From assembly GCF_000384235.1 (NCBI RefSeq), contig NZ_KB913033.1, positions 1,867,164 through 1,931,163 on the forward strand: a DNA stretch of 64,000 nucleotides, written 5' to 3'. The stretch comes from Hydrogenovibrio halophilus DSM 15072. GTDB lineage: Bacteria > Pseudomonadota > Gammaproteobacteria > Thiomicrospirales > Thiomicrospiraceae. Shown in pieces: positions 1 through 64,000 of this stretch. A program made the position numbers and the translations under genes. Numbering within the stretch: the stretch's first letter is position 1; each line of letters begins with the position of its first letter. Under the pieces are notes generated by a model. It saw nothing but the letters and a program-made list of their open reading frames with translations, had not been told where the DNA came from and made no database searches.

Positions 1-576
1 TTTGAGAAGGGTTTTTCCGGCCGGTCCCGGGTCTTCCGGATCGGCCATGGGCTGCAGGTAGAAAAAATCAAACTGGAGTCCGGCCAGGGTTTCGGGCAGC
101 AGTTCGGTTTGCGGGTAAACCAGCTTGAGTTCATGGCCGTGATCTTGAATGAGCGGGGCACCGGCTTTGGGGCTGACGCAGAGCCAGTCAATGCCCGGCG
201 GCGCTTTCTGGGTGCCGTTGGTTTCCACTGCGGTTTCAAAGCCTTGCTGGTGAAACGCGTCGATCAGGGTCGCATCGACCTGAAGCAGCGGTTCGCCCCC
301 GGTCAACACCACAAACGGTGCGATTGCGCCGGGTTCTGCCGGCCAAAGCCGTTGCAGGTGGGTGACCAGTGCCTGTGCCGAAGCAAAGCGTCCGCCATTC
401 TGGCCGTCAGTGCCCACAAAGTCGGTGTCGCAGAACTGGCACACGGCGTTGGCGCGATCGGCTTCGATGCCGGTCCAGAGGTTGCAGTGGGCGAAACGGC
501 AGAAGATCGCCGGCCGACCGGAATGAAATCCTTCGCCCTGCAGAGAGTAAAACGCTTCTTTGATGCGATAAGCCAT
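1..576 (-). CDS. queE: 7-carboxy-7-deazaguanine synthase QueE (3' part cut by window edge)
   Basis: Radical SAM enzyme that converts 6-carboxytetrahydropterin to 7-carboxy-7-deazaguanine in the queuosine pathway. The first 192 residues are visible and the gene runs off the left edge. The N-terminus has the SLQGEG motif that opens this family, followed by Cys31, Cys46 and Cys49 in a C-x14-C-x2-C spacing. This is the variant cluster motif known from Burkholderia-type QueE rather than the classical C-x3-C-x2-C. A TGGEP SAM-binding motif follows around residues 91-95, and an ETNGT motif further on. The ATG at 574-576 was chosen because the conserved [16 protein letters not shown] start begins there. 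It is divergent from leuC. Confidence 0.93.
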
Positions 577-642
577 GTTTGAAAGGTTCCTGTGAACCGG
601 TCGCGTGGCAGGCGAAATTTTGCCCTGATCAACCGGTGAAAA

Positions 643-651
643 TGCTACAAT
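643..651 (+). promoter_or_regulatory. Candidate extended -10 promoter for leuCDB
   Basis: The spacer between divergent queE and leuC holds TGCTACAAT, an extended -10 (TG at 643-644, hexamer TACAAT 646-651), about 90 bases before the leuC ATG. No convincing -35 lies 16-18 bases upstream, which is tolerated by extended -10 promoters. Prediction from sequence only. Confidence 0.35.
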
Positions 652-740
652 ATCGGACCATTTTAACAGGCTCGAGCTTAAAAATCGCTCGCCTGATTCA
701 AGGATCGATCAGTTCAAATCATGGCCGGAGAAAACAGCGC

Positions 741-2183
741 ATGACAGAAACGACCACGCCACAAACCCTTTATGACAAATTGTGGCAATCACACCGGATT
801 CGAGAGGACGCAGATGGCACGGCGTTGATTTACATTGACCGTCAGCTTCTGCATGAAGTGACCTCGCCCCAGGCGTTTGAAGGCCTGCGGCTGGCCGGGC
901 GCAAGCCCTGGCGGGTGGACGCCAATGTGGCGACATGTGATCACAATGTGCCGACCACCTCACTGGAAGGCGGCGTGTCTTCGATTGTGGACCCGGTTTC
1001 ACGGATTCAGGTGCAAACGCTGGACAGGAATGCCGCGGAGTTCGGCATTCTCGAATTCCCAATGGGCGATCCGCGTCAGGGCATTGTGCATGTGGTCGGT
1101 CCGGAAGAGGGGATTACCTTGCCTGGCATGACGCTGGTCTGCGGCGACTCGCATACGGCGACACATGGCGCACTGGGCGCGCTGGCGCATGGTGTGGGCA
1201 CCTCGGAAGTGGAGCATGTGCTGGCCACGCAATGCCTGATTCAGAAAAAAATGAAAAACATGCTGGTCAAGGTTGACGGGCAGTTGGCGCCGGGCGTGAC
1301 CCCCAAGGATGTGATTCTGGCCGTCATCGGTCAGATCGGCACCGCCGGCGGAAACGGCTATGCGATCGAGTTTGGCGGTCAGGTGTTTCGCGACATGACG
1401 GTAGAGGGTCGCATGACCGTCTGCAATATGGCCATTGAAGCTGGTGCCCGCGTTGGGCTGGTGGCCGTGGATGACAAAACCATCGAGTATGTCAAAGGTC
1501 GGCCTTATGCGCCCAAAGGCGAGCTCTGGGAGCAGGCGGTCGAATCCTGGCAGTCGCTGGTGTCGGACGAAGGCGCGGTGTTTGACAAGGTGGTGGAGAT
1601 CGATGGCAGCGCCATCGAACCACAGGTCTCTTGGGGCACGTCGCCGGAAATGGTCGGACCGATTAACGGTTGTGTGCCCGATCCGGACAAGCAGGCCGAT
1701 TCGGTCAAGGCCGAAAGCATTCGCCATGCATTGCAGTACATGGGGTTGACGCCGGGCACGCCGTTTGTGGATATCGGCGTGGATTACATTTTCATCGGTT
1801 CCTGTACCAATTCCCGAATCGAAGATTTGCGCGCGGCGGCAGAAGTGGTCAAGGGGCGGAAAGTGGCCGACTCGGTAGAGTTGGCCATGGTGGTGCCCGG
1901 ATCAGGCCTGGTCAAACAACAGGCCGAAGCCGAGGGGCTGGACCGGATTTTTCTGGATGCCGGTTTTGAATGGCGCAACCCGGGTTGCTCCATGTGTCTG
2001 GCCATGAACGCCGACAAGCTTCCCGCCGGCAAGCATTGCGCTTCCACCTCCAACCGGAATTTTGAAGGCCGTCAGGGCGCAGGCGGACGCACCCACCTGG
2101 TCAGCCCGGAAATGGCGGCCGCGGCCGCGGTGGCAGGGCGCTTTGTGGATGTGCGCACAATGATGCAGGAGGCAAGTGCATGA
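741..2183 (+). CDS. leuC: 3-isopropylmalate dehydratase large subunit
   Basis: Large subunit (480 aa) of isopropylmalate isomerase, which converts 2-isopropylmalate to 3-isopropylmalate in leucine synthesis and works as a heterodimer with LeuD. It is an aconitase-family protein. The three [4Fe-4S] ligands are visible as Cys355 in GSCTNSR and Cys416/Cys419 in NPGCSMC. The length fits the family (about 470 aa). I chose the ATG at 741, preceded by a GGAG ribosome site, over the longer upstream reading frame because [15 protein letters not shown] matches the usual N-terminus. Its stop overlaps the leuD start as ATGA, indicating translational coupling. First gene of a leuCDB cluster. Confidence 0.97.
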
Positions 2184-2839
2184 GTTTGCAGAAGTTTACG
2201 AAATTTGATGCGCTGGTCGCGCCCATGGACCGGGCCAATGTCGATACGGATGCGATCATCCCCAAGCAGTTTCTGAAGTCGATCAAGCGCACCGGGTTCG
2301 GTCCCAATCTGTTTGACGAATGGCGCTACGAAGACGTGGGGCAGCCGGGCGTGGACAATAGCCAGCGTCCGCTGAAAAAGGATTTTGTGCTCAATCAGCC
2401 GCGTTATCAGGGTGCCAGATTGCTGCTGGCCCGGGAAAACTTCGGCTGTGGCTCCAGTCGCGAGCATGCGCCCTGGGCTTTGAAGGATTATGGCTTTGAC
2501 GTCATTGTCGCCCCGAGCTTTGCCGACATCTTTTTCAACAACAGTTTTAAAAACGGCATTCTGCCGATTGTCTTGCCGGCGGAAACGGTCGAACAGCTGT
2601 TTCAGGCGGTGTATGCCCAGGAAGGCTATTCGCTGACCGTGGATCTGGAAAACCAGCAACTGGTCCAGCCGGATGGCACAACGATCGCGTTTGATGTGGA
2701 CAGCTTTCGCAAGCATTGCCTGCTGAACGGATTGGACGACATTGCGCTGACGTTGCAGCAAAGTGATGAGATCAAGGCGTTTGAAGCGGATTACCGCCAG
2801 CGTGCGCCCTGGCTGTTTGCAGACAACGCGTCGGTTTGA
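2180..2839 (+). CDS. leuD: 3-isopropylmalate dehydratase small subunit
   Basis: Small subunit (219 aa) of isopropylmalate isomerase, forming the swivel domain that completes the active site of LeuC. Diagnostic segments are the N-terminal [11 protein letters not shown] motif and [16 protein letters not shown] in the middle. The gene starts inside the leuC stop (ATGA), so the two subunits are probably made in equal amounts. A 69-base spacer with no obvious terminator separates it from leuB, consistent with one leuCDB transcript. Confidence 0.97.
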
Positions 2840-2908
2840 TTGAACGTGATTGGATGGCATCGACCGGTCGCCGGTCGGTGATGAAACAATAAAAAAACAG
2901 GATGTTCC

Positions 2909-3988
2909 ATGACACAACAGGTTTTGGTGTTGCCCGGCGATGGTATCGGGCCTGAAATTACCGCTGAGGCGGTCAAGGTATTGGAAGCGCTCAAACAGTC
3001 GGATGCGCTGGAAATTGAGTTGATCGAGGACCTGGTTGGCGGTGCGGCCTATGAGGCGCACGGCAAACCATTGGCCGACGCGACTCTGGACAAAGCCAGA
3101 CAGTCCGACGCGATTCTGCTTGGCGCGGTGGGCGGTTATCAGTGGGAGTCGCTGGACATTTCTGTGCGCCCGGAAAAAGGCCTGCTGACATTGCGTTCCG
3201 AGTTGGGACTGTTTGCCAATCTGCGTCCGGCCTATCTGTATCCCCAGTTGGCTTCGGCCTCCACCTTGAAACCCGAAGTGGTGGCCGGGCTGGACATTCT
3301 GATTGTGCGCGAACTGACCGGCGGCATTTATTTTGGCCAGCCACGAGGGGTACGGACACTCGACAACGGTGAGCGTCAGGGCTATAACACCTATGTGTAT
3401 TCGGAATCGGAAATTCGCCGGATTGCCAAGGTGGCTTTCGAAGCCGCGCAGAAACGCAACAAAAAACTCTGTTCGGTGGACAAAGCCAATGTGTTGGAAG
3501 TGACCGAGTTGTGGCGAGAAATTGTCGACGACATGGCGGGCGATTACCCCGATGTGGAAGTCTCGCACATGTACGTGGACAACGCGGCGATGCAGTTGGT
3601 GCTCAATCCGAAACAGTTTGATGTGATGGTCACGGGCAACATGTTCGGGGACATTCTGTCGGACGAGGCTTCGATGCTGACCGGTTCTATCGGCATGCTG
3701 GCGTCGGCTTCGCTGGATGTGAACAACAAAGGCATGTACGAACCCAGTCACGGTTCTGCGCCGGACATTGCCGGACAGAACAAAGCCAATCCGCTGGCGA
3801 CCATTCTTTCCGCTGCGATGATGCTGCGTTTCAGTCTGGGGCGGCCGGAATTGGCGGACAAGATTGAGCAAGCCGTCAGTCAGGTTCTGGATCAGGGGCT
3901 GCGCACGGGCGACATTGCCGGAGAAGGCGACCAGGTTGTCGGAACCCGGGAAATGGGCGATGCCGTGGTCGAGGCGCTGAGGGCCTGA
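2909..3988 (+). CDS. leuB: 3-isopropylmalate dehydrogenase
   Basis: NAD-dependent oxidative decarboxylation of 3-isopropylmalate, the third leucine-specific step; cytosolic homodimer. At 359 aa it has the family length. It starts with the dinucleotide-fold stretch [11 protein letters not shown], carries the substrate-binding REL-GGIYFG segment around residues 136-144, and ends with the [12 protein letters not shown] signature and [15 protein letters not shown]. The ATG at 2909 is the only start that preserves the conserved N-terminus. Ten bases after its stop lies a perfect copy of the ACCAGGCCTGGT palindrome followed by a T-run. Confidence 0.97.
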
Positions 3989-3998
3989 TCCCTTTTTA

Positions 3999-4010
3999 AC
4001 CAGGCCTGGT
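3999..4010. repeat. Palindrome ACCAGGCCTGGT, copy 1 (intergenic)
   Basis: Perfect 12-bp palindrome, extended here to 14 bp (AACCAGGCCTGGTT, 3998-4011), in the short leuB to M23-peptidase spacer. GTTTTTT follows directly, and GGCCTG at 3982-3987 could pair with CAGGCC at 4001-4006. This copy could therefore also help terminate leuCDB transcription, but the hairpin is weak. Confidence 0.85.
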
Positions 4011-4041
4011 TGTTTTTTAGGCCGGGACAGACAGAGCGATT

Positions 4042-4992
4042 ATGAAAAACCACTTTACCATTACGATCAGTGACGTTCACGGATCACGGCATTTTTCGTT
4101 CAAACAGTTTGTGCGAAAGTTTGCGATTCTGGTGGTGTTTTTCATTGTGTTGATGTTTGCCGCGGCCGCTTTGACCATCTGGTGGTTGAATCAGGAAATT
4201 CGGGTAATTGAAGACAAACGCCAGCAGGCGCAGACCGAATACCAGACGGTTTTGGAAAAAAGCCGCAGTGCTTACCAGAATTTGCAGAAAGAGAAACGGG
4301 CGATTCAATCCCAGCTGGACAACAAGAGCAAACAGGTTCAGTTTCTGGATCAGACCCTGCAGGGTCTGGAAGACCTGATCGGTGTGCAGCCGGAAGAAGA
4401 CGCGCTGGTGACCGATCGGGTGAAACTGGCGCAATTGACCACGCTGGAAAAGCAGTTGTTGCTCGAAGACCTGCCCAGTGGCCGCCCGGTTAAAAATTTC
4501 AAGGGCGTCAGCAGCAGTTTTGGCTGGCGACGTCATCCGGTCAAGGGCACGCGAGAGTATCATAGTGGTATCGATTACCGGGGAGATGAAAAGGACCCGG
4601 TCATTGCCACCGCCAGTGGGGTGGTCGAATACGCTGGCTACCATAAAAAGAGCGGCTATGGTAACTTGGTGATTCTGTCGCACGACCACGGCTTCAAGAC
4701 CTTGTACGGTCACATGAGTCGGCTGAAGGTGAAAACCGGGCAGGTAATCCGCCAGGGTCAGGAAATCGGTTTTATCGGTTCCACCGGACTGTCGTCCGGG
4801 CCACATCTGCACTACGAGGTGTCGTTTGTGCAACGCAAGCTGAATCCGACCGCGTTTGTTCAGTGGGATTTGAAAAATTACAATGAAATTTTTAATGAAG
4901 TGGAAGGTGTTCCATGGGGATCTTTAAGTCAAATCATTCAGGGTCGCGTCCAGCGGGTGGAAAAACAATTATCGCTGCGGGATGTAAACTGA
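4042..4992 (+). CDS. Membrane-anchored M23 (LytM-type) peptidase
   Basis: Predicted murein endopeptidase or regulator of 316 aa. Order of parts: a cytoplasmic head of about 25 residues, one membrane segment at about residues 29-52 (rich in V, F, L, A), a charged coiled coil at about 55-120, then the M23 domain at about 150-270. Zinc and catalytic motifs are intact: HxxxD at His174/Asp178, LYGH, and HLH at His255/His257, so it should be active. The last 79 bases overlap the bactofilin gene in another frame. M23 peptidases paired with bactofilins act in cell-shape control (for example Helicobacter Csd1 and CcmA), so a shape role is the best inference. Confidence 0.9.
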   Translation: MKNHFTITISDVHGSRHFSFKQFVRKFAILVVFFIVLMFAAAALTIWWLNQEIRVIEDKRQQAQTEYQTVLEKSRSAYQNLQKEKRAIQSQLDNKSKQVQFLDQTLQGLEDLIGVQPEEDALVTDRVKLAQLTTLEKQLLLEDLPSGRPVKNFKGVSSSFGWRRHPVKGTREYHSGIDYRGDEKDPVIATASGVVEYAGYHKKSGYGNLVILSHDHGFKTLYGHMSRLKVKTGQVIRQGQEIGFIGSTGLSSGPHLHYEVSFVQRKLNPTAFVQWDLKNYNEIFNEVEGVPWGSLSQIIQGRVQRVEKQLSLRDVN

Positions 4993-5420
4993 AGGGCGAA
5001 GTGCGTGACCTGGAAGGGGCGCTGCACATTGATGGCGAAATCGACGGCATTGTCGAGACAGAGCACGAAATCTCAATCGGTGATCAGGGCACGGTCAGCG
5101 GACTGGTCCGGGCCAGAAACATTGTGGTCAGTGGCGTGCTGGAAGGCAAGGTGGTCTGCGAAACTGTGGACATTCTGTCTTCCGGCAAGCTGATGGGCGA
5201 AGTGGTCTGTGGTGAAATGATGATCGAATCCGGCGGTAAGTTCATTGGCGAGAGCCGTGAATTGACCGAAGGCGGTTTGATTGTGAGCTTCCCAGAGGCG
5301 GAAGAAAAAACCTTCTATGAGCCCACAGACGAAGTGCTGGAAGCCAAGAAAGTGGTTGAGCACAAAAAACAGCAGAGCCAGACGGCTTCGGAAGAAGTTT
5401 TGCAGGAAGCTTCCAATTAA
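4914..5420 (+). CDS. Bactofilin family cytoskeletal protein
   Basis: Polymer-forming cytoskeletal protein of 168 aa. Residues about 15-115 form the bactofilin beta-helix with its glycine and valine repeats (CKLKGEVRDLEGALHIDGEIDG, then repeated I-x-G/S-x-G-x-V-x-G units), flanked by a short head and a charged Q/E/K-rich tail. The ATG at 4914 has a GGAAGG ribosome site 6 bases upstream and lies within the end of the M23 peptidase gene, giving a 79-base out-of-frame overlap and probable translational coupling. No start inside the peptidase-free sequence would keep the full beta-helix. Probable scaffold placing the upstream peptidase on the membrane. Confidence 0.9.
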   Translation: MGIFKSNHSGSRPAGGKTIIAAGCKLKGEVRDLEGALHIDGEIDGIVETEHEISIGDQGTVSGLVRARNIVVSGVLEGKVVCETVDILSSGKLMGEVVCGEMMIESGGKFIGESRELTEGGLIVSFPEAEEKTFYEPTDEVLEAKKVVEHKKQQSQTASEEVLQEASN

Positions 5421-5483
5421 GCCCTGGTCATTGTATTGACAAATATCGCATGACACACAAATTTATCCAAAGAAAAGGTTTGA

Positions 5484-6509
5484 ATGATGACAAAACAGTA
5501 TGACATTGCCGTGGTCGGCGCGACCGGTGCCGTAGGCGAAACCATCCTGAAAGTTCTCGAAGAGCGTGACTTCCCGGTTCGCAACCTTTATCCGCTGGCC
5601 AGCAGCCGCTCAGCCGGAAAAAAAATCGAATTCAATGGCAGCTGGGTCGAAATTCAGGATCTGGCAACGTTTGACTTTTCCAAGGTGCAGATCGGTCTGT
5701 TTTCCCCCGGTGGCAGTGTGTCCCGTGAATACGCGCCCAAAGCGGCGGCGGCCGGATGCGTTGTGGTGGACAATACTTCCGAGTTTCGTTATGACAAGGA
5801 CGTGCCGCTGATTGTGCCCGAAGTGAACCCGGATGCGGTCGCCGGCTACACGCAGCGCAACATCATTGCCAACCCCAACTGTTCCACCATTCAGATGATG
5901 GTGGCGATCAAGCCGATCTACGAAGCAGTGGGGATCAAACGCATCAACGTGGCAACCTACCAGGCCGTTTCCGGTTCCGGCAAGGAAGCGATCGAAGAGT
6001 TGGCCGGGCAGACACGAGACATTCTAAATCTGCAGCCGGTGAAGACGGAAGTCTACCCCAAACAGATTGCCTTTAACTGCATTCCTCAAATCGATGTGTT
6101 TCAGGACAATGGCTACACCAAAGAAGAAATGAAAATGGTGTGGGAAACCAAGAAAATTCTGGAAGACGAAACCGTGCTGGTCAATCCCACGGCGGTACGG
6201 GTGCCGGTCTTTTTCGGCCACAGCGAAGCGATTCACATTGAAACCAAGAAAAAAATCACCGCCCAGGAAGCCAAAGACCTGTTTGAAAAAACCGAGGGCA
6301 TTGTGCTGATGGACACCCACGTGGACGGTGGTTATCCGACGGCTGTGACCGATGCGGCCGACACCGATCCGGTGTATGTGGGGCGTGTGCGTGAAGACAT
6401 TACCTGCGACAACGGCCTGAACCTCTGGGTGGTGGCGGACAATGTCCGCAAAGGCGCGGCCACCAACACGGTGCAGATTGCCGAGCTTCTGATTCAAAAG
6501 CATTTGTAA
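5484..6509 (+). CDS. asd: Aspartate-semialdehyde dehydrogenase
   Basis: NADPH-dependent reduction of aspartyl phosphate to aspartate semialdehyde, the branch point for lysine, diaminopimelate, threonine and methionine. The 341-residue protein begins with the Rossmann motif GATGAVGETIL and has the nucleophile Cys133 in NPNCSTIQM; the substrate-binding FGHSEAIH segment follows near residue 240. Two ATG codons stand side by side at 5484 and 5487; either could be used. The asd-truA-trpFBA order is common in gammaproteobacteria. Its 21-base spacing to truA suggests co-transcription. Confidence 0.96.
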   Translation: MMTKQYDIAVVGATGAVGETILKVLEERDFPVRNLYPLASSRSAGKKIEFNGSWVEIQDLATFDFSKVQIGLFSPGGSVSREYAPKAAAAGCVVVDNTSEFRYDKDVPLIVPEVNPDAVAGYTQRNIIANPNCSTIQMMVAIKPIYEAVGIKRINVATYQAVSGSGKEAIEELAGQTRDILNLQPVKTEVYPKQIAFNCIPQIDVFQDNGYTKEEMKMVWETKKILEDETVLVNPTAVRVPVFFGHSEAIHIETKKKITAQEAKDLFEKTEGIVLMDTHVDGGYPTAVTDAADTDPVYVGRVREDITCDNGLNLWVVADNVRKGAATNTVQIAELLIQKHL

Positions 6510-6530
6510 TCGGAGAAAATCGCCATTCTG

Positions 6531-7334
6531 TTGCCGCCACATCGCATTGCTCTGGGCGTGGAGTACGCCGGGACCCACTATTGCGGCTGGCAGTATCAGC
6601 CGCATTGTGACTCGGTTCAGGGCGCACTGGCTGAGGCGCTGGCGTTTATTGCCGATGAGACGGTGGAGTTGCACTGTGCCGGCCGAACCGACACCGGCGT
6701 GCATGCGTTGGGGCAGGTTGCGCATTTTGACACCCATGCCGATCGACCGGCCAAAGCCTGGGTACAGGGGGTGAACACCCGTTTGCCCTCTGATATTCGG
6801 GTGGTCTGGGCGCAAGCGGTGGCACCACCGTTTCACGCCCGCTTCAGTGCCATGGCCCGGTCTTATCGCTATGTGATTTTGAATCGTCCGGTGGCGTCGG
6901 CGCATCTGGCCGACCAGGTAACCTGGGAGCGAACCCCTTTGAATGAACAGGCGATGCATCAGGCGGCACAATCGTTGGTGGGCGAACAGGACTTTTCTTC
7001 CTTTCGCGCCGCCGGTTGTCAGGCCAACCATGCGCGCAGAGAGGTGCAAGCGGTCACTGTGACTCGTCAGGACGATTTTGTGTTGATTGACGTTCGAGCC
7101 AATGCGTTTTTGCACCACATGGTGCGAAACCTTGTGGGGACCTTGATGGAAATCGGCCGGGCGGAAAGGCCGGTTTCGTGGGTCGGCGAATTGCTGGCGT
7201 TGCAGGATCGCACACGTGCGGGCAAAACGGCACCGGCCAGCGGCCTGTACTTTATCAATGCGTTTTATCCGCCGGAATGGTCGATTCCACAAATGTCGTT
7301 GGATGCGCGACTTTGGGAGTGCTCACATGGTTGA
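6531..7334 (+). CDS. truA: tRNA pseudouridine(38-40) synthase TruA
   Basis: Isomerises uridines 38-40 in the anticodon stem-loop of many tRNAs. The 267-aa protein has the catalytic Asp54 in [15 protein letters not shown], the RSYRYVI segment, and the C-terminal [15 protein letters not shown] motif. No ATG is available: the conserved start ([10 protein letters not shown]) is preceded in frame by TTG at 6531, CTG at 6528 and ATT at 6525. GGAGA at 6512-6516 is 14 bases from the TTG but 8 bases from the ATT, so the true initiator is uncertain. TTG is given as the conventional choice. The end overlaps trpF by 8 bases. Confidence 0.93.
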
Positions 7335-8031
7335 ACGAACGCTGGAACAGGGCCGTGACCAGACTGTGGCACCTCCTTTGCGCCCCAGAGTGAAAATTTG
7401 TGGGATCACAAGGGTGGCGGATGCGTTGGCCGCAGCGCAGGCAGGAGCTGATGCGATTGGCCTGGTGTTTTATCAAAAGAGCCCCCGGGCGGTGTCTGCA
7501 AAAACCGCTGCGCGCATCCAGGCGGCATTGCCGCCTTTTGTGACCACGGTGGGGCTGTTTGTGAATGCCTCGACTGAGGAGGTGGCACGCACGCTTGAAC
7601 AGGTGCCCTTGGACCTGTTGCAGTTTCATGGCGATGAACCGGCGGCGTTTTGTGAGCAATTTGCCCGGCCCTATATCAAAGCGGTTCGCATGCAGGCTCA
7701 GACCGATTTGTGTGCCCTGGCCAAGGCCTATCCCAAAAGTCGGGGACTGTTGCTGGACACCTATGTCAAAGGCCTTCCCGGCGGTACGGGCGAACGTTTT
7801 AACTGGCAGTGGGTGACCCCCGACGCTTTGTCGGCGCTGGACAAACCCATCATTCTGGCGGGCGGATTGAACGACAACAATGTGTCCCGGGCGATTGGTA
7901 CCGTACAGCCCTGGGCGGTGGACGTCAGTGGCGGGGTGGAAAGTGCGCCGGGACAAAAGGACGCTCAGGCCATGCAGGCATTTGTGCAGGCGGCAACGGA
8001 TTCAAAAAACAGGAACGACTATGACCATTGA
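7327..8031 (+). CDS. trpF: Phosphoribosylanthranilate isomerase
   Basis: Amadori isomerisation of phosphoribosylanthranilate in tryptophan synthesis; a TIM barrel of 234 aa. The N-terminal catalytic motif KICGITR (catalytic Cys) and the C-terminal phosphate-binding DVSGGVES motif are both present. The ATG at 7327 has GGGAG about 7 bases upstream and overlaps the truA stop. A GTG at 7390 just before KICGITR would give a protein of more typical length and is the alternative start. The extra 21 residues at the N-terminus (rich in R, E, Q and P) are not a conserved part of the family. The end overlaps trpB by 11 bases. Confidence 0.93.
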
Positions 8032-9226
8032 TTATGCAAAATTTCCCGACGACAAAGGGCATTTCGGTGTCTATGGCGGGGTGTTTGCCCCTGAGACATT
8101 GATGAGCGCCTTGTCGGAATTGACCGAGCAGTACCAGTCACTGAAAAACGATCCGGCATTTGTCGAGGCATTGACCCGCGATTATCAGGATTACGTCGGA
8201 CGTCCGACGCCGCTGTATTTGGCCGAACGCTGGTCTGATGCTCTGGGTGGCGCAAAAATCTACCTCAAGCGCGAAGACCTCAATCACACCGGTGCCCATA
8301 AAATCAACAACACCATCGGCCAGGCGTTGCTGGCGAAAAAACTGGGCAAAACCCGCATCATCGCCGAGACAGGTGCCGGTCAGCATGGTGTGGCCAGTGC
8401 TACCGTGGCCGCACGATTGGGACTGGAGTGTGTGGTCTATATGGGGGCCGAGGATGTCAAGCGTCAGGCTCCGAATGTGGCCCGTATGCGCATGCTGGGG
8501 GCCAAAGTGGTGCCGGTGGAGTCGGGCACCCGAACGTTGAAAGATGCGTTGAACGAAGCCATGCGCGACTGGGTGACCAATGTGGACGACACTTTTTACA
8601 TCATCGGCACAGTCTCAGGTCCACATCCCTACCCGATGATGGTGCGTGATTTTCAGGCGATCATGGGGCGCGAGGCCAAACGCCAGCATCTGGAGAAGGA
8701 AAACCGCCTGCCGGACGCGGTGGTGGCCTGTGTGGGCGGCGGTTCCAATGCCATTGGCATTTTTCACGATTTTCTGGCGGACGACTCGGTGAAGCTGGTG
8801 GGCGTGGAGGCCGGTGGGCATGGCCTGGCCTCCGGCCAGCATGCCGCGCCTCTGTGTCAGGGCAAGCCGGGGGTGTTGCATGGCAACCGCACCTACATCA
8901 TGGAAGACGAAAACGGCCAGATTCTGGGCACCCATTCGATTTCCGCCGGACTGGATTACCCGGGCGTGGGGCCGGAACATGCCTGGCTCAAGGACATTGG
9001 CCGGGTGGAGTATGTGGCCATTGAGGATGACGAAGCCATGCAGGGCTGTCGTGATCTGACCCGCTTTGAGGGCATCATTCCGGCGCTGGAAACCAGCCAC
9101 GCTTTGGCCCATGCCGCAAAAATGGCGGTCGAAATGACGCCGGAACAATCCATTATCGTCAACCTTTCAGGGCGAGGGGACAAAGACATGAATACCATCG
9201 CCGCCATCGAAGGATTTGAATTTTAA
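8021..9226 (+). CDS. trpB: Tryptophan synthase beta subunit
   Basis: PLP enzyme condensing indole with serine to give tryptophan; forms the alpha2-beta2 complex with TrpA. At 401 aa it matches the family. The PLP Schiff-base lysine is Lys94 in GAHKINN, the indole-site segment AETGAGQHG follows, and the phosphate-cup motif GGGSNAIG is present. The ATG at 8021 ([16 protein letters not shown]) fits the family N-terminus and lies inside the trpF end. Part of a tightly packed trpFBA group; the earlier trp genes are not in this window. Confidence 0.97.
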
Positions 9227-9239
9227 CGTGAGTGATCCC

Positions 9240-10091
9240 ATGAACCAGTCTTCACAGCGCATTGCCAACACGCTGGCGCACCTGCACACCCAGAACAGAA
9301 CGGCTCTGATTCCTTATATTACCGCTGGCGATCCGGAACCCGGTATGACCGTGACCTTGATGCACAGTCTGGTCGAAACCGGTGCCGACATGCTGGAATT
9401 GGGGGTGCCGTTTTCCGATCCGATGGCGGATGGCCCGGTGATTCAAAAAGCGGTCGAGCGGGCGCTGAGCCATCAGGTCAGCCTGAAACAGGTGTTGCAG
9501 ATGGTGACCGAATTTCGGCAAACCGACACGAAAACCCCTGTGATTCTGATGGGGTACTTGAATCCCATTGAAGCCATGGGGGTGGACACTTTCGCCCGGC
9601 AGGCGCAAACGGCGGGCGTGGATGCGGTCCTGACTGTGGACATGCCGCCGGAAGAAACCGAATATTACCTGCCAGCATTGAAAAAGGCGGCGATGGATCT
9701 GATTTTTCTGGTGTCGCCCACCACGCCGCAAAGCCGTCTGGCAGCGGTCAATGAGCAGGGCAGCGGTTTTGTGTATTATGTTTCCCTGAAAGGGGTGACC
9801 GGTTCCGGCCAGTTGAATGAAGCCGATGTGGCCAGTCATGTCGAAGCCTTGCGTTCACAGACACAAATGCCTGTGGCCATCGGCTTTGGCATTCGCGACG
9901 CCAAAACCGCGTACGCCATGGCCAAACTGGGGGATGCGGTGATCATCGGTTCGGCACTGGTCAAGGAAATTGAAACCTTGAGCGATCAGGGTCAGGCCGA
10001 CCTACCCTCCGTTCAGGCTCGTTTGACAGACAAATTGCGAAGCTTCCGTGTGGCCATTGATCAGGCGGATGCGGGCGAAACACTCGAATGA
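9240..10091 (+). CDS. trpA: Tryptophan synthase alpha subunit
   Basis: Cleaves indole-3-glycerol phosphate to indole, which is channelled to TrpB. TIM barrel of 283 aa from the ATG at 9240. The catalytic Glu and Asp lie in LELGVPFSDPMADGP. YVSLKGVTGSG and the phosphate-binding GFGI segment are present further on. The reading frame extends upstream through GTG 9228 and TTG 9216, both of which sit at the trpB stop; no strong ribosome site separates these choices, so the start is uncertain by up to 8 residues. Confidence 0.95.
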   Translation: MNQSSQRIANTLAHLHTQNRTALIPYITAGDPEPGMTVTLMHSLVETGADMLELGVPFSDPMADGPVIQKAVERALSHQVSLKQVLQMVTEFRQTDTKTPVILMGYLNPIEAMGVDTFARQAQTAGVDAVLTVDMPPEETEYYLPALKKAAMDLIFLVSPTTPQSRLAAVNEQGSGFVYYVSLKGVTGSGQLNEADVASHVEALRSQTQMPVAIGFGIRDAKTAYAMAKLGDAVIIGSALVKEIETLSDQGQADLPSVQARLTDKLRSFRVAIDQADAGETLE

Positions 10092-10112
10092 ATTGCGAAG
10101 GGGGACCCCACA

Positions 10113-10970
10113 ATGAGCTGGTTTGAAAAAATACTGCCGAGCATCAAACAGGTAAGAGAGCGCAAGAAAAACGTGCCCGAGGGGCTTTGGACCAAGTGCC
10201 CGAAATGTGACAGCACTCTGTACCGGGCCGAAGTGATCCGCAATCAGGATGTGTGTCCCAAGTGTGAGCATCATATGCGCATGGGGGCCAGACGCCGCCT
10301 GGAAACCTTTCTGGACGAAGGCTCGCCTCTGGAGATTCATGGCGAAGTGACGCCCGTGGATGCTTTGAAATTCAAGGACATCAAATCCTACAAAAGCCGC
10401 TTGTCCCAAGCTCAGAAAAACACCGGCGAAAAAGACAGCTTTGTGACCATGTCCGGTCAGATTCAGGGACTGGATGTGGTGGCCGGCGCGTTTGAATTTC
10501 GGTTTATGGGCGGTTCGATGGGCTCGGTGATGGGCGAGAAATTCGTGCGCGCCGTCAATACCGCCATTGAAAAAGAATGTCCGCTGATCGTGTTTTCGGC
10601 CAGTGGCGGCGCCCGGATGCAGGAAGCCCTGTTTTCGCTGATGCAGATGGCCAAAACCAGCGCCGCTCTGGGGCGGCTTCGCGCCAAGCGCTTGCCGTTT
10701 ATTTCGGTATTGACCGACCCGACCATGGGCGGTGTCTCGGCCAGCTTTGCGATGCTGGGGGACCTCAATGTGGCCGAACCCAAGGCGCTGATCGGCTTTG
10801 CCGGCCCCAGAGTGATCGAACAAACCGTGCGCGAAACCTTGCCGGAAGGCTTTCAGCGCTCGGAATTTCTGCTTGAACACGGGGCCATTGACCGGATCAT
10901 TCACCGTCATGAACTGGCGTCTGAGTTGTCGGATATTTGCCGGATGCTGATGAAGAAACCGGCTGCCTGA
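10113..10970 (+). CDS. accD: Acetyl-CoA carboxylase carboxyltransferase beta subunit
   Basis: Transfers carboxyl from carboxybiotin to acetyl-CoA, giving malonyl-CoA for fatty acid synthesis, together with AccA (not in this window). The 285-aa protein has the N-terminal zinc ribbon with Cys29, Cys32, Cys48 and Cys51 (two CPKC pairs), then the crotonase-like carboxyltransferase domain with [10 protein letters not shown] and the [16 protein letters not shown] segment. The trpA-accD-folC order is widely conserved in beta- and gammaproteobacteria. It lies 21 bases after trpA and 6 bases before folC. Confidence 0.97.
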
Positions 10971-10976
10971 CCCGGA

Positions 10977-12296
10977 ATGTCAGCAAACGAACCATCATTG
11001 GAAAACTGGTTGGCGACGCTTTTGCAGCGCCACCCCGATGACATCGATCTTGGGGTTGAGCGGGTCAGGTCGGTGGCGGAGACGCTGGGTCTGGCGGCCC
11101 CCGAACCTCTGGTGATCACGGTGGCCGGAACCAACGGCAAAGGCTCCAGTGTGGCGATGCTGGCAGCGATTTACCGGGCGGCGGGGTATGCGGTCGGGAC
11201 CTATACTTCGCCCCATTTGCATCGGTTCAACGAGCGGATTCAGATTCAGGCCCAGCCAGCCGGAGACGCGGAAATCATCGCCGCCTTTGAGGCGATTGAT
11301 CACGCGGCGGGTGACACCCGTTTAACTTATTTTGAGGTAGCGACGCTGGCCGCTTTATGGGTGTTTTCGCAGCACTCTCTGGATCTGGTGATTCTGGAAG
11401 TCGGGCTGGGCGGTCGATTGGACGCGGTCAATCTGGTGGATGCCGATGCCTGCCTGATCACCGCCATCGATGTGGATCATCAGGAATGGCTTGGCGACGA
11501 CCGTGAAAACATCGGTCGGGAAAAAGCCGGGGTCATGCGCCCCGGTCGCCCTTGTGTCTGTTCTGATCGAGCTGCGCCGGCATCGGTCTTGGCACAGGCG
11601 AATGCCTTGGGAACGCCTTTGCGCCGTTTGGGTCAGGATTTTGACTGGCGTGACGAGGCCGATGGCAAAAATGACCAGGCCTGGTGGTTTTTGCCGGATG
11701 GTCAGGGCCAAGCCGGGGCGGTGGCCATGCCAACGCTGCCTTTGGCCGGGCGTTACCAGCGCGACAATGCCAGCGGGGTTCTGGCTTTGGTTGATTGGCT
11801 TGGTGAGCGTTTTCCTGTGAGTCGCGACCAGATGGCAAAAGGTTTGCAGGCCACGCAGCATCCGGGGCGGATGCAGCGATTGCAAACCGAACGCGGCCAT
11901 TGGTTGCTGGATGTGGCGCACAATCCTCAGGCCGCTGGTGCCCTGGCACAGGCGCTGCCGAAAACCGGGCAGGTTTGTGTGTTTGCGGTGATGGCAGACA
12001 AGGACGTCGCCGGCATGATTGCGCCCTTGCAAGGGCGGGTTGCCCGGTGGGTGCTGCCGCCTTTGTCGGTGGCGCGCGCCCTTGAACCTCACGCATTGGC
12101 CGAGGCACTGCAACAGGCGGGCGTTGCCGGCGAAACCATTTATTTGACCGACTCAATGACTCAGGCCCTGGAAAAGGCCGAGTCGTTTCACCGGGACGGG
12201 ACCGATGAGGCATTGATTTGCGGTTCCTTCTACACAGTGGCCGAGGCTTTGACGGCCCTGAAAGCAACGAATTCCCAAACAATGGATGAGGGCTGA
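10977..12296 (+). CDS. folC: Bifunctional dihydrofolate/folylpolyglutamate synthase
   Basis: Mur-ligase family enzyme of 439 aa that adds glutamate to dihydropteroate and to folates. The ATP-binding P-loop is in TVAGTNGKGSSVAML (about residues 50-60), followed by the folate-binding loop with YTSPHLHRFNERIQI, and the C-terminal Rossmann-like domain with LLDVAHNPQAAGAL. A perfect ACCAGGCCTGGT palindrome is embedded at 11674-11685, encoding Asp233-Gln-Ala-Trp in a loop-like, poorly conserved region. Six bases after accD, so probably in one transcript. Confidence 0.95.
   Translation: MSANEPSLENWLATLLQRHPDDIDLGVERVRSVAETLGLAAPEPLVITVAGTNGKGSSVAMLAAIYRAAGYAVGTYTSPHLHRFNERIQIQAQPAGDAEIIAAFEAIDHAAGDTRLTYFEVATLAALWVFSQHSLDLVILEVGLGGRLDAVNLVDADACLITAIDVDHQEWLGDDRENIGREKAGVMRPGRPCVCSDRAAPASVLAQANALGTPLRRLGQDFDWRDEADGKNDQAWWFLPDGQGQAGAVAMPTLPLAGRYQRDNASGVLALVDWLGERFPVSRDQMAKGLQATQHPGRMQRLQTERGHWLLDVAHNPQAAGALAQALPKTGQVCVFAVMADKDVAGMIAPLQGRVARWVLPPLSVARALEPHALAEALQQAGVAGETIYLTDSMTQALEKAESFHRDGTDEALICGSFYTVAEALTALKATNSQTMDEG
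11674..11685. repeat. Palindrome ACCAGGCCTGGT, copy 2 (inside folC)
   Basis: Perfect 12-bp palindrome within folC, read as GAC-CAG-GCC-TGG (Asp-Gln-Ala-Trp, from residue 233). Confidence 0.8.
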
Positions 12297-12300
12297 AGCC

Positions 12301-12852
12301 ATGACGCACCCTTCGTCAAACGATGACAACCTGGAGCAGGAAGCCTTTAAGAATCGACTGGTCGGTGCCATTCTGTGGCTGGGCCTGCTGGTGCTGATCG
12401 TGCCCCAGTGGTATGCCAATCCGGTGGCGTTCGATCCGCAGGCCCCCTGGCCGGTAAAAGCCGAGGCCGACACAGGCAAAACCCGGCACCCGGTGGCGCA
12501 CACCTTGCCCGAAGGCCGTTCAGATAAAGCGGCGGGAGCCGATTCGAACCGGTCTGCCCAATCCGCGGAAGAGGGGGGGCAGGCGCAAGCGTCGTCGGCC
12601 CAGTGGATTCTGCGGCTGGTGGCTTATCGGTCGCAGGAACGTGCCCGCAAGCTGGCAGGCGAGTTGGAATACGATTATCAGGTCTTCATCAAGCATTTTC
12701 CCGAATCGGATTATTATTCGGTTCGTTCCGGTCCCTATCAAAGCCGGGAACAGGCAGAAAAAGATCAGAAAAAGCTCGACCAAATGTTGGACATTGAATC
12801 GCAGTTGGTTGAAATTCAGCCGGAAAAAAAGGTCTCAAACGGGAGTGAGTAA
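12301..12852 (+). CDS. SPOR domain membrane protein (DedD-like)
   Basis: A 183-aa inner-membrane protein. A short cytoplasmic head is followed by one membrane segment (about residues 17-36), a low-complexity linker rich in P, A, E and Q, and a C-terminal SPOR domain at about 100-175 (QWILRLVAYRSQERARKLAG, then SVRSGPYQSREQAEKD). SPOR domains bind glycan strands stripped of stem peptides at the division septum. The ATG at 12301 has GAGGG 8 bases upstream and is preferred to the ATG at 12286, which lies inside folC. Position between folC and purF matches E. coli dedD, but the cvpA gene normally next in line is missing. Confidence 0.85.
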   Translation: MTHPSSNDDNLEQEAFKNRLVGAILWLGLLVLIVPQWYANPVAFDPQAPWPVKAEADTGKTRHPVAHTLPEGRSDKAAGADSNRSAQSAEEGGQAQASSAQWILRLVAYRSQERARKLAGELEYDYQVFIKHFPESDYYSVRSGPYQSREQAEKDQKKLDQMLDIESQLVEIQPEKKVSNGSE

Positions 12853-12855
12853 GAT

Positions 12856-14367
12856 ATGTGCGGCATAGTGGGAATGGTTTCAGAGAACCCGGTCAATCAA
12901 GAACTTTATGATGCTCTGACGGTTCTGCAACATCGTGGACAGGATGCGGCCGGCATTGTGACGTGCGATCGGGGCCGTTTGTACCAGCGCAAAGACAACG
13001 GCATGGTCAAGGATGTGTTTCGAACGCGCCACATGCGGGATCTGGTCGGCCGTATGGGCATCGGGCACGTGCGTTATCCCACGGCCGGCAGTTCTTCCAG
13101 TGCCGAAGCGCAGCCTTTTTATGTGAACTCGCCTTACGGCATCGCCCTGGGGCACAATGGCAACATCACCAACGCCGAACAACTGTCCAAAGAAATTTAT
13201 GAAGAAGATTTGCGTCATCTGAACACCAATTCCGATTCGGAAATTCTGCTCAATGTGTTTGCCCACGAACTGATGCGCGAAAAGAAGCTCTCGGTTTCCC
13301 CCAGCGACATCTTTGATGCGATCAAGGGCGTGCATCGACGGGCCAGAGGTGGCTATGCGGCGGTTGGGATCATTCCGTCGGTCGGTCTGTTCGGTTTTCG
13401 CGACCCCCATGCATTGCGTCCGGTGGTGGTTGGCAAGCGTAGCGGACAAAACGGGGTCACCGACTACATGATTGCTTCGGAAAGCGTGGCGTTGAGTGCC
13501 GCCGGATTCGAGCTGATGCGTGATCTGGGGCCGGGGGAAGCGGTGGTGATCACCGCAGCCGGTGAGATTCATTTTGAGCAATGTGCTGAGAACCCCCAGT
13601 ACAATCCCTGTATTTTTGAGTTTGTGTACTTCGCCCGTCCGGATTCCATGATCGATGACATTTCGGTTTACAAGTCGCGACTGCGCATGGGCGAGAAACT
13701 GGCCGAGCAGATCATGAACGACTGGCCGGACAACGACGTTGATGTGGTGATGCCGATTCCCGATACCAGTCGCACCTCGGCCCTGCAATTGGCCGAGCGA
13801 CTGGGCAAGCCATACCGCGAAGGCTTTATCAAGAACCGTTACATCGGTCGCACCTTCATCATGCCCGGACAGAAACAACGCAAAAAATCGGTGCGTCAGA
13901 AGCTCAATCCGGTCCCTCTGGAATTTGAGGGGAAAAACATATTGCTGGTGGATGATTCCATTGTCCGCGGCACCACTTCGGGCGAAATTGTGCAGATGGC
14001 GCGGGATGCCGGGGCCAAAAATGTGTATTTTGCCTCGGCCGCGCCGGCCGTGCGTTATCCCTATGTCTACGGCATTGACATGCCCAGCCCGTCTGAGCTG
14101 ATTGCCAATGGTCGTGAAATCAATCAGATTTGTGAGTACATCGGTGCTGATCGACTGTTTTATCAGAAGCTGGATGATCTGATCGATGCGGTTTCCTATG
14201 GCAGCCGCCGGATCACGGAGTTTGACACTTCCTGTTTCAGTGGCTGTTATGTCACCGGCGACATCAGTCAGGAATACCTGGATTCGCTGGACCAGAATCG
14301 CAATGATTCGGCCAAAAGCCATCAGAAGCAGGTCGGGCGTGAACCGGTGGGCATCTACAATGGATGA
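12856..14367 (+). CDS. purF: Amidophosphoribosyltransferase
   Basis: First committed step of purine synthesis: glutamine plus PRPP to 5-phosphoribosylamine. The N-terminal Ntn glutaminase domain begins MCGIVG, with Cys2 exposed as nucleophile after Met removal. The C-terminal phosphoribosyltransferase domain has the PRPP loop [18 protein letters not shown] (about residues 362-379). The protein has 503 aa, typical of the E. coli type. It starts 3 bases after the SPOR gene and overlaps metZ by 8 bases. Confidence 0.97.
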
Positions 14368-15559
14368 AACGCAGTTGGATATGGCCACGTTGGCCATTCG
14401 GGCCGGGTATCAGCAGACAGCGGAGCAGGAAAACAGCGAGGCGATTTTTCCGACCTCGAGTTTTCGTTATCACTCGGCGCAACAGGCGGCGGATCGTTTC
14501 AGTGGCGACGAGCCGGGCAACGTTTATTCACGCTTTACCAATCCAACCGTGCAGGCGTTTGAACGCCGGTTGGCGGCGATGGAAGAGGGCGAAGCCTGTG
14601 TGGCCACGGCGTCGGGCATGTCGGCCATATTGGCCAGTATGATGGGCTTGTTGCAGGCGGGCGACCATCTGGTCTGTTCCCAGAGTGTGTTTGGCACCAC
14701 GCGCGTGCTGTTCGATCAGTATCTGCGGAAATTCGGTATTGAGGTCACCTATGTGCCCCTGACCGATTATGCCGCCTGGCAGAATGCGCTTCAGGACAAT
14801 ACCCGTTTGCTGTTTCTGGAAACGCCGTCCAATCCCCTGTCGGAAATCGCGGACATTGCCCGGCTGGGTGAGTTGGCGCGTGCGAACCAGGCCTGGTTGG
14901 TGGTGGATAACTGTTTTTGTACCCCGGCACTGCAGAAACCACTGACGCTGGGGGCCGATCTGGTGGTGCATTCGGCCACCAAGTTTCTGGACGGTCAGGG
15001 GCGCGTGGTCGGTGGCGCGGTTGTGGGCCCGGCGGCTCTGGTGGATGAAAAAATTCGCGGCGTCATGCGCACGGCGGGGCCGTCCATGAGTCCGTTCAAC
15101 GCCTGGGTGTTTTTAAAAGGGCTGGAAACGCTGGCCTTGAGAATGAAGGCGCACAGCGAACAGGCGCAAGCGCTGGCCGATTGGCTGGTGGCGCAACCCG
15201 CTGTCAAACAGGTTTATTTTCCCGGCCTGGCTTCGCATCCGCAACGGGCGTTGATTGCGCGGCAGCAATCGGGGCCGGGCGGTCTGCTCGCCTTTGAAGT
15301 GGCAGGTGGGCGAGAAGCGGCCTGGACGGTGATTGATCAGACGCGCATGATTTCAATCACCGCCAACCTGGGCGATGTCAAAACCAGCATCACTCATCCG
15401 GCGACCACCACGCATGCGCGTGTGTCCCAGGCCGATCGGGAAGCCAGTGGCATCAGCGAATCTCTGGTGCGGGTGTCGGTGGGACTGGAAGCCATCGAAG
15501 ACATTCAGGCCGATCTGGCCAGAGGGCTGGGCATGATCGGATCATCTCAGCAGGACTGA
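14360..15559 (+). CDS. metZ: O-succinylhomoserine sulfhydrylase
   Basis: PLP-dependent enzyme that uses sulfide to convert O-succinylhomoserine to homocysteine directly, bypassing cystathionine. A 399-aa member of the Cys/Met metabolism family: [19 protein letters not shown] near the N-terminus, and the PLP lysine in [11 protein letters not shown]. The purF-metZ order and the sequence resemble the Pseudomonas enzyme; a related cystathionine gamma-synthase activity cannot be excluded from sequence alone. The ATG at 14360 lies inside the purF end. A perfect ACCAGGCCTGGT palindrome is embedded at 14886-14897 (Asn176-Gln-Ala-Trp). Confidence 0.93.
14886..14897. repeat. Palindrome ACCAGGCCTGGT, copy 3 (inside metZ)
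   Basis: Perfect palindrome extended to 14 bp (AACCAGGCCTGGTT, 14885-14898), read as AAC-CAG-GCC-TGG-TTG (Asn-Gln-Ala-Trp-Leu). Confidence 0.8.
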
Positions 15560-15560
15560 A

Positions 15561-15595
15561 GACAGGCTGAGATGGGTTTTTACTAGCAGCCTGTC
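15561..15595 (+). terminator. Possible metZ terminator hairpin
   Basis: GACAGGCTG (15561-15569) and its exact complement CAGCCTGTC (15587-15595) form a 9-bp stem with a 17-base loop starting right after the metZ stop. There is no good T-run after it, so factor-independent termination is uncertain. The same 9-mer recurs at 15733, linking it to the adjoining repeat element. Confidence 0.4.
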
Positions 15596-15741
15596 TTAAA
15601 TGATCGAAGCGAAAAAAGTCTGACTTGAGACAGTTTTTGTTCAATTTTGAGGCGAATAGCCTCGCTATTTAACGAAAAATTGGACAAAAAATGGCCAAGC
15701 TCAGGATTTTTGCAGCCGATTGGCTTAAGTCTGACAGGCTG
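15587..15741. repeat. Nested inverted-repeat element (REP or MITE-like)
   Basis: About 155 bases bounded by CAGCCTGTC (15587) and GACAGGCTG (15733), which are perfect inverted copies. Inside, TTTTTGTTCAATTTT is mirrored by AAAAATTGGACAAAAA with one mismatch. At the centre GAGGC/GCCTC and AATAGC/GCTATT form overlapping hairpins. It fills the spacer between convergent metZ and yhbY and encodes nothing visible. It has the architecture of a small non-coding mobile repeat, but only one copy lies in this window, so that identity is an inference. An 11/12 copy of the ACCAGGCCTGGT palindrome abuts its right end (15741-15752). Confidence 0.55.
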
Positions 15742-15769
15742 CCAGGCCTGGTGCTTTTGACAGGTTGCG

Positions 15770-16099
15770 CTATTTGGGCAGCTCTGCGGCCAACTCCGAG
15801 TCAATGTTGACGCGGAACAACACCACGATTTTGCCAATGGACTGGAGGACTTGAGCGCCGGTCTGCCGGGTCAGTGCCTCGATCATGGCCTGACGGATCT
15901 CACGGTCGTCTTCGGCCATTTTGACTTTGAGCAGCTCGTGATGACTCAGTGCTTCTTCCACCGCCTCGGAAACCGCGGGTGTCAGGCCATTGGCGCCGAT
16001 CATAACGACCGGTTTCAAACCGTGGGCAATGCCTTTGAGGAATTTTTTCTGCGCGGTGTTCAGTTTGGGTTGTACCGGATTGATCAGGGTATCAGACAT
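15770..16099 (-). CDS. yhbY: YhbY family CRM-domain RNA-binding protein
   Basis: Small CRS1-YhbY (CRM) domain protein of 109 aa, associated with the 50S ribosomal subunit in E. coli. The family signature is clear: LKGIAHGLKPVVMIGANGLTPAV and a VKMAEDDREIR segment, with the conserved GANG loop. Start is ATG at 16099 (MSDTLINPVQ) or ATG at 16117 (MDAQNLMSDT); neither has a good ribosome site. It is divergent from rlmE, the same arrangement as yhbY next to rlmE-ftsH in E. coli. Confidence 0.9.
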   Translation of the reverse strand: MSDTLINPVQPKLNTAQKKFLKGIAHGLKPVVMIGANGLTPAVSEAVEEALSHHELLKVKMAEDDREIRQAMIEALTRQTGAQVLQSIGKIVVLFRVNIDSELAAELPK

Positions 16100-16183
16100 G
16101 AGGTTTTGTGCATCCATCGGTGAATAAAAGCGACATTCTAACGCAACTGAGCCGTATGGATTCAAGAATTGGAAGGGAGAACG

Positions 16184-16807
16184 ATGGCTCGCAGTAAATC
16201 CAGCAGCAAATGGCTGAAAGAGCATTTTGATGACCATTATGTCAACAAAGCCAAACAAGAAGGTTGGCGATCTCGCGCCGTCTATAAGTTGCAGGAAATC
16301 GATGAAAAGGATCGGTTGTTCCAGTCGGGAATGACGGTTGTGGATCTGGGCGCTGCGCCGGGCGGCTGGTCGCAGTGGGCCACCCATCAGATCGGTGAAC
16401 GGGGAGAGGTGTTTGCACTGGATTTGTTGCCTGTGGAGCCATTTGCCGGGGTCACTTTCATTCAGGGCGATTTTCAGGATGAAGCCGTATACGATGCTTT
16501 GATGACGGCGCTGGACGGTCGGGAAGTGGATCTGGTGATGTCGGACATGGCGCCGAATATGAGCGGCAACAAACAGGTAGACATCCCCAAAGCCATGTAT
16601 CTGGTCGAGCTGAGCGTGGATCTGGCCGATCAGGTACTCAAGCCAGGTGGTAATCTGTTGATGAAGGTGTTTCAGGGAGAGGGGTACGAAGCACTGCTTG
16701 CCCAGCTTCGCCAGAAATACCAGAAAGTGATGACCCGAAAACCCAAAGCGTCGCGGCCCCGCAGCAAGGAAATGTATTTGCTGGCCAAAAACAAACGGTC
16801 AGGCTGA
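16184..16807 (+). CDS. rlmE: 23S rRNA 2'-O-ribose U2552 methyltransferase
   Basis: FtsJ/RrmJ: methylates U2552 in the A loop of 23S rRNA in the late 50S subunit. The 207-aa protein has the SAM-binding DLGAAPGGWSQ motif near residue 55 and the K-D-K-E catalytic tetrad: Lys35 in RAVYKL, Asp in MSDMAPN, Lys in LLMKVFQG and Glu in SKEMYLLA. The ATG at 16184 has GGAAGGGAGA upstream and begins at the family N-terminus. Followed by ftsH as in many gammaproteobacteria, but with a 214-base spacer holding a hairpin. Confidence 0.96.
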   Translation: MARSKSSSKWLKEHFDDHYVNKAKQEGWRSRAVYKLQEIDEKDRLFQSGMTVVDLGAAPGGWSQWATHQIGERGEVFALDLLPVEPFAGVTFIQGDFQDEAVYDALMTALDGREVDLVMSDMAPNMSGNKQVDIPKAMYLVELSVDLADQVLKPGGNLLMKVFQGEGYEALLAQLRQKYQKVMTRKPKASRPRSKEMYLLAKNKRSG

Positions 16808-16864
16808 GCGGGGTTTCGTGAATCTGCGCACCCAGACCGCTCAAAGGCATGTTTTCTTCAGCAT

Positions 16865-16889
16865 CCGGGCAAAAAAAGCCCGGGGTTTT
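16865..16889 (+). terminator. Possible rlmE terminator
   Basis: CCGGGC (16865-16870), a seven-A loop, then GCCCGG (16878-16883) followed by GGTTTTGT. The stem is GC-rich but the T-run is short, so it may terminate only partly. The rest of the rlmE to ftsH spacer shows no further clear signal. Confidence 0.4.
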
Positions 16890-17021
16890 GTGGTAAAGTT
16901 TAGTGATTAAAAACGGTTTTCAGGAACCTGTTTTCAAAAATGGATGGCGTTTTCGCCGGGGCGGTCAATACGGCCAGGCCCAACTCAACGACATAGGAAA
17001 GACCGGAGAGCCGAACAGACT

Positions 17022-18995
17022 ATGAAGAACGATATGCTCAAAAACATTCTGATTTGGACGGTGGTGGCAACCGTGATGTTGTCCATCTTCAACCATTTCA
17101 GTGGGCAGGGAGTCAGTCAGCGATCGCAGCTGGCCTATTCCGAATTTATTGATCAGGTTCGGGCCGGTGCCGTGAGCCAGGTGACGATTGAAGGCGAAAA
17201 AATTCAGGGCGTTTTTTCTGATGGCCGCGCCTTTACCACCTACAGCCCCGGAGACTTTGGTCTGATGGGCGATCTGCTGGACAACCGTGTCAAGGTGCAG
17301 GCACGCCCACCGGAAAAACAGAGCCTGTTGATGCAAATCTTTATTTCCTGGTTCCCGATGCTGTTGCTGATCGCCATCTGGATTTTCTTTATGCGTTCGA
17401 TGAGCGGCGGTGGCATGGGCGGCAAGGGTGGCCCCATGTCGTTTGGCAAAAGCAAAGCCAAGATGCTCAGCGACGATCAGGTCAAGGTCACACTGGACGA
17501 CGTCGCCGGGGCGGACGAAGCCAAAGAAGAAGTGGGTGAGATCGTCGACTTCCTGCGTGATCCGGACAAGTACCAGAATCTGGGGGGCAATATTCCCCGC
17601 GGTGTGCTGATGGTCGGTCCGCCGGGCACAGGGAAAACCCTGCTGGCCAAGGCCATTGCCGGTGAAGCCAAAGTGCCCTTTTTCAGCATTTCCGGTTCGG
17701 ATTTTGTGGAAATGTTTGTCGGGGTCGGGGCGTCACGTGTGCGTGACATGTTCGAGCAGGCCAAGGCGCATTCTCCCTGCATCATTTTCATCGACGAGAT
17801 CGATGCCGTGGGTCGCAGTCGCGGGGCCGGCATGGGCGGCGGCAATGACGAACGTGAGCAGACTCTGAACCAGATGCTGGTGGAAATGGATGGGTTTGAA
17901 GGCAATGAAGGCGTGATTGTGATTGCCGCCACCAACCGCGCGGACGTGCTGGACCCGGCCCTGCTGCGTCCCGGACGTTTTGACCGTCAGGTCAGTGTCG
18001 GTTTGCCGGATGTGCGCGGACGTGAACAGATTCTGAAAGTGCATATGCGCAAAGTGCCGATGTCTGAAGATGTGGACCCTTCGCTGATCGCCCGTGGCAC
18101 GCCCGGTTTTTCCGGTGCGGATCTGGCCAACCTGGTCAACGAAGCCGCATTGTTTGCGGCTCGTGGCAATGATCGCCTGGTGACGCAGGGGCATTTTGAA
18201 AAGGCCAAGGATAAAATTCTGATGGGCGTAGAACGCCGGAGCATGGTCATGAGCGAAGAGGAGAAAAAACTCACCGCTTACCATGAAGCCGGCCACGCCA
18301 TTGTGGGCTATCTGGTGCCTGAGCACGATCCGGTTTACAAGGTCAGTATCATGCCGCGCGGACGGGCGTTGGGTGTGACCATGTATCTGCCCGAGGAGGA
18401 TTCCTACAGCTATTCCAAGCGCAAACTGGAAAGTCAGTTGTCGAGCCTGTATGGCGGGCGCATTGCCGAGGAAATGATTTTCGGCAAGGATTCGGTAACC
18501 ACCGGTGCCAGTAACGACATCATGCGGGCCACCCAGATCGCCCGGCACATGGTGACCAAGTGGGGCTTGTCGGAAAAGCTCGGGCCTTTGATGTACGAAG
18601 AAGAAGAAAACAACTCGCTGATGGGCTCGTCACGGAACGCCAATGTTTCCGATGAGGTTTCCAGAGAAATCGACGATGAAATCCGTCACTTTATCGACAG
18701 CAATTACGCGCGTTCACAGAAATTGCTGGAAGAGAACAGTGATATTCTGCATGCCATGGCCGATGCGTTGATGAAATACGAGACCATTGATGCGGCGCAA
18801 ATTGAGAAGCTGATGGCGCGTCAGGATCCGGGTGAACCGAAAGACTGGCAGGAGCGTTCCAACGATTCGGATGGCGACGCCCCGGAAGCGGTCAAAGAGA
18901 CCTCCGATGAAGCGGGTACGGATAAGACCCGTACCGATCTGTCGGATGAGTCTTCGGACGATGTGCCTGGCAAGGGTGAGCCCAGCTTGCATTAA
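17022..18995 (+). CDS. ftsH: ATP-dependent zinc metalloprotease FtsH
   Basis: Membrane AAA+ protease that degrades misfolded membrane proteins and regulators such as LpxC and sigma-32 (known of the family). The 657-aa protein has two N-terminal membrane segments (about residues 7-23 and 104-124) around a periplasmic domain, the AAA domain with Walker A GPPGTGKT at 199-206 and Walker B IIFIDEID, and the zinc site HEAGH at 421-425. The tail is acidic and rich in D, E, S and T. ATG 17022 (MKNDMLKN) is chosen; ATG 17034 is an alternative. A strong terminator follows. Confidence 0.97.
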
Positions 18996-19012
18996 TGCCC
19001 GGCGGGTATTTT

Positions 19013-19040
19013 AAAAAGCCCATTTATATGGGCTTTTTTT
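19013..19040 (+). terminator. Rho-independent terminator after ftsH
   Basis: AAAAAGCCCAT, loop TTAT, ATGGGCTTTTT, then further T. An 11-bp perfect stem with a T-run, 18 bases after the ftsH stop and 27 bases before folP. Confidence 0.85.
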
Positions 19041-19066
19041 GTCTTGAAATCTTGTGAGTCGTATTC

Positions 19067-19900
19067 ATGTCAGACCTGTTTTTGCATCGGCTTGATCAAA
19101 GCAAGCACTCTCTGCCACTGGTGATGGGGATTTTGAACGTGACCCCGGATTCTTTTTCTGACGGTGGGCAGTTTGAGCAGAAAGACGCTTTGCAGCGTCT
19201 CGTGGACAATATGCTGGCGGCGGGTGCCGATATGATTGACGTTGGCGGCGAATCGACGCGCCCCGGGGCGGTGGCGGTCGGTGTTCAGGAGGAGCTTGAT
19301 CGGGTGATGCCGGTGGTGGAATGGCTGCGCGATGAAACCTCGACGATGGTGTCGGTGGATACCACTAAACCTGCTGTGATGCAGGAAGCCGCCAGGCAAG
19401 GGGTGGATTTGATTAACGATGTGCATGCTTTGCAGGCAGAGGGAGCGGTTTCCGTCGTCGCCGAATCGGGCGTGCCGGTCTGCTTGATGCACCATCCGGG
19501 AAGTCTCGAGCGCATGCATGAATGCCCGGATTATGTTGATGGGGTCGAACACGAAGTGGCTCGCTTTCTTTTGGCGCGTGCTCGCGCCTGTGAGCAATCG
19601 GGGATTGCATCGCACAAGATCCTTCTGGACCCGGGGTTTGGATTTGGTAAAACGCTGGACGACAATGTTCGGCTCTTCAGAGAGATGAACGTCTTGGCCG
19701 AAGCAGGCTACCCTTTGTTGGTGGGGGTGTCACGCAAGCGAATGATCGGGGCTTTGACGGGACAGGAATACGTTCAGGGCCGGGTAACGGGCAGCGTCGT
19801 GGCCGCCGTTCTGGCCATGATGAAGGGGGCCAGGATTCTGCGAGTGCACGATGTGGCAGAAACGGTTCAGGGGTTGAAGACCGCGCAGGCTCTGTGGTGA
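19067..19900 (+). CDS. folP: Dihydropteroate synthase
   Basis: Joins p-aminobenzoate to the pterin pyrophosphate to give dihydropteroate; the sulfonamide target. TIM barrel of 277 aa. Signatures: the first DHPS motif ILNVTPDSFSDGG (residues 23-35), the second DVGGESTRPGA, and C-terminal GVSRKRMIGAL and RVHDVAETVQ. Starts after the ftsH terminator, so it needs its own promoter, or depends on readthrough. ftsH-folP-glmM is a conserved order. Confidence 0.96.
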   Translation: MSDLFLHRLDQSKHSLPLVMGILNVTPDSFSDGGQFEQKDALQRLVDNMLAAGADMIDVGGESTRPGAVAVGVQEELDRVMPVVEWLRDETSTMVSVDTTKPAVMQEAARQGVDLINDVHALQAEGAVSVVAESGVPVCLMHHPGSLERMHECPDYVDGVEHEVARFLLARARACEQSGIASHKILLDPGFGFGKTLDDNVRLFREMNVLAEAGYPLLVGVSRKRMIGALTGQEYVQGRVTGSVVAAVLAMMKGARILRVHDVAETVQGLKTAQALW

Positions 19901-19929
19901 AAACCGATTTTTGGGAAAACGGATAAAGC

Positions 19930-21288
19930 ATGGCATCAGATAAAAAATATTTCGGTACCGACGGCATTCGGGACAAGGTCGGCCAAGGGCTGATCCGACC
20001 TGATCAGATTTTGAAGCTTGGCTGGGCACTGGGACAGGTGTTGCAGGGTGCCGATAAGACAGAGCGCCCCAGCGTCATGATTGGAAAAGACACGCGAGTG
20101 TCGGGTTATCTGTTTGAATCCGCGCTGGAAGCGGGATTGATCGCTGCGGGCGTGGATGTGCTGCTTCTGGGGCCAATGCCGACGCCAGCAATTGCGTATC
20201 TGACGGAAACCTTTCACGCCAGTGCCGGAATTGTGATCAGCGCTTCGCACAATCCCCATCACGACAATGGGATCAAGTTTTTCAACCACGCGGGTCAGAA
20301 AATTTCCGATGAAATGGAACTGGCCATTGAGCAGGCATTTGATCGGCCCATGGTGATGGTGGACTCGGAAGCGTTGGGTCGGGCCAGGCGCGTCGATGAC
20401 GCACCGGGACGCTACATTGAGTTCTGCAAGAGCACCTATCGGGCACCGAAAAAGCTGGATGGGCTGAAGCTGGTACTCGATTGCGCCAATGGGGCCACCT
20501 ATCATATTGCTCCGAACGTGTTTCGCGAGTTGGGTGCCCAGGTTGTGGCCATTGGCGATCAACCGGATGGCATCAATATTAACCAGGCCTGCGGGGCAAC
20601 CGATCTGGCGCGTTTACAGACGTGTGTGCTGGAAAGCAAAGCCGACCTGGGGATTGCGTTTGACGGCGATGGCGATCGGGTGATGATGGTCGATGATGCG
20701 GGCCAGGTGGTGGATGGAGATGAGTTGCTCTATGTGCTGGCCAGCTATTCCGAGACAGAAGTTGAGGGCGTCGTTGGAACGGTGATGAGCAATCTGGGTC
20801 TGGAGAAGGCGTTGACTGACCGCGGAATTGCGTTTCACCGGGCCCAGGTCGGGGATCGGTATGTGATGCGGGCACTGAACGATCGTGGCTGGTTGTTCGG
20901 GGCCGAGAATTCCGGCCATGTGCTGTGTTTGAATCGAATCGGCACGGGTGACGGCATTGTGGCCGCGCTTCAGGTCCTGTCTGTGGTGGTTCAGATGGGG
21001 CAGACCCTGGCCAGATTGAAAGCCGGGATGAAAAAATACCCGCAGCTGATGGAGAATGTTCGTCTGAATGCGTCAAGCCCGGATTTGAAACAGCGAGTGA
21101 AGGACAATGAGGCGTTGAACGCCGCCATGGAGCAGGCTCAGCAGGCCCTGGGTTCGCGTGGTCGGATTCTGATTCGGCCTTCCGGTACGGAGCCATTGAT
21201 CCGGGTGATGGTGGAAGGTGACGACGTGGAATGGATTGAACCACAGCTGAAAAGCCTTGCCGAAGTGGTCAGAACTGAATTTAGCTAA
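19930..21288 (+). CDS. glmM: Phosphoglucosamine mutase
   Basis: Interconverts glucosamine-6-phosphate and glucosamine-1-phosphate for UDP-GlcNAc, peptidoglycan and lipopolysaccharide. At 452 aa it has the four-domain phosphohexomutase layout: the phosphoserine loop ISASHNPHHDNGIKF (active Ser106), the metal loop DGDGDRVMMVD, the sugar loop GAENSGHVL and the phosphate-binding RPSGTEPLIRVM. ATG 19930 is 29 bases after folP, consistent with a folP-glmM transcript. Confidence 0.96.
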   Translation: MASDKKYFGTDGIRDKVGQGLIRPDQILKLGWALGQVLQGADKTERPSVMIGKDTRVSGYLFESALEAGLIAAGVDVLLLGPMPTPAIAYLTETFHASAGIVISASHNPHHDNGIKFFNHAGQKISDEMELAIEQAFDRPMVMVDSEALGRARRVDDAPGRYIEFCKSTYRAPKKLDGLKLVLDCANGATYHIAPNVFRELGAQVVAIGDQPDGININQACGATDLARLQTCVLESKADLGIAFDGDGDRVMMVDDAGQVVDGDELLYVLASYSETEVEGVVGTVMSNLGLEKALTDRGIAFHRAQVGDRYVMRALNDRGWLFGAENSGHVLCLNRIGTGDGIVAALQVLSVVVQMGQTLARLKAGMKKYPQLMENVRLNASSPDLKQRVKDNEALNAAMEQAQQALGSRGRILIRPSGTEPLIRVMVEGDDVEWIEPQLKSLAEVVRTEFS

Positions 21289-21299
21289 AATTGTCAAGA

Positions 21300-21328
21300 T
21301 TGTAATTTGAAAAATTAGCCGCTAATAT
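21300..21328 (+). promoter_or_regulatory. Candidate promoter for tpiA-secG
   Basis: TTGTAA (21300-21305), 17-base spacer, TAATAT (21323-21328), just after the glmM stop and about 30 bases before tpiA. Both hexamers match the sigma-70 consensus at four of six positions. Confidence 0.35.
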
Positions 21329-21358
21329 AGCGTGAATTTTGCGTTGGAGACGATCGGA

Positions 21359-22126
21359 ATGAGACAAAAGTTTGTAGCAGGTAACTGGAAGATGCATGGT
21401 TCCAAGGCCAGTGTGGAAGCGCTTATGGCCGGGTTGATCAAGCAGGCTGATCAGGCGGGTGCTGCGAAAATCGCTGTCTGTCCACCGTCTTTGTACATTG
21501 ACCAGGTGGTTACGGCGTTGCGCAATGCCGGCTGTGAAAACATTGCCGTGGGCGCACAGAATATGACAACCGAACCCGATTCGGGTGCGTTCACGGGTGA
21601 AGTTTCGGCCCGAATGCTCAAGGATGTCGGGTGTGAATTCGTGATTCTGGGGCATTCCGAACGACGTGCGATGTTTGCTGAAACCAATGAAGTGGTGGCA
21701 GAGAAGGTCAAAACGGCGTTGGAAAATGATTTGACTCCCATCCTGTGTATCGGTGAAACATTGGCCGAGCGCGAAGCCGGAAAGCTGGAAGCGGTGATCA
21801 GTGAGCAGGTGGAAGCCGTTTTGTCTGTGGTCGGGATTGACGCTTTCGCGAAGATTGTGATCGCTTACGAACCGGTCTGGGCGATTGGTACCGGAAAAAC
21901 GGCCAGTGCGGATCAGGCGCAGGAAGTGCATGCCTTTATCCGAGGCCAGCTGGCCAAGTCGAACCCGCAGGTCGCCGAGAAAGTGGTGATTCAGTACGGT
22001 GGCAGCATGAAACCGGTCAATGCCCAGGAATTGATGGCGCAGCCGGACATCGATGGCGGATTGATTGGCGGCGCCTCGTTGAAAGCAGAGGATTTTATCG
22101 CCATTTGTCAGGCAGCCGGAGCGTAG
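21359..22126 (+). CDS. tpiA: Triosephosphate isomerase
   Basis: Interconverts dihydroxyacetone phosphate and glyceraldehyde-3-phosphate. A 255-aa TIM barrel with the substrate Lys in AGNWKMHG, the electrophilic His in LGHSERR, the catalytic Glu in [11 protein letters not shown] (followed by the mobile loop) and the phosphate site YGGSMKP. ATG 21359 is preceded by GGAGA at 8 bases; the frame also runs upstream but adds no conserved residues. The tpiA-secG-tRNA-Leu-nuo order is typical of several gammaproteobacterial lineages. Confidence 0.97.
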
Positions 22127-22128
22127 CC

Positions 22129-22446
22129 ATGTTTAATATTGTTTTAGCGATTCATTTGTTTATTGCCTTTATCTTGATTGTGCTGGTGTTGTTGCAGCAC
22201 GGCAAGGGCGCAGATGCCGGTGCCAACTTTGGCGGCGGCTCTTCCCAGTCCGTTTTTGGCGGCGGTGGTGGCAGCAACTTTTTGTTGAAAGTGACCTCGG
22301 TGGTGGCCGTGATTTTCTTTGTGACCAGCTTGAGTCTGGCTTACATGGGCGCACAACAAGCCTCGGGGTCTGGCAGTGTGATTGACAAGACGGCCGAACC
22401 GTCTGAACCGACCAAAAATTCTGATGATCCTGTGGTTCCTAACTGA
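22129..22446 (+). CDS. secG: Preprotein translocase subunit SecG
   Basis: Small inner-membrane subunit of the SecYEG channel, 105 aa. Two membrane segments (about residues 3-24 and 51-73) flank the glycine-rich family loop around [14 protein letters not shown]. The C-terminal tail is polar. The ATG at 22129 follows the tpiA stop by 2 bases; an in-frame start inside tpiA is unlikely. Confidence 0.93.
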
Positions 22447-22466
22447 ATGACAGTTTCTCAAAATCA

Positions 22467-22551
22467 GCCGATGTGGTGGAATTGGTAGACACGCTATCTT
22501 GAGGGGGTAGTGGCGAAAGCTGTGCCGGTTCGAGTCCGGCCATCGGCACCA
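22467..22551 (+). tRNA. tRNA-Leu (anticodon GAG)
   Basis: An 85-base cloverleaf. The acceptor stem GCCGATG pairs with CATCGGC (22541-22547), with discriminator A and an encoded CCA end. The anticodon stem CTATC/GGTAG holds the loop TTGAGGG, giving anticodon GAG. A short variable arm (GGCGAAAGCT) as expected for class II leucine tRNA, and GGTTCGAGTCC for the T arm. Sits 20 bases after secG, so may be cut from the same transcript. Confidence 0.96.
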
Positions 22552-22559
22552 TTTTTTGT

Positions 22560-22621
22560 TTTTGATGCCTTTGTGGCGTCAAAAGCATGTCAAGCTGGCA
22601 ATGTCAGCGTATTTTTGCCAG
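22560..22621 (+). promoter_or_regulatory. Two hairpins in the tRNA-Leu to nuoA leader
   Basis: Hairpin 1: TTTTGATGCC, loop TTTGT, GGCGTCAAAA (22560-22584). Hairpin 2: CTGGCAA and TTGCCAG with a 13-base loop (22595-22621). Neither is followed by a T-run, so they look like RNA-processing or leader structures rather than terminators. Confidence 0.4.
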
Positions 22622-22662
22622 GTCAATGACCGGGTGAAATGACAAGACGAGGTTGAAGATCG

Positions 22663-23019
22663 ATGCTAGAAAATTATCTGCCGATTTTGGTGTTTGTCGT
22701 GCTTGGGATGCTGTTTGGCATCGGCCCGATTGTATTGGGTTATCTGCTCGGTCCCAGTCACCCCGATTCTGAAAAGCAATCGCCCTATGAATGTGGGTTT
22801 GAAGCCTTTGAAGATTCTCGGATGAAGTTCGACGTGCGCTTTTACCTGGTCGCGATTCTTTTTATTATCTTCGATCTGGAAATCGCCTTTTTGTTCCCGT
22901 GGGCCATTGCGCTTGAAGAAATTGGTACCTTTGGCTTGCTGGCCATGGCGGCATTTCTGGCTTTGCTGGTCGTCGGCTTTATTTACGAATGGAGAAAGGG
23001 AGCGCTGGAGTGGGAGTAG
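22663..23019 (+). CDS. nuoA: NADH-quinone oxidoreductase subunit A
   Basis: Small membrane subunit of respiratory complex I at the junction of the peripheral and membrane arms. The 118-aa protein has three membrane segments and the conserved loop [22 protein letters not shown], whose Cys is a family hallmark. First of fourteen nuo genes on the plus strand. ATG 22663 fits the short hydrophobic N-terminus. Confidence 0.96.
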
Positions 23020-23486
23020 AAGGCGTACTGAAAGAAGGGGTGGTCACCACCTCTGCAGACAAACTCATCAATTGGGCCCGGACCGGCTCCCTGTGGCCAA
23101 TGACTTTCGGGCTGGCTTGTTGTGCGGTTGAAATGATGCATGCCGGTGCGTCCCGCTACGACCTTGATCGTTTCGGTATCATTTTCCGTCCCAGTCCCAG
23201 ACAGTCGGATGTGATGATTGTGGCTGGCACACTGGTCAACAAGATGGCTCCGGCATTACGGAAAGTATACGATCAGATGGCGGAACCCAGATGGGTGATT
23301 TCCATGGGGTCCTGTGCGAATGGTGGCGGGTATTATCATTATTCCTATTCTGTGGTGCGCGGGTGTGATCGCATTGTGCCGGTCGATATCTATGTGCCCG
23401 GCTGCCCTCCGACGGCTGAAGCGCTGCTCTATGGCATCGTTCAGCTCCAGAATAAAATCAAGCGCACCAATACCATTGCGCGCTGA
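23010..23486 (+). CDS. nuoB: NADH-quinone oxidoreductase subunit B
   Basis: Carries iron-sulfur cluster N2, the last redox centre before quinone. Ligands visible in the 158-aa protein: Cys37-Cys38, Cys102 and Cys132 ([25 protein letters not shown]). The GTG at 23010 is chosen because it gives the family N-terminus [10 protein letters not shown] and has GGGAG 7 bases upstream; the ATG at 22989 would add seven unconserved residues. The start overlaps the nuoA stop by 10 bases. Confidence 0.96.
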
Positions 23487-23506
23487 AGCGCTTAAGGAAA
23501 CGTGAT

Positions 23507-24184
23507 ATGAAGCAGTCTGTTCTGGATCTTCAAACGCAACTGCAGCAACTTTTCCCTGAATGGGTTCGCTCGTCCAGTATTCAGTTTGATGAGTTGACGA
23601 TTGAAGTCGTACCTGAGCATGCCCACGATCTGATGCTTGCCCTGCGGGACCAGGTGGGATTCGATCAGTTGATGGACCTGTGTGGGGTGGACTATCTCTC
23701 CTACGGCCAAGCCAACTGGGAAACCACCAGCGTGACTCAGACCGGTTTTAGCCGAGGGGTGTTTGATTTTGAAGAGGCAGAAGACACGGGCGCGGCAGAC
23801 ATGCCCCGGCGTTTTGCCGTGGTCTATCACTTGCTGTCGGTGGCGAACAATCGACGTGTTCGGGTCAAGGTCTTCGCTGAAAAAACCCAGTCACCCCAGG
23901 TGGATTCGGTGGTGGATGTCTGGCGTTGTGCGGACTGGTTCGAGCGTGAGGCGTTTGATCTCTACGGGATCGTTTTCGCCGGACACCCCGACTTGCGCCG
24001 CATTCTGACCGATTATGGTTTTGTCGGGCACCCTTTGAGAAAAGATTTCCCTCTGACCGGGCATGTTGAAATGCGTTACGATCCAGAAAAAGGGCGCGTT
24101 GTTTATCAGCCTGTGACCATTGAAAACCGTGTCAATGTGCCACGTGTCATCCGCCACGAAACGGCGCAAAAACAAGGTGGGTAA
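23507..24184 (+). CDS. nuoC: NADH-quinone oxidoreductase subunit C
   Basis: Peripheral-arm 30-kDa subunit of complex I, 225 aa, not fused to NuoD as it is in E. coli. Family signature [27 protein letters not shown] is present near residues 143-170, followed by [14 protein letters not shown] 23507 is 20 bases after nuoB. Confidence 0.96.
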
Positions 24185-24189
24185 ACCCT

Positions 24190-25443
24190 ATGTCCGAGAT
24201 TCGTAATTACACACTCAATTTTGGTCCACAGCATCCGTCTGCGCACGGGGTGTTACGCCTCGTTCTGGAACTGGACGGTGAGACCATCGTCCGATCCGAC
24301 CCGCATATCGGGTTGTTGCACCGTGGCACCGAAAAGCTGGCCGAATACAAGCCTTACAACCAGTCCATCGGTTACATGGACCGTCTGGACTATGTGTCGA
24401 TGATGGCCAACGAGCATGCCTACGTCATGGCCATTGAAAAAATGCTTGATCTGGACGTGCCGGAACGGGCGCAGTATATCCGGGTCATGTTCGACGAAAT
24501 CACCCGTATTCTGAACCATTTGATGTGGTTGGGTGCGCATGCCCTCGACATCGGGGCCATGACGGTGTTCTTGTACGCATTCCGTGAAAGGGAAGATCTG
24601 ATGGACTGCTATGAGGCGGTCTCAGGGGCCCGCATGCATGCGACTTATTATCGTCCTGGCGGGGTGTATCGGGATTTGCCTGACACCATGGCCAAGTATG
24701 ACGAGTCTCCCTGGCGTCAGGGGAAAAGACTGGATGAGCTCAATGAAACGCGTGAAGGCTCTTTGCTGGACTTTATCGAGGCGTTTACCGAACGTTTTCC
24801 AGGCCTGGTCGATGAATACGAAACACTGCTGACCGACAATCGGATATGGAAACAGCGAACCGTGGATATTGGCATTGTGTCGCCGGAGCGTGCCCTGCAG
24901 CTTGGCTTTACCGGTCCGATGCTGCGTGGTTCCGGGATTGCCTGGGATCTTCGCAAAAAACAGCCGTACGAAGTGTACGACCGAATGGAATTCGATGTGC
25001 CGGTTGGCAAGACCGGCGACTGTTACGATCGTTATCTGGTGCGGGTCGCAGAGATGCGTGAGTCCAACAAGATCATCAAGCAGTGTGTTGATTGGCTGAA
25101 AACACACCCAGGCCCAGTGATTTCCGATAACCACAAGGTCACACCACCGAGTCGTGAGCTGGCCAAAACCAGCATGGAAGCATTGATCCACCACTTTAAA
25201 CATTTTACGGAAGGGTTCTGTGTGCCCGAAGGCGAAGCCTACTCGGCAGTGGAACACCCCAAAGGCGAGTTTGGCATCTACATGGTTTCAGACGGTGCCA
25301 ACAAACCCTATCGTTTGAAAATTCGTGCGCCTGGCTACACCCATTTGGCAGCGCTTGATGAAATGGCAAAAGGTCACATGATCGCCGACGTCGTTGCCAT
25401 TCTTGGAACTCAGGACATTGTATTCGGGGAGGTTGATCGATGA
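24190..25443 (+). CDS. nuoD: NADH-quinone oxidoreductase subunit D
   Basis: 49-kDa subunit of complex I (417 aa), evolved from the large subunit of NiFe hydrogenases; it forms the quinone cavity with NuoB. The N-terminal [21 protein letters not shown] and the [14 protein letters not shown] stretch contain the quinone-binding His and Tyr region. The C-terminus ends in [10 protein letters not shown] as in the family. The ATGA overlap with nuoE indicates coupled translation. Confidence 0.97.
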
Positions 25444-25934
25444 GTGCTGCCAGTCAAGGAATGATTCAGGGCGACGTCCAGAGCCGCATCGACAAGTGGG
25501 TGGCACGTTACCCAAGCGACCAGCCCCAGTCAGCGGTGATGGCTGCATTGCGCATTGTTCAGGAAGCCAACGGTGGCCAACTGACAACGGCGCTGATGGA
25601 CGAAGTCGCAGACTATCTGGGCATGACCCCGATTGCGGTTTACGAAGTGGCCACCTTTTATTCGATGTACGAACATCAACCGGTCGGTCGTCACAAGTTG
25701 TGCGTCTGCACCAATATTTCCTGTATGCTCCGTGGCAGTGACGAATTGCTGGACTACATGAAGCAGAAGCTGGATGTGGAAGTCGGACAAGTGACGGCGG
25801 ACGGCAAGTTTTCCATCAAAACCGTTGAGTGCCTTGGTGCCTGCGGTGGTGCACCCATGATGATGCTAGGCAAAGACTACTACGAGAATCTGGACGAAAA
25901 ACGCGTCGACGAAATCCTGGATGGTTTGGAGTAA
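25440..25934 (+). CDS. nuoE: NADH-quinone oxidoreductase subunit E
   Basis: 24-kDa subunit of the NADH dehydrogenase module with a thioredoxin-like domain and [2Fe-2S] cluster N1a. The four Cys ligands are in CTNISC and CLGACGGAP. The length of 164 aa is typical. Starts in the nuoD stop (ATGA). Confidence 0.96.
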
Positions 25935-25937
25935 AAC

Positions 25938-27218
25938 ATGTTGCCATTAAATGAATGCTGTTATCGCCTCAACCATCTCGATACCCCGTGGGATATTGAG
26001 ACTTACATCGAAAACGGTGGTTACCAGATCTGGAAACAGGTTTTGGCGGGAGAGTTGTCACCACAGGAAATCATCGATGAAATCAAAACGTCCAATATCC
26101 GCGGGCGTGGCGGTGCCGGTTTTCCTACCGGTCTGAAGTGGAGCTTCATGAACCGGGCAGCGCCCGGACCCAAATACATCCTGTGTAATTCCGATGAAGG
26201 CGAGCCGGGCACTTTCAAGGACCGTGACATTCTTCGCTACAACCCGCATCAGTTGGTCGAAGGGATGATGATTGCCGGCTACACGATCGGTGCCACAGCG
26301 GGGTACAACTATATCCGAGGCGAATTCTGGGAGCCGTACAAACGCTTTCATAATGCGATCGAGCAAGCACGCGAGGCAGGCCTGCTGGGCGAAAACATTC
26401 TGGGCTCGGGGTACGATTTTGAGCTGCATGCACATTTGGGAGCAGGGGCTTATATCTGCGGTGAAGAGACCGCGTTGATTGAGTCTCTGGAAGGAAAGAA
26501 GGGGCAGCCCCGTTTTAAACCCCCGTTTCCAGCCAGTTACGGTGCCTGGGGCAAGCCCACCACGGTCAACAATACCGAAACCCTGGCCTCAATCCCGGTG
26601 ATTCTGGCGAAAGGCGGTGAATGGTTCCGTGATCTGGGGGTGGAAAACGCTGGTGGTACCAAGTGTTATGCGGTTTCCGGCCATGTTGAAAAACCCGGAA
26701 ACTTCGAAGTGCGCATGGGGACGCCATTCAAGGATCTTTTGGAGGCCGCTGGTGGCATCTGGAAAGGGCGGGAACTCAAAGCCGTGATTCCAGGTGGTGC
26801 TTCCACGGCGGTTTTGCCAGGAGAGAAGGCATTGGCCATGAACATGGATTACGATTCCATTGCCAAATCCGGTTCCTTCCTGGGAGCGGGATCGGTCATT
26901 ATCATGGACGATCACACCGATATGGTGAAAGCCTGTGAGCGTCTCTCATGGTTTTACCATGAAGAATCTTGTGGACAATGCACCCCTTGTCGCGAAGGGA
27001 CAGGCTGGATGTACCGTGTGATTCATCGGATCCGCCAGGGCAAGGGCCGTCCGGAAGACATTGAATTGCTCCGAAATGTGGGCGGAAAAATCATGGGCAA
27101 AGTGATCTGTGGCCTGGGTGATGCGGCCGCGACGCCAGTGAGCAGTTTCCTTGAACACTTCGAACACGAGTTCAGACATTACATAGACCACGGTTGCAGT
27201 ATTTTTGATCGTCAATAA
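25938..27218 (+). CDS. nuoF: NADH-quinone oxidoreductase subunit F
   Basis: 51-kDa subunit (426 aa) that binds NADH, FMN and cluster N3. NADH/FMN site: [16 protein letters not shown] and [13 protein letters not shown]; glycine-rich [19 protein letters not shown]. Cluster N3 ligands: [12 protein letters not shown] and a later Cys in ICGLGDAA. Starts 3 bases after nuoE. Confidence 0.97.
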
Positions 27219-27263
27219 GCCGGACGGTTCAGGCATCGACAGGCATTGAATTAGGTAGTAGTT

Positions 27264-29381
27264 ATGGTGAAGATTGAAATTAACGGACAAGTGGTTGAGG
27301 CAAAAGAAGGCTCAATGCTGATTGATGTGGCCGATCAGGCCAACATCGCCATTCCGCGCTTTTGTTACCACAAAAAACTTTCCATCGCCGCGAATTGCCG
27401 TATGTGCCTGGTAGAAGTGGAAGGTGCCCCCAAGGCGATGCCGGCTTGCGCCACGCCGGTGACAGACGGTATGAAAGTCCTCACTCAGTCGCAGAAGGCC
27501 AAGGGCGCACAAAAAAATGTGATGGAGTTTTTGCTGATCAACCATCCTCTGGATTGCCCGATCTGTGACCAGGGTGGGGAGTGTGAGCTTCAGGATGTGG
27601 CACTGGAATATGGGGACGATGTGTCCCACTTCAATGAAGGCAAACGCGTTGTCGCAGACAAAGACATCGGCTCTCTGATTCAGACCGATATGACCCGTTG
27701 CATTCACTGCACCCGTTGTGTGCGTTTTGGTCAGGAAGTGGCTGGCATGATGGAACTGGGAGCGACCGGACGCAGTGAATGGATGGAAATCGGCACCTAC
27801 ATTGAAAAGTCCGTGAGTTCGGAAATGTCGGGCAATATGATTGACTTGTGCCCGGTCGGGGCTTTGACCTCGAAACCTTTCCGTTACTCTGCCCGGCCTT
27901 GGGAACTGCAGTCTCACCCAACAATTGCGCCGCACGACAGCATTGGTTCCAATATTGTGATCCATGCCAAAGGCAATGAGGTGAAGCGCGTGGTGCCGGC
28001 CGAAAACGAATCAGTGAACGAAGTCTGGATTTCGGATCGTGACCGTTTTTCTTACGAAGCCATCCACAGCGAAGACCGTTTGCAAACGCCGATGATCAAA
28101 AACAAAGGGCAATGGCAGGACGTTGACTGGGAAACCGCCCTGGCGTTTGTCGCAGACAAATTGAAAGCCTATGCCGAAACCTTCCCGGATCAGGTTGGCG
28201 TACTGGCCGCACCCAATGCCACACTGGAAGAATTGCATCTGCTGCAGAAAATGGCCAGAGGTCTGGGAATTGAAAACCTGGATCACCGTTTGCGCCAAAG
28301 CGATTTCCGGCTGGATGCGGTTCAACCGCATTCCGAAAAAGCCGTTCAGCCGCATTTGAATCTGAGTTTTGATGGTCTGGAGAACCAGGATCTGGTCTTG
28401 CTTGTTGGAAGTTGGCTGCGCAAAGAAATTCCATTGCTCAATCACCGGCTTCGAAAGGCCGGGCAAAAAGGCGCTGGCATTTGGGCCATTAACCCGGAAA
28501 CCTTTGACTTTAACTATGACATGACCCAGATCGCCTCCGATCAGTGGTTGCTGAAGCTGGCAGGCCTGGTCAAAACGGTGGCTGAAAAAACCGGCCATCA
28601 ATCGGATTTGCCGCAATGGGTGGCTCAAAGCGAGGTGGACACGGAGGTCGAAACTCTGGCCCAGCAGATGATTGAGGCGGAAAACGTGTCCGTTATGCTG
28701 GGTCAGATCGCCCAAACCGATGCCCATTACACGGAATTGGTCCAGTTGAGTGCCTGTCTGGAGGCATGGACGGGCGCCAATCTGAGTATTGTGCCATTGT
28801 CAGCCAATACTGTGGGCGCGCAACAGGTCGGTTTTCTGCCTCTCAAAGGCAAGAATGCCGAGCAGATGCTTTCTTCTCGCACCCGTATGTACCTGAATTT
28901 TGGGCTGGAACCGGAAAAGGATCTGGCCGATGGTCAGCTGGCACTGAATGCGATGAGACAGGCCGAATTTGTGGTCAATATGACCGCGTTCGATTCCGAA
29001 ACCCAGCGCGATTACGCGGATGTCCTGCTGCCCATTAGCACCTTTGCCGAGACGGCTGGCAGTTTCGTCAATGCCATGGGGCGTTTGCAGAGCTTTAAAA
29101 TGGCCATTGAGCCGGTGAATGATGCCAAGCCCGGCTGGAAGGTGTTTCGGGTTCTTGGCAATCTGCTGGGTCTTGACGGATTTGATCAGACCAATGCCGC
29201 TCAAGTTCGAAGCGACATCGCATTGACGCCTTTGTCTCCGGATTTTCAATCCCTGGAAGCAGCCAAAGCGCCTGAACAATCAGCCATTGTGACCACAGAA
29301 CAGATCAATATTTATGCGGTCGATGCGATGGTCAGACGATCGCCATCGCTTCAGGCGACACCGGATGCCAAATCAGCGTGA
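27264..29381 (+). CDS. nuoG: NADH-quinone oxidoreductase subunit G
   Basis: 75-kDa subunit, 705 aa. N-terminal ferredoxin-like [2Fe-2S] domain with Cys in RFCYHKKLSIAANCRMC and PACATPV, then the HPLDCPICDQGGECELQD segment, then [4Fe-4S] ligands in CIHCTRCVRF and CPVGALTSKPF. The remainder is a molybdopterin-oxidoreductase-like domain without cofactor, which is divergent and on the short side for the family. The spacing to nuoF is 45 bases. Confidence 0.96.
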   Translation: MVKIEINGQVVEAKEGSMLIDVADQANIAIPRFCYHKKLSIAANCRMCLVEVEGAPKAMPACATPVTDGMKVLTQSQKAKGAQKNVMEFLLINHPLDCPICDQGGECELQDVALEYGDDVSHFNEGKRVVADKDIGSLIQTDMTRCIHCTRCVRFGQEVAGMMELGATGRSEWMEIGTYIEKSVSSEMSGNMIDLCPVGALTSKPFRYSARPWELQSHPTIAPHDSIGSNIVIHAKGNEVKRVVPAENESVNEVWISDRDRFSYEAIHSEDRLQTPMIKNKGQWQDVDWETALAFVADKLKAYAETFPDQVGVLAAPNATLEELHLLQKMARGLGIENLDHRLRQSDFRLDAVQPHSEKAVQPHLNLSFDGLENQDLVLLVGSWLRKEIPLLNHRLRKAGQKGAGIWAINPETFDFNYDMTQIASDQWLLKLAGLVKTVAEKTGHQSDLPQWVAQSEVDTEVETLAQQMIEAENVSVMLGQIAQTDAHYTELVQLSACLEAWTGANLSIVPLSANTVGAQQVGFLPLKGKNAEQMLSSRTRMYLNFGLEPEKDLADGQLALNAMRQAEFVVNMTAFDSETQRDYADVLLPISTFAETAGSFVNAMGRLQSFKMAIEPVNDAKPGWKVFRVLGNLLGLDGFDQTNAAQVRSDIALTPLSPDFQSLEAAKAPEQSAIVTTEQINIYAVDAMVRRSPSLQATPDAKSA

Positions 29382-29417
29382 TGCTGGCAAACGGGTAATT
29401 AAGCAGAGGAATTAAGT

Positions 29418-30482
29418 ATGTTCGATTCGTTACAGGCCTGGCTTTCAACGTTTCTGTTTGACTGGTTGGCGGTTCTCATCACCTTGCTGATACAGGCAGT
29501 GGTCGTTATTTTGCCAGTGATGCTGGCGGTTGCCTGGTTGACGTTTGCCGAGCGAAAAGTCATCGGTTACATGCAGTTACGGATGGGGCCGAACCGGGTG
29601 GGGCCCAAAGGCTGGCTTCAGCCGATTGCTGACGCGCTGAAACTGATGTTCAAGGAAATCGTTCGACCCACCGAATCGAACTTCTATCTGTTTGTGGTCG
29701 CACCCGTTCTGACCATCGCGCCTGCTGTGGCCGCGTGGGCGGTGATTCCGTTTGATGCAAACGGTGTGGTCGTTGCCGACATCAATGCCGGTGTGCTTTA
29801 TGTGTTGGCGGTAACGTCCGTCATTGTGTATGGTGTGATCATCTCCGGCTGGGCGTCCAATTCCAAATACGCGTTTCTGGGCGCGATGCGGGCGTCAGCC
29901 CAGAAAATCTCCTATGAAATTGCCATGGGGTTTGCCCTGGTGACCGTTCTGATGGTGGCCGGCAGCATGAACCTGACTGAGATTGTCGAGGGGCAGCAAG
30001 GCAGCATTGTCCACTGGTACTGGGTGCCTCTGTTGCCGATGTTTGCCGTATTTTTCATTTCAGGCCTGGCGGAAACCAACCGTGCGCCGTTTGATGTGGC
30101 CGAAGGCGAGTCAGAGATCGTGGCCGGTTTCCATGTGGAATATTCCGGTATGGCGTTTGCCGTGTTTTTCCTGGCCGAATACGCCATGATGATCCTGATC
30201 TCCTTTATGACCGCGGTGATGTTTCTGGGTGGCTGGTTGTCGCCGTTTGAAGGGATTCCCGGTTTGGAAGCGGTATTTGCCTGGGTGCCCGGTTTCATCT
30301 GGCTGTTTGTCAAAGTGGCCATTCTGCTGTTTCTGTTTTTATGGTTCCGGGCGACGTTTCCCCGTTATCGATACGACCAGATCATGCGTCTGGGCTGGAA
30401 GGTTCTGATCCCTGTGACCATCGTGTGGGTGTTTGTGGTCGGTGTGATGGAATATGTCCAGCTTGGGCCTTGGTTTGATTAA
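29418..30482 (+). CDS. nuoH: NADH-quinone oxidoreductase subunit H
   Basis: Membrane subunit next to the quinone site, 354 aa with about eight membrane segments. Family signatures: [22 protein letters not shown] near residues 46-67 and the acidic loop [23 protein letters not shown], with the conserved Glu/Asp residues of the proton pathway. Confidence 0.97.
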
Positions 30483-30494
30483 GTGGGGTTGAGC

Positions 30495-30986
30495 ATGATT
30501 GCATTTTTAAAACATCAGGTTAAAAGCTTTGGCTTTACCGAACTGTTCAAAGGTCTCGCGGTTACCGGGAAGTATCTGTTCAAGTCAAAGATCACGGTTC
30601 GCTACCCGGAAGAAAAGACGCCTTTGTCACCGCGCTTTCGTGGCAAACATGCGCTTAGACGTTATGAAAACGGGGAAGAGCGCTGCATTGCCTGCAAATT
30701 GTGTGAAGTCGTCTGTCCGGCCAATGCGATCACGATTGAGTCCGAAGAACGCAAGGACGGCACCAGACGGACCACCCAGTATGACATTGACATGTTCAAA
30801 TGCATTTATTGCGGTTTCTGTGAAGAAGCCTGTCCGGTCGATGCCATTGTCGAAACTCGCGTGTTTGAGTACGAATTTCATGAAAGAGGCTCTCACATTA
30901 TGACCAAGGAAGATCTCCTAGCATTTGGTGATGAGCATGAGACGCAGATTGCCGCGGATCGTGCGGCCGATGCAAAATATCGCTGA
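30495..30986 (+). CDS. nuoI: NADH-quinone oxidoreductase subunit I
   Basis: Bears the two [4Fe-4S] clusters N6a and N6b. The two ferredoxin motifs [12 protein letters not shown] and [12 protein letters not shown] are complete in the 163-aa protein. ATG 30495 is chosen (GGGG 6 bases upstream); a GTG 12 bases upstream in the same frame overlaps the end of nuoH and is less likely. Confidence 0.96.
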
Positions 30987-31030
30987 TCATTGATTCCGTT
31001 GAGACCGAATAACGCAAGAGTAGGTTACCC

Positions 31031-31669
31031 ATGACATTTTTACAGTTTATCTTTTATTTGCTTGCGGCCATTGCCGTCATCGCCGGTTTGAAAATGATCA
31101 GTGTGAAAAACCCGGTTCAGGCGGCGCTCTGGCTGGTTCTGGCTTTTATTTCAACAGCGGGCATCTGGTTGATCGCCGAGGCCGAATTTCTGGGGCTGGC
31201 GTTGATACTGGTGTATGTCGGGGCGGTCATGGTGTTGTTCCTGTTTGTGGTGATGATGCTCGACATCAATGTCGCGGAATTCAAGGAAGGGTTTACTCGG
31301 TATCTGCCGTTGGGCGTGCTCACAGCGCTTGCCATCTTTGCCTTGATGTATCTGGTTCTGGGGCCTGAACGTTTTGGTCTGGAGCAGGTGGCAGCGCCCG
31401 CAGAGACGGCTAGTGCGCAAAGCAATACCCTGGCCCTGGCCGTGCCTTTGTACACAGAGCATGTTTATGCGTTCATTCTTGCTGCGGTCTTGTTGCTGGT
31501 CGGGATTGTGGCAGCCATCACCCTGACGTTGCGGCGCCGCCCCAACACCGAAGTGCTCTATCAGGACATTGACAAGCAAATCAAAACCCGTGCCCAGGAT
31601 CGGTTCGAGATGGTGAAAATGCCAGCGCATGTGGAAAAACCACTGCCTGAAAAGGAGAAAGAAGAATGA
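31031..31669 (+). CDS. nuoJ: NADH-quinone oxidoreductase subunit J
   Basis: Membrane subunit of complex I, 212 aa with five membrane segments. The family segment [22 protein letters not shown] (around residues 57-78) contains the conserved Tyr and the pi-bulge region of TM3. The C-terminal tail is charged. ATGA overlap with nuoK. Confidence 0.95.
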
Positions 31670-31971
31670 TCGCTTTATCGGATTATCTTATTTTTGGGGC
31701 CATCCTTTTTATGATCAGCATGGCCGGTATTTTCCTGAACCGAAAAAATGTGATTGTGCTGTTGATGTCGATTGAATTGCTTCTGTTGGCCGTCAACACC
31801 AACCTGATTGCTTTTTCTCATTATCTGGGTGACGTAACAGGACAGATTTTTGTGTTTTTCATTCTTACGGTCGCCGCGGCAGAAGCCGCCGTCGGCCTGG
31901 CGATTATTGTGCTGGTGTTCCGAAACCGCAAGAGCATCAATGTCGACGATCTGGGCACGATAAAAGGGTAA
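31666..31971 (+). CDS. nuoK: NADH-quinone oxidoreductase subunit K
   Basis: Smallest proton-channel-related membrane subunit, 101 aa, three membrane segments. Conserved intramembrane Glu residues lie in [11 protein letters not shown] and [11 protein letters not shown]. Starts in the nuoJ stop; 6 bases before the nuoL start. Confidence 0.96.
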
Positions 31972-31977
31972 TTGGTT

Positions 31978-33954
31978 ATGATGTTAAAGTTTGTTCTTAC
32001 GCTGATCCTGTTATCGCCCTTGTTCGGTGCCGTGGCAGCAGGGCTCTTTGGCCGGCGTATCGGTCGCAGAGGGGCGCATACCGTGACCATTTTCGGTGTG
32101 GCCATCTCCACGATTTTATCTGCGTACGTTTTTTGGCTGTTTGTCTTTCAGGGGCATGCCGTCTATAACGATTCGCTCTATACCTGGATGGTGTCGGATG
32201 GACTGCGCTTTGAAATCGGTTTTCTGATCGACAGCCTTTCCGCTACCATGATGCTGGTGGTGACGTTTGTTTCCCTGATGGTGCACATCTATACCATTGG
32301 TTACATGGCCCATGACGAAGATTACTCGCCCGATAATCCTTATTATCAGCGTTTCTTCAGCTACATTTCCCTGTTTACTTTCTCCATGTTGTCGCTGGTG
32401 ATGGCCAACAACTTCCTGCAGCTGTTCTTTGGCTGGGAAGCGGTGGGACTGGTCTCGTATCTGCTGATCGGTTTTTATATGAAACGCGAATCCGCCATTC
32501 AGGCCAATCTGAAAGCGTTTCTGGTCAACCGGGTCGGGGATTTCGGCTTCATTCTCGGCATCGCCGTGGTGGTGGTGTATTTCAATACCCTGGATTATCA
32601 GGAATTCTTCGATGGCCTCAATGCCCACGTCGGCACGACCATGAGCTTCTTCCCCGGCATGGAATGGTCGGTGATCACGGTGTTGTGTCTGTTGCTGTTC
32701 ATCGGTGCCATGGGCAAATCCGCTCAAATGCCGTTGCATGTGTGGCTGCCAGAATCCATGGAAGGCCCGACGCCCATTTCCGCCTTGATCCACGCGGCCA
32801 CCATGGTGACCGCTGGCATCTTTATGGTCGCGCGTTTGTCGCCCGCGTTTGAGTTGTCGGCCGTGGCTTTGAGTACCGTCTTGCTTGTCGGTGCGATTAC
32901 GGCCTTTATGATGGGGATATTGGGCATTGTCCAAAACGACATCAAACGGGTTGTGGCGTATTCCACCCTGTCGCAGCTGGGCTATATGGTGGCCGCGCTG
33001 GGTGCCTCGGCTTATGCCGTCGGCATGTTCCATGTTCTGACCCACGCCTTTTTCAAAGCCCTGCTGTTTCTGGCGGCCGGTTCGGTGATCATTGCGATGC
33101 ACCACATTCAGGACATCCGTCAGATGGGGGGCATGAAAAAGCACATGCCCATCACCTATTGGTCGATGCTGATCGGGGCTTTGGCTTTGATCGGTTTCCC
33201 GGGCTTTTCCGGCTTTTTCTCCAAAGACAGTGTGTTGCTGGCCGTGGGACAAACCGATGCCTATGGCGCAGGGCTGGCTGAAATCCTGCTGTTGATCGGT
33301 GTCTTTGTGACCGCTTTCTATACCTTCCGCATGATCTTTCTGGTGTTCCATGGCGAGGAATCCGACTATGTGAAATCGCATCGGATTGTGGAATCGCCCA
33401 AGGTGGTGACGGTGCCTTTGATTCTGTTGGCGATTCCGGCTGTGTTCATGGGGCTGCCCATGGTCGGTTCCATCCTTTCAGGTGAATATTTTGCCGATGC
33501 GATCACCGTCCTGCCTCAGAACGATGTACTGACCGGCATTTACAACGATTATTTTGATTCGGCGATCGGCATGGCTCTGCACGGCTTTGTGACCGCGCCG
33601 GTGATTCTGGCACTGTCCGGGGTTTTCCTGGCCTGGTTGCTCTACATTCAAAAGCCCGATCTACCAGGCAAGCTTCAGGCCATGTGTCCACGTGGTCACA
33701 ATATGCTGGTCAATGGTTACGGCTTTGATCGTTTCAATGAAGTGGTGTTTGTTCAGGGTGCTCGTCGCCTGGGCGATTTCTTCTGGCGAGCCATTGATGT
33801 GAAGATGATTGACACAGGCCTGGTAAAAAACACATTTACTTCGGTGGCGTCCGCGGCCGCAGCCCTTAAGCAGGGACAAACCGGTTTTCTGTATCACTAT
33901 GCGTTTGTGATGATTTTTGGCCTGCTGGCGATGCTGGTTTGGGTGTTGTGGTAA
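31978..33954 (+). CDS. nuoL: NADH-quinone oxidoreductase subunit L
   Basis: Distal proton-pumping, antiporter-like subunit, 658 aa with many membrane segments and the long lateral helix. Typical motifs: FFGWEAVGLVSYLLIGF with the key Glu, LPLHVWLPESMEGPTPISALIHAATMV-type segment and the Lys of the central channel. ATG 31978 has AAGGG 9 bases upstream; the adjacent ATG 31981 is equally possible. Confidence 0.96.
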   Translation: MMLKFVLTLILLSPLFGAVAAGLFGRRIGRRGAHTVTIFGVAISTILSAYVFWLFVFQGHAVYNDSLYTWMVSDGLRFEIGFLIDSLSATMMLVVTFVSLMVHIYTIGYMAHDEDYSPDNPYYQRFFSYISLFTFSMLSLVMANNFLQLFFGWEAVGLVSYLLIGFYMKRESAIQANLKAFLVNRVGDFGFILGIAVVVVYFNTLDYQEFFDGLNAHVGTTMSFFPGMEWSVITVLCLLLFIGAMGKSAQMPLHVWLPESMEGPTPISALIHAATMVTAGIFMVARLSPAFELSAVALSTVLLVGAITAFMMGILGIVQNDIKRVVAYSTLSQLGYMVAALGASAYAVGMFHVLTHAFFKALLFLAAGSVIIAMHHIQDIRQMGGMKKHMPITYWSMLIGALALIGFPGFSGFFSKDSVLLAVGQTDAYGAGLAEILLLIGVFVTAFYTFRMIFLVFHGEESDYVKSHRIVESPKVVTVPLILLAIPAVFMGLPMVGSILSGEYFADAITVLPQNDVLTGIYNDYFDSAIGMALHGFVTAPVILALSGVFLAWLLYIQKPDLPGKLQAMCPRGHNMLVNGYGFDRFNEVVFVQGARRLGDFFWRAIDVKMIDTGLVKNTFTSVASAAAALKQGQTGFLYHYAFVMIFGLLAMLVWVLW

Positions 33955-34031
33955 TTTTAGGGTCTTTTTATCTCGCACAGGATGCGTGCTAAGAACTCGA
34001 TCAAAGAGAAATAACGAAGGGAACATTGTCA

Positions 34032-35546
34032 ATGGTTTTTGGTTTGCCTATTTTAAGTACCCTGATCTGGTTACCGATCCTTGCAGGGGCGCTGATTGTG
34101 TTTGGCGGAAGAGACCGACCGGCTTTTGCCAAATGGTTTGCGCTTTTGACGTCAGTTGTGACCTTCCTGGTTTCTTTGCCCTTGTGGTTCCAGTTCGATA
34201 CCACCACCGCAGCCATGCAGTTTGTGGAAAAATCGCCTTGGATTGATCAGTTCAATATTCATTACCATCTGGGCGTTGACGGCCTGTCGATGCCGTTGGT
34301 CCTGTTGACCACCTTCACACAGGTTCTGGTGATTGCTTCCGCCTGGGATGTGATCAGGGAGCGCGTAGAGCAATACATGGGCGCGTTCATGATCATGCAG
34401 GGCATGATGATCGGGGTGTTTACGGCGCTTGATTCGATCCTGTTTTATGTGTTCTGGGAAGCGTTGCTGATTCCGATGTTCCTGATCATCGGTAAGTGGG
34501 GGGGCAAGGACCGTGTCTATGCGACCCTGAAGTTCTTCCTGTATACGTTCTTTGGTTCAGTCTTCATGCTGGTCGGCTTCCTTTATATGTATTTTCAGTC
34601 GGGCAGCTTTGCCATTCTGGACTTCCATATCATGCCGCTTGGCGAGCTGGCCCAGATTCTGATCTTCCTGGCGTTCCTGATTGCGTTTGCGGTCAAGATT
34701 CCGATGGTGCCGGTCCACACCTGGCTGCCGGACGCACACGTTCAGGCGCCGACCGCCGGTTCGGTGGTTCTGGCCGCGATCATGCTCAAGATGGGGGGCT
34801 ACGGTTTTGTCCGCTTCAGTCTGCCGATCACGCCGGATGCCTCCATGATGCTTGACTGGTTGGTGATTGCGTTGTCATTGATTGCCATTTTCTACATCGG
34901 TCTGGTCGCGATGATGCAAAAAGACATGAAAAAACTGGTGGCCTATTCTTCCATTTCGCACATGGGCTTTGTCACTTTGGGGATGTTTCTGGTGTATGGC
35001 ATTGTGGCCAACAGCGGTGATGCTCAGGGCGCGGCTCTGGGGATGCAGGGGGCCATGGTGCAGATGATTTCACACGGCTTTATTTCCGGTGCGATGTTCC
35101 TGATGATCGGAGTGCTCTATGACCGTATGCAGACCCGCGAGATTTCGGCTTATGGCGGGGTGGTCAACACCATGCCATGGTTCGGGTTCTTCGCCGTGCT
35201 GTTTGCGATGGCCAATGCCGGCTTGCCGGGCACGTCCGGCTTTGTCGGGGAATTCATGGTCATACTGGCCTCTTTCAAAGCCAATGTCTGGTATGGCGTT
35301 GTGGCGGCTTCGACGCTGGTGATTGGTGCCGCCTATACTCTGTGGATGGTCAAGCGCGTGTTTTTCGGTCCGGTTGCCAATGATCAGGTCGGCTCTCTGG
35401 CCGACCTCAACCGACGCGAATTTGCCATTATGGCCACTCTGGCGGTTGCCGTGATTGTGTTGGGTGTTTACCCGGCCCCACTGATCGAAGTGATGGATGT
35501 GTCGGTCGCCAACCTGTTGATTCAGGCGACGACGTCGAAATTATAA
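34032..35546 (+). CDS. nuoM: NADH-quinone oxidoreductase subunit M
   Basis: Antiporter-like proton-pumping subunit, 504 aa. Conserved Glu in FYVFWEALLIPMFLIIG, Lys in FAVKIPMVPVHTWLPDAHVQAP, and Lys/His in MQKDMKKLVAYSSISHMGF. ATG 34032 lies 10 bases after AAGGGA. A TTG 6 bases upstream is a weaker choice. Confidence 0.96.
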   Translation: MVFGLPILSTLIWLPILAGALIVFGGRDRPAFAKWFALLTSVVTFLVSLPLWFQFDTTTAAMQFVEKSPWIDQFNIHYHLGVDGLSMPLVLLTTFTQVLVIASAWDVIRERVEQYMGAFMIMQGMMIGVFTALDSILFYVFWEALLIPMFLIIGKWGGKDRVYATLKFFLYTFFGSVFMLVGFLYMYFQSGSFAILDFHIMPLGELAQILIFLAFLIAFAVKIPMVPVHTWLPDAHVQAPTAGSVVLAAIMLKMGGYGFVRFSLPITPDASMMLDWLVIALSLIAIFYIGLVAMMQKDMKKLVAYSSISHMGFVTLGMFLVYGIVANSGDAQGAALGMQGAMVQMISHGFISGAMFLMIGVLYDRMQTREISAYGGVVNTMPWFGFFAVLFAMANAGLPGTSGFVGEFMVILASFKANVWYGVVAASTLVIGAAYTLWMVKRVFFGPVANDQVGSLADLNRREFAIMATLAVAVIVLGVYPAPLIEVMDVSVANLLIQATTSKL

Positions 35547-35604
35547 GACTCACAGAGTCATAAGAACCACGAAATTAAAAGAACCCATTAAGTGAGTTGA
35601 TCGT

Positions 35605-37041
35605 ATGAATTTTGTCATCCCAAGTTTTACGCCTGCAATACCTGAGATCGTGTTGCTCACGCTGACCAGTCTGCTACTGGTCGCGGATACGATCTGGTCA
35701 AAACGCTATGAGTTTGCCACCTATTATGCGACTCAGGTGATTCTGCTGATTGTGGGAGCCTTGATTGTCACCAGCTTTACCACTGAGACGGTGATGACCT
35801 TTGATGGCAGTTTTGTGCGTGATGCCTTTTCTGATGTGCTCAAACTGGCCATCGTTGTGATTTCACTGGGCATGTTCCTTTTTTCAAAAGAATATCTGTT
35901 GCAGGCGAAATTCTATCGGGGCGAGTATTTCACACTGGGTCTTTTCTCGATTCTGGGCATGTTTGTCATGGTCTCCGCCCACAACCTGATTACTCTGTAT
36001 CTGGGTCTGGAGATCATGTCTCTGGCGATTTATACGCTGGTGGCCATGCGCAAGGACCACAGCGCGGCGCTGGAAGCGGCTCTCAAATACTTTGTCCTAG
36101 GGGCTCTGGCAACCGGCATGTTGCTGTACGGCTTCTCCATGCTTTATGGCGCCACCGGCAGCATTGCCTTTGATGACATGGCCGCCGTTATTGCCACTGG
36201 TCAGGTCGATCATGTGGTGTTGTCATTCGCGGTGGTGTTTGTCGTCATCGGGCTGGCGTTCAAGCTGGGTGCGGTGCCATTTCATATGTGGGTGCCGGAT
36301 GTGTACCATGGTGCGCCCACAGCGGTGACACTCTTTATCGGTACGGCCCCGAAAATTGCCGCCTTTGCCATCTTCTACCGCCTGCTGGCCGAAGCGCTCC
36401 CCGGCGCGGTGGCCGACTGGCAGCCATTGTTGGTCATTCTGTCGGTGTTGTCGCTGATTGTCGGGGCGCTGGTGGCGATTGTTCAGAACAATCTCAAGCG
36501 GCTGTTGGCCTATTCCGGCATCGGGCACATCGGGTTTTTGCTGCTGGGGCTGATTGCGGCCAACCCGGACGGTTACGCCAGCGCCATGGTGTATACACTG
36601 GTCTATGCGTTTATGGCGCTGGCCGCCTTCGGCATGATTACGGTCCTGGCGCGTACCGGCCACGAATTTGATCGGGTGGACGACTTTAAGGGAATGAATC
36701 AACGCAACCCCTGGCTGGCATTGATGATGTTGTTTGTGATGTTTTCCATGGCCGGGATTCCCCCGTTCATCGGTTTCTATGCCAAGGTCGTGGTGATTGA
36801 AGAAGTGGTTCAGGCCGGGTTTGTGTGGCTTGCGGTTCTGGCTGTTATCTCAGCGGTCATCAGTGCCTTTTATTATCTGCGTGTGGTCAAGGTCATGTAC
36901 TTTGATGCCCCAGAGGATGCGTCGAAAGCCGAGCCGGTTGCACGGCATTTGACCTGGGCAATCAGTGTGGTGGCTGCGGCCTTGCTTGTGTTCGGGATTT
37001 TCCCATCTTGGGTGATCGATCTGGGCTATCATAGCCTCTGA
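35605..37041 (+). CDS. nuoN: NADH-quinone oxidoreductase subunit N
   Basis: Third antiporter-like subunit, 478 aa, about 14 membrane segments. Conserved Glu in YLGLEIMSLAIYTLVAM, Lys in AFKLGAVPFHMWVPDVYHGAP and QNNLKRLLAYSGIGHIGF. Last nuo gene, completing a 14-gene set with NuoC and NuoD separate. Confidence 0.96.
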   Translation: MNFVIPSFTPAIPEIVLLTLTSLLLVADTIWSKRYEFATYYATQVILLIVGALIVTSFTTETVMTFDGSFVRDAFSDVLKLAIVVISLGMFLFSKEYLLQAKFYRGEYFTLGLFSILGMFVMVSAHNLITLYLGLEIMSLAIYTLVAMRKDHSAALEAALKYFVLGALATGMLLYGFSMLYGATGSIAFDDMAAVIATGQVDHVVLSFAVVFVVIGLAFKLGAVPFHMWVPDVYHGAPTAVTLFIGTAPKIAAFAIFYRLLAEALPGAVADWQPLLVILSVLSLIVGALVAIVQNNLKRLLAYSGIGHIGFLLLGLIAANPDGYASAMVYTLVYAFMALAAFGMITVLARTGHEFDRVDDFKGMNQRNPWLALMMLFVMFSMAGIPPFIGFYAKVVVIEEVVQAGFVWLAVLAVISAVISAFYYLRVVKVMYFDAPEDASKAEPVARHLTWAISVVAAALLVFGIFPSWVIDLGYHSL

Positions 37042-37118
37042 GTTCATCCAGCCGCATTTTTGGGCCTTTTGATTTCGTACAAGGGCTCTGTTAACCATTT
37101 GATAGGAGCACAGGCATT

Positions 37119-37433
37119 ATGACATTGGACACAGCGGTTTGGGTTTTGATCGTAACAGCCATTGTATTGGCCAACGTGCCCTGGTTTTTCGAGAAACGTT
37201 TGTTTTTGGTGGTGCCAGTGCGCTCAAAATCGGTCTGGTTGAACCTGGTGGAATGGTTTGTCTATTTCCTTCTGATCGGTTTGCTGGCGTTTTTGCTGGA
37301 GAAAAATGCCATGGGTAGCGTTCAACCCCAGGACTGGGAGTTTTACGCGGTCAATGTGTTCATGTTTGCCATTTTCTCATTCCCCGGCTTTATCTATCGC
37401 TACAACCTTAAACGTTATGTGCAAAACGGATAA
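37119..37433 (+). CDS. DUF2818 family membrane protein
   Basis: A 104-aa protein with three likely membrane segments (about residues 6-22, 48-66, 82-97) and aromatic-rich ends (WFFEKRLFLVVP, FPGFIYRYNLKRYV). It resembles the DUF2818 family, which is known mainly from its position after nuoN in beta- and some gammaproteobacteria. Function unknown; location, 77 bases after nuoN on the same strand, suggests a role in complex I assembly or stability, which is inference. It converges on hrpA with a 60-base spacer that shows no clear terminator. Confidence 0.75.
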   Translation: MTLDTAVWVLIVTAIVLANVPWFFEKRLFLVVPVRSKSVWLNLVEWFVYFLLIGLLAFLLEKNAMGSVQPQDWEFYAVNVFMFAIFSFPGFIYRYNLKRYVQNG

Positions 37434-37493
37434 CGCCCCGCCTGATTCAGCCCCGTTTTCAATCAAGTCTGGTTTCAAGCGGAAAACAGGCGA

Positions 37494-40400
37494 TTACAAC
37501 TGCCGTAGCTTCTTTTCGATTCGTTGAATCGACACCGGTTTCAGGGTTTTCAACGGCTGGGAAAACAGCGACAGGCGCAGTTCCTCCAACAGCCAGCGAA
37601 TTTCGACCAGGCCTGGGTGTTTTTGATAGGCCGGATCACTGGCCATCTGCTCAAAAGCGTTCAGCAGTGGGGTGAGTTGTTTCAACGCGATCTGGTCTTT
37701 GGCCGGGTCCAGTTCAATCTTCTCCAGCCGTTTTTCCAATCCCTGCAGGTAGCGCGGCAACTGTCTCAGCCACTGGTTCGGGGTCTCACGAATGAAATCC
37801 GCATGAATCAGGGCGTCCAGTTGGGTACGAATATCCTGAACCGACCCCAGTAATCGGGGATTGACCTTGCCTTTGATCCGTTTGGCCAGCTTTTGGTGGC
37901 GGCTCAAGACGTCTGACACCATTTCGGCCAATGACTGGGCTTCCTGCAGCCAATTCTGCCGCAGCGTTTCCAGTCCCTGTTCAAATGCCTTCTGAGTCCG
38001 AATCTCGGCGGGTTGTTCAATCAGTCTGGTCAGCGCCTGGTCAATGACCTGTTGGGTCAGATCCTTGCAGGAACCGTAAGGCGCAAAGCACAGACAGGCC
38101 TGTTTCAGCGGCAGCTGACGCTGCATGTATCGGACTTTGTCATCCAGAACGGTCGCAAACAGGGTCAGAACCCCTTGGGCATGAATGGTTTTGGCGGCAT
38201 CTGGGTCGGGTAGACGATCAAGGTGGACGGCGTCCTCCTTCACTCTCAGCACCGGGTACACAATCAGTTCGCCGCGTTGGGTTTTGAGGGTTTCCGATTC
38301 CGGTAAATCACCAAAATCCCATGCGCTGATCGGTTGACTGGATTGGGTTTCAGGCTGATTGTTTTTCAACGATGCCGTAACCAGGTGCTGGTAATCCTGT
38401 TTGAGTTTGTCCAGATCCGCGCTTTCGGCCAACGTTTTTCCCTGCTCATCCTTGAGCACATAAAAGGGCTGACAATGTTCGGGCAGTTCCACGCTGTCAA
38501 AGTCCTTCAATGCCACCTTTTTTTGACCGCGCCGATTGAGCGCCCACACCAATTGGGTCAAATAATCCGCCTTGTGACCGTCGATTTTTTTGTCCGGCGT
38601 CATCTCTGCCAGTACCAGCTCGGCGGTCTGGGGCGCGGGAATGAATTGCTTTCGCAGCTGCTTGGGCAGCGACTTGATGCAATGTGCGGTTTTTTCGCGC
38701 AACAGTCCCGGTGTCAGCCATTCAAAGTCCTGGGCCTGGACCTGGTTGAGTTGCGCCAATGGCAGTTGCACCACCATGCCGTCCCGGGCCTGACCCGGTT
38801 CAAAGGTGTAGTCCAGTTTTAACGGCAGACGGTTGCTCAGCGTGATCTGATCGGGAAAGTCGTTTTTCAGACGTTCGGCATCCACCGACTGTTTCAGCAA
38901 CTGTTCCCGGGTCAGAAACAGGGCGTCGATTTGTTCGGGATGGGTCTGGCGGGTTTTTTTGACCCAGGTTTCCAGCGCCGGTTGGTTGTAGATGTGACGG
39001 GGCAGACGCTCGGCATAAAAATCGTACAGTTGTTCGTCGTCTACCAGAAAATCCGGACGACGCAGTTTGGATTCGATCTGTTCGATTTCCCGGATCAGAC
39101 GCTGGTTGTGTTGAAAGAAATCCAGCCGACAGTGCATCTGACCTTCGACCAGACCATGACGAATGAAAATTTTGTGGGATTCTTCGGGATTGATCGGGCC
39201 GTAATTGCAACGCCGTCGGCTGACAATGGGCAGACCATACAAGGTGACGCTTTCAAAGGCCCCGACCTGACCGCGTTTTTTCTGCCAGTGGGGATCGTCG
39301 TAGCTGCGCTTGACCAGGTGACCGGCCAGGGACTCGACCCATTTGACGTCAATGGCGGCGTTGTTGCGGGCAAACAGCTTGCTGGTTTCCACCAATTCGG
39401 CACTGATCAGCCATTTGGGTTTGCGCTTGAACAGCACCGAACTTGGGTGAATGTGGACTTTGGTGTTGCGGGTGCCCTGATAGCGTTTGTCGTCTTCGCG
39501 CACCGCCAAATTGCCCAGCAGCCCACTCATCAGCGCACGATGCACCGCAATGGCATGCACATCCGCGAGCTGTTCCCGCAGTTTGCCGCCTTCGCGCACC
39601 TCTTCGTACAGATGCAAGTCCCCGACTTTGATGCCCTGGCGCTTGAGGGACACCTCAATCTGAAAAAACAGGTCGTGCCATTCTTTCATCCGCAGGTAAG
39701 ACAGGTAATTGGTTTTGCAGAGCTTTCGCAGTTTGTTCTGACTGAGGTGGCGGCGTTTGTCTTCGTAAAAGCGCCACAGATTCAAAAAGAACAGAAAATC
39801 CGAACGCGGGTCTTCGAATGTTTTGTGCGCCTGCGCAGCGGCCTGTCGGGTACTTTCGTTCATGTCGCGCGGGTCTTGAATGCTCAGGGCCGTGGCAATG
39901 ATCAACACTTCCATCAGCACGCCGTTTTTCTGGCCTTCCAGCACCATTCTGGCCATGCGCGGGTCCAGAGGCAAACGGGCCAGACTCTGGCCGGCTTCGG
40001 TCAGGCGGCGCTCCTGATCCAGTGCACCCAGTTCGTGCAGTTGTCGATACCCGTCATTCACGGCCTTGTCTTCGGGCGGCTCGATAAACGGGAAGTGCTT
40101 GACCTGCCCCAATCGCATCTGGGTCATCTGCAGAATGACCGTGGCCAGAGATGTGCGGTGTATTTCCGGTGGGGTAAATTGAGCCCGGCCCTGAAAATCG
40201 TCTTCGTCATAGAGGCGGATGCAAATGCCTTCACTGACCCGTCCACAGCGCCCGGCACGCTGATTGGCCGAGGCCTGGGAGATTTTTTCAATCGGCAGGC
40301 GCTGGACTTTGGACCGTACTGAATAGCGGCTGATGCGTACCAGCCCCGGATCGATCACAAACTTGATGCCGGGCACGGTCAGCGAGGTTTCGGCCACATT

Positions 40401-41468
40401 GGTGGACAGAATCACCCGGCGCTTCTGTGAGGTCTGGAACACTTTGTTCTGTTCTTTCATGCTCAGACGGGCATACAGCGGAATCACTTCCGTGTGCGGC
40501 TGTTTCTGTTTGCGCAGGGTTTCGGCGGTTTCCTTGATGTCACGCTCGCCCACCTGAAACACCAGCACATCACCAAACGGGTCTTCCTGGGACAACTCTT
40601 CCAGCGCATGGCCGATGGCGGTGGGGATGTCCTGTTCAAATTCCTGGCCGTCGTCATCCTCAAACGTGGCCAAAGGGCGATAGCGTACTTCTACCGGGTA
40701 GGTCCGGCCACTGACCTCGATCACCGGAGCTCCGTCAAAATGTTGTGAAAAGCGTTCGGTGTCGATGGTGGCGGAGGTGATGATCAGTTTCAAATCGGGA
40801 CGCTTGGGCAGCAACTGTTTGAGAATGCCCAGCAGAAAGTCGATGTTGATGCTGCGCTCGTGGGCTTCGTCAATGATGATGGTGTCGTACTGGTTCAGAA
40901 AACGGTCCCGTTGGACCTCTGCCAGCAGAATCCCGTCGGTCATGACCTTGATCTGCGAATGCGAACGCACCTGATCGTGAAAACGGACCTGATAGCCCAC
41001 GGTGTCGCCCAGTTGGGAGTGAAGCTCTTCGGCCAGTCGCTCGGCCACACTGCGGGCGGCGAGGCGGCGTGGCTGGGTGCAGCCGATGCGCCCGAACAGG
41101 CCACGCCCGGCGTCCAGACACATTTTGGGAATCTGAGTGGTTTTGCCGGAGCCGGTTTCACCGGCAATGACCACAACCTGATGGTCGGCAATGGTCTGAA
41201 TGATTTCCTCTCGTCGCGTCGCCACCGGCAGGTCCGGGTAGTCAACGCTGGGGCGGCGGCGACGGGTTTCCTCCACTCGCGCCTGAGATTGCTGCAGACG
41301 TTCCAGCCACTTTTGCCAGTCGGGCTGGGACTGGACGTCGGCAAAAGCCTGCGCCGACATGTCTGTCGTGATCTTCAGGCGTTTGAGCTGTTGGCGCAAA
41401 GGGTGGCGATCCTTGATCAGGGTTGTGTCAATCGCTTGGATGGCGTCCTGGGCCGTTTGAATCTGCAT
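37494..41468 (-). CDS. hrpA: ATP-dependent RNA helicase HrpA
   Basis: DEAH-box RNA helicase of 1324 aa, the length of the E. coli protein. N-terminal helicase core: Walker A AGETGSGKTTQIPK, the DEAH box in IIIDEAHERSINIDF, and SAT in ITSATIDTERF. Then helicase C with NVAETSLTVPGIKFVIDPG and QRAGRCGRV, the winged-helix/ratchet region and the long HrpA-specific C-terminal part. ATG 41468 has a GAGGA ribosome site; the longer frame upstream adds unconserved residues. E. coli HrpA resolves stalled ribosomes; the same role is likely here. Confidence 0.95.
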   Translation of the reverse strand: MQIQTAQDAIQAIDTTLIKDRHPLRQQLKRLKITTDMSAQAFADVQSQPDWQKWLERLQQSQARVEETRRRRPSVDYPDLPVATRREEIIQTIADHQVVVIAGETGSGKTTQIPKMCLDAGRGLFGRIGCTQPRRLAARSVAERLAEELHSQLGDTVGYQVRFHDQVRSHSQIKVMTDGILLAEVQRDRFLNQYDTIIIDEAHERSINIDFLLGILKQLLPKRPDLKLIITSATIDTERFSQHFDGAPVIEVSGRTYPVEVRYRPLATFEDDDGQEFEQDIPTAIGHALEELSQEDPFGDVLVFQVGERDIKETAETLRKQKQPHTEVIPLYARLSMKEQNKVFQTSQKRRVILSTNVAETSLTVPGIKFVIDPGLVRISRYSVRSKVQRLPIEKISQASANQRAGRCGRVSEGICIRLYDEDDFQGRAQFTPPEIHRTSLATVILQMTQMRLGQVKHFPFIEPPEDKAVNDGYRQLHELGALDQERRLTEAGQSLARLPLDPRMARMVLEGQKNGVLMEVLIIATALSIQDPRDMNESTRQAAAQAHKTFEDPRSDFLFFLNLWRFYEDKRRHLSQNKLRKLCKTNYLSYLRMKEWHDLFFQIEVSLKRQGIKVGDLHLYEEVREGGKLREQLADVHAIAVHRALMSGLLGNLAVREDDKRYQGTRNTKVHIHPSSVLFKRKPKWLISAELVETSKLFARNNAAIDVKWVESLAGHLVKRSYDDPHWQKKRGQVGAFESVTLYGLPIVSRRRCNYGPINPEESHKIFIRHGLVEGQMHCRLDFFQHNQRLIREIEQIESKLRRPDFLVDDEQLYDFYAERLPRHIYNQPALETWVKKTRQTHPEQIDALFLTREQLLKQSVDAERLKNDFPDQITLSNRLPLKLDYTFEPGQARDGMVVQLPLAQLNQVQAQDFEWLTPGLLREKTAHCIKSLPKQLRKQFIPAPQTAELVLAEMTPDKKIDGHKADYLTQLVWALNRRGQKKVALKDFDSVELPEHCQPFYVLKDEQGKTLAESADLDKLKQDYQHLVTASLKNNQPETQSSQPISAWDFGDLPESETLKTQRGELIVYPVLRVKEDAVHLDRLPDPDAAKTIHAQGVLTLFATVLDDKVRYMQRQLPLKQACLCFAPYGSCKDLTQQVIDQALTRLIEQPAEIRTQKAFEQGLETLRQNWLQEAQSLAEMVSDVLSRHQKLAKRIKGKVNPRLLGSVQDIRTQLDALIHADFIRETPNQWLRQLPRYLQGLEKRLEKIELDPAKDQIALKQLTPLLNAFEQMASDPAYQKHPGLVEIRWLLEELRLSLFSQPLKTLKPVSIQRIEKKLRQL

Positions 41469-41552
41469 GCGTTCCTCGAGGTGATTTTGAGACGCAATTG
41501 TAGCCGCCTGACCGGTTGAGCGCAAAGCCCATCGGCGTCAGGACCAAAACTG

Positions 41553-41564
41553 ACCAGGCCTGGT
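41553..41564. repeat. Palindrome ACCAGGCCTGGT, copy 4 (intergenic)
   Basis: Perfect 12-bp palindrome directly at the end of the MotB-like gene: its outer base overlaps the TAA stop codon (41564-41566). It lies between that gene and hrpA, both on the minus strand. Confidence 0.85.
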
Positions 41565-42391
41565 TATTTTTGGGTGGTGTTTTTGGGTTGAGGCTGGTTG
41601 CCGGTGCCCGACTCGGCTCTTTTGGCATCGGGGTTGCGGGCCACCTTGATTTCCACCCGCCGGTTCTCGGCCTGGTTTTCGGGAATCGGGCGACCGAACT
41701 CATCCTCGTTCGGGGCTTTGGGGCGCGTATCGGCATAGCCGATGGCCTTGAGCCGGTGTTTGTCGATGCCGCTTTCAAAAAAGATTTTCAGCACCGAAAT
41801 GGCACGGCCCGAGGACAAGGCCCAGTTGGAAGGAAAACGGGTGGTGCTGATTGGCACATCATCGGTATGGCCTTCGATTTCGATCAGGTAATTGGGCAGC
41901 GGAAAGGCTTTGATTTCATCCGCTACCGACCGCAATAACCGCTGCGATTCCGGCGAAAGATCGGTGGACGCACTTCTGAACAGCAGCTCCCCCGGCAGAT
42001 CGATCCGCAGTTCGTTCTCGTTGAGGTTCAGCGCTTCTTCGGGCGAGATGTCATGCGTTTCCAGAATTTCCGAAAGATTGGTTTCCAGTTTTTCCAGCGG
42101 GTTGACCACTTCTTCTTTTTTCAGCAGTTCGTGCCCCAGACTGGTCTGCAAGGCTTCGAATTTGGTCTGGCTGATTTCAGAGATGGAAAAGATCAGAACA
42201 AAAAACGCCAAGATCAAGGTCACGGCATCGGCATAGGTGATCAGCCACTCGTCCTGAGAGTTTTCCCCCAGATTGGCTTTTTGAAAAGTGCGGCAACGCC
42301 GCGTGGAATGCGGCCCTGCGGTATTGGGATTGGTTTTCGGGGCTTCCCGGTTTTTGGGTTCCGGCCGCTTGGGCATCTGGACTTCCGGCAT
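41564..42391 (-). CDS. MotB-like OmpA-domain stator protein
   Basis: A 275-aa protein with one N-terminal membrane segment at about residues 48-68 carrying the ion-binding Asp55 (WLITYADAVTLILAFF), a coiled linker, and a C-terminal OmpA/MotB peptidoglycan-binding domain at about 140-255 (IEIEGHTDDVPIS, SSGRAISVLKIFF, RRVEIKV). Pairs with the upstream MotA-like protein to form an ion-driven stator. An unusual N-terminal extension of about 40 residues rich in P, K, R and N precedes the membrane segment. No flagellar genes are near, so a stator for flagella is likely but another energised role (Zor- or Agl-type) is possible. Good GGAGG ribosome site. Confidence 0.88.
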   Translation of the reverse strand: MPEVQMPKRPEPKNREAPKTNPNTAGPHSTRRCRTFQKANLGENSQDEWLITYADAVTLILAFFVLIFSISEISQTKFEALQTSLGHELLKKEEVVNPLEKLETNLSEILETHDISPEEALNLNENELRIDLPGELLFRSASTDLSPESQRLLRSVADEIKAFPLPNYLIEIEGHTDDVPISTTRFPSNWALSSGRAISVLKIFFESGIDKHRLKAIGYADTRPKAPNEDEFGRPIPENQAENRRVEIKVARNPDAKRAESGTGNQPQPKNTTQK

Positions 42392-42406
42392 AAATCCTCC
42401 AGCCGA

Positions 42407-43201
42407 TCAGGCGCGCGTAAACTGATGGCGCGGATCAAGAAAGGCGTTCATAGCGTCTTGAATGTGCATGGGGGACGCCCCTTCAGCCAGCAGGAAAACG
42501 CCTTCGGTCAGAATGTGATTGCGATAGGCTTCCAGATCCTGTTTCTGTTCGACCTTTTTGGCGGCCGGTTTGAAAAACAGTTGCGCCATCAGCACCCCGT
42601 ACAGGGTGGTCATCAGCGCCACGGCCAGACCGCCGCCGATTTGGGACGGGTCGCCTTCCATGTTGTTGAGCATGATGATCAGCCCCACCAGGGTCCCGAT
42701 CATGCCGAAGGCCGGGGCGGCCGAGGCCATGGTCATCAGCACCTTGGCCTGCGCCATGCGCCGGTCGTACATGGATTGGCGGGTGTGCTCCAGCAGGGTA
42801 TAGAGTTTTTCGCCCTTGTAGCCGGAAAGCAGATACTCAAACGACTGACCCAGAAAGTTTTCGTCGTCGGCGCGGGAAAGCACCACCGAATTTTCCAGGC
42901 GGCGCAGTCCTTCCTTGCGGACCAGTTTGGACCAGTCAATCAGGACCCCGACGTCTTCGTACAGCTTGCGTGGGTTGACTCTGGCCGAGGCCAGGGTCGC
43001 ACCGATTTCCCGGATGGCCAGCAGCACATTGATGCCTTCAAAGGAAATCATGGCCACGGCCAGCGTGCCCCCCAGAACCATCAGCAGGCTGGAGAGACTG
43101 AAAAACATCATGTAGCTGTCGGTGTTGAGAAACACCGCCAGGGAAAATAGCCCGATACCCAGGATAAAACCCAGTAATGCGGTAAAGGAAATGTTCATCA
43201 T
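42407..43201 (-). CDS. MotA-like stator protein
   Basis: MotA/PomA-type channel subunit of 264 aa with four membrane segments (about residues 6-26, 31-52, 150-170, 184-205) and a large cytoplasmic loop. The TM3 region MASAAPAFGMIGTLVGLIIML, with the conserved Pro and the GMIGTLVG motif, and GGGLAVALMTTLYGVLMA for TM4, are typical. Starts at ATG 43201 or 43198 and is followed 15 bases later by the MotB-like gene. The conserved loop charges used for rotor contact (Arg/Glu in the cytoplasmic part) could not be assigned reliably by eye. Confidence 0.88.
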   Translation of the reverse strand: MMNISFTALLGFILGIGLFSLAVFLNTDSYMMFFSLSSLLMVLGGTLAVAMISFEGINVLLAIREIGATLASARVNPRKLYEDVGVLIDWSKLVRKEGLRRLENSVVLSRADDENFLGQSFEYLLSGYKGEKLYTLLEHTRQSMYDRRMAQAKVLMTMASAAPAFGMIGTLVGLIIMLNNMEGDPSQIGGGLAVALMTTLYGVLMAQLFFKPAAKKVEQKQDLEAYRNHILTEGVFLLAEGASPMHIQDAMNAFLDPRHQFTRA

Positions 43202-43382
43202 GGTGGTTATGTCCGAATAGAAAGACGGTTTTTCAATTGTGTCGTTGCGGCTACTATAGCAAAATAGACACCATCTTAGGAAAGAGCGCTTTGCGCCAGG
43301 TCAAATTTTTGCTCAGACAGGCAGTTTTTTGCCTGGGGCGGATCAGAGGACAAGGCGTCGGAGACGAAAACGGAATGAGGGT

Positions 43383-44855
43383 GTGACGATCAGCGAATTT
43401 TTACAAGACAATCTGTGGCCGCTGGGTCTGTATGCGACCAACATGGTTCTGGTGGTGTTGGTGGTGCTGCACATGCTGTATCAGCGTCGCTCGCCGCAAA
43501 ATCTGATGGCGTGGTTGTTCGCATTGATTCTGCTGCCCTTGATCGGTGTGCTGGTTTATTGGGTGTTCGGTTCCCGCAAATTGCTCTACAAGAAAAACAA
43601 GTCCAATCTGGCGTTTACTCCGTCCGGGAAAGGGACGTTGCCCGGCTCAGGTTCGGTCATGGCCACCGCATTGAAACGCCTGCTCGAACACCATCAATTG
43701 CCGACGACCACGGTCGCCAACTGCGTGCATGCCTACAGCGCCGAAACGCTTTGGCCGGCGTTTGAACAGCGTTTGAAACAGGCACGGCACTGCATTTACC
43801 TGCAAACCTATATTTTTGAGCTGGATGACACCGGGCAGCGTCTGGCCGATTTGCTGGCGGAAAAAGCCAGAGCCGGGCTGGAGGTCAAGCTGCTTCTGGA
43901 CAGTGTCGGCAGTTTTGCTTTGTATCGGCGGCGAAAACGCTTGCGCTTTCTGGAGCAGGCCGGGGTCAAGGTGGCGTTTTTTCAGCCGCTGTTCAAAACC
44001 TTTTTCAATCAGCAGGTCAATCTTCGCAACCACCGCAAGATCTACCTGATTGATCAGACGACGGTGTTCACCGGGGGAATGAACCTGTCCGACGATTACT
44101 TCGGTCCCGACAGAACGGACGCACAGGACGGCGGCAAAGTGCGCTGGGTGGATTGGTTGTTTGAGATCAATGGTCCCAGTGTGGTCACTTACGCTCAGGT
44201 GTTTGCCGAGGACTGGTTTTACACCACCGGTGAGATCGTGTTGCCGCTGACCGAAGACGAGAAAAAACAAAACGGCCTCGCCTCGGGCCAGCAGACTGCG
44301 AAAGAAAGCGATTTTGACCAGGCCTGGTTGCAGGTACTGCCTTCTGGTCCCGATATGGCTGGCGATGTGCTCTTTGAAAGTTTGCTCTATGCCATTTATC
44401 AGGCCAAAGAGCGGATTCAGATTGTTTCGCCGTATTTCATTCCCGACAGCAGCATTATGAGTGCGTTGTTGATTGCGATCAAACGCGGGGTGACGGTGAC
44501 GTTGCTGACTCCGGCAAAATCCGATCATCTGATTTTTGATCTGGGGCGCAGTTCGTATATGCGTGAACTGGCTGAGGCCGGCGGCGAAGTGTTGCTGTAT
44601 CCGTCGGGCATGTTGCACGCCAAACTGGTCGTGTTTGATCGGCAGGCGGTGCTTCTGGGAACGGCCAATCTCGATTACCGGTCTTTGTTCATCAATTACG
44701 AAATGGCCGCGTTTGCCTACAGTGAAGGGCTGCTGGCGGAACTGGGACCGTTTTTGCAGGCACTTCGCTTGAAAAGCGACCGTTTTGTCCCCAAGACCTC
44801 AAAAGGACGCCGTTTGTTTGAGAATCTGACGCGCATTTTTGCGCCAATTTTGTAG
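43383..44855 (+). CDS. Cardiolipin synthase (PLD family)
   Basis: Membrane enzyme of 490 aa that condenses phosphatidylglycerol into cardiolipin. Two N-terminal membrane segments (about residues 14-33 and 40-60), then two phospholipase D halves with HKD motifs: His217 in NHRKIYLIDQ and His412 in HAKLVVFDRQ, each followed by a GxxN segment (GGMN, GTANLD). The start is uncertain: GTG 43383 gives MTISEFLQDNLW, which fits, while an upstream TTG at 43329 would add a basic 18-residue leader. A perfect ACCAGGCCTGGT palindrome lies inside at 44317. The divergent spacer to motA (about 180 bases) shows no certain promoter. Confidence 0.9.
   Translation: MTISEFLQDNLWPLGLYATNMVLVVLVVLHMLYQRRSPQNLMAWLFALILLPLIGVLVYWVFGSRKLLYKKNKSNLAFTPSGKGTLPGSGSVMATALKRLLEHHQLPTTTVANCVHAYSAETLWPAFEQRLKQARHCIYLQTYIFELDDTGQRLADLLAEKARAGLEVKLLLDSVGSFALYRRRKRLRFLEQAGVKVAFFQPLFKTFFNQQVNLRNHRKIYLIDQTTVFTGGMNLSDDYFGPDRTDAQDGGKVRWVDWLFEINGPSVVTYAQVFAEDWFYTTGEIVLPLTEDEKKQNGLASGQQTAKESDFDQAWLQVLPSGPDMAGDVLFESLLYAIYQAKERIQIVSPYFIPDSSIMSALLIAIKRGVTVTLLTPAKSDHLIFDLGRSSYMRELAEAGGEVLLYPSGMLHAKLVVFDRQAVLLGTANLDYRSLFINYEMAAFAYSEGLLAELGPFLQALRLKSDRFVPKTSKGRRLFENLTRIFAPIL
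44317..44328. repeat. Palindrome ACCAGGCCTGGT, copy 5 (inside cardiolipin synthase)
   Basis: Perfect 12-bp palindrome read as GAC-CAG-GCC-TGG (Asp312-Gln-Ala-Trp), in the linker between the two PLD halves where sequence constraint is expected to be low. Confidence 0.8.
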
Positions 44856-44863
44856 CCTTTTCC

Positions 44864-45631
44864 ATGTATCGACCCACGCATACCCCGATTTCGCCGGATT
44901 TTTACACCGATCCGAACACCTGCGCCGTGTTGCCCAACCCGTTTGAGCTGGTAGCCTGGAATGTGCAGAAGACCGATTTCACGCCGTATTCACTGACCGA
45001 ACTCAGTGAGGTGATCCCGGTGCCTCAGGTGGATCTGCTTTCGATGCAGGAGGCGCGAACCCAGGATGGACAGCCCCGGTTTTTCAACCTGCCGTATCTG
45101 ATGGCCCCCAATTTGCAGCGGGGCGGTCGTCATTATGGGGTCGTGACCGCCAGCCGTGTTCAAATGCAGGCGCAGGCACAATGCCTGACCCAGAGCCGGG
45201 AGCTGGGTTGGGCCACGCACAAAACCGCTTTGATTACCCGCCACCCCATGCCCGATGGTCAGTGGTTGACGCACTTGAACATTCATGCGATCAATTTTGT
45301 TTCTCATGCTTTGTTCAAGCAGGAGCTTCAGACCATCTGGCGCCACCTGGCCGAACACAGCGGGCCGATGATTTTGAGTGGCGACTTCAATTCCTGGAAC
45401 CGAACGCGGGCCATGACCCTGCAAAAAGCCACCGACCAACTGGGGCTGAAAAAAGTGGCCTACCCGTCGGACCGGGGCATTCGCCGTCTTAACCGGCAGC
45501 CGTTGGACCATGTGTTTTACCGGGGCCTTGAGGTGGTCTCGGCCGAGGTGCTGTCCGTCCCGCATATCTCGGATCACAACCCCTTGAGCGTCTGTTTTGC
45601 CATGCTGGATGGATCGGCGGGAAACGCGTGA
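44864..45631 (+). CDS. Endonuclease/exonuclease/phosphatase family protein
   Basis: A 255-aa protein of the EEP fold. Visible active-site motifs: WNVQK with the metal-binding Asn near residue 34, a Glu in SMQEAR, LSGDFNSWN around residue 170, and C-terminal LDHVFYRG and SDHNPLSV with the general-base His. It resembles the YafD-like group and may act on nucleic acid or phospholipid head groups. No signal peptide is evident. It starts 8 bases after the cardiolipin synthase stop, so the two are likely co-transcribed; a lipid-related role is only a hint. Confidence 0.8.
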   Translation: MYRPTHTPISPDFYTDPNTCAVLPNPFELVAWNVQKTDFTPYSLTELSEVIPVPQVDLLSMQEARTQDGQPRFFNLPYLMAPNLQRGGRHYGVVTASRVQMQAQAQCLTQSRELGWATHKTALITRHPMPDGQWLTHLNIHAINFVSHALFKQELQTIWRHLAEHSGPMILSGDFNSWNRTRAMTLQKATDQLGLKKVAYPSDRGIRRLNRQPLDHVFYRGLEVVSAEVLSVPHISDHNPLSVCFAMLDGSAGNA

Positions 45632-45730
45632 TTTCTTTTCTTTTGTCTGGGGTGATACACTGTGCAGGCAATCAGATAATGAGATTGAACCCGCTTTTTT
45701 GACGACTCTTTTGACTTCTCCTTTGATGAT

Positions 45731-46363
45731 ATGGATGCCAATGTGAAACCACCCTTGCGTCAACTTCTGCGTGAACAGTTGGCTCCGGCCCATGCCTGGC
45801 TGGAGACCAGTCCGATTGTGGCCGCATTGTTTGACGGCGATTTTGACCGTCTGCAGTACCAGCGTTTACTCTGGGGAATGAAAAGCGGATTCTGTCAGAT
45901 TGAACAGCACTTGCGTTCGTTTCAATCCGATTTTGAACAGGCAGGCCTGGTGGATTTTGCCACTCGCAACCGAAAATGCGAGCGCCTGGACGCCGATCTG
46001 AAGCAGCTCAGACAGATGGGTGAGCCTGCGCTGTGTCTCCATTCTGTTCCCGGCTTTGTCACGTTGCGTCATTTTTCCGCCGCCGCCGGTGCGCTGTATG
46101 TGCTTGAAGGTTCCACACAGGGCGCAAGGCGAATTGCCCCGCTGCTGGAAAAACGATTGGGAGCGGACTTGCCGCTGACGTTTTACCGGGGCGAGGGCGA
46201 GGCCACGGAGGAGATGTGGCAGACATTCTGCCAATGGTTGGATCAGGCCGAAATCGATCCGCATGAAGCGGTTCTGGCAGGCATGGAAGTGTTTGTGCGT
46301 TTGCGCCAGCAGCTGGTGCGAGCCGAAACCGAAGCGGTTGAATGTGGTCGTTGCGTATTGTGA
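45731..46363 (+). CDS. Biliverdin-producing heme oxygenase (BphO-like)
   Basis: Heme oxygenase that opens heme to biliverdin IX-alpha, the chromophore of bacteriophytochromes. The all-helical 210-aa protein has the proximal His candidate His21 (PAHAWLE) and the distal-helix signature GALYVLEGSTQGARRI (around residues 119-134) seen in phytochrome-linked enzymes. Ribosome site is weak (TTTGATGAT before ATG 45731). The bacteriophytochrome gene follows 102 bases later on the same strand, which strongly supports the assignment. Confidence 0.9.
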   Translation: MDANVKPPLRQLLREQLAPAHAWLETSPIVAALFDGDFDRLQYQRLLWGMKSGFCQIEQHLRSFQSDFEQAGLVDFATRNRKCERLDADLKQLRQMGEPALCLHSVPGFVTLRHFSAAAGALYVLEGSTQGARRIAPLLEKRLGADLPLTFYRGEGEATEEMWQTFCQWLDQAEIDPHEAVLAGMEVFVRLRQQLVRAETEAVECGRCVL

Positions 46364-46465
46364 ATGGCGCGACGCCTTGCAAGCCTTCCCCGGGCGTATG
46401 TATCCTGAGCGTTTGATGGCAATGTCAGCGCGCAGAATGGCCATTTCAACATTCAGGAGAATGTT

Positions 46466-49180
46466 TTGTCCCAATTGACCGATGCCCCGACCCTGACCGA
46501 ATGCGATAAAGAGCCGATTCACCGCCCAAATGGGATTCAACCGTGCGGCTGGTGGCTGATGATCGACCCGGCCACCTTCACGGTCATGGCCTGGGCGGGC
46601 GACGGCCTACAGGCCCAGTCGGGTCAGTCTCTGGCCGAAGTCTGGCCGGCATTGATGCCCTCGGTTGAGCGTTATGCAGCCACTTTGAAGGCGTCACCGG
46701 AAAAGACGGTTCTGGCGCATTATGAGCAGGTGACCGATCACACAGGCGATTATGACCTGAGACTGCACCGTCAGGGCGAACAGCTTGTGGTCGAGGTTTC
46801 CCCACAGGCCGATCTCTGGTGTGATGACCTGTCCCTGATGCAGTCCGTCTGCGACCTGTTTGATCAGGCCGATTGGGGAGAGGCCGACCTGCACGATCGC
46901 CTTTGTGCTTTTGTGGAAAAACTGACCGGTTATGACCGGGTCATGCTCTATCGCTTCGGCGAGAACGGTCATGGCGAGGTCATTGGCGAGGCGAAGAAGG
47001 AAAGCCTCTATTCGTATCGGGCCCATCACTTTCCGGCCTCCGACATTCCCAGACAGGCACGGGCGCTGTATGTCACCAACACCGCGCGCTTTATTCATGA
47101 CACCAATGACACTCCGGTTCCCCTGGCGGGGCAGCAGGATGTGGACATGTCCGGTTCGGCGTTGCGGGCCGTGTCGCCGGTTCACATTGAGTACCTGAAA
47201 AACATGGGCGTGCAGGCTTCGATGTCGGTATCGATTGTGGTCGATGGGCGACTTTGGGGGTTGATCGCCTGCCATCATCAAACCCCCAAAACGGTTTCCC
47301 TGGGGAACCTTCGCTGTCTCAACCAGCTGAGCCTTCTGGTCAGCCGGGAATACGCGCATTTGGCATCAATTGATTACTACCGGGACAAGGACCAACTGAT
47401 GTTTGGCCTGGAACGCCTTTTGAACAATGCCCGTCAATGGCTGGTTCAGACAGACAAATCGGCCAGCCACACTCAGCTGTTCCGTTATCTGGCGAACCTG
47501 TTTGATTGCGACAATGTGGTGGTGATGGATGGTCAGAACCATTACGAGGCCTGGCCTTTGCCGGACGGGGTGTTGGAAAAACTGAGCCAGTTTTTGCAGG
47601 AAGACCGTATTTTTTCGACCCGGCATCTGGGCACCTTTTCATTGGATTGGGAAGCCTGGCGAGAGAGCGTTTCCGGGGCGCTTGGCGTGCGTCTGGATCA
47701 GGATGGCAGGCAACAACTGTGGTTGCTGCGGCGTGAAGAGGCGCGCACCCTGGTTTGGGCAGGCAAGCCAGCCAAAGATGCCACCGCAGGGCGCATTTCT
47801 CCCCGAGAATCGTTTGAAGCCTGGCAGGATTTGCAACAAGGCCATTCCCGTCCATGGAGCAGGGCGCAACTGGACGTGGTGAGTGTCGAACTGCGTCATC
47901 GCTTGAATCAGTGGTTTGTGCCGGGCGACCAAGCCTCGGCGTTTTCTCTGCTGAATGACACCAGCACCTGCATGATTGTCACAGATCCCAACCAGGCCGA
48001 CAACCCGATTGTGTTCGTCAACAAAGCGTTTACCCAGTTGTTTGAATACCAACCGGAAGAGGCGAAAGGGCGCAACCCGCGCTTTTTGAATCAGGGGCAG
48101 ATCGATCCCGAGACGGCGCAACGCTTTCATCAGTCGATCAATCAACGCCAGCCTTTCCCAATCATGGTCAAAAATTTCACCAAATCCGGGCGCACCGTCT
48201 GGGTCATGGTGTCCATATCACCGCATTATGATCATCAGGGCCGATTGCAATACCTGATTTCCTCGCAGTATGACCTGACTCAGTTCATGGAAAACCGTTC
48301 TGAGATGTCCTCGGCCCTGACCCAATCGATTCTGGACACGCAGGACAATCTGGTGGTGGTCATGGAAGGAAACAAACCGGCCTATCTGAATCAGTCTTTT
48401 CTGTCGTTTTTTGGTCTGAAAAGCCTGGAAAACTTCCAACAGCGCATTGGTTGTCTCAGTGAACTGTTTGTCGAGGACGAACGCTGTTTTTACCCGCAAA
48501 ATGCTTCAGGAGAGCCCGTCCTGTGGTTGTCGCAGCTTCTGGCACTGCCCGAGCCTCAGCGGGTCGTGTGCATGCTGTCGAAAACCTTTGAACCGCATAT
48601 GTTTAATGTGGGCATTGCCGATTTCGGTCCTGATCGATACATTGTGAATTTCACCGACATCTCGGCCACCATGCAGGAGCAGCAGAACCTGCATCACCTG
48701 GCCATGACCGACCAGTTGACGGGGACCCGAAACCGTACTTTTTTTGACGAGAAGGTGGCTGAGCGCCTGAATGAGATCCAGCAGTCCGGACAGGTCGCAG
48801 GCGTGAGCATCATCGACATCGACTGGTTTAAAGACATCAACGATGCCCATGGACACCTGATCGGCGATGAGGTGCTCAAGGGCCTGGCTGACACCATTGC
48901 CGGTCAGGTGAGACAGGAGGATTGGCTGGTTCGTTGGGGCGGAGAGGAGTTTTTACTGCTCACAGGGCTTAAACAGGCGCAGGCGCAGGAAAAAGTGTTG
49001 CAGGGGATTCGTCAGAGAGTCTCTTCAAGCGCTTTCGGTTCCAAACGGTTGAACCTGACCGTCAGCATTGGCGGTACCTGCATCCAGCCCGGTGAATCGA
49101 TTCATCAGGCCATGGAGCGAGCTGACAAGGCTTTGTATCAATCCAAGGAACAGGGTCGAAACCGGGTGACGGTCGTGTGA
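46466..49180 (+). CDS. Bacteriophytochrome diguanylate cyclase (PAS-GAF-PHY-PAS-PAS-GGDEF)
   Basis: Predicted red/far-red light sensor that makes cyclic-di-GMP; 904 aa, cytosolic. Order: PAS with the biliverdin-binding Cys13 (CDKEPIHRPNGIQPCG, about 1-115), GAF with the PASDIP motif (Asp193) and IACHH (about 120-300), PHY with the tongue motif PRESF at 446-450, a LOV-like PAS (about 490-610), a second PAS (about 615-730) and GGDEF (about 735-904). The cyclase site is GGEEF (825-829) and the RxxD inhibitory site is present (Arg816, Asp819), so feedback control is expected. Start is TTG 46466 with AGGAGA 5 bases upstream. There is no EAL domain. Confidence 0.93.
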   Translation: MSQLTDAPTLTECDKEPIHRPNGIQPCGWWLMIDPATFTVMAWAGDGLQAQSGQSLAEVWPALMPSVERYAATLKASPEKTVLAHYEQVTDHTGDYDLRLHRQGEQLVVEVSPQADLWCDDLSLMQSVCDLFDQADWGEADLHDRLCAFVEKLTGYDRVMLYRFGENGHGEVIGEAKKESLYSYRAHHFPASDIPRQARALYVTNTARFIHDTNDTPVPLAGQQDVDMSGSALRAVSPVHIEYLKNMGVQASMSVSIVVDGRLWGLIACHHQTPKTVSLGNLRCLNQLSLLVSREYAHLASIDYYRDKDQLMFGLERLLNNARQWLVQTDKSASHTQLFRYLANLFDCDNVVVMDGQNHYEAWPLPDGVLEKLSQFLQEDRIFSTRHLGTFSLDWEAWRESVSGALGVRLDQDGRQQLWLLRREEARTLVWAGKPAKDATAGRISPRESFEAWQDLQQGHSRPWSRAQLDVVSVELRHRLNQWFVPGDQASAFSLLNDTSTCMIVTDPNQADNPIVFVNKAFTQLFEYQPEEAKGRNPRFLNQGQIDPETAQRFHQSINQRQPFPIMVKNFTKSGRTVWVMVSISPHYDHQGRLQYLISSQYDLTQFMENRSEMSSALTQSILDTQDNLVVVMEGNKPAYLNQSFLSFFGLKSLENFQQRIGCLSELFVEDERCFYPQNASGEPVLWLSQLLALPEPQRVVCMLSKTFEPHMFNVGIADFGPDRYIVNFTDISATMQEQQNLHHLAMTDQLTGTRNRTFFDEKVAERLNEIQQSGQVAGVSIIDIDWFKDINDAHGHLIGDEVLKGLADTIAGQVRQEDWLVRWGGEEFLLLTGLKQAQAQEKVLQGIRQRVSSSAFGSKRLNLTVSIGGTCIQPGESIHQAMERADKALYQSKEQGRNRVTVV

Positions 49181-49186
49181 AACCGG

Positions 49187-49546
49187 TCAAACCAGTTGAC
49201 CCAATGCCAGTGCGAGCAAGGCATAGGCAATCACAGTCAGAATAAGAATCCGCTTGAGACTTCCGCTGCCGGAGGATTCAAAATACAAACGCGCCAGTTG
49301 TTGTTTTGATGGCTCTTTGCTCCGGCGTTGAGCCCGGCTGTGATTGATGGTTTTGATCACTTTTTTGAACTGTCTTTGCGCTTTGGGCGGCAAATTGACC
49401 TGAATTTTGTGCGCTTCCACCGGGCTGCTGTCGGCCATGCGCACGGCCAGTCGCATCACATTATCGGAATCCAGCTTGGCCAGCTCTTCCTGCAGCTCTG
49501 CGCCTTCCAGATTTAAAATGTAATAATCGAACTTTTGATTTTCCAT
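49187..49546 (-). CDS. Hypothetical tail-anchored protein
   Basis: I do not recognise the family. The 119-aa protein has a soluble, charged N-terminal part (about residues 1-90, with a basic KTINHSRAQRRSKEPSKQQ stretch) and a single C-terminal membrane segment at about 97-117 (LKRILILTVIAYALLALALG), so it should be anchored by its tail with the bulk in the cytoplasm. It converges on the phytochrome gene with a 6-base spacer and reads in the same direction as the chemoreceptor upstream of it. Codon use looks like its neighbours. Confidence 0.6.
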   Translation of the reverse strand: MENQKFDYYILNLEGAELQEELAKLDSDNVMRLAVRMADSSPVEAHKIQVNLPPKAQRQFKKVIKTINHSRAQRRSKEPSKQQLARLYFESSGSGSLKRILILTVIAYALLALALGQLV

Positions 49547-49651
49547 GAACCTGCCGCGAATGCGTTACCAATGAGCCTATGCCCGGACTGTTTCGTTGAG
49601 GCACTACCTTAGCAAAATTATGGCCAAGATAGCGGGCAGATTGCAAGGAAA

Positions 49652-52234
49652 TCAGTTCGAAGCGGGCAAGGCCTTCAGGGGTGTCTGGCGATAGCTGGCA
49701 TCGTTGAGCGCCTGCGGCAACTGAAAATCCTGGACTTTGGTTTCCAGTGCCAACACCTGTTCAATGATGGTGTCAGAGGTGGTGGCGACTTCTTCTACCA
49801 GCGCCGCGTTTTTCTGAGTGGACTCATCAATGTCGTCCAGCGCCTCGCTGACTTCGCTGATCCCGTGGGTTTGCGCGCTCAGCGAATCGGTCATTTGATT
49901 GGCCATGTCCGCAATCTGTTCAATGTGATGGGTGTTGTGTTCAAAGGCCTTGAGGGTGGTCTGCGACAAGGCCATGCCTTGTTCAATGCTTTGCAGATTG
50001 CTTTCGGTGACCGACTTGATGCTTTGCGCCGCGTCGGCCGATCTTTGCGCCAGTGAGCGGACTTCGCCGGCGACCACGGCAAATCCTCGGCCTTCCTCTC
50101 CGGCTCTGGCGGCTTCCACCGCCGCATTGAGCGCCAACAGATTGGTCTGAAAAGCAATGCTGTCAATCATTTCGGTCATGCCGGCAACTTCCTGGCTGGC
50201 CTGCTGTATCCGCTCCATTGCGTCCACCATTTGTGACACCGTCTGCATACCGGATTGGGCATCGGCTTTGACTGTCTGGGTGGCCGAATTGACACGCTGG
50301 GAATGCTGCAGGGAAGTGTCAATGTGCTGGGTGATCAGACCCATTTGCGAAGCGGTTTTTTCAATCAATGCGGCCTGGGATTGCACGCGCTGATTCAAGT
50401 CCTGATTGCCGGAACTGATTTCCTTGACCCCGTGAACGGCATGGCTAGAGGCTTCGCGCACATCCCCGAGCATGGTGCTGACATTCATGGCCATTGTGCT
50501 GATGTGTTCCTTGAGTTCCAGTAATTTGCCCTTGAACTGGCCTTCGATGTTGTGGGAAAAATTGCCCTGGCTGAATGCCAGAAGTGCCTGGGTTTTGGCA
50601 TTGATTGCGGTTTCAAGGTTGTCGAGTGATTCGTTCAGGTAGCGTTGAAGATTGGCCAGATCCCCCGGCATGGTGGCGGTGATGCGTTGGGAAAAATCGC
50701 CCTCACGCATGGCATGGGTCACGTTACGCACCGCATTGATGGCATTGGCCTGTCCCTGCATGGCCTGGGTCAATCCGTCGACCACATCCTGATATTGTCC
50801 CTGATAGGTTTGGGCAGGCGTGTTGTTGGAAAATTGCCCGCGCTTCAGGGCCAGGGCGAGGGTTTCAATGTCATTGAAAGTGTGCGAGATCTGTCTGGCG
50901 CTCTGGTTGAAACTCTGGGTCAGAGCGTTGAGGTCTCCGCGGTATTGTCCGTCAATGGTGGTGCCCAACTGGCCATTGGCCTGAGCATCGCTGACTTTTC
51001 GGATTTCATTCAGTGCCTGTTGAAGTTCGTCAAACAGGGATTTGACGCTTTGGCTCATTTCAACCAATTCGTTCCTGCCTTTCAACACTTTCCAGCGGCC
51101 AAAGTTGCCATGCCTGGCCACATCGGCCACTTGACGGCGCATGGTTTGCAGGGGGCCGACGATGGAGCGGATGATCCAGAAGGTCAATGCAATCAGAATC
51201 AGGGAGCCGGTCAGACTGGCCCAGGTCAGTGTCTGTGCATTGTCTTGTGCCTGTTGGCTGAACTGCTCAAGCTGGGCAATGCGCTGGTCTTGTAGGTCGT
51301 GAATGATCTGGGTCAGTATGCCATTCCCTTCCTGCGTCAATGCGGCCAGAGACTGGTTGTTGTCTTGGGTGGTTTTCATGAAATCCTTGAGGTCGGCAAA
51401 GGCGTCCACATACTGGTTACGACTTTCGATCAGTCTGGTTATCGGGGTGGCGTTCTCTTCGTCTTCTGAGACGTCACCAAAAAGTCCGCCATATTGGGTT
51501 TCGGTCTCGGTCTCGGCAGGCTGGGCTGCTTGCAGTTGATCCAGCAGCGGTTGCAAATCGGTTCCCAGCCCCATGTTTTCGAATTGCTGCCACAGCGCCA
51601 TGTCCTGGGTGGCAATCATTTTGGCGGCCATCAGTTGAGAGCGGTTCATCCGGTTTTCGATCTGTTCAAGCTGTGCCAGTGTCTGGGCATCGACTTGCCC
51701 CTGTTGCCGAAAGTCTGTCAGAGCCTGTTTCAGTTCTGCGGCGCTTCTTTCCAGTCCGAACTCAATGGTATCGTGAATGCTTTTCTTCAAAAACACGTAA
51801 GAATTGGTGGCTTTTTTCAAGTTGATCAAAACCGCATTCAGTGGGTACAGCTGTTCAAGCATGGCCCGGTTGTCTTCAGGCAGATGAGTGAACTCGATAA
51901 AGCCGCTGGAATTGGTTTCAATTTCCGCCCCCAACGCCTGCAGCCGATTTGAAAGGGCGTCGATTTGCCGGTCCACACGCTCGTTGAAAACCTTGTTCTG
52001 TTCATTGGAAAGAGAAAGCAGGTAATGGTTCATCGCCTGAATGGTGTTCATAAACCCTTCCTGAAACCGGGTGATGTCAGCCGTCTGGGTTTGCTCTTTG
52101 TGCGCCAATTGGCTGCTCTGCTGCTGGGTGGTCTGTGTCATCAGATAGCTGAGGCCGAAAGTGCCCACAAACATCAGAATAAACAAGCCAAGATTGGCCC
52201 AGAGGCGCTGGCGGATGGACAGGCGATCAATCAT
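49652..52234 (-). CDS. Methyl-accepting chemotaxis protein
   Basis: Membrane chemoreceptor of 860 aa. TM1 at about residues 12-33, a long periplasmic four-helix-type sensor domain of about 300 residues rich in Q, a second membrane segment near residue 345, then HAMP-like repeats (two or more copies, around residues 360-560) and the signalling domain with the conserved hairpin tip [41 protein letters not shown]. No C-terminal CheR-binding pentapeptide is seen. ATG 52234 is chosen; an in-frame TTG two codons upstream has no support. The stimulus cannot be inferred. Confidence 0.93.
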
Positions 52235-52362
52235 AAACAAACCCCGAAAAGACTGCTAAAATGCCGACTAATTATGCAAAAGGCGTTTGACGTCTGGATG
52301 AGGCTTTGATGACAGCCTTGTGACAGAATGGCGAAAAAGGCTTAATTAAACAAAGGATGTTT

Positions 52363-53202
52363 ATGATTGTGACCCATTCCGGTCGGTTTCATGCCGATGA
52401 GGTGTTTGCGCTGGCCATGCTTCAGCGACTCGAAAGCAAGCCCGTGGTGCGCACCCGTGACCCAGACGTGATCGGGCAAGCCGATCTGGTGCTGGATGTC
52501 GGGGCCGAGTACGATCCGGAACGCGGGCGTTTCGACCATCACCAGAACAGTTTTACCCTGGCGCGTGAGGATGGCACGCCTTATGCCACCGCCGGTTTGA
52601 TCTGGTCCCATTTTGGTTTGCCCATTCTGGAAAAAACCTCTCTCGAAACCGAAGAGCAAAGGCGCTATGCCCGGCAATGGGTCGACAACAAACTGATCAA
52701 CGACATCGACGCGGTCGACAATGGCCTCTATGCCGACAGCCCCAGGCCTTCGGTTTCCATGATCATTGGCATGATGAACGCCAGTTCCAGTGATGACGAA
52801 GCCCAACAGGCCGAAGCGTTTGAGAAAGCCGTCACTCTGGCCGGTGAAATTCTGACCAACTTTATTAACGCCGCCGTCAAGGAAGCCAGCGCACTGCCAT
52901 CGCTTCAGGCAGCACTTGAAAAGCTCGAAGATGGGGTGATGGTACTGGACGAAGCCTTGCCCTATAAGGATTTTATCCGCCATTACCCCCAGGTCCGCCG
53001 TGTGGTGTATCCCAAAGGCGAAGAAGGCTATGGCGTTTATTGCAACCAGGCGCACAATCACCTGCCGGAACGTTTTCGTGGGCTGCGGGGCCAGGACTTG
53101 ATCGACGCGACCGGATTTGAGGACGCGATCTTTTGCCACAAAACCGGGTTTATGTGCGTCATGGGCGAATTCGACAGCGCCATGGCCATGGCCAAAACGT
53201 AA
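52363..53202 (+). CDS. MYG1-family metal-dependent hydrolase
   Basis: A DHH-like protein of 279 aa similar to the MYG1 (UPF0160) family. Motifs: THSGRFHADEV at the N-terminus, DVGAEYDPERGRFDHHQNSF with the DHH-like metal-binding site, NDIDAVDNG, and a C-terminal CHKTGFMCVMGEFDSAMAMAK segment. The eukaryotic homologue has 3'-5' exoribonuclease activity; bacterial function is not established. ATG 52363 has AAAGGA 5 bases upstream; ATG 52357, two codons earlier, overlaps this ribosome site and is less likely. Confidence 0.85.
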   Translation: MIVTHSGRFHADEVFALAMLQRLESKPVVRTRDPDVIGQADLVLDVGAEYDPERGRFDHHQNSFTLAREDGTPYATAGLIWSHFGLPILEKTSLETEEQRRYARQWVDNKLINDIDAVDNGLYADSPRPSVSMIIGMMNASSSDDEAQQAEAFEKAVTLAGEILTNFINAAVKEASALPSLQAALEKLEDGVMVLDEALPYKDFIRHYPQVRRVVYPKGEEGYGVYCNQAHNHLPERFRGLRGQDLIDATGFEDAIFCHKTGFMCVMGEFDSAMAMAKT

Positions 53203-53228
53203 ATTTTACGTTTTCCGCGTCGGTCGGC

Positions 53229-53257
53229 TTGGTTTTGTCGGCCAAAGGGGCTATAAT
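53229..53257 (+). promoter_or_regulatory. Promoter of tRNA-Ser
   Basis: TTGGTT (53229-53234), 17-base spacer, perfect TATAAT (53252-53257), ending 12 bases before the tRNA 5' end. The spacing fits a short 5' leader. Confidence 0.65.
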
Positions 53258-53269
53258 GCGCCGCATCAA

Positions 53270-53360
53270 AGAGGGGTGTCTGAGCGGTTGAAGGAGCTCG
53301 CCTGGAAAGCGAGTATAGGTGAATAACCTATCGAGGGTTCGAATCCCTTCCCCTCTGCCA
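53270..53360 (+). tRNA. tRNA-Ser (anticodon GGA)
   Basis: A 91-base class II tRNA. Acceptor stem AGAGGGG pairs with CCCCTCT (53350-53356), discriminator G, encoded CCA at 53358-53360. Anticodon stem CTCGC/GCGAG with loop CTGGAAA gives GGA. The long variable arm (TATAGGTGAATAACCTATC) and GGTTCGAATCC are as expected for serine tRNA. Confidence 0.96.
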
Positions 53361-53394
53361 TACACATCAACGTCAGCGGTCGCTGATGTTCGCG

Positions 53395-53428
53395 AAAGCC
53401 CCGGGAGCTGCGCTTCCGGGGCTTTTTT
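53395..53428 (+). terminator. Terminator after tRNA-Ser
   Basis: AAAGCCCCGG (53395-53404) pairs with CCGGGGCTTT (53416-53425), the inner GAGC/GCTT also pairs, and a run of T follows. It ends about 20 bases before the transporter stop, so may act on both strands. Confidence 0.9.
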
Positions 53429-53449
53429 TATGTCTGCTTAGTATCCGAC

Positions 53450-54394
53450 TCAGTCTTCAATCACATCGCGGTGGGGTTTTTCCAGTGCAATATAAAGACC
53501 GGAACCGATGATCACGGCGGCACCCACAAAAGTGAGCAGGTCGGGCCATTCCTGAAACAGCCACCAGCCAAAAAAGACCGCGCCCAGAATTTCCAGGTAT
53601 TGCAAAGGTGCCAGCACGCTGGCGTTGGCGTGTGTGAAGGCCAGTGCAATCAGTACATGAGCAAACGCCGCCAGTAGACCCAGCAGGCCCAATAATCCCC
53701 ATTGAGTCAGAGTGGGCCAATTAACTTCGGTCAATGTCAGGGATGCATTTTGTCCCACGCTCATAAAGAGCAACATCAAACCTGCGGCGGTCAGACTGAT
53801 CATCAGCTGTAAACGCACCGATTTTTGCAGTCCATTTGCGGCTTCGGGCCAGTTTTCGGGATCGGGCGCGTTGCTGAATGCGCGGGTTAGGGTGAGATAA
53901 CCCGCATACGCAGTTGCAGAGATCAATGGCAGAAGCGTGGCCCAGCCATAGGCTTCAATATTGGGACGAATCACAATGAGGGCACCCACCAGTCCAACGG
54001 TGACGGCGACCCAGCGTTTGGTGGTGACCGTTTCGCCAAGGAAAATCTTGGAAAATAGCACTAAAATCAAAGGCTCAACAAAGAAGATGGCAATGTTATT
54101 CGCCAGTGGTAAATGCATCAGCCCCCAGAACAAAAACAGAATCGAGATGGCGATTAAACTGCCCAGCCACCAGTCTCTCCTTTTAAGTCCTTGCAGCCAG
54201 ACACCTTGGTGCCGCCACCATAACCATAATGGAAGCAGCAACAGGCACTGAATGACAAATCGTGATGTTGCGATTTGGCCCACTGAAAGGTTTTGTCCCA
54301 ATAATTTGGCGATGGCATCGGAGGCTGGAATGCTCATGACCGCAATGGTCATCCAGATCAAGCCGCGCCATTGTGACGTGGCCGGGTTGTTCAT
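53450..54394 (-). CDS. EamA/DMT family transporter
   Basis: Ten-membrane-segment transporter of 314 aa made of two EamA repeats: residues about 10-140 (SDAIAKLLGQNLSVGQIATSRF, LFLGETVTTKRW) and about 165-305 (ATAYAGYLTLTRAF, ILGAVFFGWWLFQEWPDLLTFVGAAVII). Both copies end in the typical G-A-x-x-I helix. Its start overlaps the mvaS stop as ATGA, so it is the last gene of the mevalonate operon. That suggests export or import of a metabolite linked to the pathway, but the substrate cannot be read from sequence. Confidence 0.85.
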   Translation of the reverse strand: MNNPATSQWRGLIWMTIAVMSIPASDAIAKLLGQNLSVGQIATSRFVIQCLLLLPLWLWWRHQGVWLQGLKRRDWWLGSLIAISILFLFWGLMHLPLANNIAIFFVEPLILVLFSKIFLGETVTTKRWVAVTVGLVGALIVIRPNIEAYGWATLLPLISATAYAGYLTLTRAFSNAPDPENWPEAANGLQKSVRLQLMISLTAAGLMLLFMSVGQNASLTLTEVNWPTLTQWGLLGLLGLLAAFAHVLIALAFTHANASVLAPLQYLEILGAVFFGWWLFQEWPDLLTFVGAAVIIGSGLYIALEKPHRDVIED

Positions 54395-55557
54395 GAACGG
54401 TTCTGGTAACGACGGATGGCGTGCTGGATGCCTGATAGGCGATAGGGGCCGCGATTATTCACGTCGAATGTGACGTTGTCGGGGTCCTGGGTGGCCGGGT
54501 AGTAAAAAGTCAGGTATTGCTCGTAGGTGAGCGGGGTTCTTGCCTGGATCTGTTTTTGATGGCTTCCGCGCATCAGCACCTTTTCATAGCCTGGTTGCAC
54601 AATGCCGGTCAGAAATTCGGCGACGCAACCCGAGCCGTAGCTGAACAGACCAAAGCGTTTGTGGCTCAGGTCGTCGGGTGCGTTGTCCAGAAACGAACAG
54701 AAACCGATAAACAGTGAGGCGCTGTAGCTGTTGCCCAGCACCCGGTTGTATATCTGGCCGGGCTGCGTTTGCGTTTGAAAGGTGTTTTTGGATAAGCGAG
54801 CGCCGACGGTTTTGCACAGGGCTTTGTGCGCTTTTTCGGTCATGCGTGAAAACGGAATGTGGTAGCAGAAAGCGTCGATCTGTTCAAAAGAACGACCGGT
54901 TTCGGACACAAAATGTTGCCAGGCCTGCTTGAGGCTGTTCAGGTACACTTTGGTCGAATACTTGCCGTCAACCAGCGCCGTGGCACGGTGATTGGGACGC
55001 CAGAAATCCATCACGTCTTCGGTAAAATAGCCGGAGCCGGGTTCGATCGCCAGAATCCGCGGGTCGGGCGTGATCAGCATCGCCACCGCACCACAGCCTT
55101 GCGTTGCTTCCCCGGACGAATCCACATCGTATTTGGCGATGTCGGCGGCAATGACCAGAATGCGTTCTTTGGGGTTGGCCGTAACCAATGCGCAGGCCAT
55201 TTGCAGGGCGGCGGTGCCGCCATAGCAGGCGTGTTTGAGCTCGACGGTGCGACAGCGGTTTGAAAGCCCCAGCAGTCCGTGCAGGTAGGCCCCGGCGGAT
55301 TTGGACTGATCCACGCCGGATTCGGTGGCGAAAAGCACATTGGTGATGCTGTTTGGGTCGATCTGATCCAGAATCGGGCGGGCCGCCTTGGCCGCCAGTG
55401 TGACAATGTCTTCGTCCGGTGGGGCGATGGACATTTTTTCCTGGCCGATGCCGACGGTGTATTTTTCCAGTTCAGTGCCTTTTTCCCGGGCGAACGTGTC
55501 CAGTCCCAAATAGTAATCGGCCGTGGCAAAATGTATTAAATCGATCCCAACTGTCAT
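54391..55557 (-). CDS. mvaS: Hydroxymethylglutaryl-CoA synthase
   Basis: Condenses acetyl-CoA and acetoacetyl-CoA to HMG-CoA, the first committed step of the mevalonate pathway. Thiolase-fold protein of 388 aa. The catalytic triad falls at exactly the numbering of the Staphylococcus enzyme: Glu79 (TESGVDQSK), Cys111 (KHACYGGTAAL) and His233 (FCYHIPFSRM). The NSYSASL segment near residue 300 also fits. Start overlaps the idi2 stop (ATGA). The middle of a four-gene overlapping operon. Confidence 0.95.
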   Translation of the reverse strand: MTVGIDLIHFATADYYLGLDTFAREKGTELEKYTVGIGQEKMSIAPPDEDIVTLAAKAARPILDQIDPNSITNVLFATESGVDQSKSAGAYLHGLLGLSNRCRTVELKHACYGGTAALQMACALVTANPKERILVIAADIAKYDVDSSGEATQGCGAVAMLITPDPRILAIEPGSGYFTEDVMDFWRPNHRATALVDGKYSTKVYLNSLKQAWQHFVSETGRSFEQIDAFCYHIPFSRMTEKAHKALCKTVGARLSKNTFQTQTQPGQIYNRVLGNSYSASLFIGFCSFLDNAPDDLSHKRFGLFSYGSGCVAEFLTGIVQPGYEKVLMRGSHQKQIQARTPLTYEQYLTFYYPATQDPDNVTFDVNNRGPYRLSGIQHAIRRYQNRS

Positions 55558-56600
55558 TCAGTCCGACAACTTTGATTCTGATGCAAGAGCGCATCGTTTA
55601 AAAACAGATTGGACACAGTGGACGCCCCCAGTAAAAACTGGGCGGTGCGAAACGCCAGATGAAACTGCTCAATCACTGCCACGCAGGCTTCGGTGGAGGT
55701 CATGGCCGGTTGCAATAGCGGGGCCGCCGTGCCGCAAACATGACCGCCCATTATAACCGATTTGACCATGTCGATGCCATTGCGAATGCCGCCGCTGGCA
55801 ATAAAGTGTGCCCGGTCCTGAAACGCTCTGGCTTCCAAAAGCGCCTGGGGCGTGGTCAGTCCCCAGTCCTGAAAGGTTTCACCCAGATCGGCTCGCGTGC
55901 GTTCGCCGCTGCGCTGGGCTTCGATCCGGCTCCAGGAGGTTCCGCCGCGACCGGCCAGATCAAACCAGTCAATGCCCGCATCCAGCCCCAGTTGAATGTC
56001 GGCCGCAGACAGGCCGCAGCCAACTTCTTTCAGAATCACGGGCACGTCCAGCGCCTGATTGAGCTGTCCGATGCGTTCGGCCAGTTTGGAAAAATTGCGA
56101 TCGCCTTCGGGTTGAATCACCTCCTGCAGCGGATTCAGGTGCAGGATCAGGGCATCGGCCTCCAGGGTGTCCACCATGCGCAGGGCCTGATCGGCCCCAA
56201 AGCCGTAATTGAGTTGAATCGCACCCATATTGGCCAGCAAGGGCACGCTGGGCGCGTAGCGGCGTAATTGAAAACTGGTGTCGGCACCGGGGTCGGTGAT
56301 CAGTGCGCGTTGCGATCCGACCGCCATGGCCGTTTGCGTCTGTTCGGCTGCCTGGGCCAAACGCCGGTTGATCTCTGACAGATTGCCAGAGGCCCCGCCG
56401 GTCATCGACGAAATCAGAAACGGAAACGACAGGGTGTGTCCCAAAAAAGATTGGCGGGTATCGATCCGGTCGAAATCGCACTCCGGCAGGGCACGATGGG
56501 TCAGCTGAATCGCGTCAAACCCGCTTTGATCGCGTTCGATCAATTGGTCTTTCAGCAGCCAGTCAATGTGGTCCTGTTTGCGTTGAGTGATCTCAGTCAT
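55554..56600 (-). CDS. fni: Type 2 isopentenyl-diphosphate delta-isomerase
   Basis: FMN- and NADPH-dependent isomerisation of isopentenyl diphosphate to dimethylallyl diphosphate. TIM barrel of 348 aa: N-terminal RKQDHIDWLL, SSMTGGASGNLSEIN, MAVGSQRAL, LHLNPLQEVIQPEGDRNF with the catalytic Gln, DLAGRGGTSWSRIEA, and the FMN phosphate-binding ASGGIRNGID. Type 2 enzymes are typical of bacteria with the mevalonate pathway. Its start overlaps the HMG-CoA reductase stop by 8 bases. Confidence 0.95.
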   Translation of the reverse strand: MTEITQRKQDHIDWLLKDQLIERDQSGFDAIQLTHRALPECDFDRIDTRQSFLGHTLSFPFLISSMTGGASGNLSEINRRLAQAAEQTQTAMAVGSQRALITDPGADTSFQLRRYAPSVPLLANMGAIQLNYGFGADQALRMVDTLEADALILHLNPLQEVIQPEGDRNFSKLAERIGQLNQALDVPVILKEVGCGLSAADIQLGLDAGIDWFDLAGRGGTSWSRIEAQRSGERTRADLGETFQDWGLTTPQALLEARAFQDRAHFIASGGIRNGIDMVKSVIMGGHVCGTAAPLLQPAMTSTEACVAVIEQFHLAFRTAQFLLGASTVSNLFLNDALLHQNQSCRTE

Positions 56601-57666
56601 GTTTGCCCGTGGCGTCGGTGTGGGTCTGACGTTCGAGTTTCAGGTGCGCGGCCATGAGTTCGCCGGGATTGGTTTGGGCCGCCAGCAGGGAAAGTTCGCC
56701 GCAAAAAGCGCAGGCAGCGGCGATGCAGGCCAGCCGACGGGCATTGTCACCAGCAGGGCGGGCATCCAGACAGCCCAGCTGTTCGAGGTTGGTTTGCACG
56801 AAATCCAGCCCCTTGCCATTGCCGACGGTGCCCACAATCAGATTGGGCAGAGTGGTGGAAAAATACAGGTCGCCTTCGGCGGTGACTTCGGCGTGGTTGA
56901 TGGCCTGAGAGCCTTCGACGATATTGGCGGCATCCTGGCCGGTGGCCAGATAAAAGCCCAGCAGCATATTGGCCACGTGCGCGTTGGCGCTGCGCAGGCT
57001 GCCGGCCGCAATCGAGCCGATCAGGTCTTTTTTGATGTGCAGATCCACCAGCGCTTCGGGCGTGGTTTTCAAAAAACGCTGGCACAATTTGCGCGAGATG
57101 GTAGTTTCACAGACCACATTTTTGCCGCGCCCCAACAGGCCGTTGACCGCCGAAACCTTTTTATCGGTACACAAATTGCCCGAAATCGACACGTAAGAAA
57201 GCGCCGGATACTCAGACAGCACCCAGGGAATCAAGCGGTCGGCGGCATTGGTGACCATATTGTGGCCCGAAGCATCGCCGGTAGTGAACGCCAGACGAAT
57301 GTACAGCAGCTTGCCGATGATCTGAAAATGGGTGTCGATCAGGATCGCATACTGACTGCTTTCACGCACCAGCGATTGCAGGTCTTCGTGACGGGCCTGC
57401 AGCGAATGCATCGCTTGCCGGGCCTCGGCCGCATTCGGCGCTTCCAGCACAATGGAACGGGTCATGCGCTCGTCAATCACCGTCACCCGAATGCCGCCTG
57501 CGTGATGCGCCACCCGGGCACCGCGCGCCACCGAAGGCCACAAAGGCGTCTCGTAAGTGGCCATCGGAATCATCAGATCATCGGCGACCACATCGCCGAT
57601 CAATTTCAGCGGGCCAACCGATTGCATCGGAATCTGCGCAAAAGCTGTGTCTGTATTGTTTGCCAT
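56593..57666 (-). CDS. Hydroxymethylglutaryl-CoA reductase (divergent, class I-like)
   Basis: Predicted reduction of HMG-CoA to mevalonate; 357 aa, shorter than typical enzymes and lacking any membrane anchor. Matching elements: MATYETPLWPSVARGAR with catalytic Glu39, TGDASGHNMVT for the usual GDAMGMNM loop, SGNLCTDKKVSAVN with the catalytic Lys, HVANMLLGFYLATGQDAANIVEGS, and a C-terminal His in GELMAAHLKLER. The usual ENVIG start segment is missing. First gene of the operon; ATG 57666 has no ribosome site and lies 8 bases after a perfect TATAAT, so the message may be leaderless. Confidence 0.85.
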   Translation of the reverse strand: MANNTDTAFAQIPMQSVGPLKLIGDVVADDLMIPMATYETPLWPSVARGARVAHHAGGIRVTVIDERMTRSIVLEAPNAAEARQAMHSLQARHEDLQSLVRESSQYAILIDTHFQIIGKLLYIRLAFTTGDASGHNMVTNAADRLIPWVLSEYPALSYVSISGNLCTDKKVSAVNGLLGRGKNVVCETTISRKLCQRFLKTTPEALVDLHIKKDLIGSIAAGSLRSANAHVANMLLGFYLATGQDAANIVEGSQAINHAEVTAEGDLYFSTTLPNLIVGTVGNGKGLDFVQTNLEQLGCLDARPAGDNARRLACIAAACAFCGELSLLAAQTNPGELMAAHLKLERQTHTDATGKHD

Positions 57667-57674
57667 AATGCGGT

Positions 57675-57705
57675 ATTATAGGGGATTTACAGCGCAATTG
57701 GACAA
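57675..57705 (-). promoter_or_regulatory. Candidate promoter of the mevalonate operon
   Basis: Read on the minus strand: TTGTCC (57705-57700), 19-base spacer, TATAAT (57680-57675), then 8 bases to the ATG at 57666. An inverted repeat CAAGGA-G-TCCTTG (57703-57715) overlaps the -35 and could be an operator. Confidence 0.45.
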
Positions 57706-57815
57706 GGAGTCCTTGCACAAGATCAAAAACGGATGAAAATCACCGGACCGGAAAGGTTCTGGCTGTTACGATCCGTCTTTTGCGCAAAAGATTAACAACA
57801 GAAAGGATGACAACC

Positions 57816-58097
57816 ATGGCCATGGCAACCGCACGACACATTTTGGTAGACTCAGAAGAGGAAGCACAGGCACTGAAGCAGGAAATCGAACAGGGCAAAG
57901 CCTTTGCCGAAGTCGCTGCCGAACATTCAAAATGCCCATCCGGTCGCCAGGGTGGCGATCTGGGGCAATTTGGTCCGGGCATGATGGTGCCGGAGTTTGA
58001 CAAAGTGTGTTTCAGTGCCGACGTCGGTTCACTGGAAGGACCGATCAAAACCCAGTTCGGCTTTCACCTGCTTGAAGTGACCGACCGCACCGAATAA
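57816..58097 (+). CDS. ppiC: Parvulin-type peptidyl-prolyl isomerase
   Basis: Single-domain cytosolic parvulin of 93 aa, as in E. coli PpiC. Motifs: ARHILVDSEEEA, AAEHSKCPSGRQGGDLGQFGPGMMVPEFDKVCFS and QFGFHLLEV, with the catalytic Cys, His and Phe residues. Several in-frame ATGs lie close together; ATG 57816 is best placed 8 bases after GAAAGGA. Divergent from the mevalonate operon and followed by a good terminator. Confidence 0.93.
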   Translation: MAMATARHILVDSEEEAQALKQEIEQGKAFAEVAAEHSKCPSGRQGGDLGQFGPGMMVPEFDKVCFSADVGSLEGPIKTQFGFHLLEVTDRTE

Positions 58098-58125
58098 GCG
58101 CTTTGGTTTTGATGCAAAGCATGAC

Positions 58126-58162
58126 AAAGGCGGGATCAGCAGACGTTGATTTCGCCTTTTTT
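58126..58162 (+). terminator. Terminator after ppiC
   Basis: AAAGGCG (58126-58132) pairs with CGCCTTT (58153-58159), with inner ATCA/TGAT pairing, followed by T residues; 28 bases after the ppiC stop. Confidence 0.75.
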
Positions 58163-58174
58163 AATGGGTTTTTA

Positions 58175-58186
58175 ACCAGGCCTGGT
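58175..58186. repeat. Palindrome ACCAGGCCTGGT, copy 6 (intergenic, before ggt)
   Basis: Perfect 12-bp palindrome between the ppiC terminator and the ggt ribosome site, 21 bases before the ggt ATG and flanked by T-rich sequence on the left and A-rich on the right. Confidence 0.85.
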
Positions 58187-58207
58187 AAAAAAGAAGGGTG
58201 CCATCGT

Positions 58208-59998
58208 ATGACTCAGCACGCCAATCATTCGCTTTATGCTCTGTTTCGTATCCTGTTGTTGTGTTTGGGACTGATGACCGCATCGGTATCGCAGGCCGAA
58301 ACCAAACAGGCCGCCGTGTCCATGCCGGACCGACACAGTGCACAAGTGGCCAGACAGATTTTGGCGCAGGGCGGTCATGCAGTGGATGCGGCGGTGGCGG
58401 CGGCTTTTACTCTGGCGGTGACCTATCCCGAAGCGGGCAATCTGGGCGGGGGCGGTTTTATGACGCTCTTTGCCAGCGCCCGAGATGAAGCAGATAAATC
58501 AGGCGACGCATCGCCGCAAAGCTGGTTTCTGGATTATCGGGAAAAAGCGCCCAAAGCCGCGGACCAGGACATGTATCTGGACGAGGAAAAAGCGGTGATC
58601 CCGTTCCAATCGCTGGTCGGATACAAGGCTTCAGGGGTGCCCGGCACGGTCAAAGGCCTGTGGGCGGCGCATCAGCGTTTCGGGCGGCTGCCCTGGAAGG
58701 ACCTGTTGCAACCCGCGATTGACCTGGCGCGCAACGGTTTTGTGGTGCCCGAATCGCTGGCCACTACCGCCGACTGGTATCAGGGCTGGCTGGAAGAAAA
58801 ACTGTCTCCCGCCGGTCAGCCATTGTCCGTGGCCGCCGGGTTTAAGGCTTTTGCCGATCCGCTGCAAGCGGGCAAACGCTGGCGGCAACCGGCGCTGGCA
58901 AACACCCTGACGTCTCTGGCCGAACAGGGCGAAGCCGCGTTTTATCAAGGCGTCATTGCTGATCAGATGGTAAAAGCCATGCAGGCAGGCGGCGGTTTGA
59001 TCACCCATCAGGATCTGGCCGAGTATCAGGTGCGCTGGCGGGAACCGATTCGTGCCGACTGGCTGGACTATGAACTGGTCAGTGCGCCACCGCCCAGTTC
59101 CGGCGGGATCGCCATTGCCCAGTTGCTGAAGATGAAGCAATTGCGTCAGGCCGATTTTGACAAAGCACGAAACAAGGGTGACCTGCCGGATATGGCTTTG
59201 CGCACCCATTTTTATGCCGAACTGGCCAAGCGGGTTTACGCCGACCGGGCCGAATATCTGGGCGATCCGGATTTTGTTGAAGTTCCGGTGGCACGATTGC
59301 TCAGCCATGACTATCTGCAAGAACGCGCTCAGGGCATGGATTTTCAGTCCATTTCCAAAACGGAAACCATCCGCCCCGGTCTGGCCGAATCCACCGATAC
59401 CACCCATTTTTCCATCATCGATGGGGAAGGCAATGCCGTGTCCAATACCTACACGCTCAATATGCCGTTTGGCAGCGGCGTGGTGATTGACGCGGCCGGA
59501 TTTCTGATGAACAACGAAATGGACGACTTCAGCCAGAAACCCGGTGTGCCCAATGTGTTCGGCGTGATCGGCGGTGAGGCCAATGCCATTGCCCCGGAGA
59601 AACGCATGCTTTCTTCCATGTCGCCGACGATCCTGTTACAGACCGATGCAAACGGCCAAACCAACGTGGCCGCCGTGGTGGGCACGCCGGGCGGCTCGTC
59701 CATTATCACCAGCGTGTTTCAGGTGCTGGTCAATGTGTTCGAACGCGGTCTGAGCGCCCAACAAGCTGTGGACACCACACGGGTGCACCATCAGCTGTGG
59801 CCCAAAAACGAAATCAAATACCATCCGACTCTGTCAGAAGCCACCAAAGACCACTTAACCCTGATGGGCTATCAACTCAAACAACACGGCTATCTGGGCG
59901 ATGTGCAACTGATTTCACGCCACAACAACCAACTGTCCGCCGCCGCCGACCAGCGAGGCCGGGGCGTGGCCCAGGTCTGGGAAATGCATGCAGATTGA
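58208..59998 (+). CDS. ggt: Gamma-glutamyltransferase (glutathione hydrolase)
   Basis: Periplasmic Ntn hydrolase that cleaves or transfers the gamma-glutamyl group of glutathione. The 596-aa precursor has a signal peptide (residues 1-34, LLLCLGLMTASVSQA, cut after Ala). Autoprocessing is expected before Thr398 in the DTTHFS motif, the nucleophile that becomes the new N-terminus of the small subunit. EAGNLGGGGFM and PGGSSIITSVFQ are family motifs. ATG 58208 follows AAGAAGGG; the upstream in-frame extension crosses a terminator and repeat and is rejected. Confidence 0.95.
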   Translation: MTQHANHSLYALFRILLLCLGLMTASVSQAETKQAAVSMPDRHSAQVARQILAQGGHAVDAAVAAAFTLAVTYPEAGNLGGGGFMTLFASARDEADKSGDASPQSWFLDYREKAPKAADQDMYLDEEKAVIPFQSLVGYKASGVPGTVKGLWAAHQRFGRLPWKDLLQPAIDLARNGFVVPESLATTADWYQGWLEEKLSPAGQPLSVAAGFKAFADPLQAGKRWRQPALANTLTSLAEQGEAAFYQGVIADQMVKAMQAGGGLITHQDLAEYQVRWREPIRADWLDYELVSAPPPSSGGIAIAQLLKMKQLRQADFDKARNKGDLPDMALRTHFYAELAKRVYADRAEYLGDPDFVEVPVARLLSHDYLQERAQGMDFQSISKTETIRPGLAESTDTTHFSIIDGEGNAVSNTYTLNMPFGSGVVIDAAGFLMNNEMDDFSQKPGVPNVFGVIGGEANAIAPEKRMLSSMSPTILLQTDANGQTNVAAVVGTPGGSSIITSVFQVLVNVFERGLSAQQAVDTTRVHHQLWPKNEIKYHPTLSEATKDHLTLMGYQLKQHGYLGDVQLISRHNNQLSAAADQRGRGVAQVWEMHAD

Positions 59999-60009
59999 AC
60001 GCTGCGGTA

Positions 60010-60048
60010 TTGGTGTGACTGACGGAAAGCGTTTATAATGTATATACA
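60010..60048 (+). promoter_or_regulatory. vapBC promoter and operator
   Basis: TTGGTG (60010-60015), 18-base spacer and TATAAT (60034-60039). Overlapping its end is the 10-bp perfect palindrome TGTATATACA (60039-60048), of the GTATATAC type bound by VapB antitoxins, so autoregulation is expected. Confidence 0.65.
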
Positions 60049-60084
60049 CTTTGGTTGTTACAATTATAGAAAGGGGAAAGCCAG

Positions 60085-60321
60085 ATGGAAGCCAAGATTT
60101 TTCAATCCGGCAACAGCCAGGCGGTCAGAATTCCCAAACAGTTTCGGTTTGATGGCGACGTGGTTGAAATCTTCAAGCGCGGTGATGAGCTGATTTTAAA
60201 GCCCAAACCTCAAAATCTGGGGGCGGTGTTTCAGCTGTTGTCCGAGATGCCAGAAGACTTTATGGCAGAGGGCCGCCCGGAAAATGAAGACGACTTGCCT
60301 CAGCAAAGAGAGACGTTCTGA
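60085..60321 (+). CDS. vapB: VapB-type antitoxin (AbrB/MazE fold)
   Basis: A 78-aa antitoxin with an N-terminal swapped-hairpin DNA-binding domain of the SpoVT/AbrB type: AKIFQSGNSQAVRIPKQFRF, then VVEIFKRGDELILKPKP. The C-terminal tail (about 50-78, acidic with E, D, Q) should bind and block VapC. Its TGA shares one base with the toxin ATG. GGGG/AAAGGGG ribosome site upstream. Confidence 0.92.
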   Translation: MEAKIFQSGNSQAVRIPKQFRFDGDVVEIFKRGDELILKPKPQNLGAVFQLLSEMPEDFMAEGRPENEDDLPQQRETF

Positions 60322-60719
60322 TGCAGTACCTGCTGGACACCAATATTTGCATTTACATCATCAAACGAAAACCGCTGGCCGTGCTGGAACGTTTTGAGAA
60401 AATGCCTATCGGTGCGGCTGGTATTTCGCTGATCACCTACGGTGAGCTTGAATTCGGTGCCTTGAAAAGCCAGCAATCCCAAAAAGCCCTGGGCATTCTG
60501 GATGAGTTGGTGGCTTACTTGCCGGTGTTATCGATGGAAAACGAAGTGGCCGCACATTATGCTGACATTCGAGCCAATCTTGAAGCCAGAGGGCGGCCGA
60601 TTGGCAACAATGATCTGTGGATTGCCGCCCACGCCCGAGCCCTTGACCTCATTCTGGTCAGCAATAACATCAAAGAATTTGAGCGCGTCGAAGACCTTAA
60701 ACTCGAAAACTGGGTCTGA
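60321..60719 (+). CDS. vapC: VapC-type PIN-domain toxin
   Basis: PIN ribonuclease of 132 aa, expected to cut tRNA or rRNA when freed from VapB. The acidic site is complete: Asp6 in LLDTNICIY, Glu43 in YGELEFGA, Asp99 in NNDLWIAAHA, and the C-terminal NNIKEF segment. The 1-base overlap with vapB indicates coupled translation. Confidence 0.92.
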   Translation: MQYLLDTNICIYIIKRKPLAVLERFEKMPIGAAGISLITYGELEFGALKSQQSQKALGILDELVAYLPVLSMENEVAAHYADIRANLEARGRPIGNNDLWIAAHARALDLILVSNNIKEFERVEDLKLENWV

Positions 60720-60725
60720 AACGCC

Positions 60726-61610
60726 TTAACTCTCTGCCCGTTTGGAGAAGGTGTCGGTGGCTTTTATTTTTTTCAGGTCCGGGCTGGGGACGCCGTTTTC
60801 TTTCAGCCAGGTCAGTTCGCGTTCGCTTTCGCTGGCGTTGAGCATTTTCTGCCAGACGCGTTGCGCCGGTTGCCAGCGGTAACCGCGTTGTTTCAGTGCG
60901 TCCTTGAGGTCGAAAGGCGCGCCAGTGGCTTTGATCAGCACTTTCTGTTCGCGCACCGCGGTCAACAGCGCCTGAAACACCGGGTAGGGCGGTTCGCCGA
61001 CCGATTGACTCAGCAACTGAGTCAGGGCCTGAACGTCATCCAGTGCCCGGTGGGCGTCATAGAAAAATCCGCCCAGTTTCCAGCACAGCATTTCCTGACT
61101 GCGCGAACCCACGCCGGCCAGCTCCAGCCACTTGATCTGACGCACCGAGCAGCCCCAGACTTTCTGTTTGAAAACGTCGGCGTAGCGTTCCACAATCGGG
61201 CGGTCGAACCCGGCGTTGTGTGCCACGCACAGTTGCACGGACTCGATGTCGGCAATGACCTCATCCCACGGAATTTTATGGCCGCGCACGTCCTCATCGG
61301 TCAAGTGCGTCACCTGAGTCACTTCCGGCGGAATCGGTTCTTCCGGTTCGTTGAGAAAGTTTTTGGCGCAAAGCACCCGGTAGAACTGACCGTTGGAATC
61401 GAATTCGACCACCTGGTAGCCCAGCTCGATCAACTCGCACTGTTCGGTGTCCAGGCCGGTGGTTTCGGTGTCGATGATGCAGACTTTGTGACGTGAGCCA
61501 ACGCCCGGCACCTCCGGGGTAAAGTCGCTGGCAGGAGCCAGTCGGTGCAGAACCTGAAAGTCCGGTGATTGGGCCAGTTGCTCGGCCATTTCAGAATAGG
61601 AAAGGGTCAT
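60726..61610 (-). CDS. DEDDh 3'-5' exonuclease (DnaQ-like)
   Basis: A 294-aa protein with a DnaQ-type exonuclease core at about residues 40-200: Exo I with IDTETTGLD (Asp and Glu), Exo II with HNAGFDRPIVE, and Exo III HRALDDVQA with the His-x4-Asp of the DEDDh class. The N-terminal 40 residues and the C-terminal 90 (KQRGYRWQPAQRVWQKML, a WGR-like or DUF segment) are extras; this segment, common in exonucleases of this group, may bind DNA or partner proteins. Not epsilon of Pol III by context. Start ATG 61610 overlaps the HIRAN stop (ATGA); ATG 61589 is an alternative. Confidence 0.82.
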   Translation of the reverse strand: MTLSYSEMAEQLAQSPDFQVLHRLAPASDFTPEVPGVGSRHKVCIIDTETTGLDTEQCELIELGYQVVEFDSNGQFYRVLCAKNFLNEPEEPIPPEVTQVTHLTDEDVRGHKIPWDEVIADIESVQLCVAHNAGFDRPIVERYADVFKQKVWGCSVRQIKWLELAGVGSRSQEMLCWKLGGFFYDAHRALDDVQALTQLLSQSVGEPPYPVFQALLTAVREQKVLIKATGAPFDLKDALKQRGYRWQPAQRVWQKMLNASESERELTWLKENGVPSPDLKKIKATDTFSKRAES

Positions 61611-62050
61611 AAAGTGTCTCGTGTTTTGAGTGTTTGGGTGAATTTAAAACGACGCAATAATGTTAACCAGGCCTGGTAACTTTGCCATCGCAGCCGGACC
61701 CAGGGCGTCAGCCAGGTCTGACGGGCACAGATTTCCCAGCGCAGGCCCGGTTGGGTCAAGCCGCGAACGGGCGTCTGACTGAGATGCGTCTGACGGAGGT
61801 GACCGTTTTTCATCTGCCAGCCAATCCGCGGTGCCAGCGTTCGCGGCACATAGCCCAGCAACATTCTGGGGCGCAACAGCCATATCTGGATCGCATGATG
61901 ATCATAACGGTTGTCGGGTTCGCGTACCAGTACCAAAGGCGCGAAAGGCGCCAGCAATCCCGCTTCCCAGGCCAATTGTGCCTGATAATAACGGGTGCCT
62001 TTGACCCGAAGCGTCTCGCAGCGGATATTGGATCCTGTCCCCGGCATCAT
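61607..62050 (-). CDS. HIRAN domain protein
   Basis: A 147-aa protein made essentially of one HIRAN domain (about residues 10-80): LRVKGTRYYQAQLAW, LVREPDNRYDHHAIQIW and LGYVPRTLA. HIRAN domains bind 3' DNA ends in eukaryotic HLTF and also occur in bacteria next to helicases and nucleases. The adjoining DEDDh exonuclease gene overlaps it by 4 bases, supporting a DNA end-processing pair. The C-terminal half is basic and rich in W and R. ATG 62050 is preferred; GTG 62059 is an alternative. The gene carries a copy of the palindrome at 61666 and its ribosome site overlaps another (62058). Confidence 0.8.
   Translation of the reverse strand: MMPGTGSNIRCETLRVKGTRYYQAQLAWEAGLLAPFAPLVLVREPDNRYDHHAIQIWLLRPRMLLGYVPRTLAPRIGWQMKNGHLRQTHLSQTPVRGLTQPGLRWEICARQTWLTPWVRLRWQSYQAWLTLLRRFKFTQTLKTRDTL
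61666..61677. repeat. Palindrome ACCAGGCCTGGT, copy 7 (inside HIRAN gene)
   Basis: Perfect 12-bp palindrome read on the minus strand as TAC-CAG-GCC-TGG-TTA (Tyr-Gln-Ala-Trp-Leu). Confidence 0.8.
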
Positions 62051-62057
62051 GGTTTTC

Positions 62058-62069
62058 ACCAGGCCTGGT
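62058..62069. repeat. Palindrome ACCAGGCCTGGT, copy 8 (HIRAN leader)
   Basis: Perfect 12-bp palindrome in the short spacer between the helical protein and the HIRAN gene. On the minus strand its last bases GGT continue as GGTGAAAACC-ATG, so it overlaps the probable ribosome-binding site; a protein bound here would interfere with transcription into the HIRAN-nuclease pair. Confidence 0.8.
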
Positions 62070-62089
62070 CAATTTTGTCTGTCGGCGTA

Positions 62090-62629
62090 TCAGGCCGGTT
62101 CATTGGGCGGATCGTCATCGGTCAGAGGCGGCACGGCGTCGGCCTGATTCATCGCCTGTTGGTTGCGTTGGCGGCATTGCAGGCACAGATTGAGCAGTTG
62201 TTTGACCAGCTCGGCGATTTCCGGTTGATGGGTGGCCTCAAGCAAGTGATTGTAAAAACAGGTGTGGGTGCGGATCATGTCGTTGACCAGTTGATGCGCT
62301 TCCACTGGCGTCATCAGGTAATGAGTCCGTTCCATCAGATTGGGCGCGGGGTGGTCGTAGTCCAGATGCGGAATTTCCCAGGGCGGAATGCGCGGCAGCT
62401 CCACGTTTTTGAGCGCCTGCAGCACGATGTCCAACTCCTCGCTCAGCGCCGGGCTGAAAGCTTCGAACACTTCGGCGGCGGCGACGTTGTGATGCGCGCG
62501 CAAGGCATGGGCGAAAGTGTCGCAGTGATACAGGGTTTCTTCGATCATTTCCGAAGCGGTGGCCACCACCCAGGCAAAGTTTTTGTTGGTGGTTTTGACA
62601 TGCGGGTGCGGGGCGTTGGTCAGGCTCAT
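62090..62629 (-). CDS. Helical, possibly ferritin-like protein of the kor operon
   Basis: I do not recognise the family with certainty. The 179-aa protein is predicted helical with E/H-rich stretches spaced as in ferritin-like or rubrerythrin-like bundles (EMIEETLYHCDTFAHALRAHH, EAFSPALSEELDIVLQAL, EAHQLVNDMIRTHTCFYNHLLEAT, EIAELVKQLLNLC), and an acidic, Pro-rich C-terminus. Its start overlaps the korB stop as ATGA, so it is made with the oxidoreductase. Could be an iron or cluster-handling accessory or a stress partner of KorAB; this is inference only. Confidence 0.6.
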   Translation of the reverse strand: MSLTNAPHPHVKTTNKNFAWVVATASEMIEETLYHCDTFAHALRAHHNVAAAEVFEAFSPALSEELDIVLQALKNVELPRIPPWEIPHLDYDHPAPNLMERTHYLMTPVEAHQLVNDMIRTHTCFYNHLLEATHQPEIAELVKQLLNLCLQCRQRNQQAMNQADAVPPLTDDDPPNEPA

Positions 62630-63519
62630 AACACCAGCTCCTGTTCAATCTCGTCCAGGCTGTGAGTGGCTTCGGATGCCGGCGCATAGACGGGTTGGTC
62701 GGCCTGATAAAAAATGCCGGTATCAAAGCCGTCGCTGGCATGAATCGCTTGCGCCGCCTCCAGTTTGTTGGGCGTGGGTTCGATGTTCAGCGGCCGCATC
62801 TGTTTCTGCCAGGCCTTTTGTTCGGGGCGGAAGGTCACGCACGGGCTTTTGATTTCGATCACCGAAAAGCCCTTGTGTTCGATGCCGTCGCTGATCAATT
62901 TGGTCAAACCTTTGGGATCGCCGGAAAACCCACGGGCGATGAAGCTGGCACCGGCGGCCAGCGCCACGCCCAACGGATTGAAGGCGGTGATGCCGGTGCC
63001 GTGCGGGGCCAGTTTGCTGTGCCAGTCAGGATCGCTGGTGGGCGAGGGCTGGCCTTTGGTCATGCCATAGACTTCGTTGTCCATCACCAGATAGGTCATG
63101 TCCATATTGCGCCGACAGGCGTGCAGAAAGTGGTTGCCGCCAATGGAGTAGCCATCGCCGTCGCCACCGGCCACCAGCACGGTCAAATCCGGTCGGGCCA
63201 TTTTCAGCCCCGCCGCAACGGCCAGTGCCCGACCGTGTACGCCGTGAAAGCCGTAACTGCTCAAATAGGCAGGCAGGCGCGAGGAACAGCCAATGCCGGT
63301 GATCATGGCCAGTTCTTCCGGCGGCCGATTCAACCAGGCCAGCGCTTTGGTCAGCGCCCGCAGCACAAAGAAATGGCCGCACCCCGGACACCAGACCGGA
63401 TGATTCTGCGACAGATAATCGTTGGGTTTGGCCGGACGGACTTCGACCGGCGTCTGATCCAGACGTTCCACCGCCTGAGCCTTGTTCATCTGGGTCTTGG
63501 TCGCTTCCGTCATGTTCAT
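62626..63519 (-). CDS. 2-oxoacid:ferredoxin oxidoreductase beta subunit
   Basis: TPP-binding subunit (297 aa) of a two-subunit 2-oxoacid oxidoreductase, most likely for 2-oxoglutarate (KorB-type). Cluster and cofactor motifs: WCPGCGHFFVLRAL, GIGCSSRLPAYLSSYGFH, the TPP motif GGDGDGYSIGGNH ending in the metal-binding NxxYGMTKGQPSPTS segment. Short N-terminal extension MNMTEATKTQMNK. The stop overlaps the downstream helical gene; the start overlaps korA by 4 bases. Substrate choice (2-oxoglutarate or pyruvate) is not settled by sequence. Confidence 0.92.
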   Translation of the reverse strand: MNMTEATKTQMNKAQAVERLDQTPVEVRPAKPNDYLSQNHPVWCPGCGHFFVLRALTKALAWLNRPPEELAMITGIGCSSRLPAYLSSYGFHGVHGRALAVAAGLKMARPDLTVLVAGGDGDGYSIGGNHFLHACRRNMDMTYLVMDNEVYGMTKGQPSPTSDPDWHSKLAPHGTGITAFNPLGVALAAGASFIARGFSGDPKGLTKLISDGIEHKGFSVIEIKSPCVTFRPEQKAWQKQMRPLNIEPTPNKLEAAQAIHASDGFDTGIFYQADQPVYAPASEATHSLDEIEQELVL

Positions 63520-64000
63520 TTGCCCTCCTTGGTCAGTCGGCGCAAGGTGCTGGCCAGCTCGCCCGGCGTAAACAGAATCGGACCGGAGCGGGCAATGGAT
63601 TGGCTGGATTTGGGCAGCGCCTGTTCGCTCAGCAGATAATGAAAAAGCTGGCCACTGGCGTTCTGTTCGACCACAAACACCTGTTGGCCTTTGCAGAGTT
63701 GGCGCAGAGTGTTGCTTTGCAGTGGCATCAGCAGGCGCAGACCCAGCAGCGAAAACTGCTCGTCTTTTTTGGCTTCGGCATTGTGGCGGGCCACCGCCTG
63801 CTTGCAGGCCTCGAACGAGGAACCCCAGGTGATGATCAAGCGTTTGCTTTTGCTCGCTGGCAAGTAAGTGGCCCAGTCATCGCCGTAGTCGAATTCGGTG
63901 AGTTTGCGCGCGCGCTTTTCGGTCTGCGCACTGTGGTCGCTGGCCGATGACGACGGCAGCCCGGTTTCGGTGTGCTCCAGTCCGTCGGCGGTATAGGCCC
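63516..64000 (-). CDS. 2-oxoacid:ferredoxin oxidoreductase alpha subunit (5' part cut by window edge)
   Basis: C-terminal 160 or so residues of the alpha (KorA-type) subunit, entering from the right edge on the minus strand. The visible part has the TADGLEHTETGLPSSSASDHSAQTEKRARKL-type segment (GLEHxExGxPS...HxxQxxKRxRKL), then WGSSFEACKQAVA and a C-terminal Rossmann-like end (FVVEQNASGQLFHYLL). Overlaps korB (ATGA at 63516-63519). Confidence 0.9.
   Translation of the reverse strand, partial: AYTADGLEHTETGLPSSSASDHSAQTEKRARKLTEFDYGDDWATYLPASKSKRLIITWGSSFEACKQAVARHNAEAKKDEQFSLLGLRLLMPLQSNTLRQLCKGQQVFVVEQNASGQLFHYLLSEQALPKSSQSIARSGPILFTPGELASTLRRLTKEGK

Follow-up and report, generated by a model that had tools for sequence, protein, structure and literature searches.

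The closest described systems are the mevalonate pathways of Coxiella burnetii, in which most of the pathway genes are essential (PMC9997736), and of Piscirickettsia salmonis (PMC5732189). A survey in 2026 reported that Legionella species appear to be without a phosphomevalonate kinase (PMK) (PMC13001223). Here we analyzed a window of 64,000 nucleotides from Hydrogenovibrio halophilus DSM 15072 (contig NZ_KB913033.1, positions 1,867,164 to 1,931,163), which carries an operon with genes for HMG-CoA reductase (HMGR), type 2 IPP isomerase (IDI-2), HMG-CoA synthase (HMGS), and an EamA transporter. As in C. burnetii and P. salmonis, a mevalonate route to IPP would replace the DXP pathway in this organism. 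Unlike those two species, the family studied here is best known for chemolithoautotrophs that live freely, and its member in this study has the pathway genes in two clusters far from each other. The operon in the window is very probably the front half of a mevalonate pathway that is complete in this genome and supplies the cell with IPP and DMAPP; the ancestral operon would have been broken in this genus, and the transporter gene is a probable passenger. The pathway itself is known and the break in its operon is specific to the genus, so the finding is mostly ordinary.

The four genes are all encoded on the minus strand, in the order HMGR (357 amino acids, 56593-57666), IDI-2 (348 amino acids, 55554-56600), HMGS (388 amino acids, 54391-55557), and the EamA/DMT-family transporter (314 amino acids, 53450-54394). 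The initial annotation had described them as overlapping by 8, 4 and 4 bases, and the open reading frame coordinates together with the Pfam and NCBIfam matches bear this out: HMGR and IDI-2 share 8 bases, whereas IDI-2 and HMGS, and likewise HMGS and EamA, share the 4 bases ATGA. HMGS scored 461 bits with TIGR01835 and IDI-2 scored 374 bits with TIGR02151, both above the cut-offs of 360 and 281, respectively. HMGR matched PF00368 with 288 bits (cut-off 27, E 1.1e-85). Its score with the class I model TIGR00533 was 281 bits, under the cut-off of 441.8, and that with the class II model TIGR00532 was only 19.7 bits. The solved structures closest to it are class I HMGRs, for example 8ecg, 7uli and 1dq8. 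Judged by family score and solved structures, the predicted HMGR resembles class I enzymes. HMGR, IDI-2 and HMGS are side by side in essentially all relatives, and because this adjacency is kept, their grouping is not due to chance. Downstream of EamA, a tRNA-Ser(GGA) gene was found by ARAGORN on the plus strand (53270-53360), convergent with the operon. Between this tRNA gene and the 3' end of EamA, a pattern scan found a terminator-like hairpin with 15 pairs and then a T-rich tail (53394-53426, plus strand, the strand of the tRNA). The total count of hairpins in the scan was not clearly over the shuffle expectation, and this one has the longest stem by far. Elsewhere in the window, a 132-amino-acid open reading frame (60321-60719) resembles, by its sequence, a VapC-type PIN toxin.

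The initial annotation pointed out that the kinases and the decarboxylase are not in the window, and proposed that the pathway is either split or ends at mevalonate; it suggested searching for the remaining genes elsewhere in the genome. The genome, which is one contig of 2,356,686 bases (2.36 Mb) rated 100% complete, contains exactly three genes of the GHMP kinase family. They are consecutive at 151-154 kb, outside the window and ~585 kb (about 0.59 Mb) from the HMGS half if the contig is circular. The third gene (L004, 10322-11350) was assigned to diphosphomevalonate decarboxylase (MDD), with 281 bits for TIGR01240 (cut-off 171) and E 4e-61 against solved MDDs. The first two genes both match the mevalonate kinase (MVK) model, each under its cut-off, and we dropped solved structures alone as a means of telling them apart, as both match MVK best. 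The first gene (L004, 8244-9344) scored 121 bits with TIGR00549, below the cut-off of 163, and the best match of its profile was to solved MVKs. It keeps Lys14, Glu177 and Asp188, the catalytic set of MVK, in all 18 aligned orthologues. With these residues, we assign the first gene to MVK with fair confidence. In the second gene (L004, 9334-10290), the Asp is kept and the Lys and Glu are gone in 18/18 orthologues. It carries a QGRGSGxDLAAS-type motif, whose GSGxD is typical of PMKs. Its profile scored 173 bits with solved mevalonate kinases versus 52 bits with a solved PMK, and the protein does not reach the curated cut-off of either the MVK or the PMK model. We assign the second gene to a putative PMK only by its motif, its position and exclusion. 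Proteins of this type may explain PMKs that were reported as 'missing', and the divergence of this gene shows how curated cut-offs could miss a PMK-type kinase. We also compared the genome with that of its sister, G008. The identities in the kinase half are 61% for MVK, 69% for PMK and 77% for MDD (L004:8244-11350 versus L140:5801-8876), and those in the front half are 85-89% for HMGS, IDI-2 and HMGR. The kinase half thus appears to change much faster than the front half between these two genomes.

Together, these genes would form a complete route. HMGS, which needs an acetoacetyl-CoA thiolase to feed it, would make HMG-CoA, and HMGR would reduce this to mevalonate; MVK, the PMK-type kinase and MDD would convert mevalonate to IPP, and IDI-2 would isomerise IPP to DMAPP. 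The presence and families of the genes are read directly from the sequence, and the enzyme activities are predicted from it. Of the two alternatives of the initial annotation, the split pathway is the right one. The other alternative, in which mevalonate is the end product and the lower pathway is not run, fits the window taken by itself, which is without kinases and decarboxylase. The three genes found together in the same genome already refute it as far as gene content can tell, and no known source of IPP other than the mevalonate route would be left without dxr or ispG, so its probability is negligible.

Searches for dxr and ispG found nothing in the window genome or elsewhere among the 63 genomes of the order, which cover one family and seven genera; 9 control genomes were positive for each. 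For IspE, there is no fourth GHMP kinase in the genome, as all three belong to the mevalonate cluster. The initial annotation had also suggested looking for dxs and ispC (dxr), and besides the absence of dxr this gave a weak match to the dxs model in the own genome (19.4 bits). In the other genomes, the matches to this model were mostly 18-28 bits, in frames of ~665 amino acids, which is the size of a transketolase. We rejected the PF13292 matches as true dxs because they are weak and most are in transketolase-sized proteins. HMGR was found in 60 of the 63 genomes, HMGS above the cut-off in 58 and IDI-2 above the cut-off in 60; the three HMGR-negative genomes are draft assemblies that are also without kinases. 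This indicates that the whole family makes its isoprenoid precursors by the mevalonate route. Among 369 gammaproteobacteria drawn evenly across the class, dxr was found in 295 and HMGR in 73, in line with the statement of the initial annotation that most gammaproteobacteria use the DXP pathway. Reading both lists, 51 genomes have HMGR without dxr and 22 have both. The family is thus one of a sizeable minority in the class. A literature search, with most subscription papers outside its reach, found no paper that treats this pathway in either Hydrogenovibrio or Thiomicrospira, and the family-wide dependence on the mevalonate route may be unreported.

The gene order in these genomes points to the place where the operon would have been broken. 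Outside the genus of the window, the kinases come directly after HMGS in all 44 genomes of the order that have both on one contig (counted from coordinates; in 3 of the 44, the first kinase was not among the matches listed). Among named relatives retrieved with HMGS, the order HMGR-IDI2-HMGS-MVK-PMK-MDD was seen in Thiomicrorhabdus, Thiomicrospira, Marinobacterium, Neptuniibacter, Motiliproteus, Amphritea and others, and partly in Kiritimatiellae. As in this six-gene operon, the first three genes and the three kinase-family genes of H. halophilus are each in the same order; unlike it, the operon is broken between HMGS and MVK, and EamA is in the place of MVK. In the genus of the window (n=12, including Thiomicrospira sp. 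WB1 and Hydrogenovibrio sp. SC-1), the kinases are directly after HMGS in none of the 12 genomes and the halves are apart in all of them. The distance between the halves is ~2-2.5 kb in G009 and G015, ~12 kb in G005, G012 and G013, 24-27 kb in G006 and G007, 106 kb in G008 and 585 kb in the window genome, and in three draft genomes of the genus the halves are on different contigs. In most genomes of the genus, SspB and SspA are still neighbours of the kinase half, and PpiC is often still beside the HMGR-side half. A tRNA-Ser(GGA) gene and an HbpS/GlcG-like gene lie between the halves in nearly all genomes of the genus, and this tRNA gene is at the break or close to it across the whole genus. 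In the window genome and G008, the tRNA-Ser(GGA) gene accompanies the HMGS half; the HbpS/GlcG-like gene is with the kinases, where a tRNA-Ser(GCT) gene (L004:7236-7328 in the window genome) adjoins it. This separation suggests two tRNA-Ser genes, GGA and GCT, as the end points of the last rearrangement.

From the spread of the six-gene operon across genera and beyond the order, we infer that it came first. The ancestral operon would have been broken in the genus between HMGS and MVK, at the site of the tRNA-Ser and the HbpS/GlcG-like gene, and the halves would then have been separated further by later rearrangements. In the lineage shared by the window genome and G008, the EamA gene would have settled in the place vacated by MVK, overlapping HMGS. 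A separate case was seen in a metagenome-assembled genome recorded as Thiomicrospira cyclica (L213), in which three open reading frames lie between MVK and PMK; here the operon appears to have been broken a second time, independently.

The transporter has two EamA stretches, like other members of the EamA/DMT family, and scored 77.8 bits with PF00892. No equivalog model was above its cut-off, and the best NCBIfam model, TIGR00950, gave 55.6 of 230 bits. A full-length EamA match was found in only 2 of the 63 genomes of the order, the window genome and G008. The G008 protein is 87% identical, in the same position and with the same ATGA overlap with HMGS; in relatives, MVK holds this place, closely abutting HMGS. 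The GC content of the gene (52%) and its third-position GC (59%) are both a little below those of the operon (56-59% and 67-70%, respectively). Between the window genome and G008, dN is 0.095 and dS is about 1.3. The gene is thus under purifying selection, so EamA does something. Because the genes overlap, EamA is probably translationally coupled to HMGS. The 4-base overlap is kept in two species that are ~13% apart in protein sequence, which suggests that EamA is co-expressed with the pathway; a functional link would predict the same. The closest homologues in the class are in G207, G329, G219 and G422 (53-55% identity) and in G307 (47%), and the next four are in G326, G148, G216 and G325. 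These nine best-matching genomes outside the order (39-55% identity) are all dxr-positive and HMGR-negative. The open reading frames in the neighbourhoods of the nearest homologues gave no pointer to a substrate. In the sister genome, the transporter and the tRNA-Ser are separated by the gene of a 692-amino-acid protein (L139:10335-12413) that weakly matches a Cache domain; the window has no such gene at this position. G009 and G015 have an unrelated membrane transport gene of PF03547 directly after HMGS (L141:6535-7485 and L144:6962-7918). We dropped a transporter after HMGS as a rule for the genus, as a GGDEF protein, a UvrD-like nuclease, unassigned proteins or a tRNA were found there elsewhere.

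The initial annotation proposed that the transporter could move mevalonate. EamA would then export or import mevalonate (or mevalonolactone) and balance the front half against the distant kinase half. Consistent with such a role are the likely co-expression (G008 has the ATGA overlap too), the purifying selection on the gene, and the PF03547 gene in the same place in G009 and G015. This reading is nevertheless highly improbable, because 61 of the 63 genomes in the order have no EamA and nearly all of them use the same pathway, and because its nearest homologues elsewhere come from dxr-positive genomes without HMGR. Moreover, with MVK in the genome, mevalonate would not have to be moved, and our literature search found no paper that links EamA to mevalonate. 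The initial annotation had named a complete second mevalonate cluster elsewhere and a transporter unrelated to mevalonate as findings against its proposal; the remaining pathway genes do lie elsewhere in the genome, and for the transporter the distribution of EamA argues indirectly in the same direction.

A different role for EamA can be imagined. EamA proteins are often exporters of metabolites, and the gene might have been gained because it eases a stress that arises from the pathway or from membrane lipids, for instance by exporting an amphipathic compound, rather than to transport mevalonate. Its overlap with HMGS and the selection that maintains it would fit this, but its nearest homologues are in genomes of the DXP route and no evidence links them to isoprenoid metabolism, and we regard such a role as unlikely. 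It is very unlikely that EamA moves an intermediate or a side product of the mevalonate pathway in the two-species lineage, having been recruited when the kinases left HMGS. Most likely, EamA is a passenger with its own substrate, presumably unrelated to mevalonate.

The locus gives a clean example of an essential operon that is broken at one point and whose halves are variably distant in related species. It also cautions that overlap with a pathway gene does not by itself commit a transporter to the same pathway. For the organisms themselves, the genomes point to a family of sulfur-oxidising gammaproteobacteria that uses the mevalonate route only, and therefore their growth should resist fosmidomycin.
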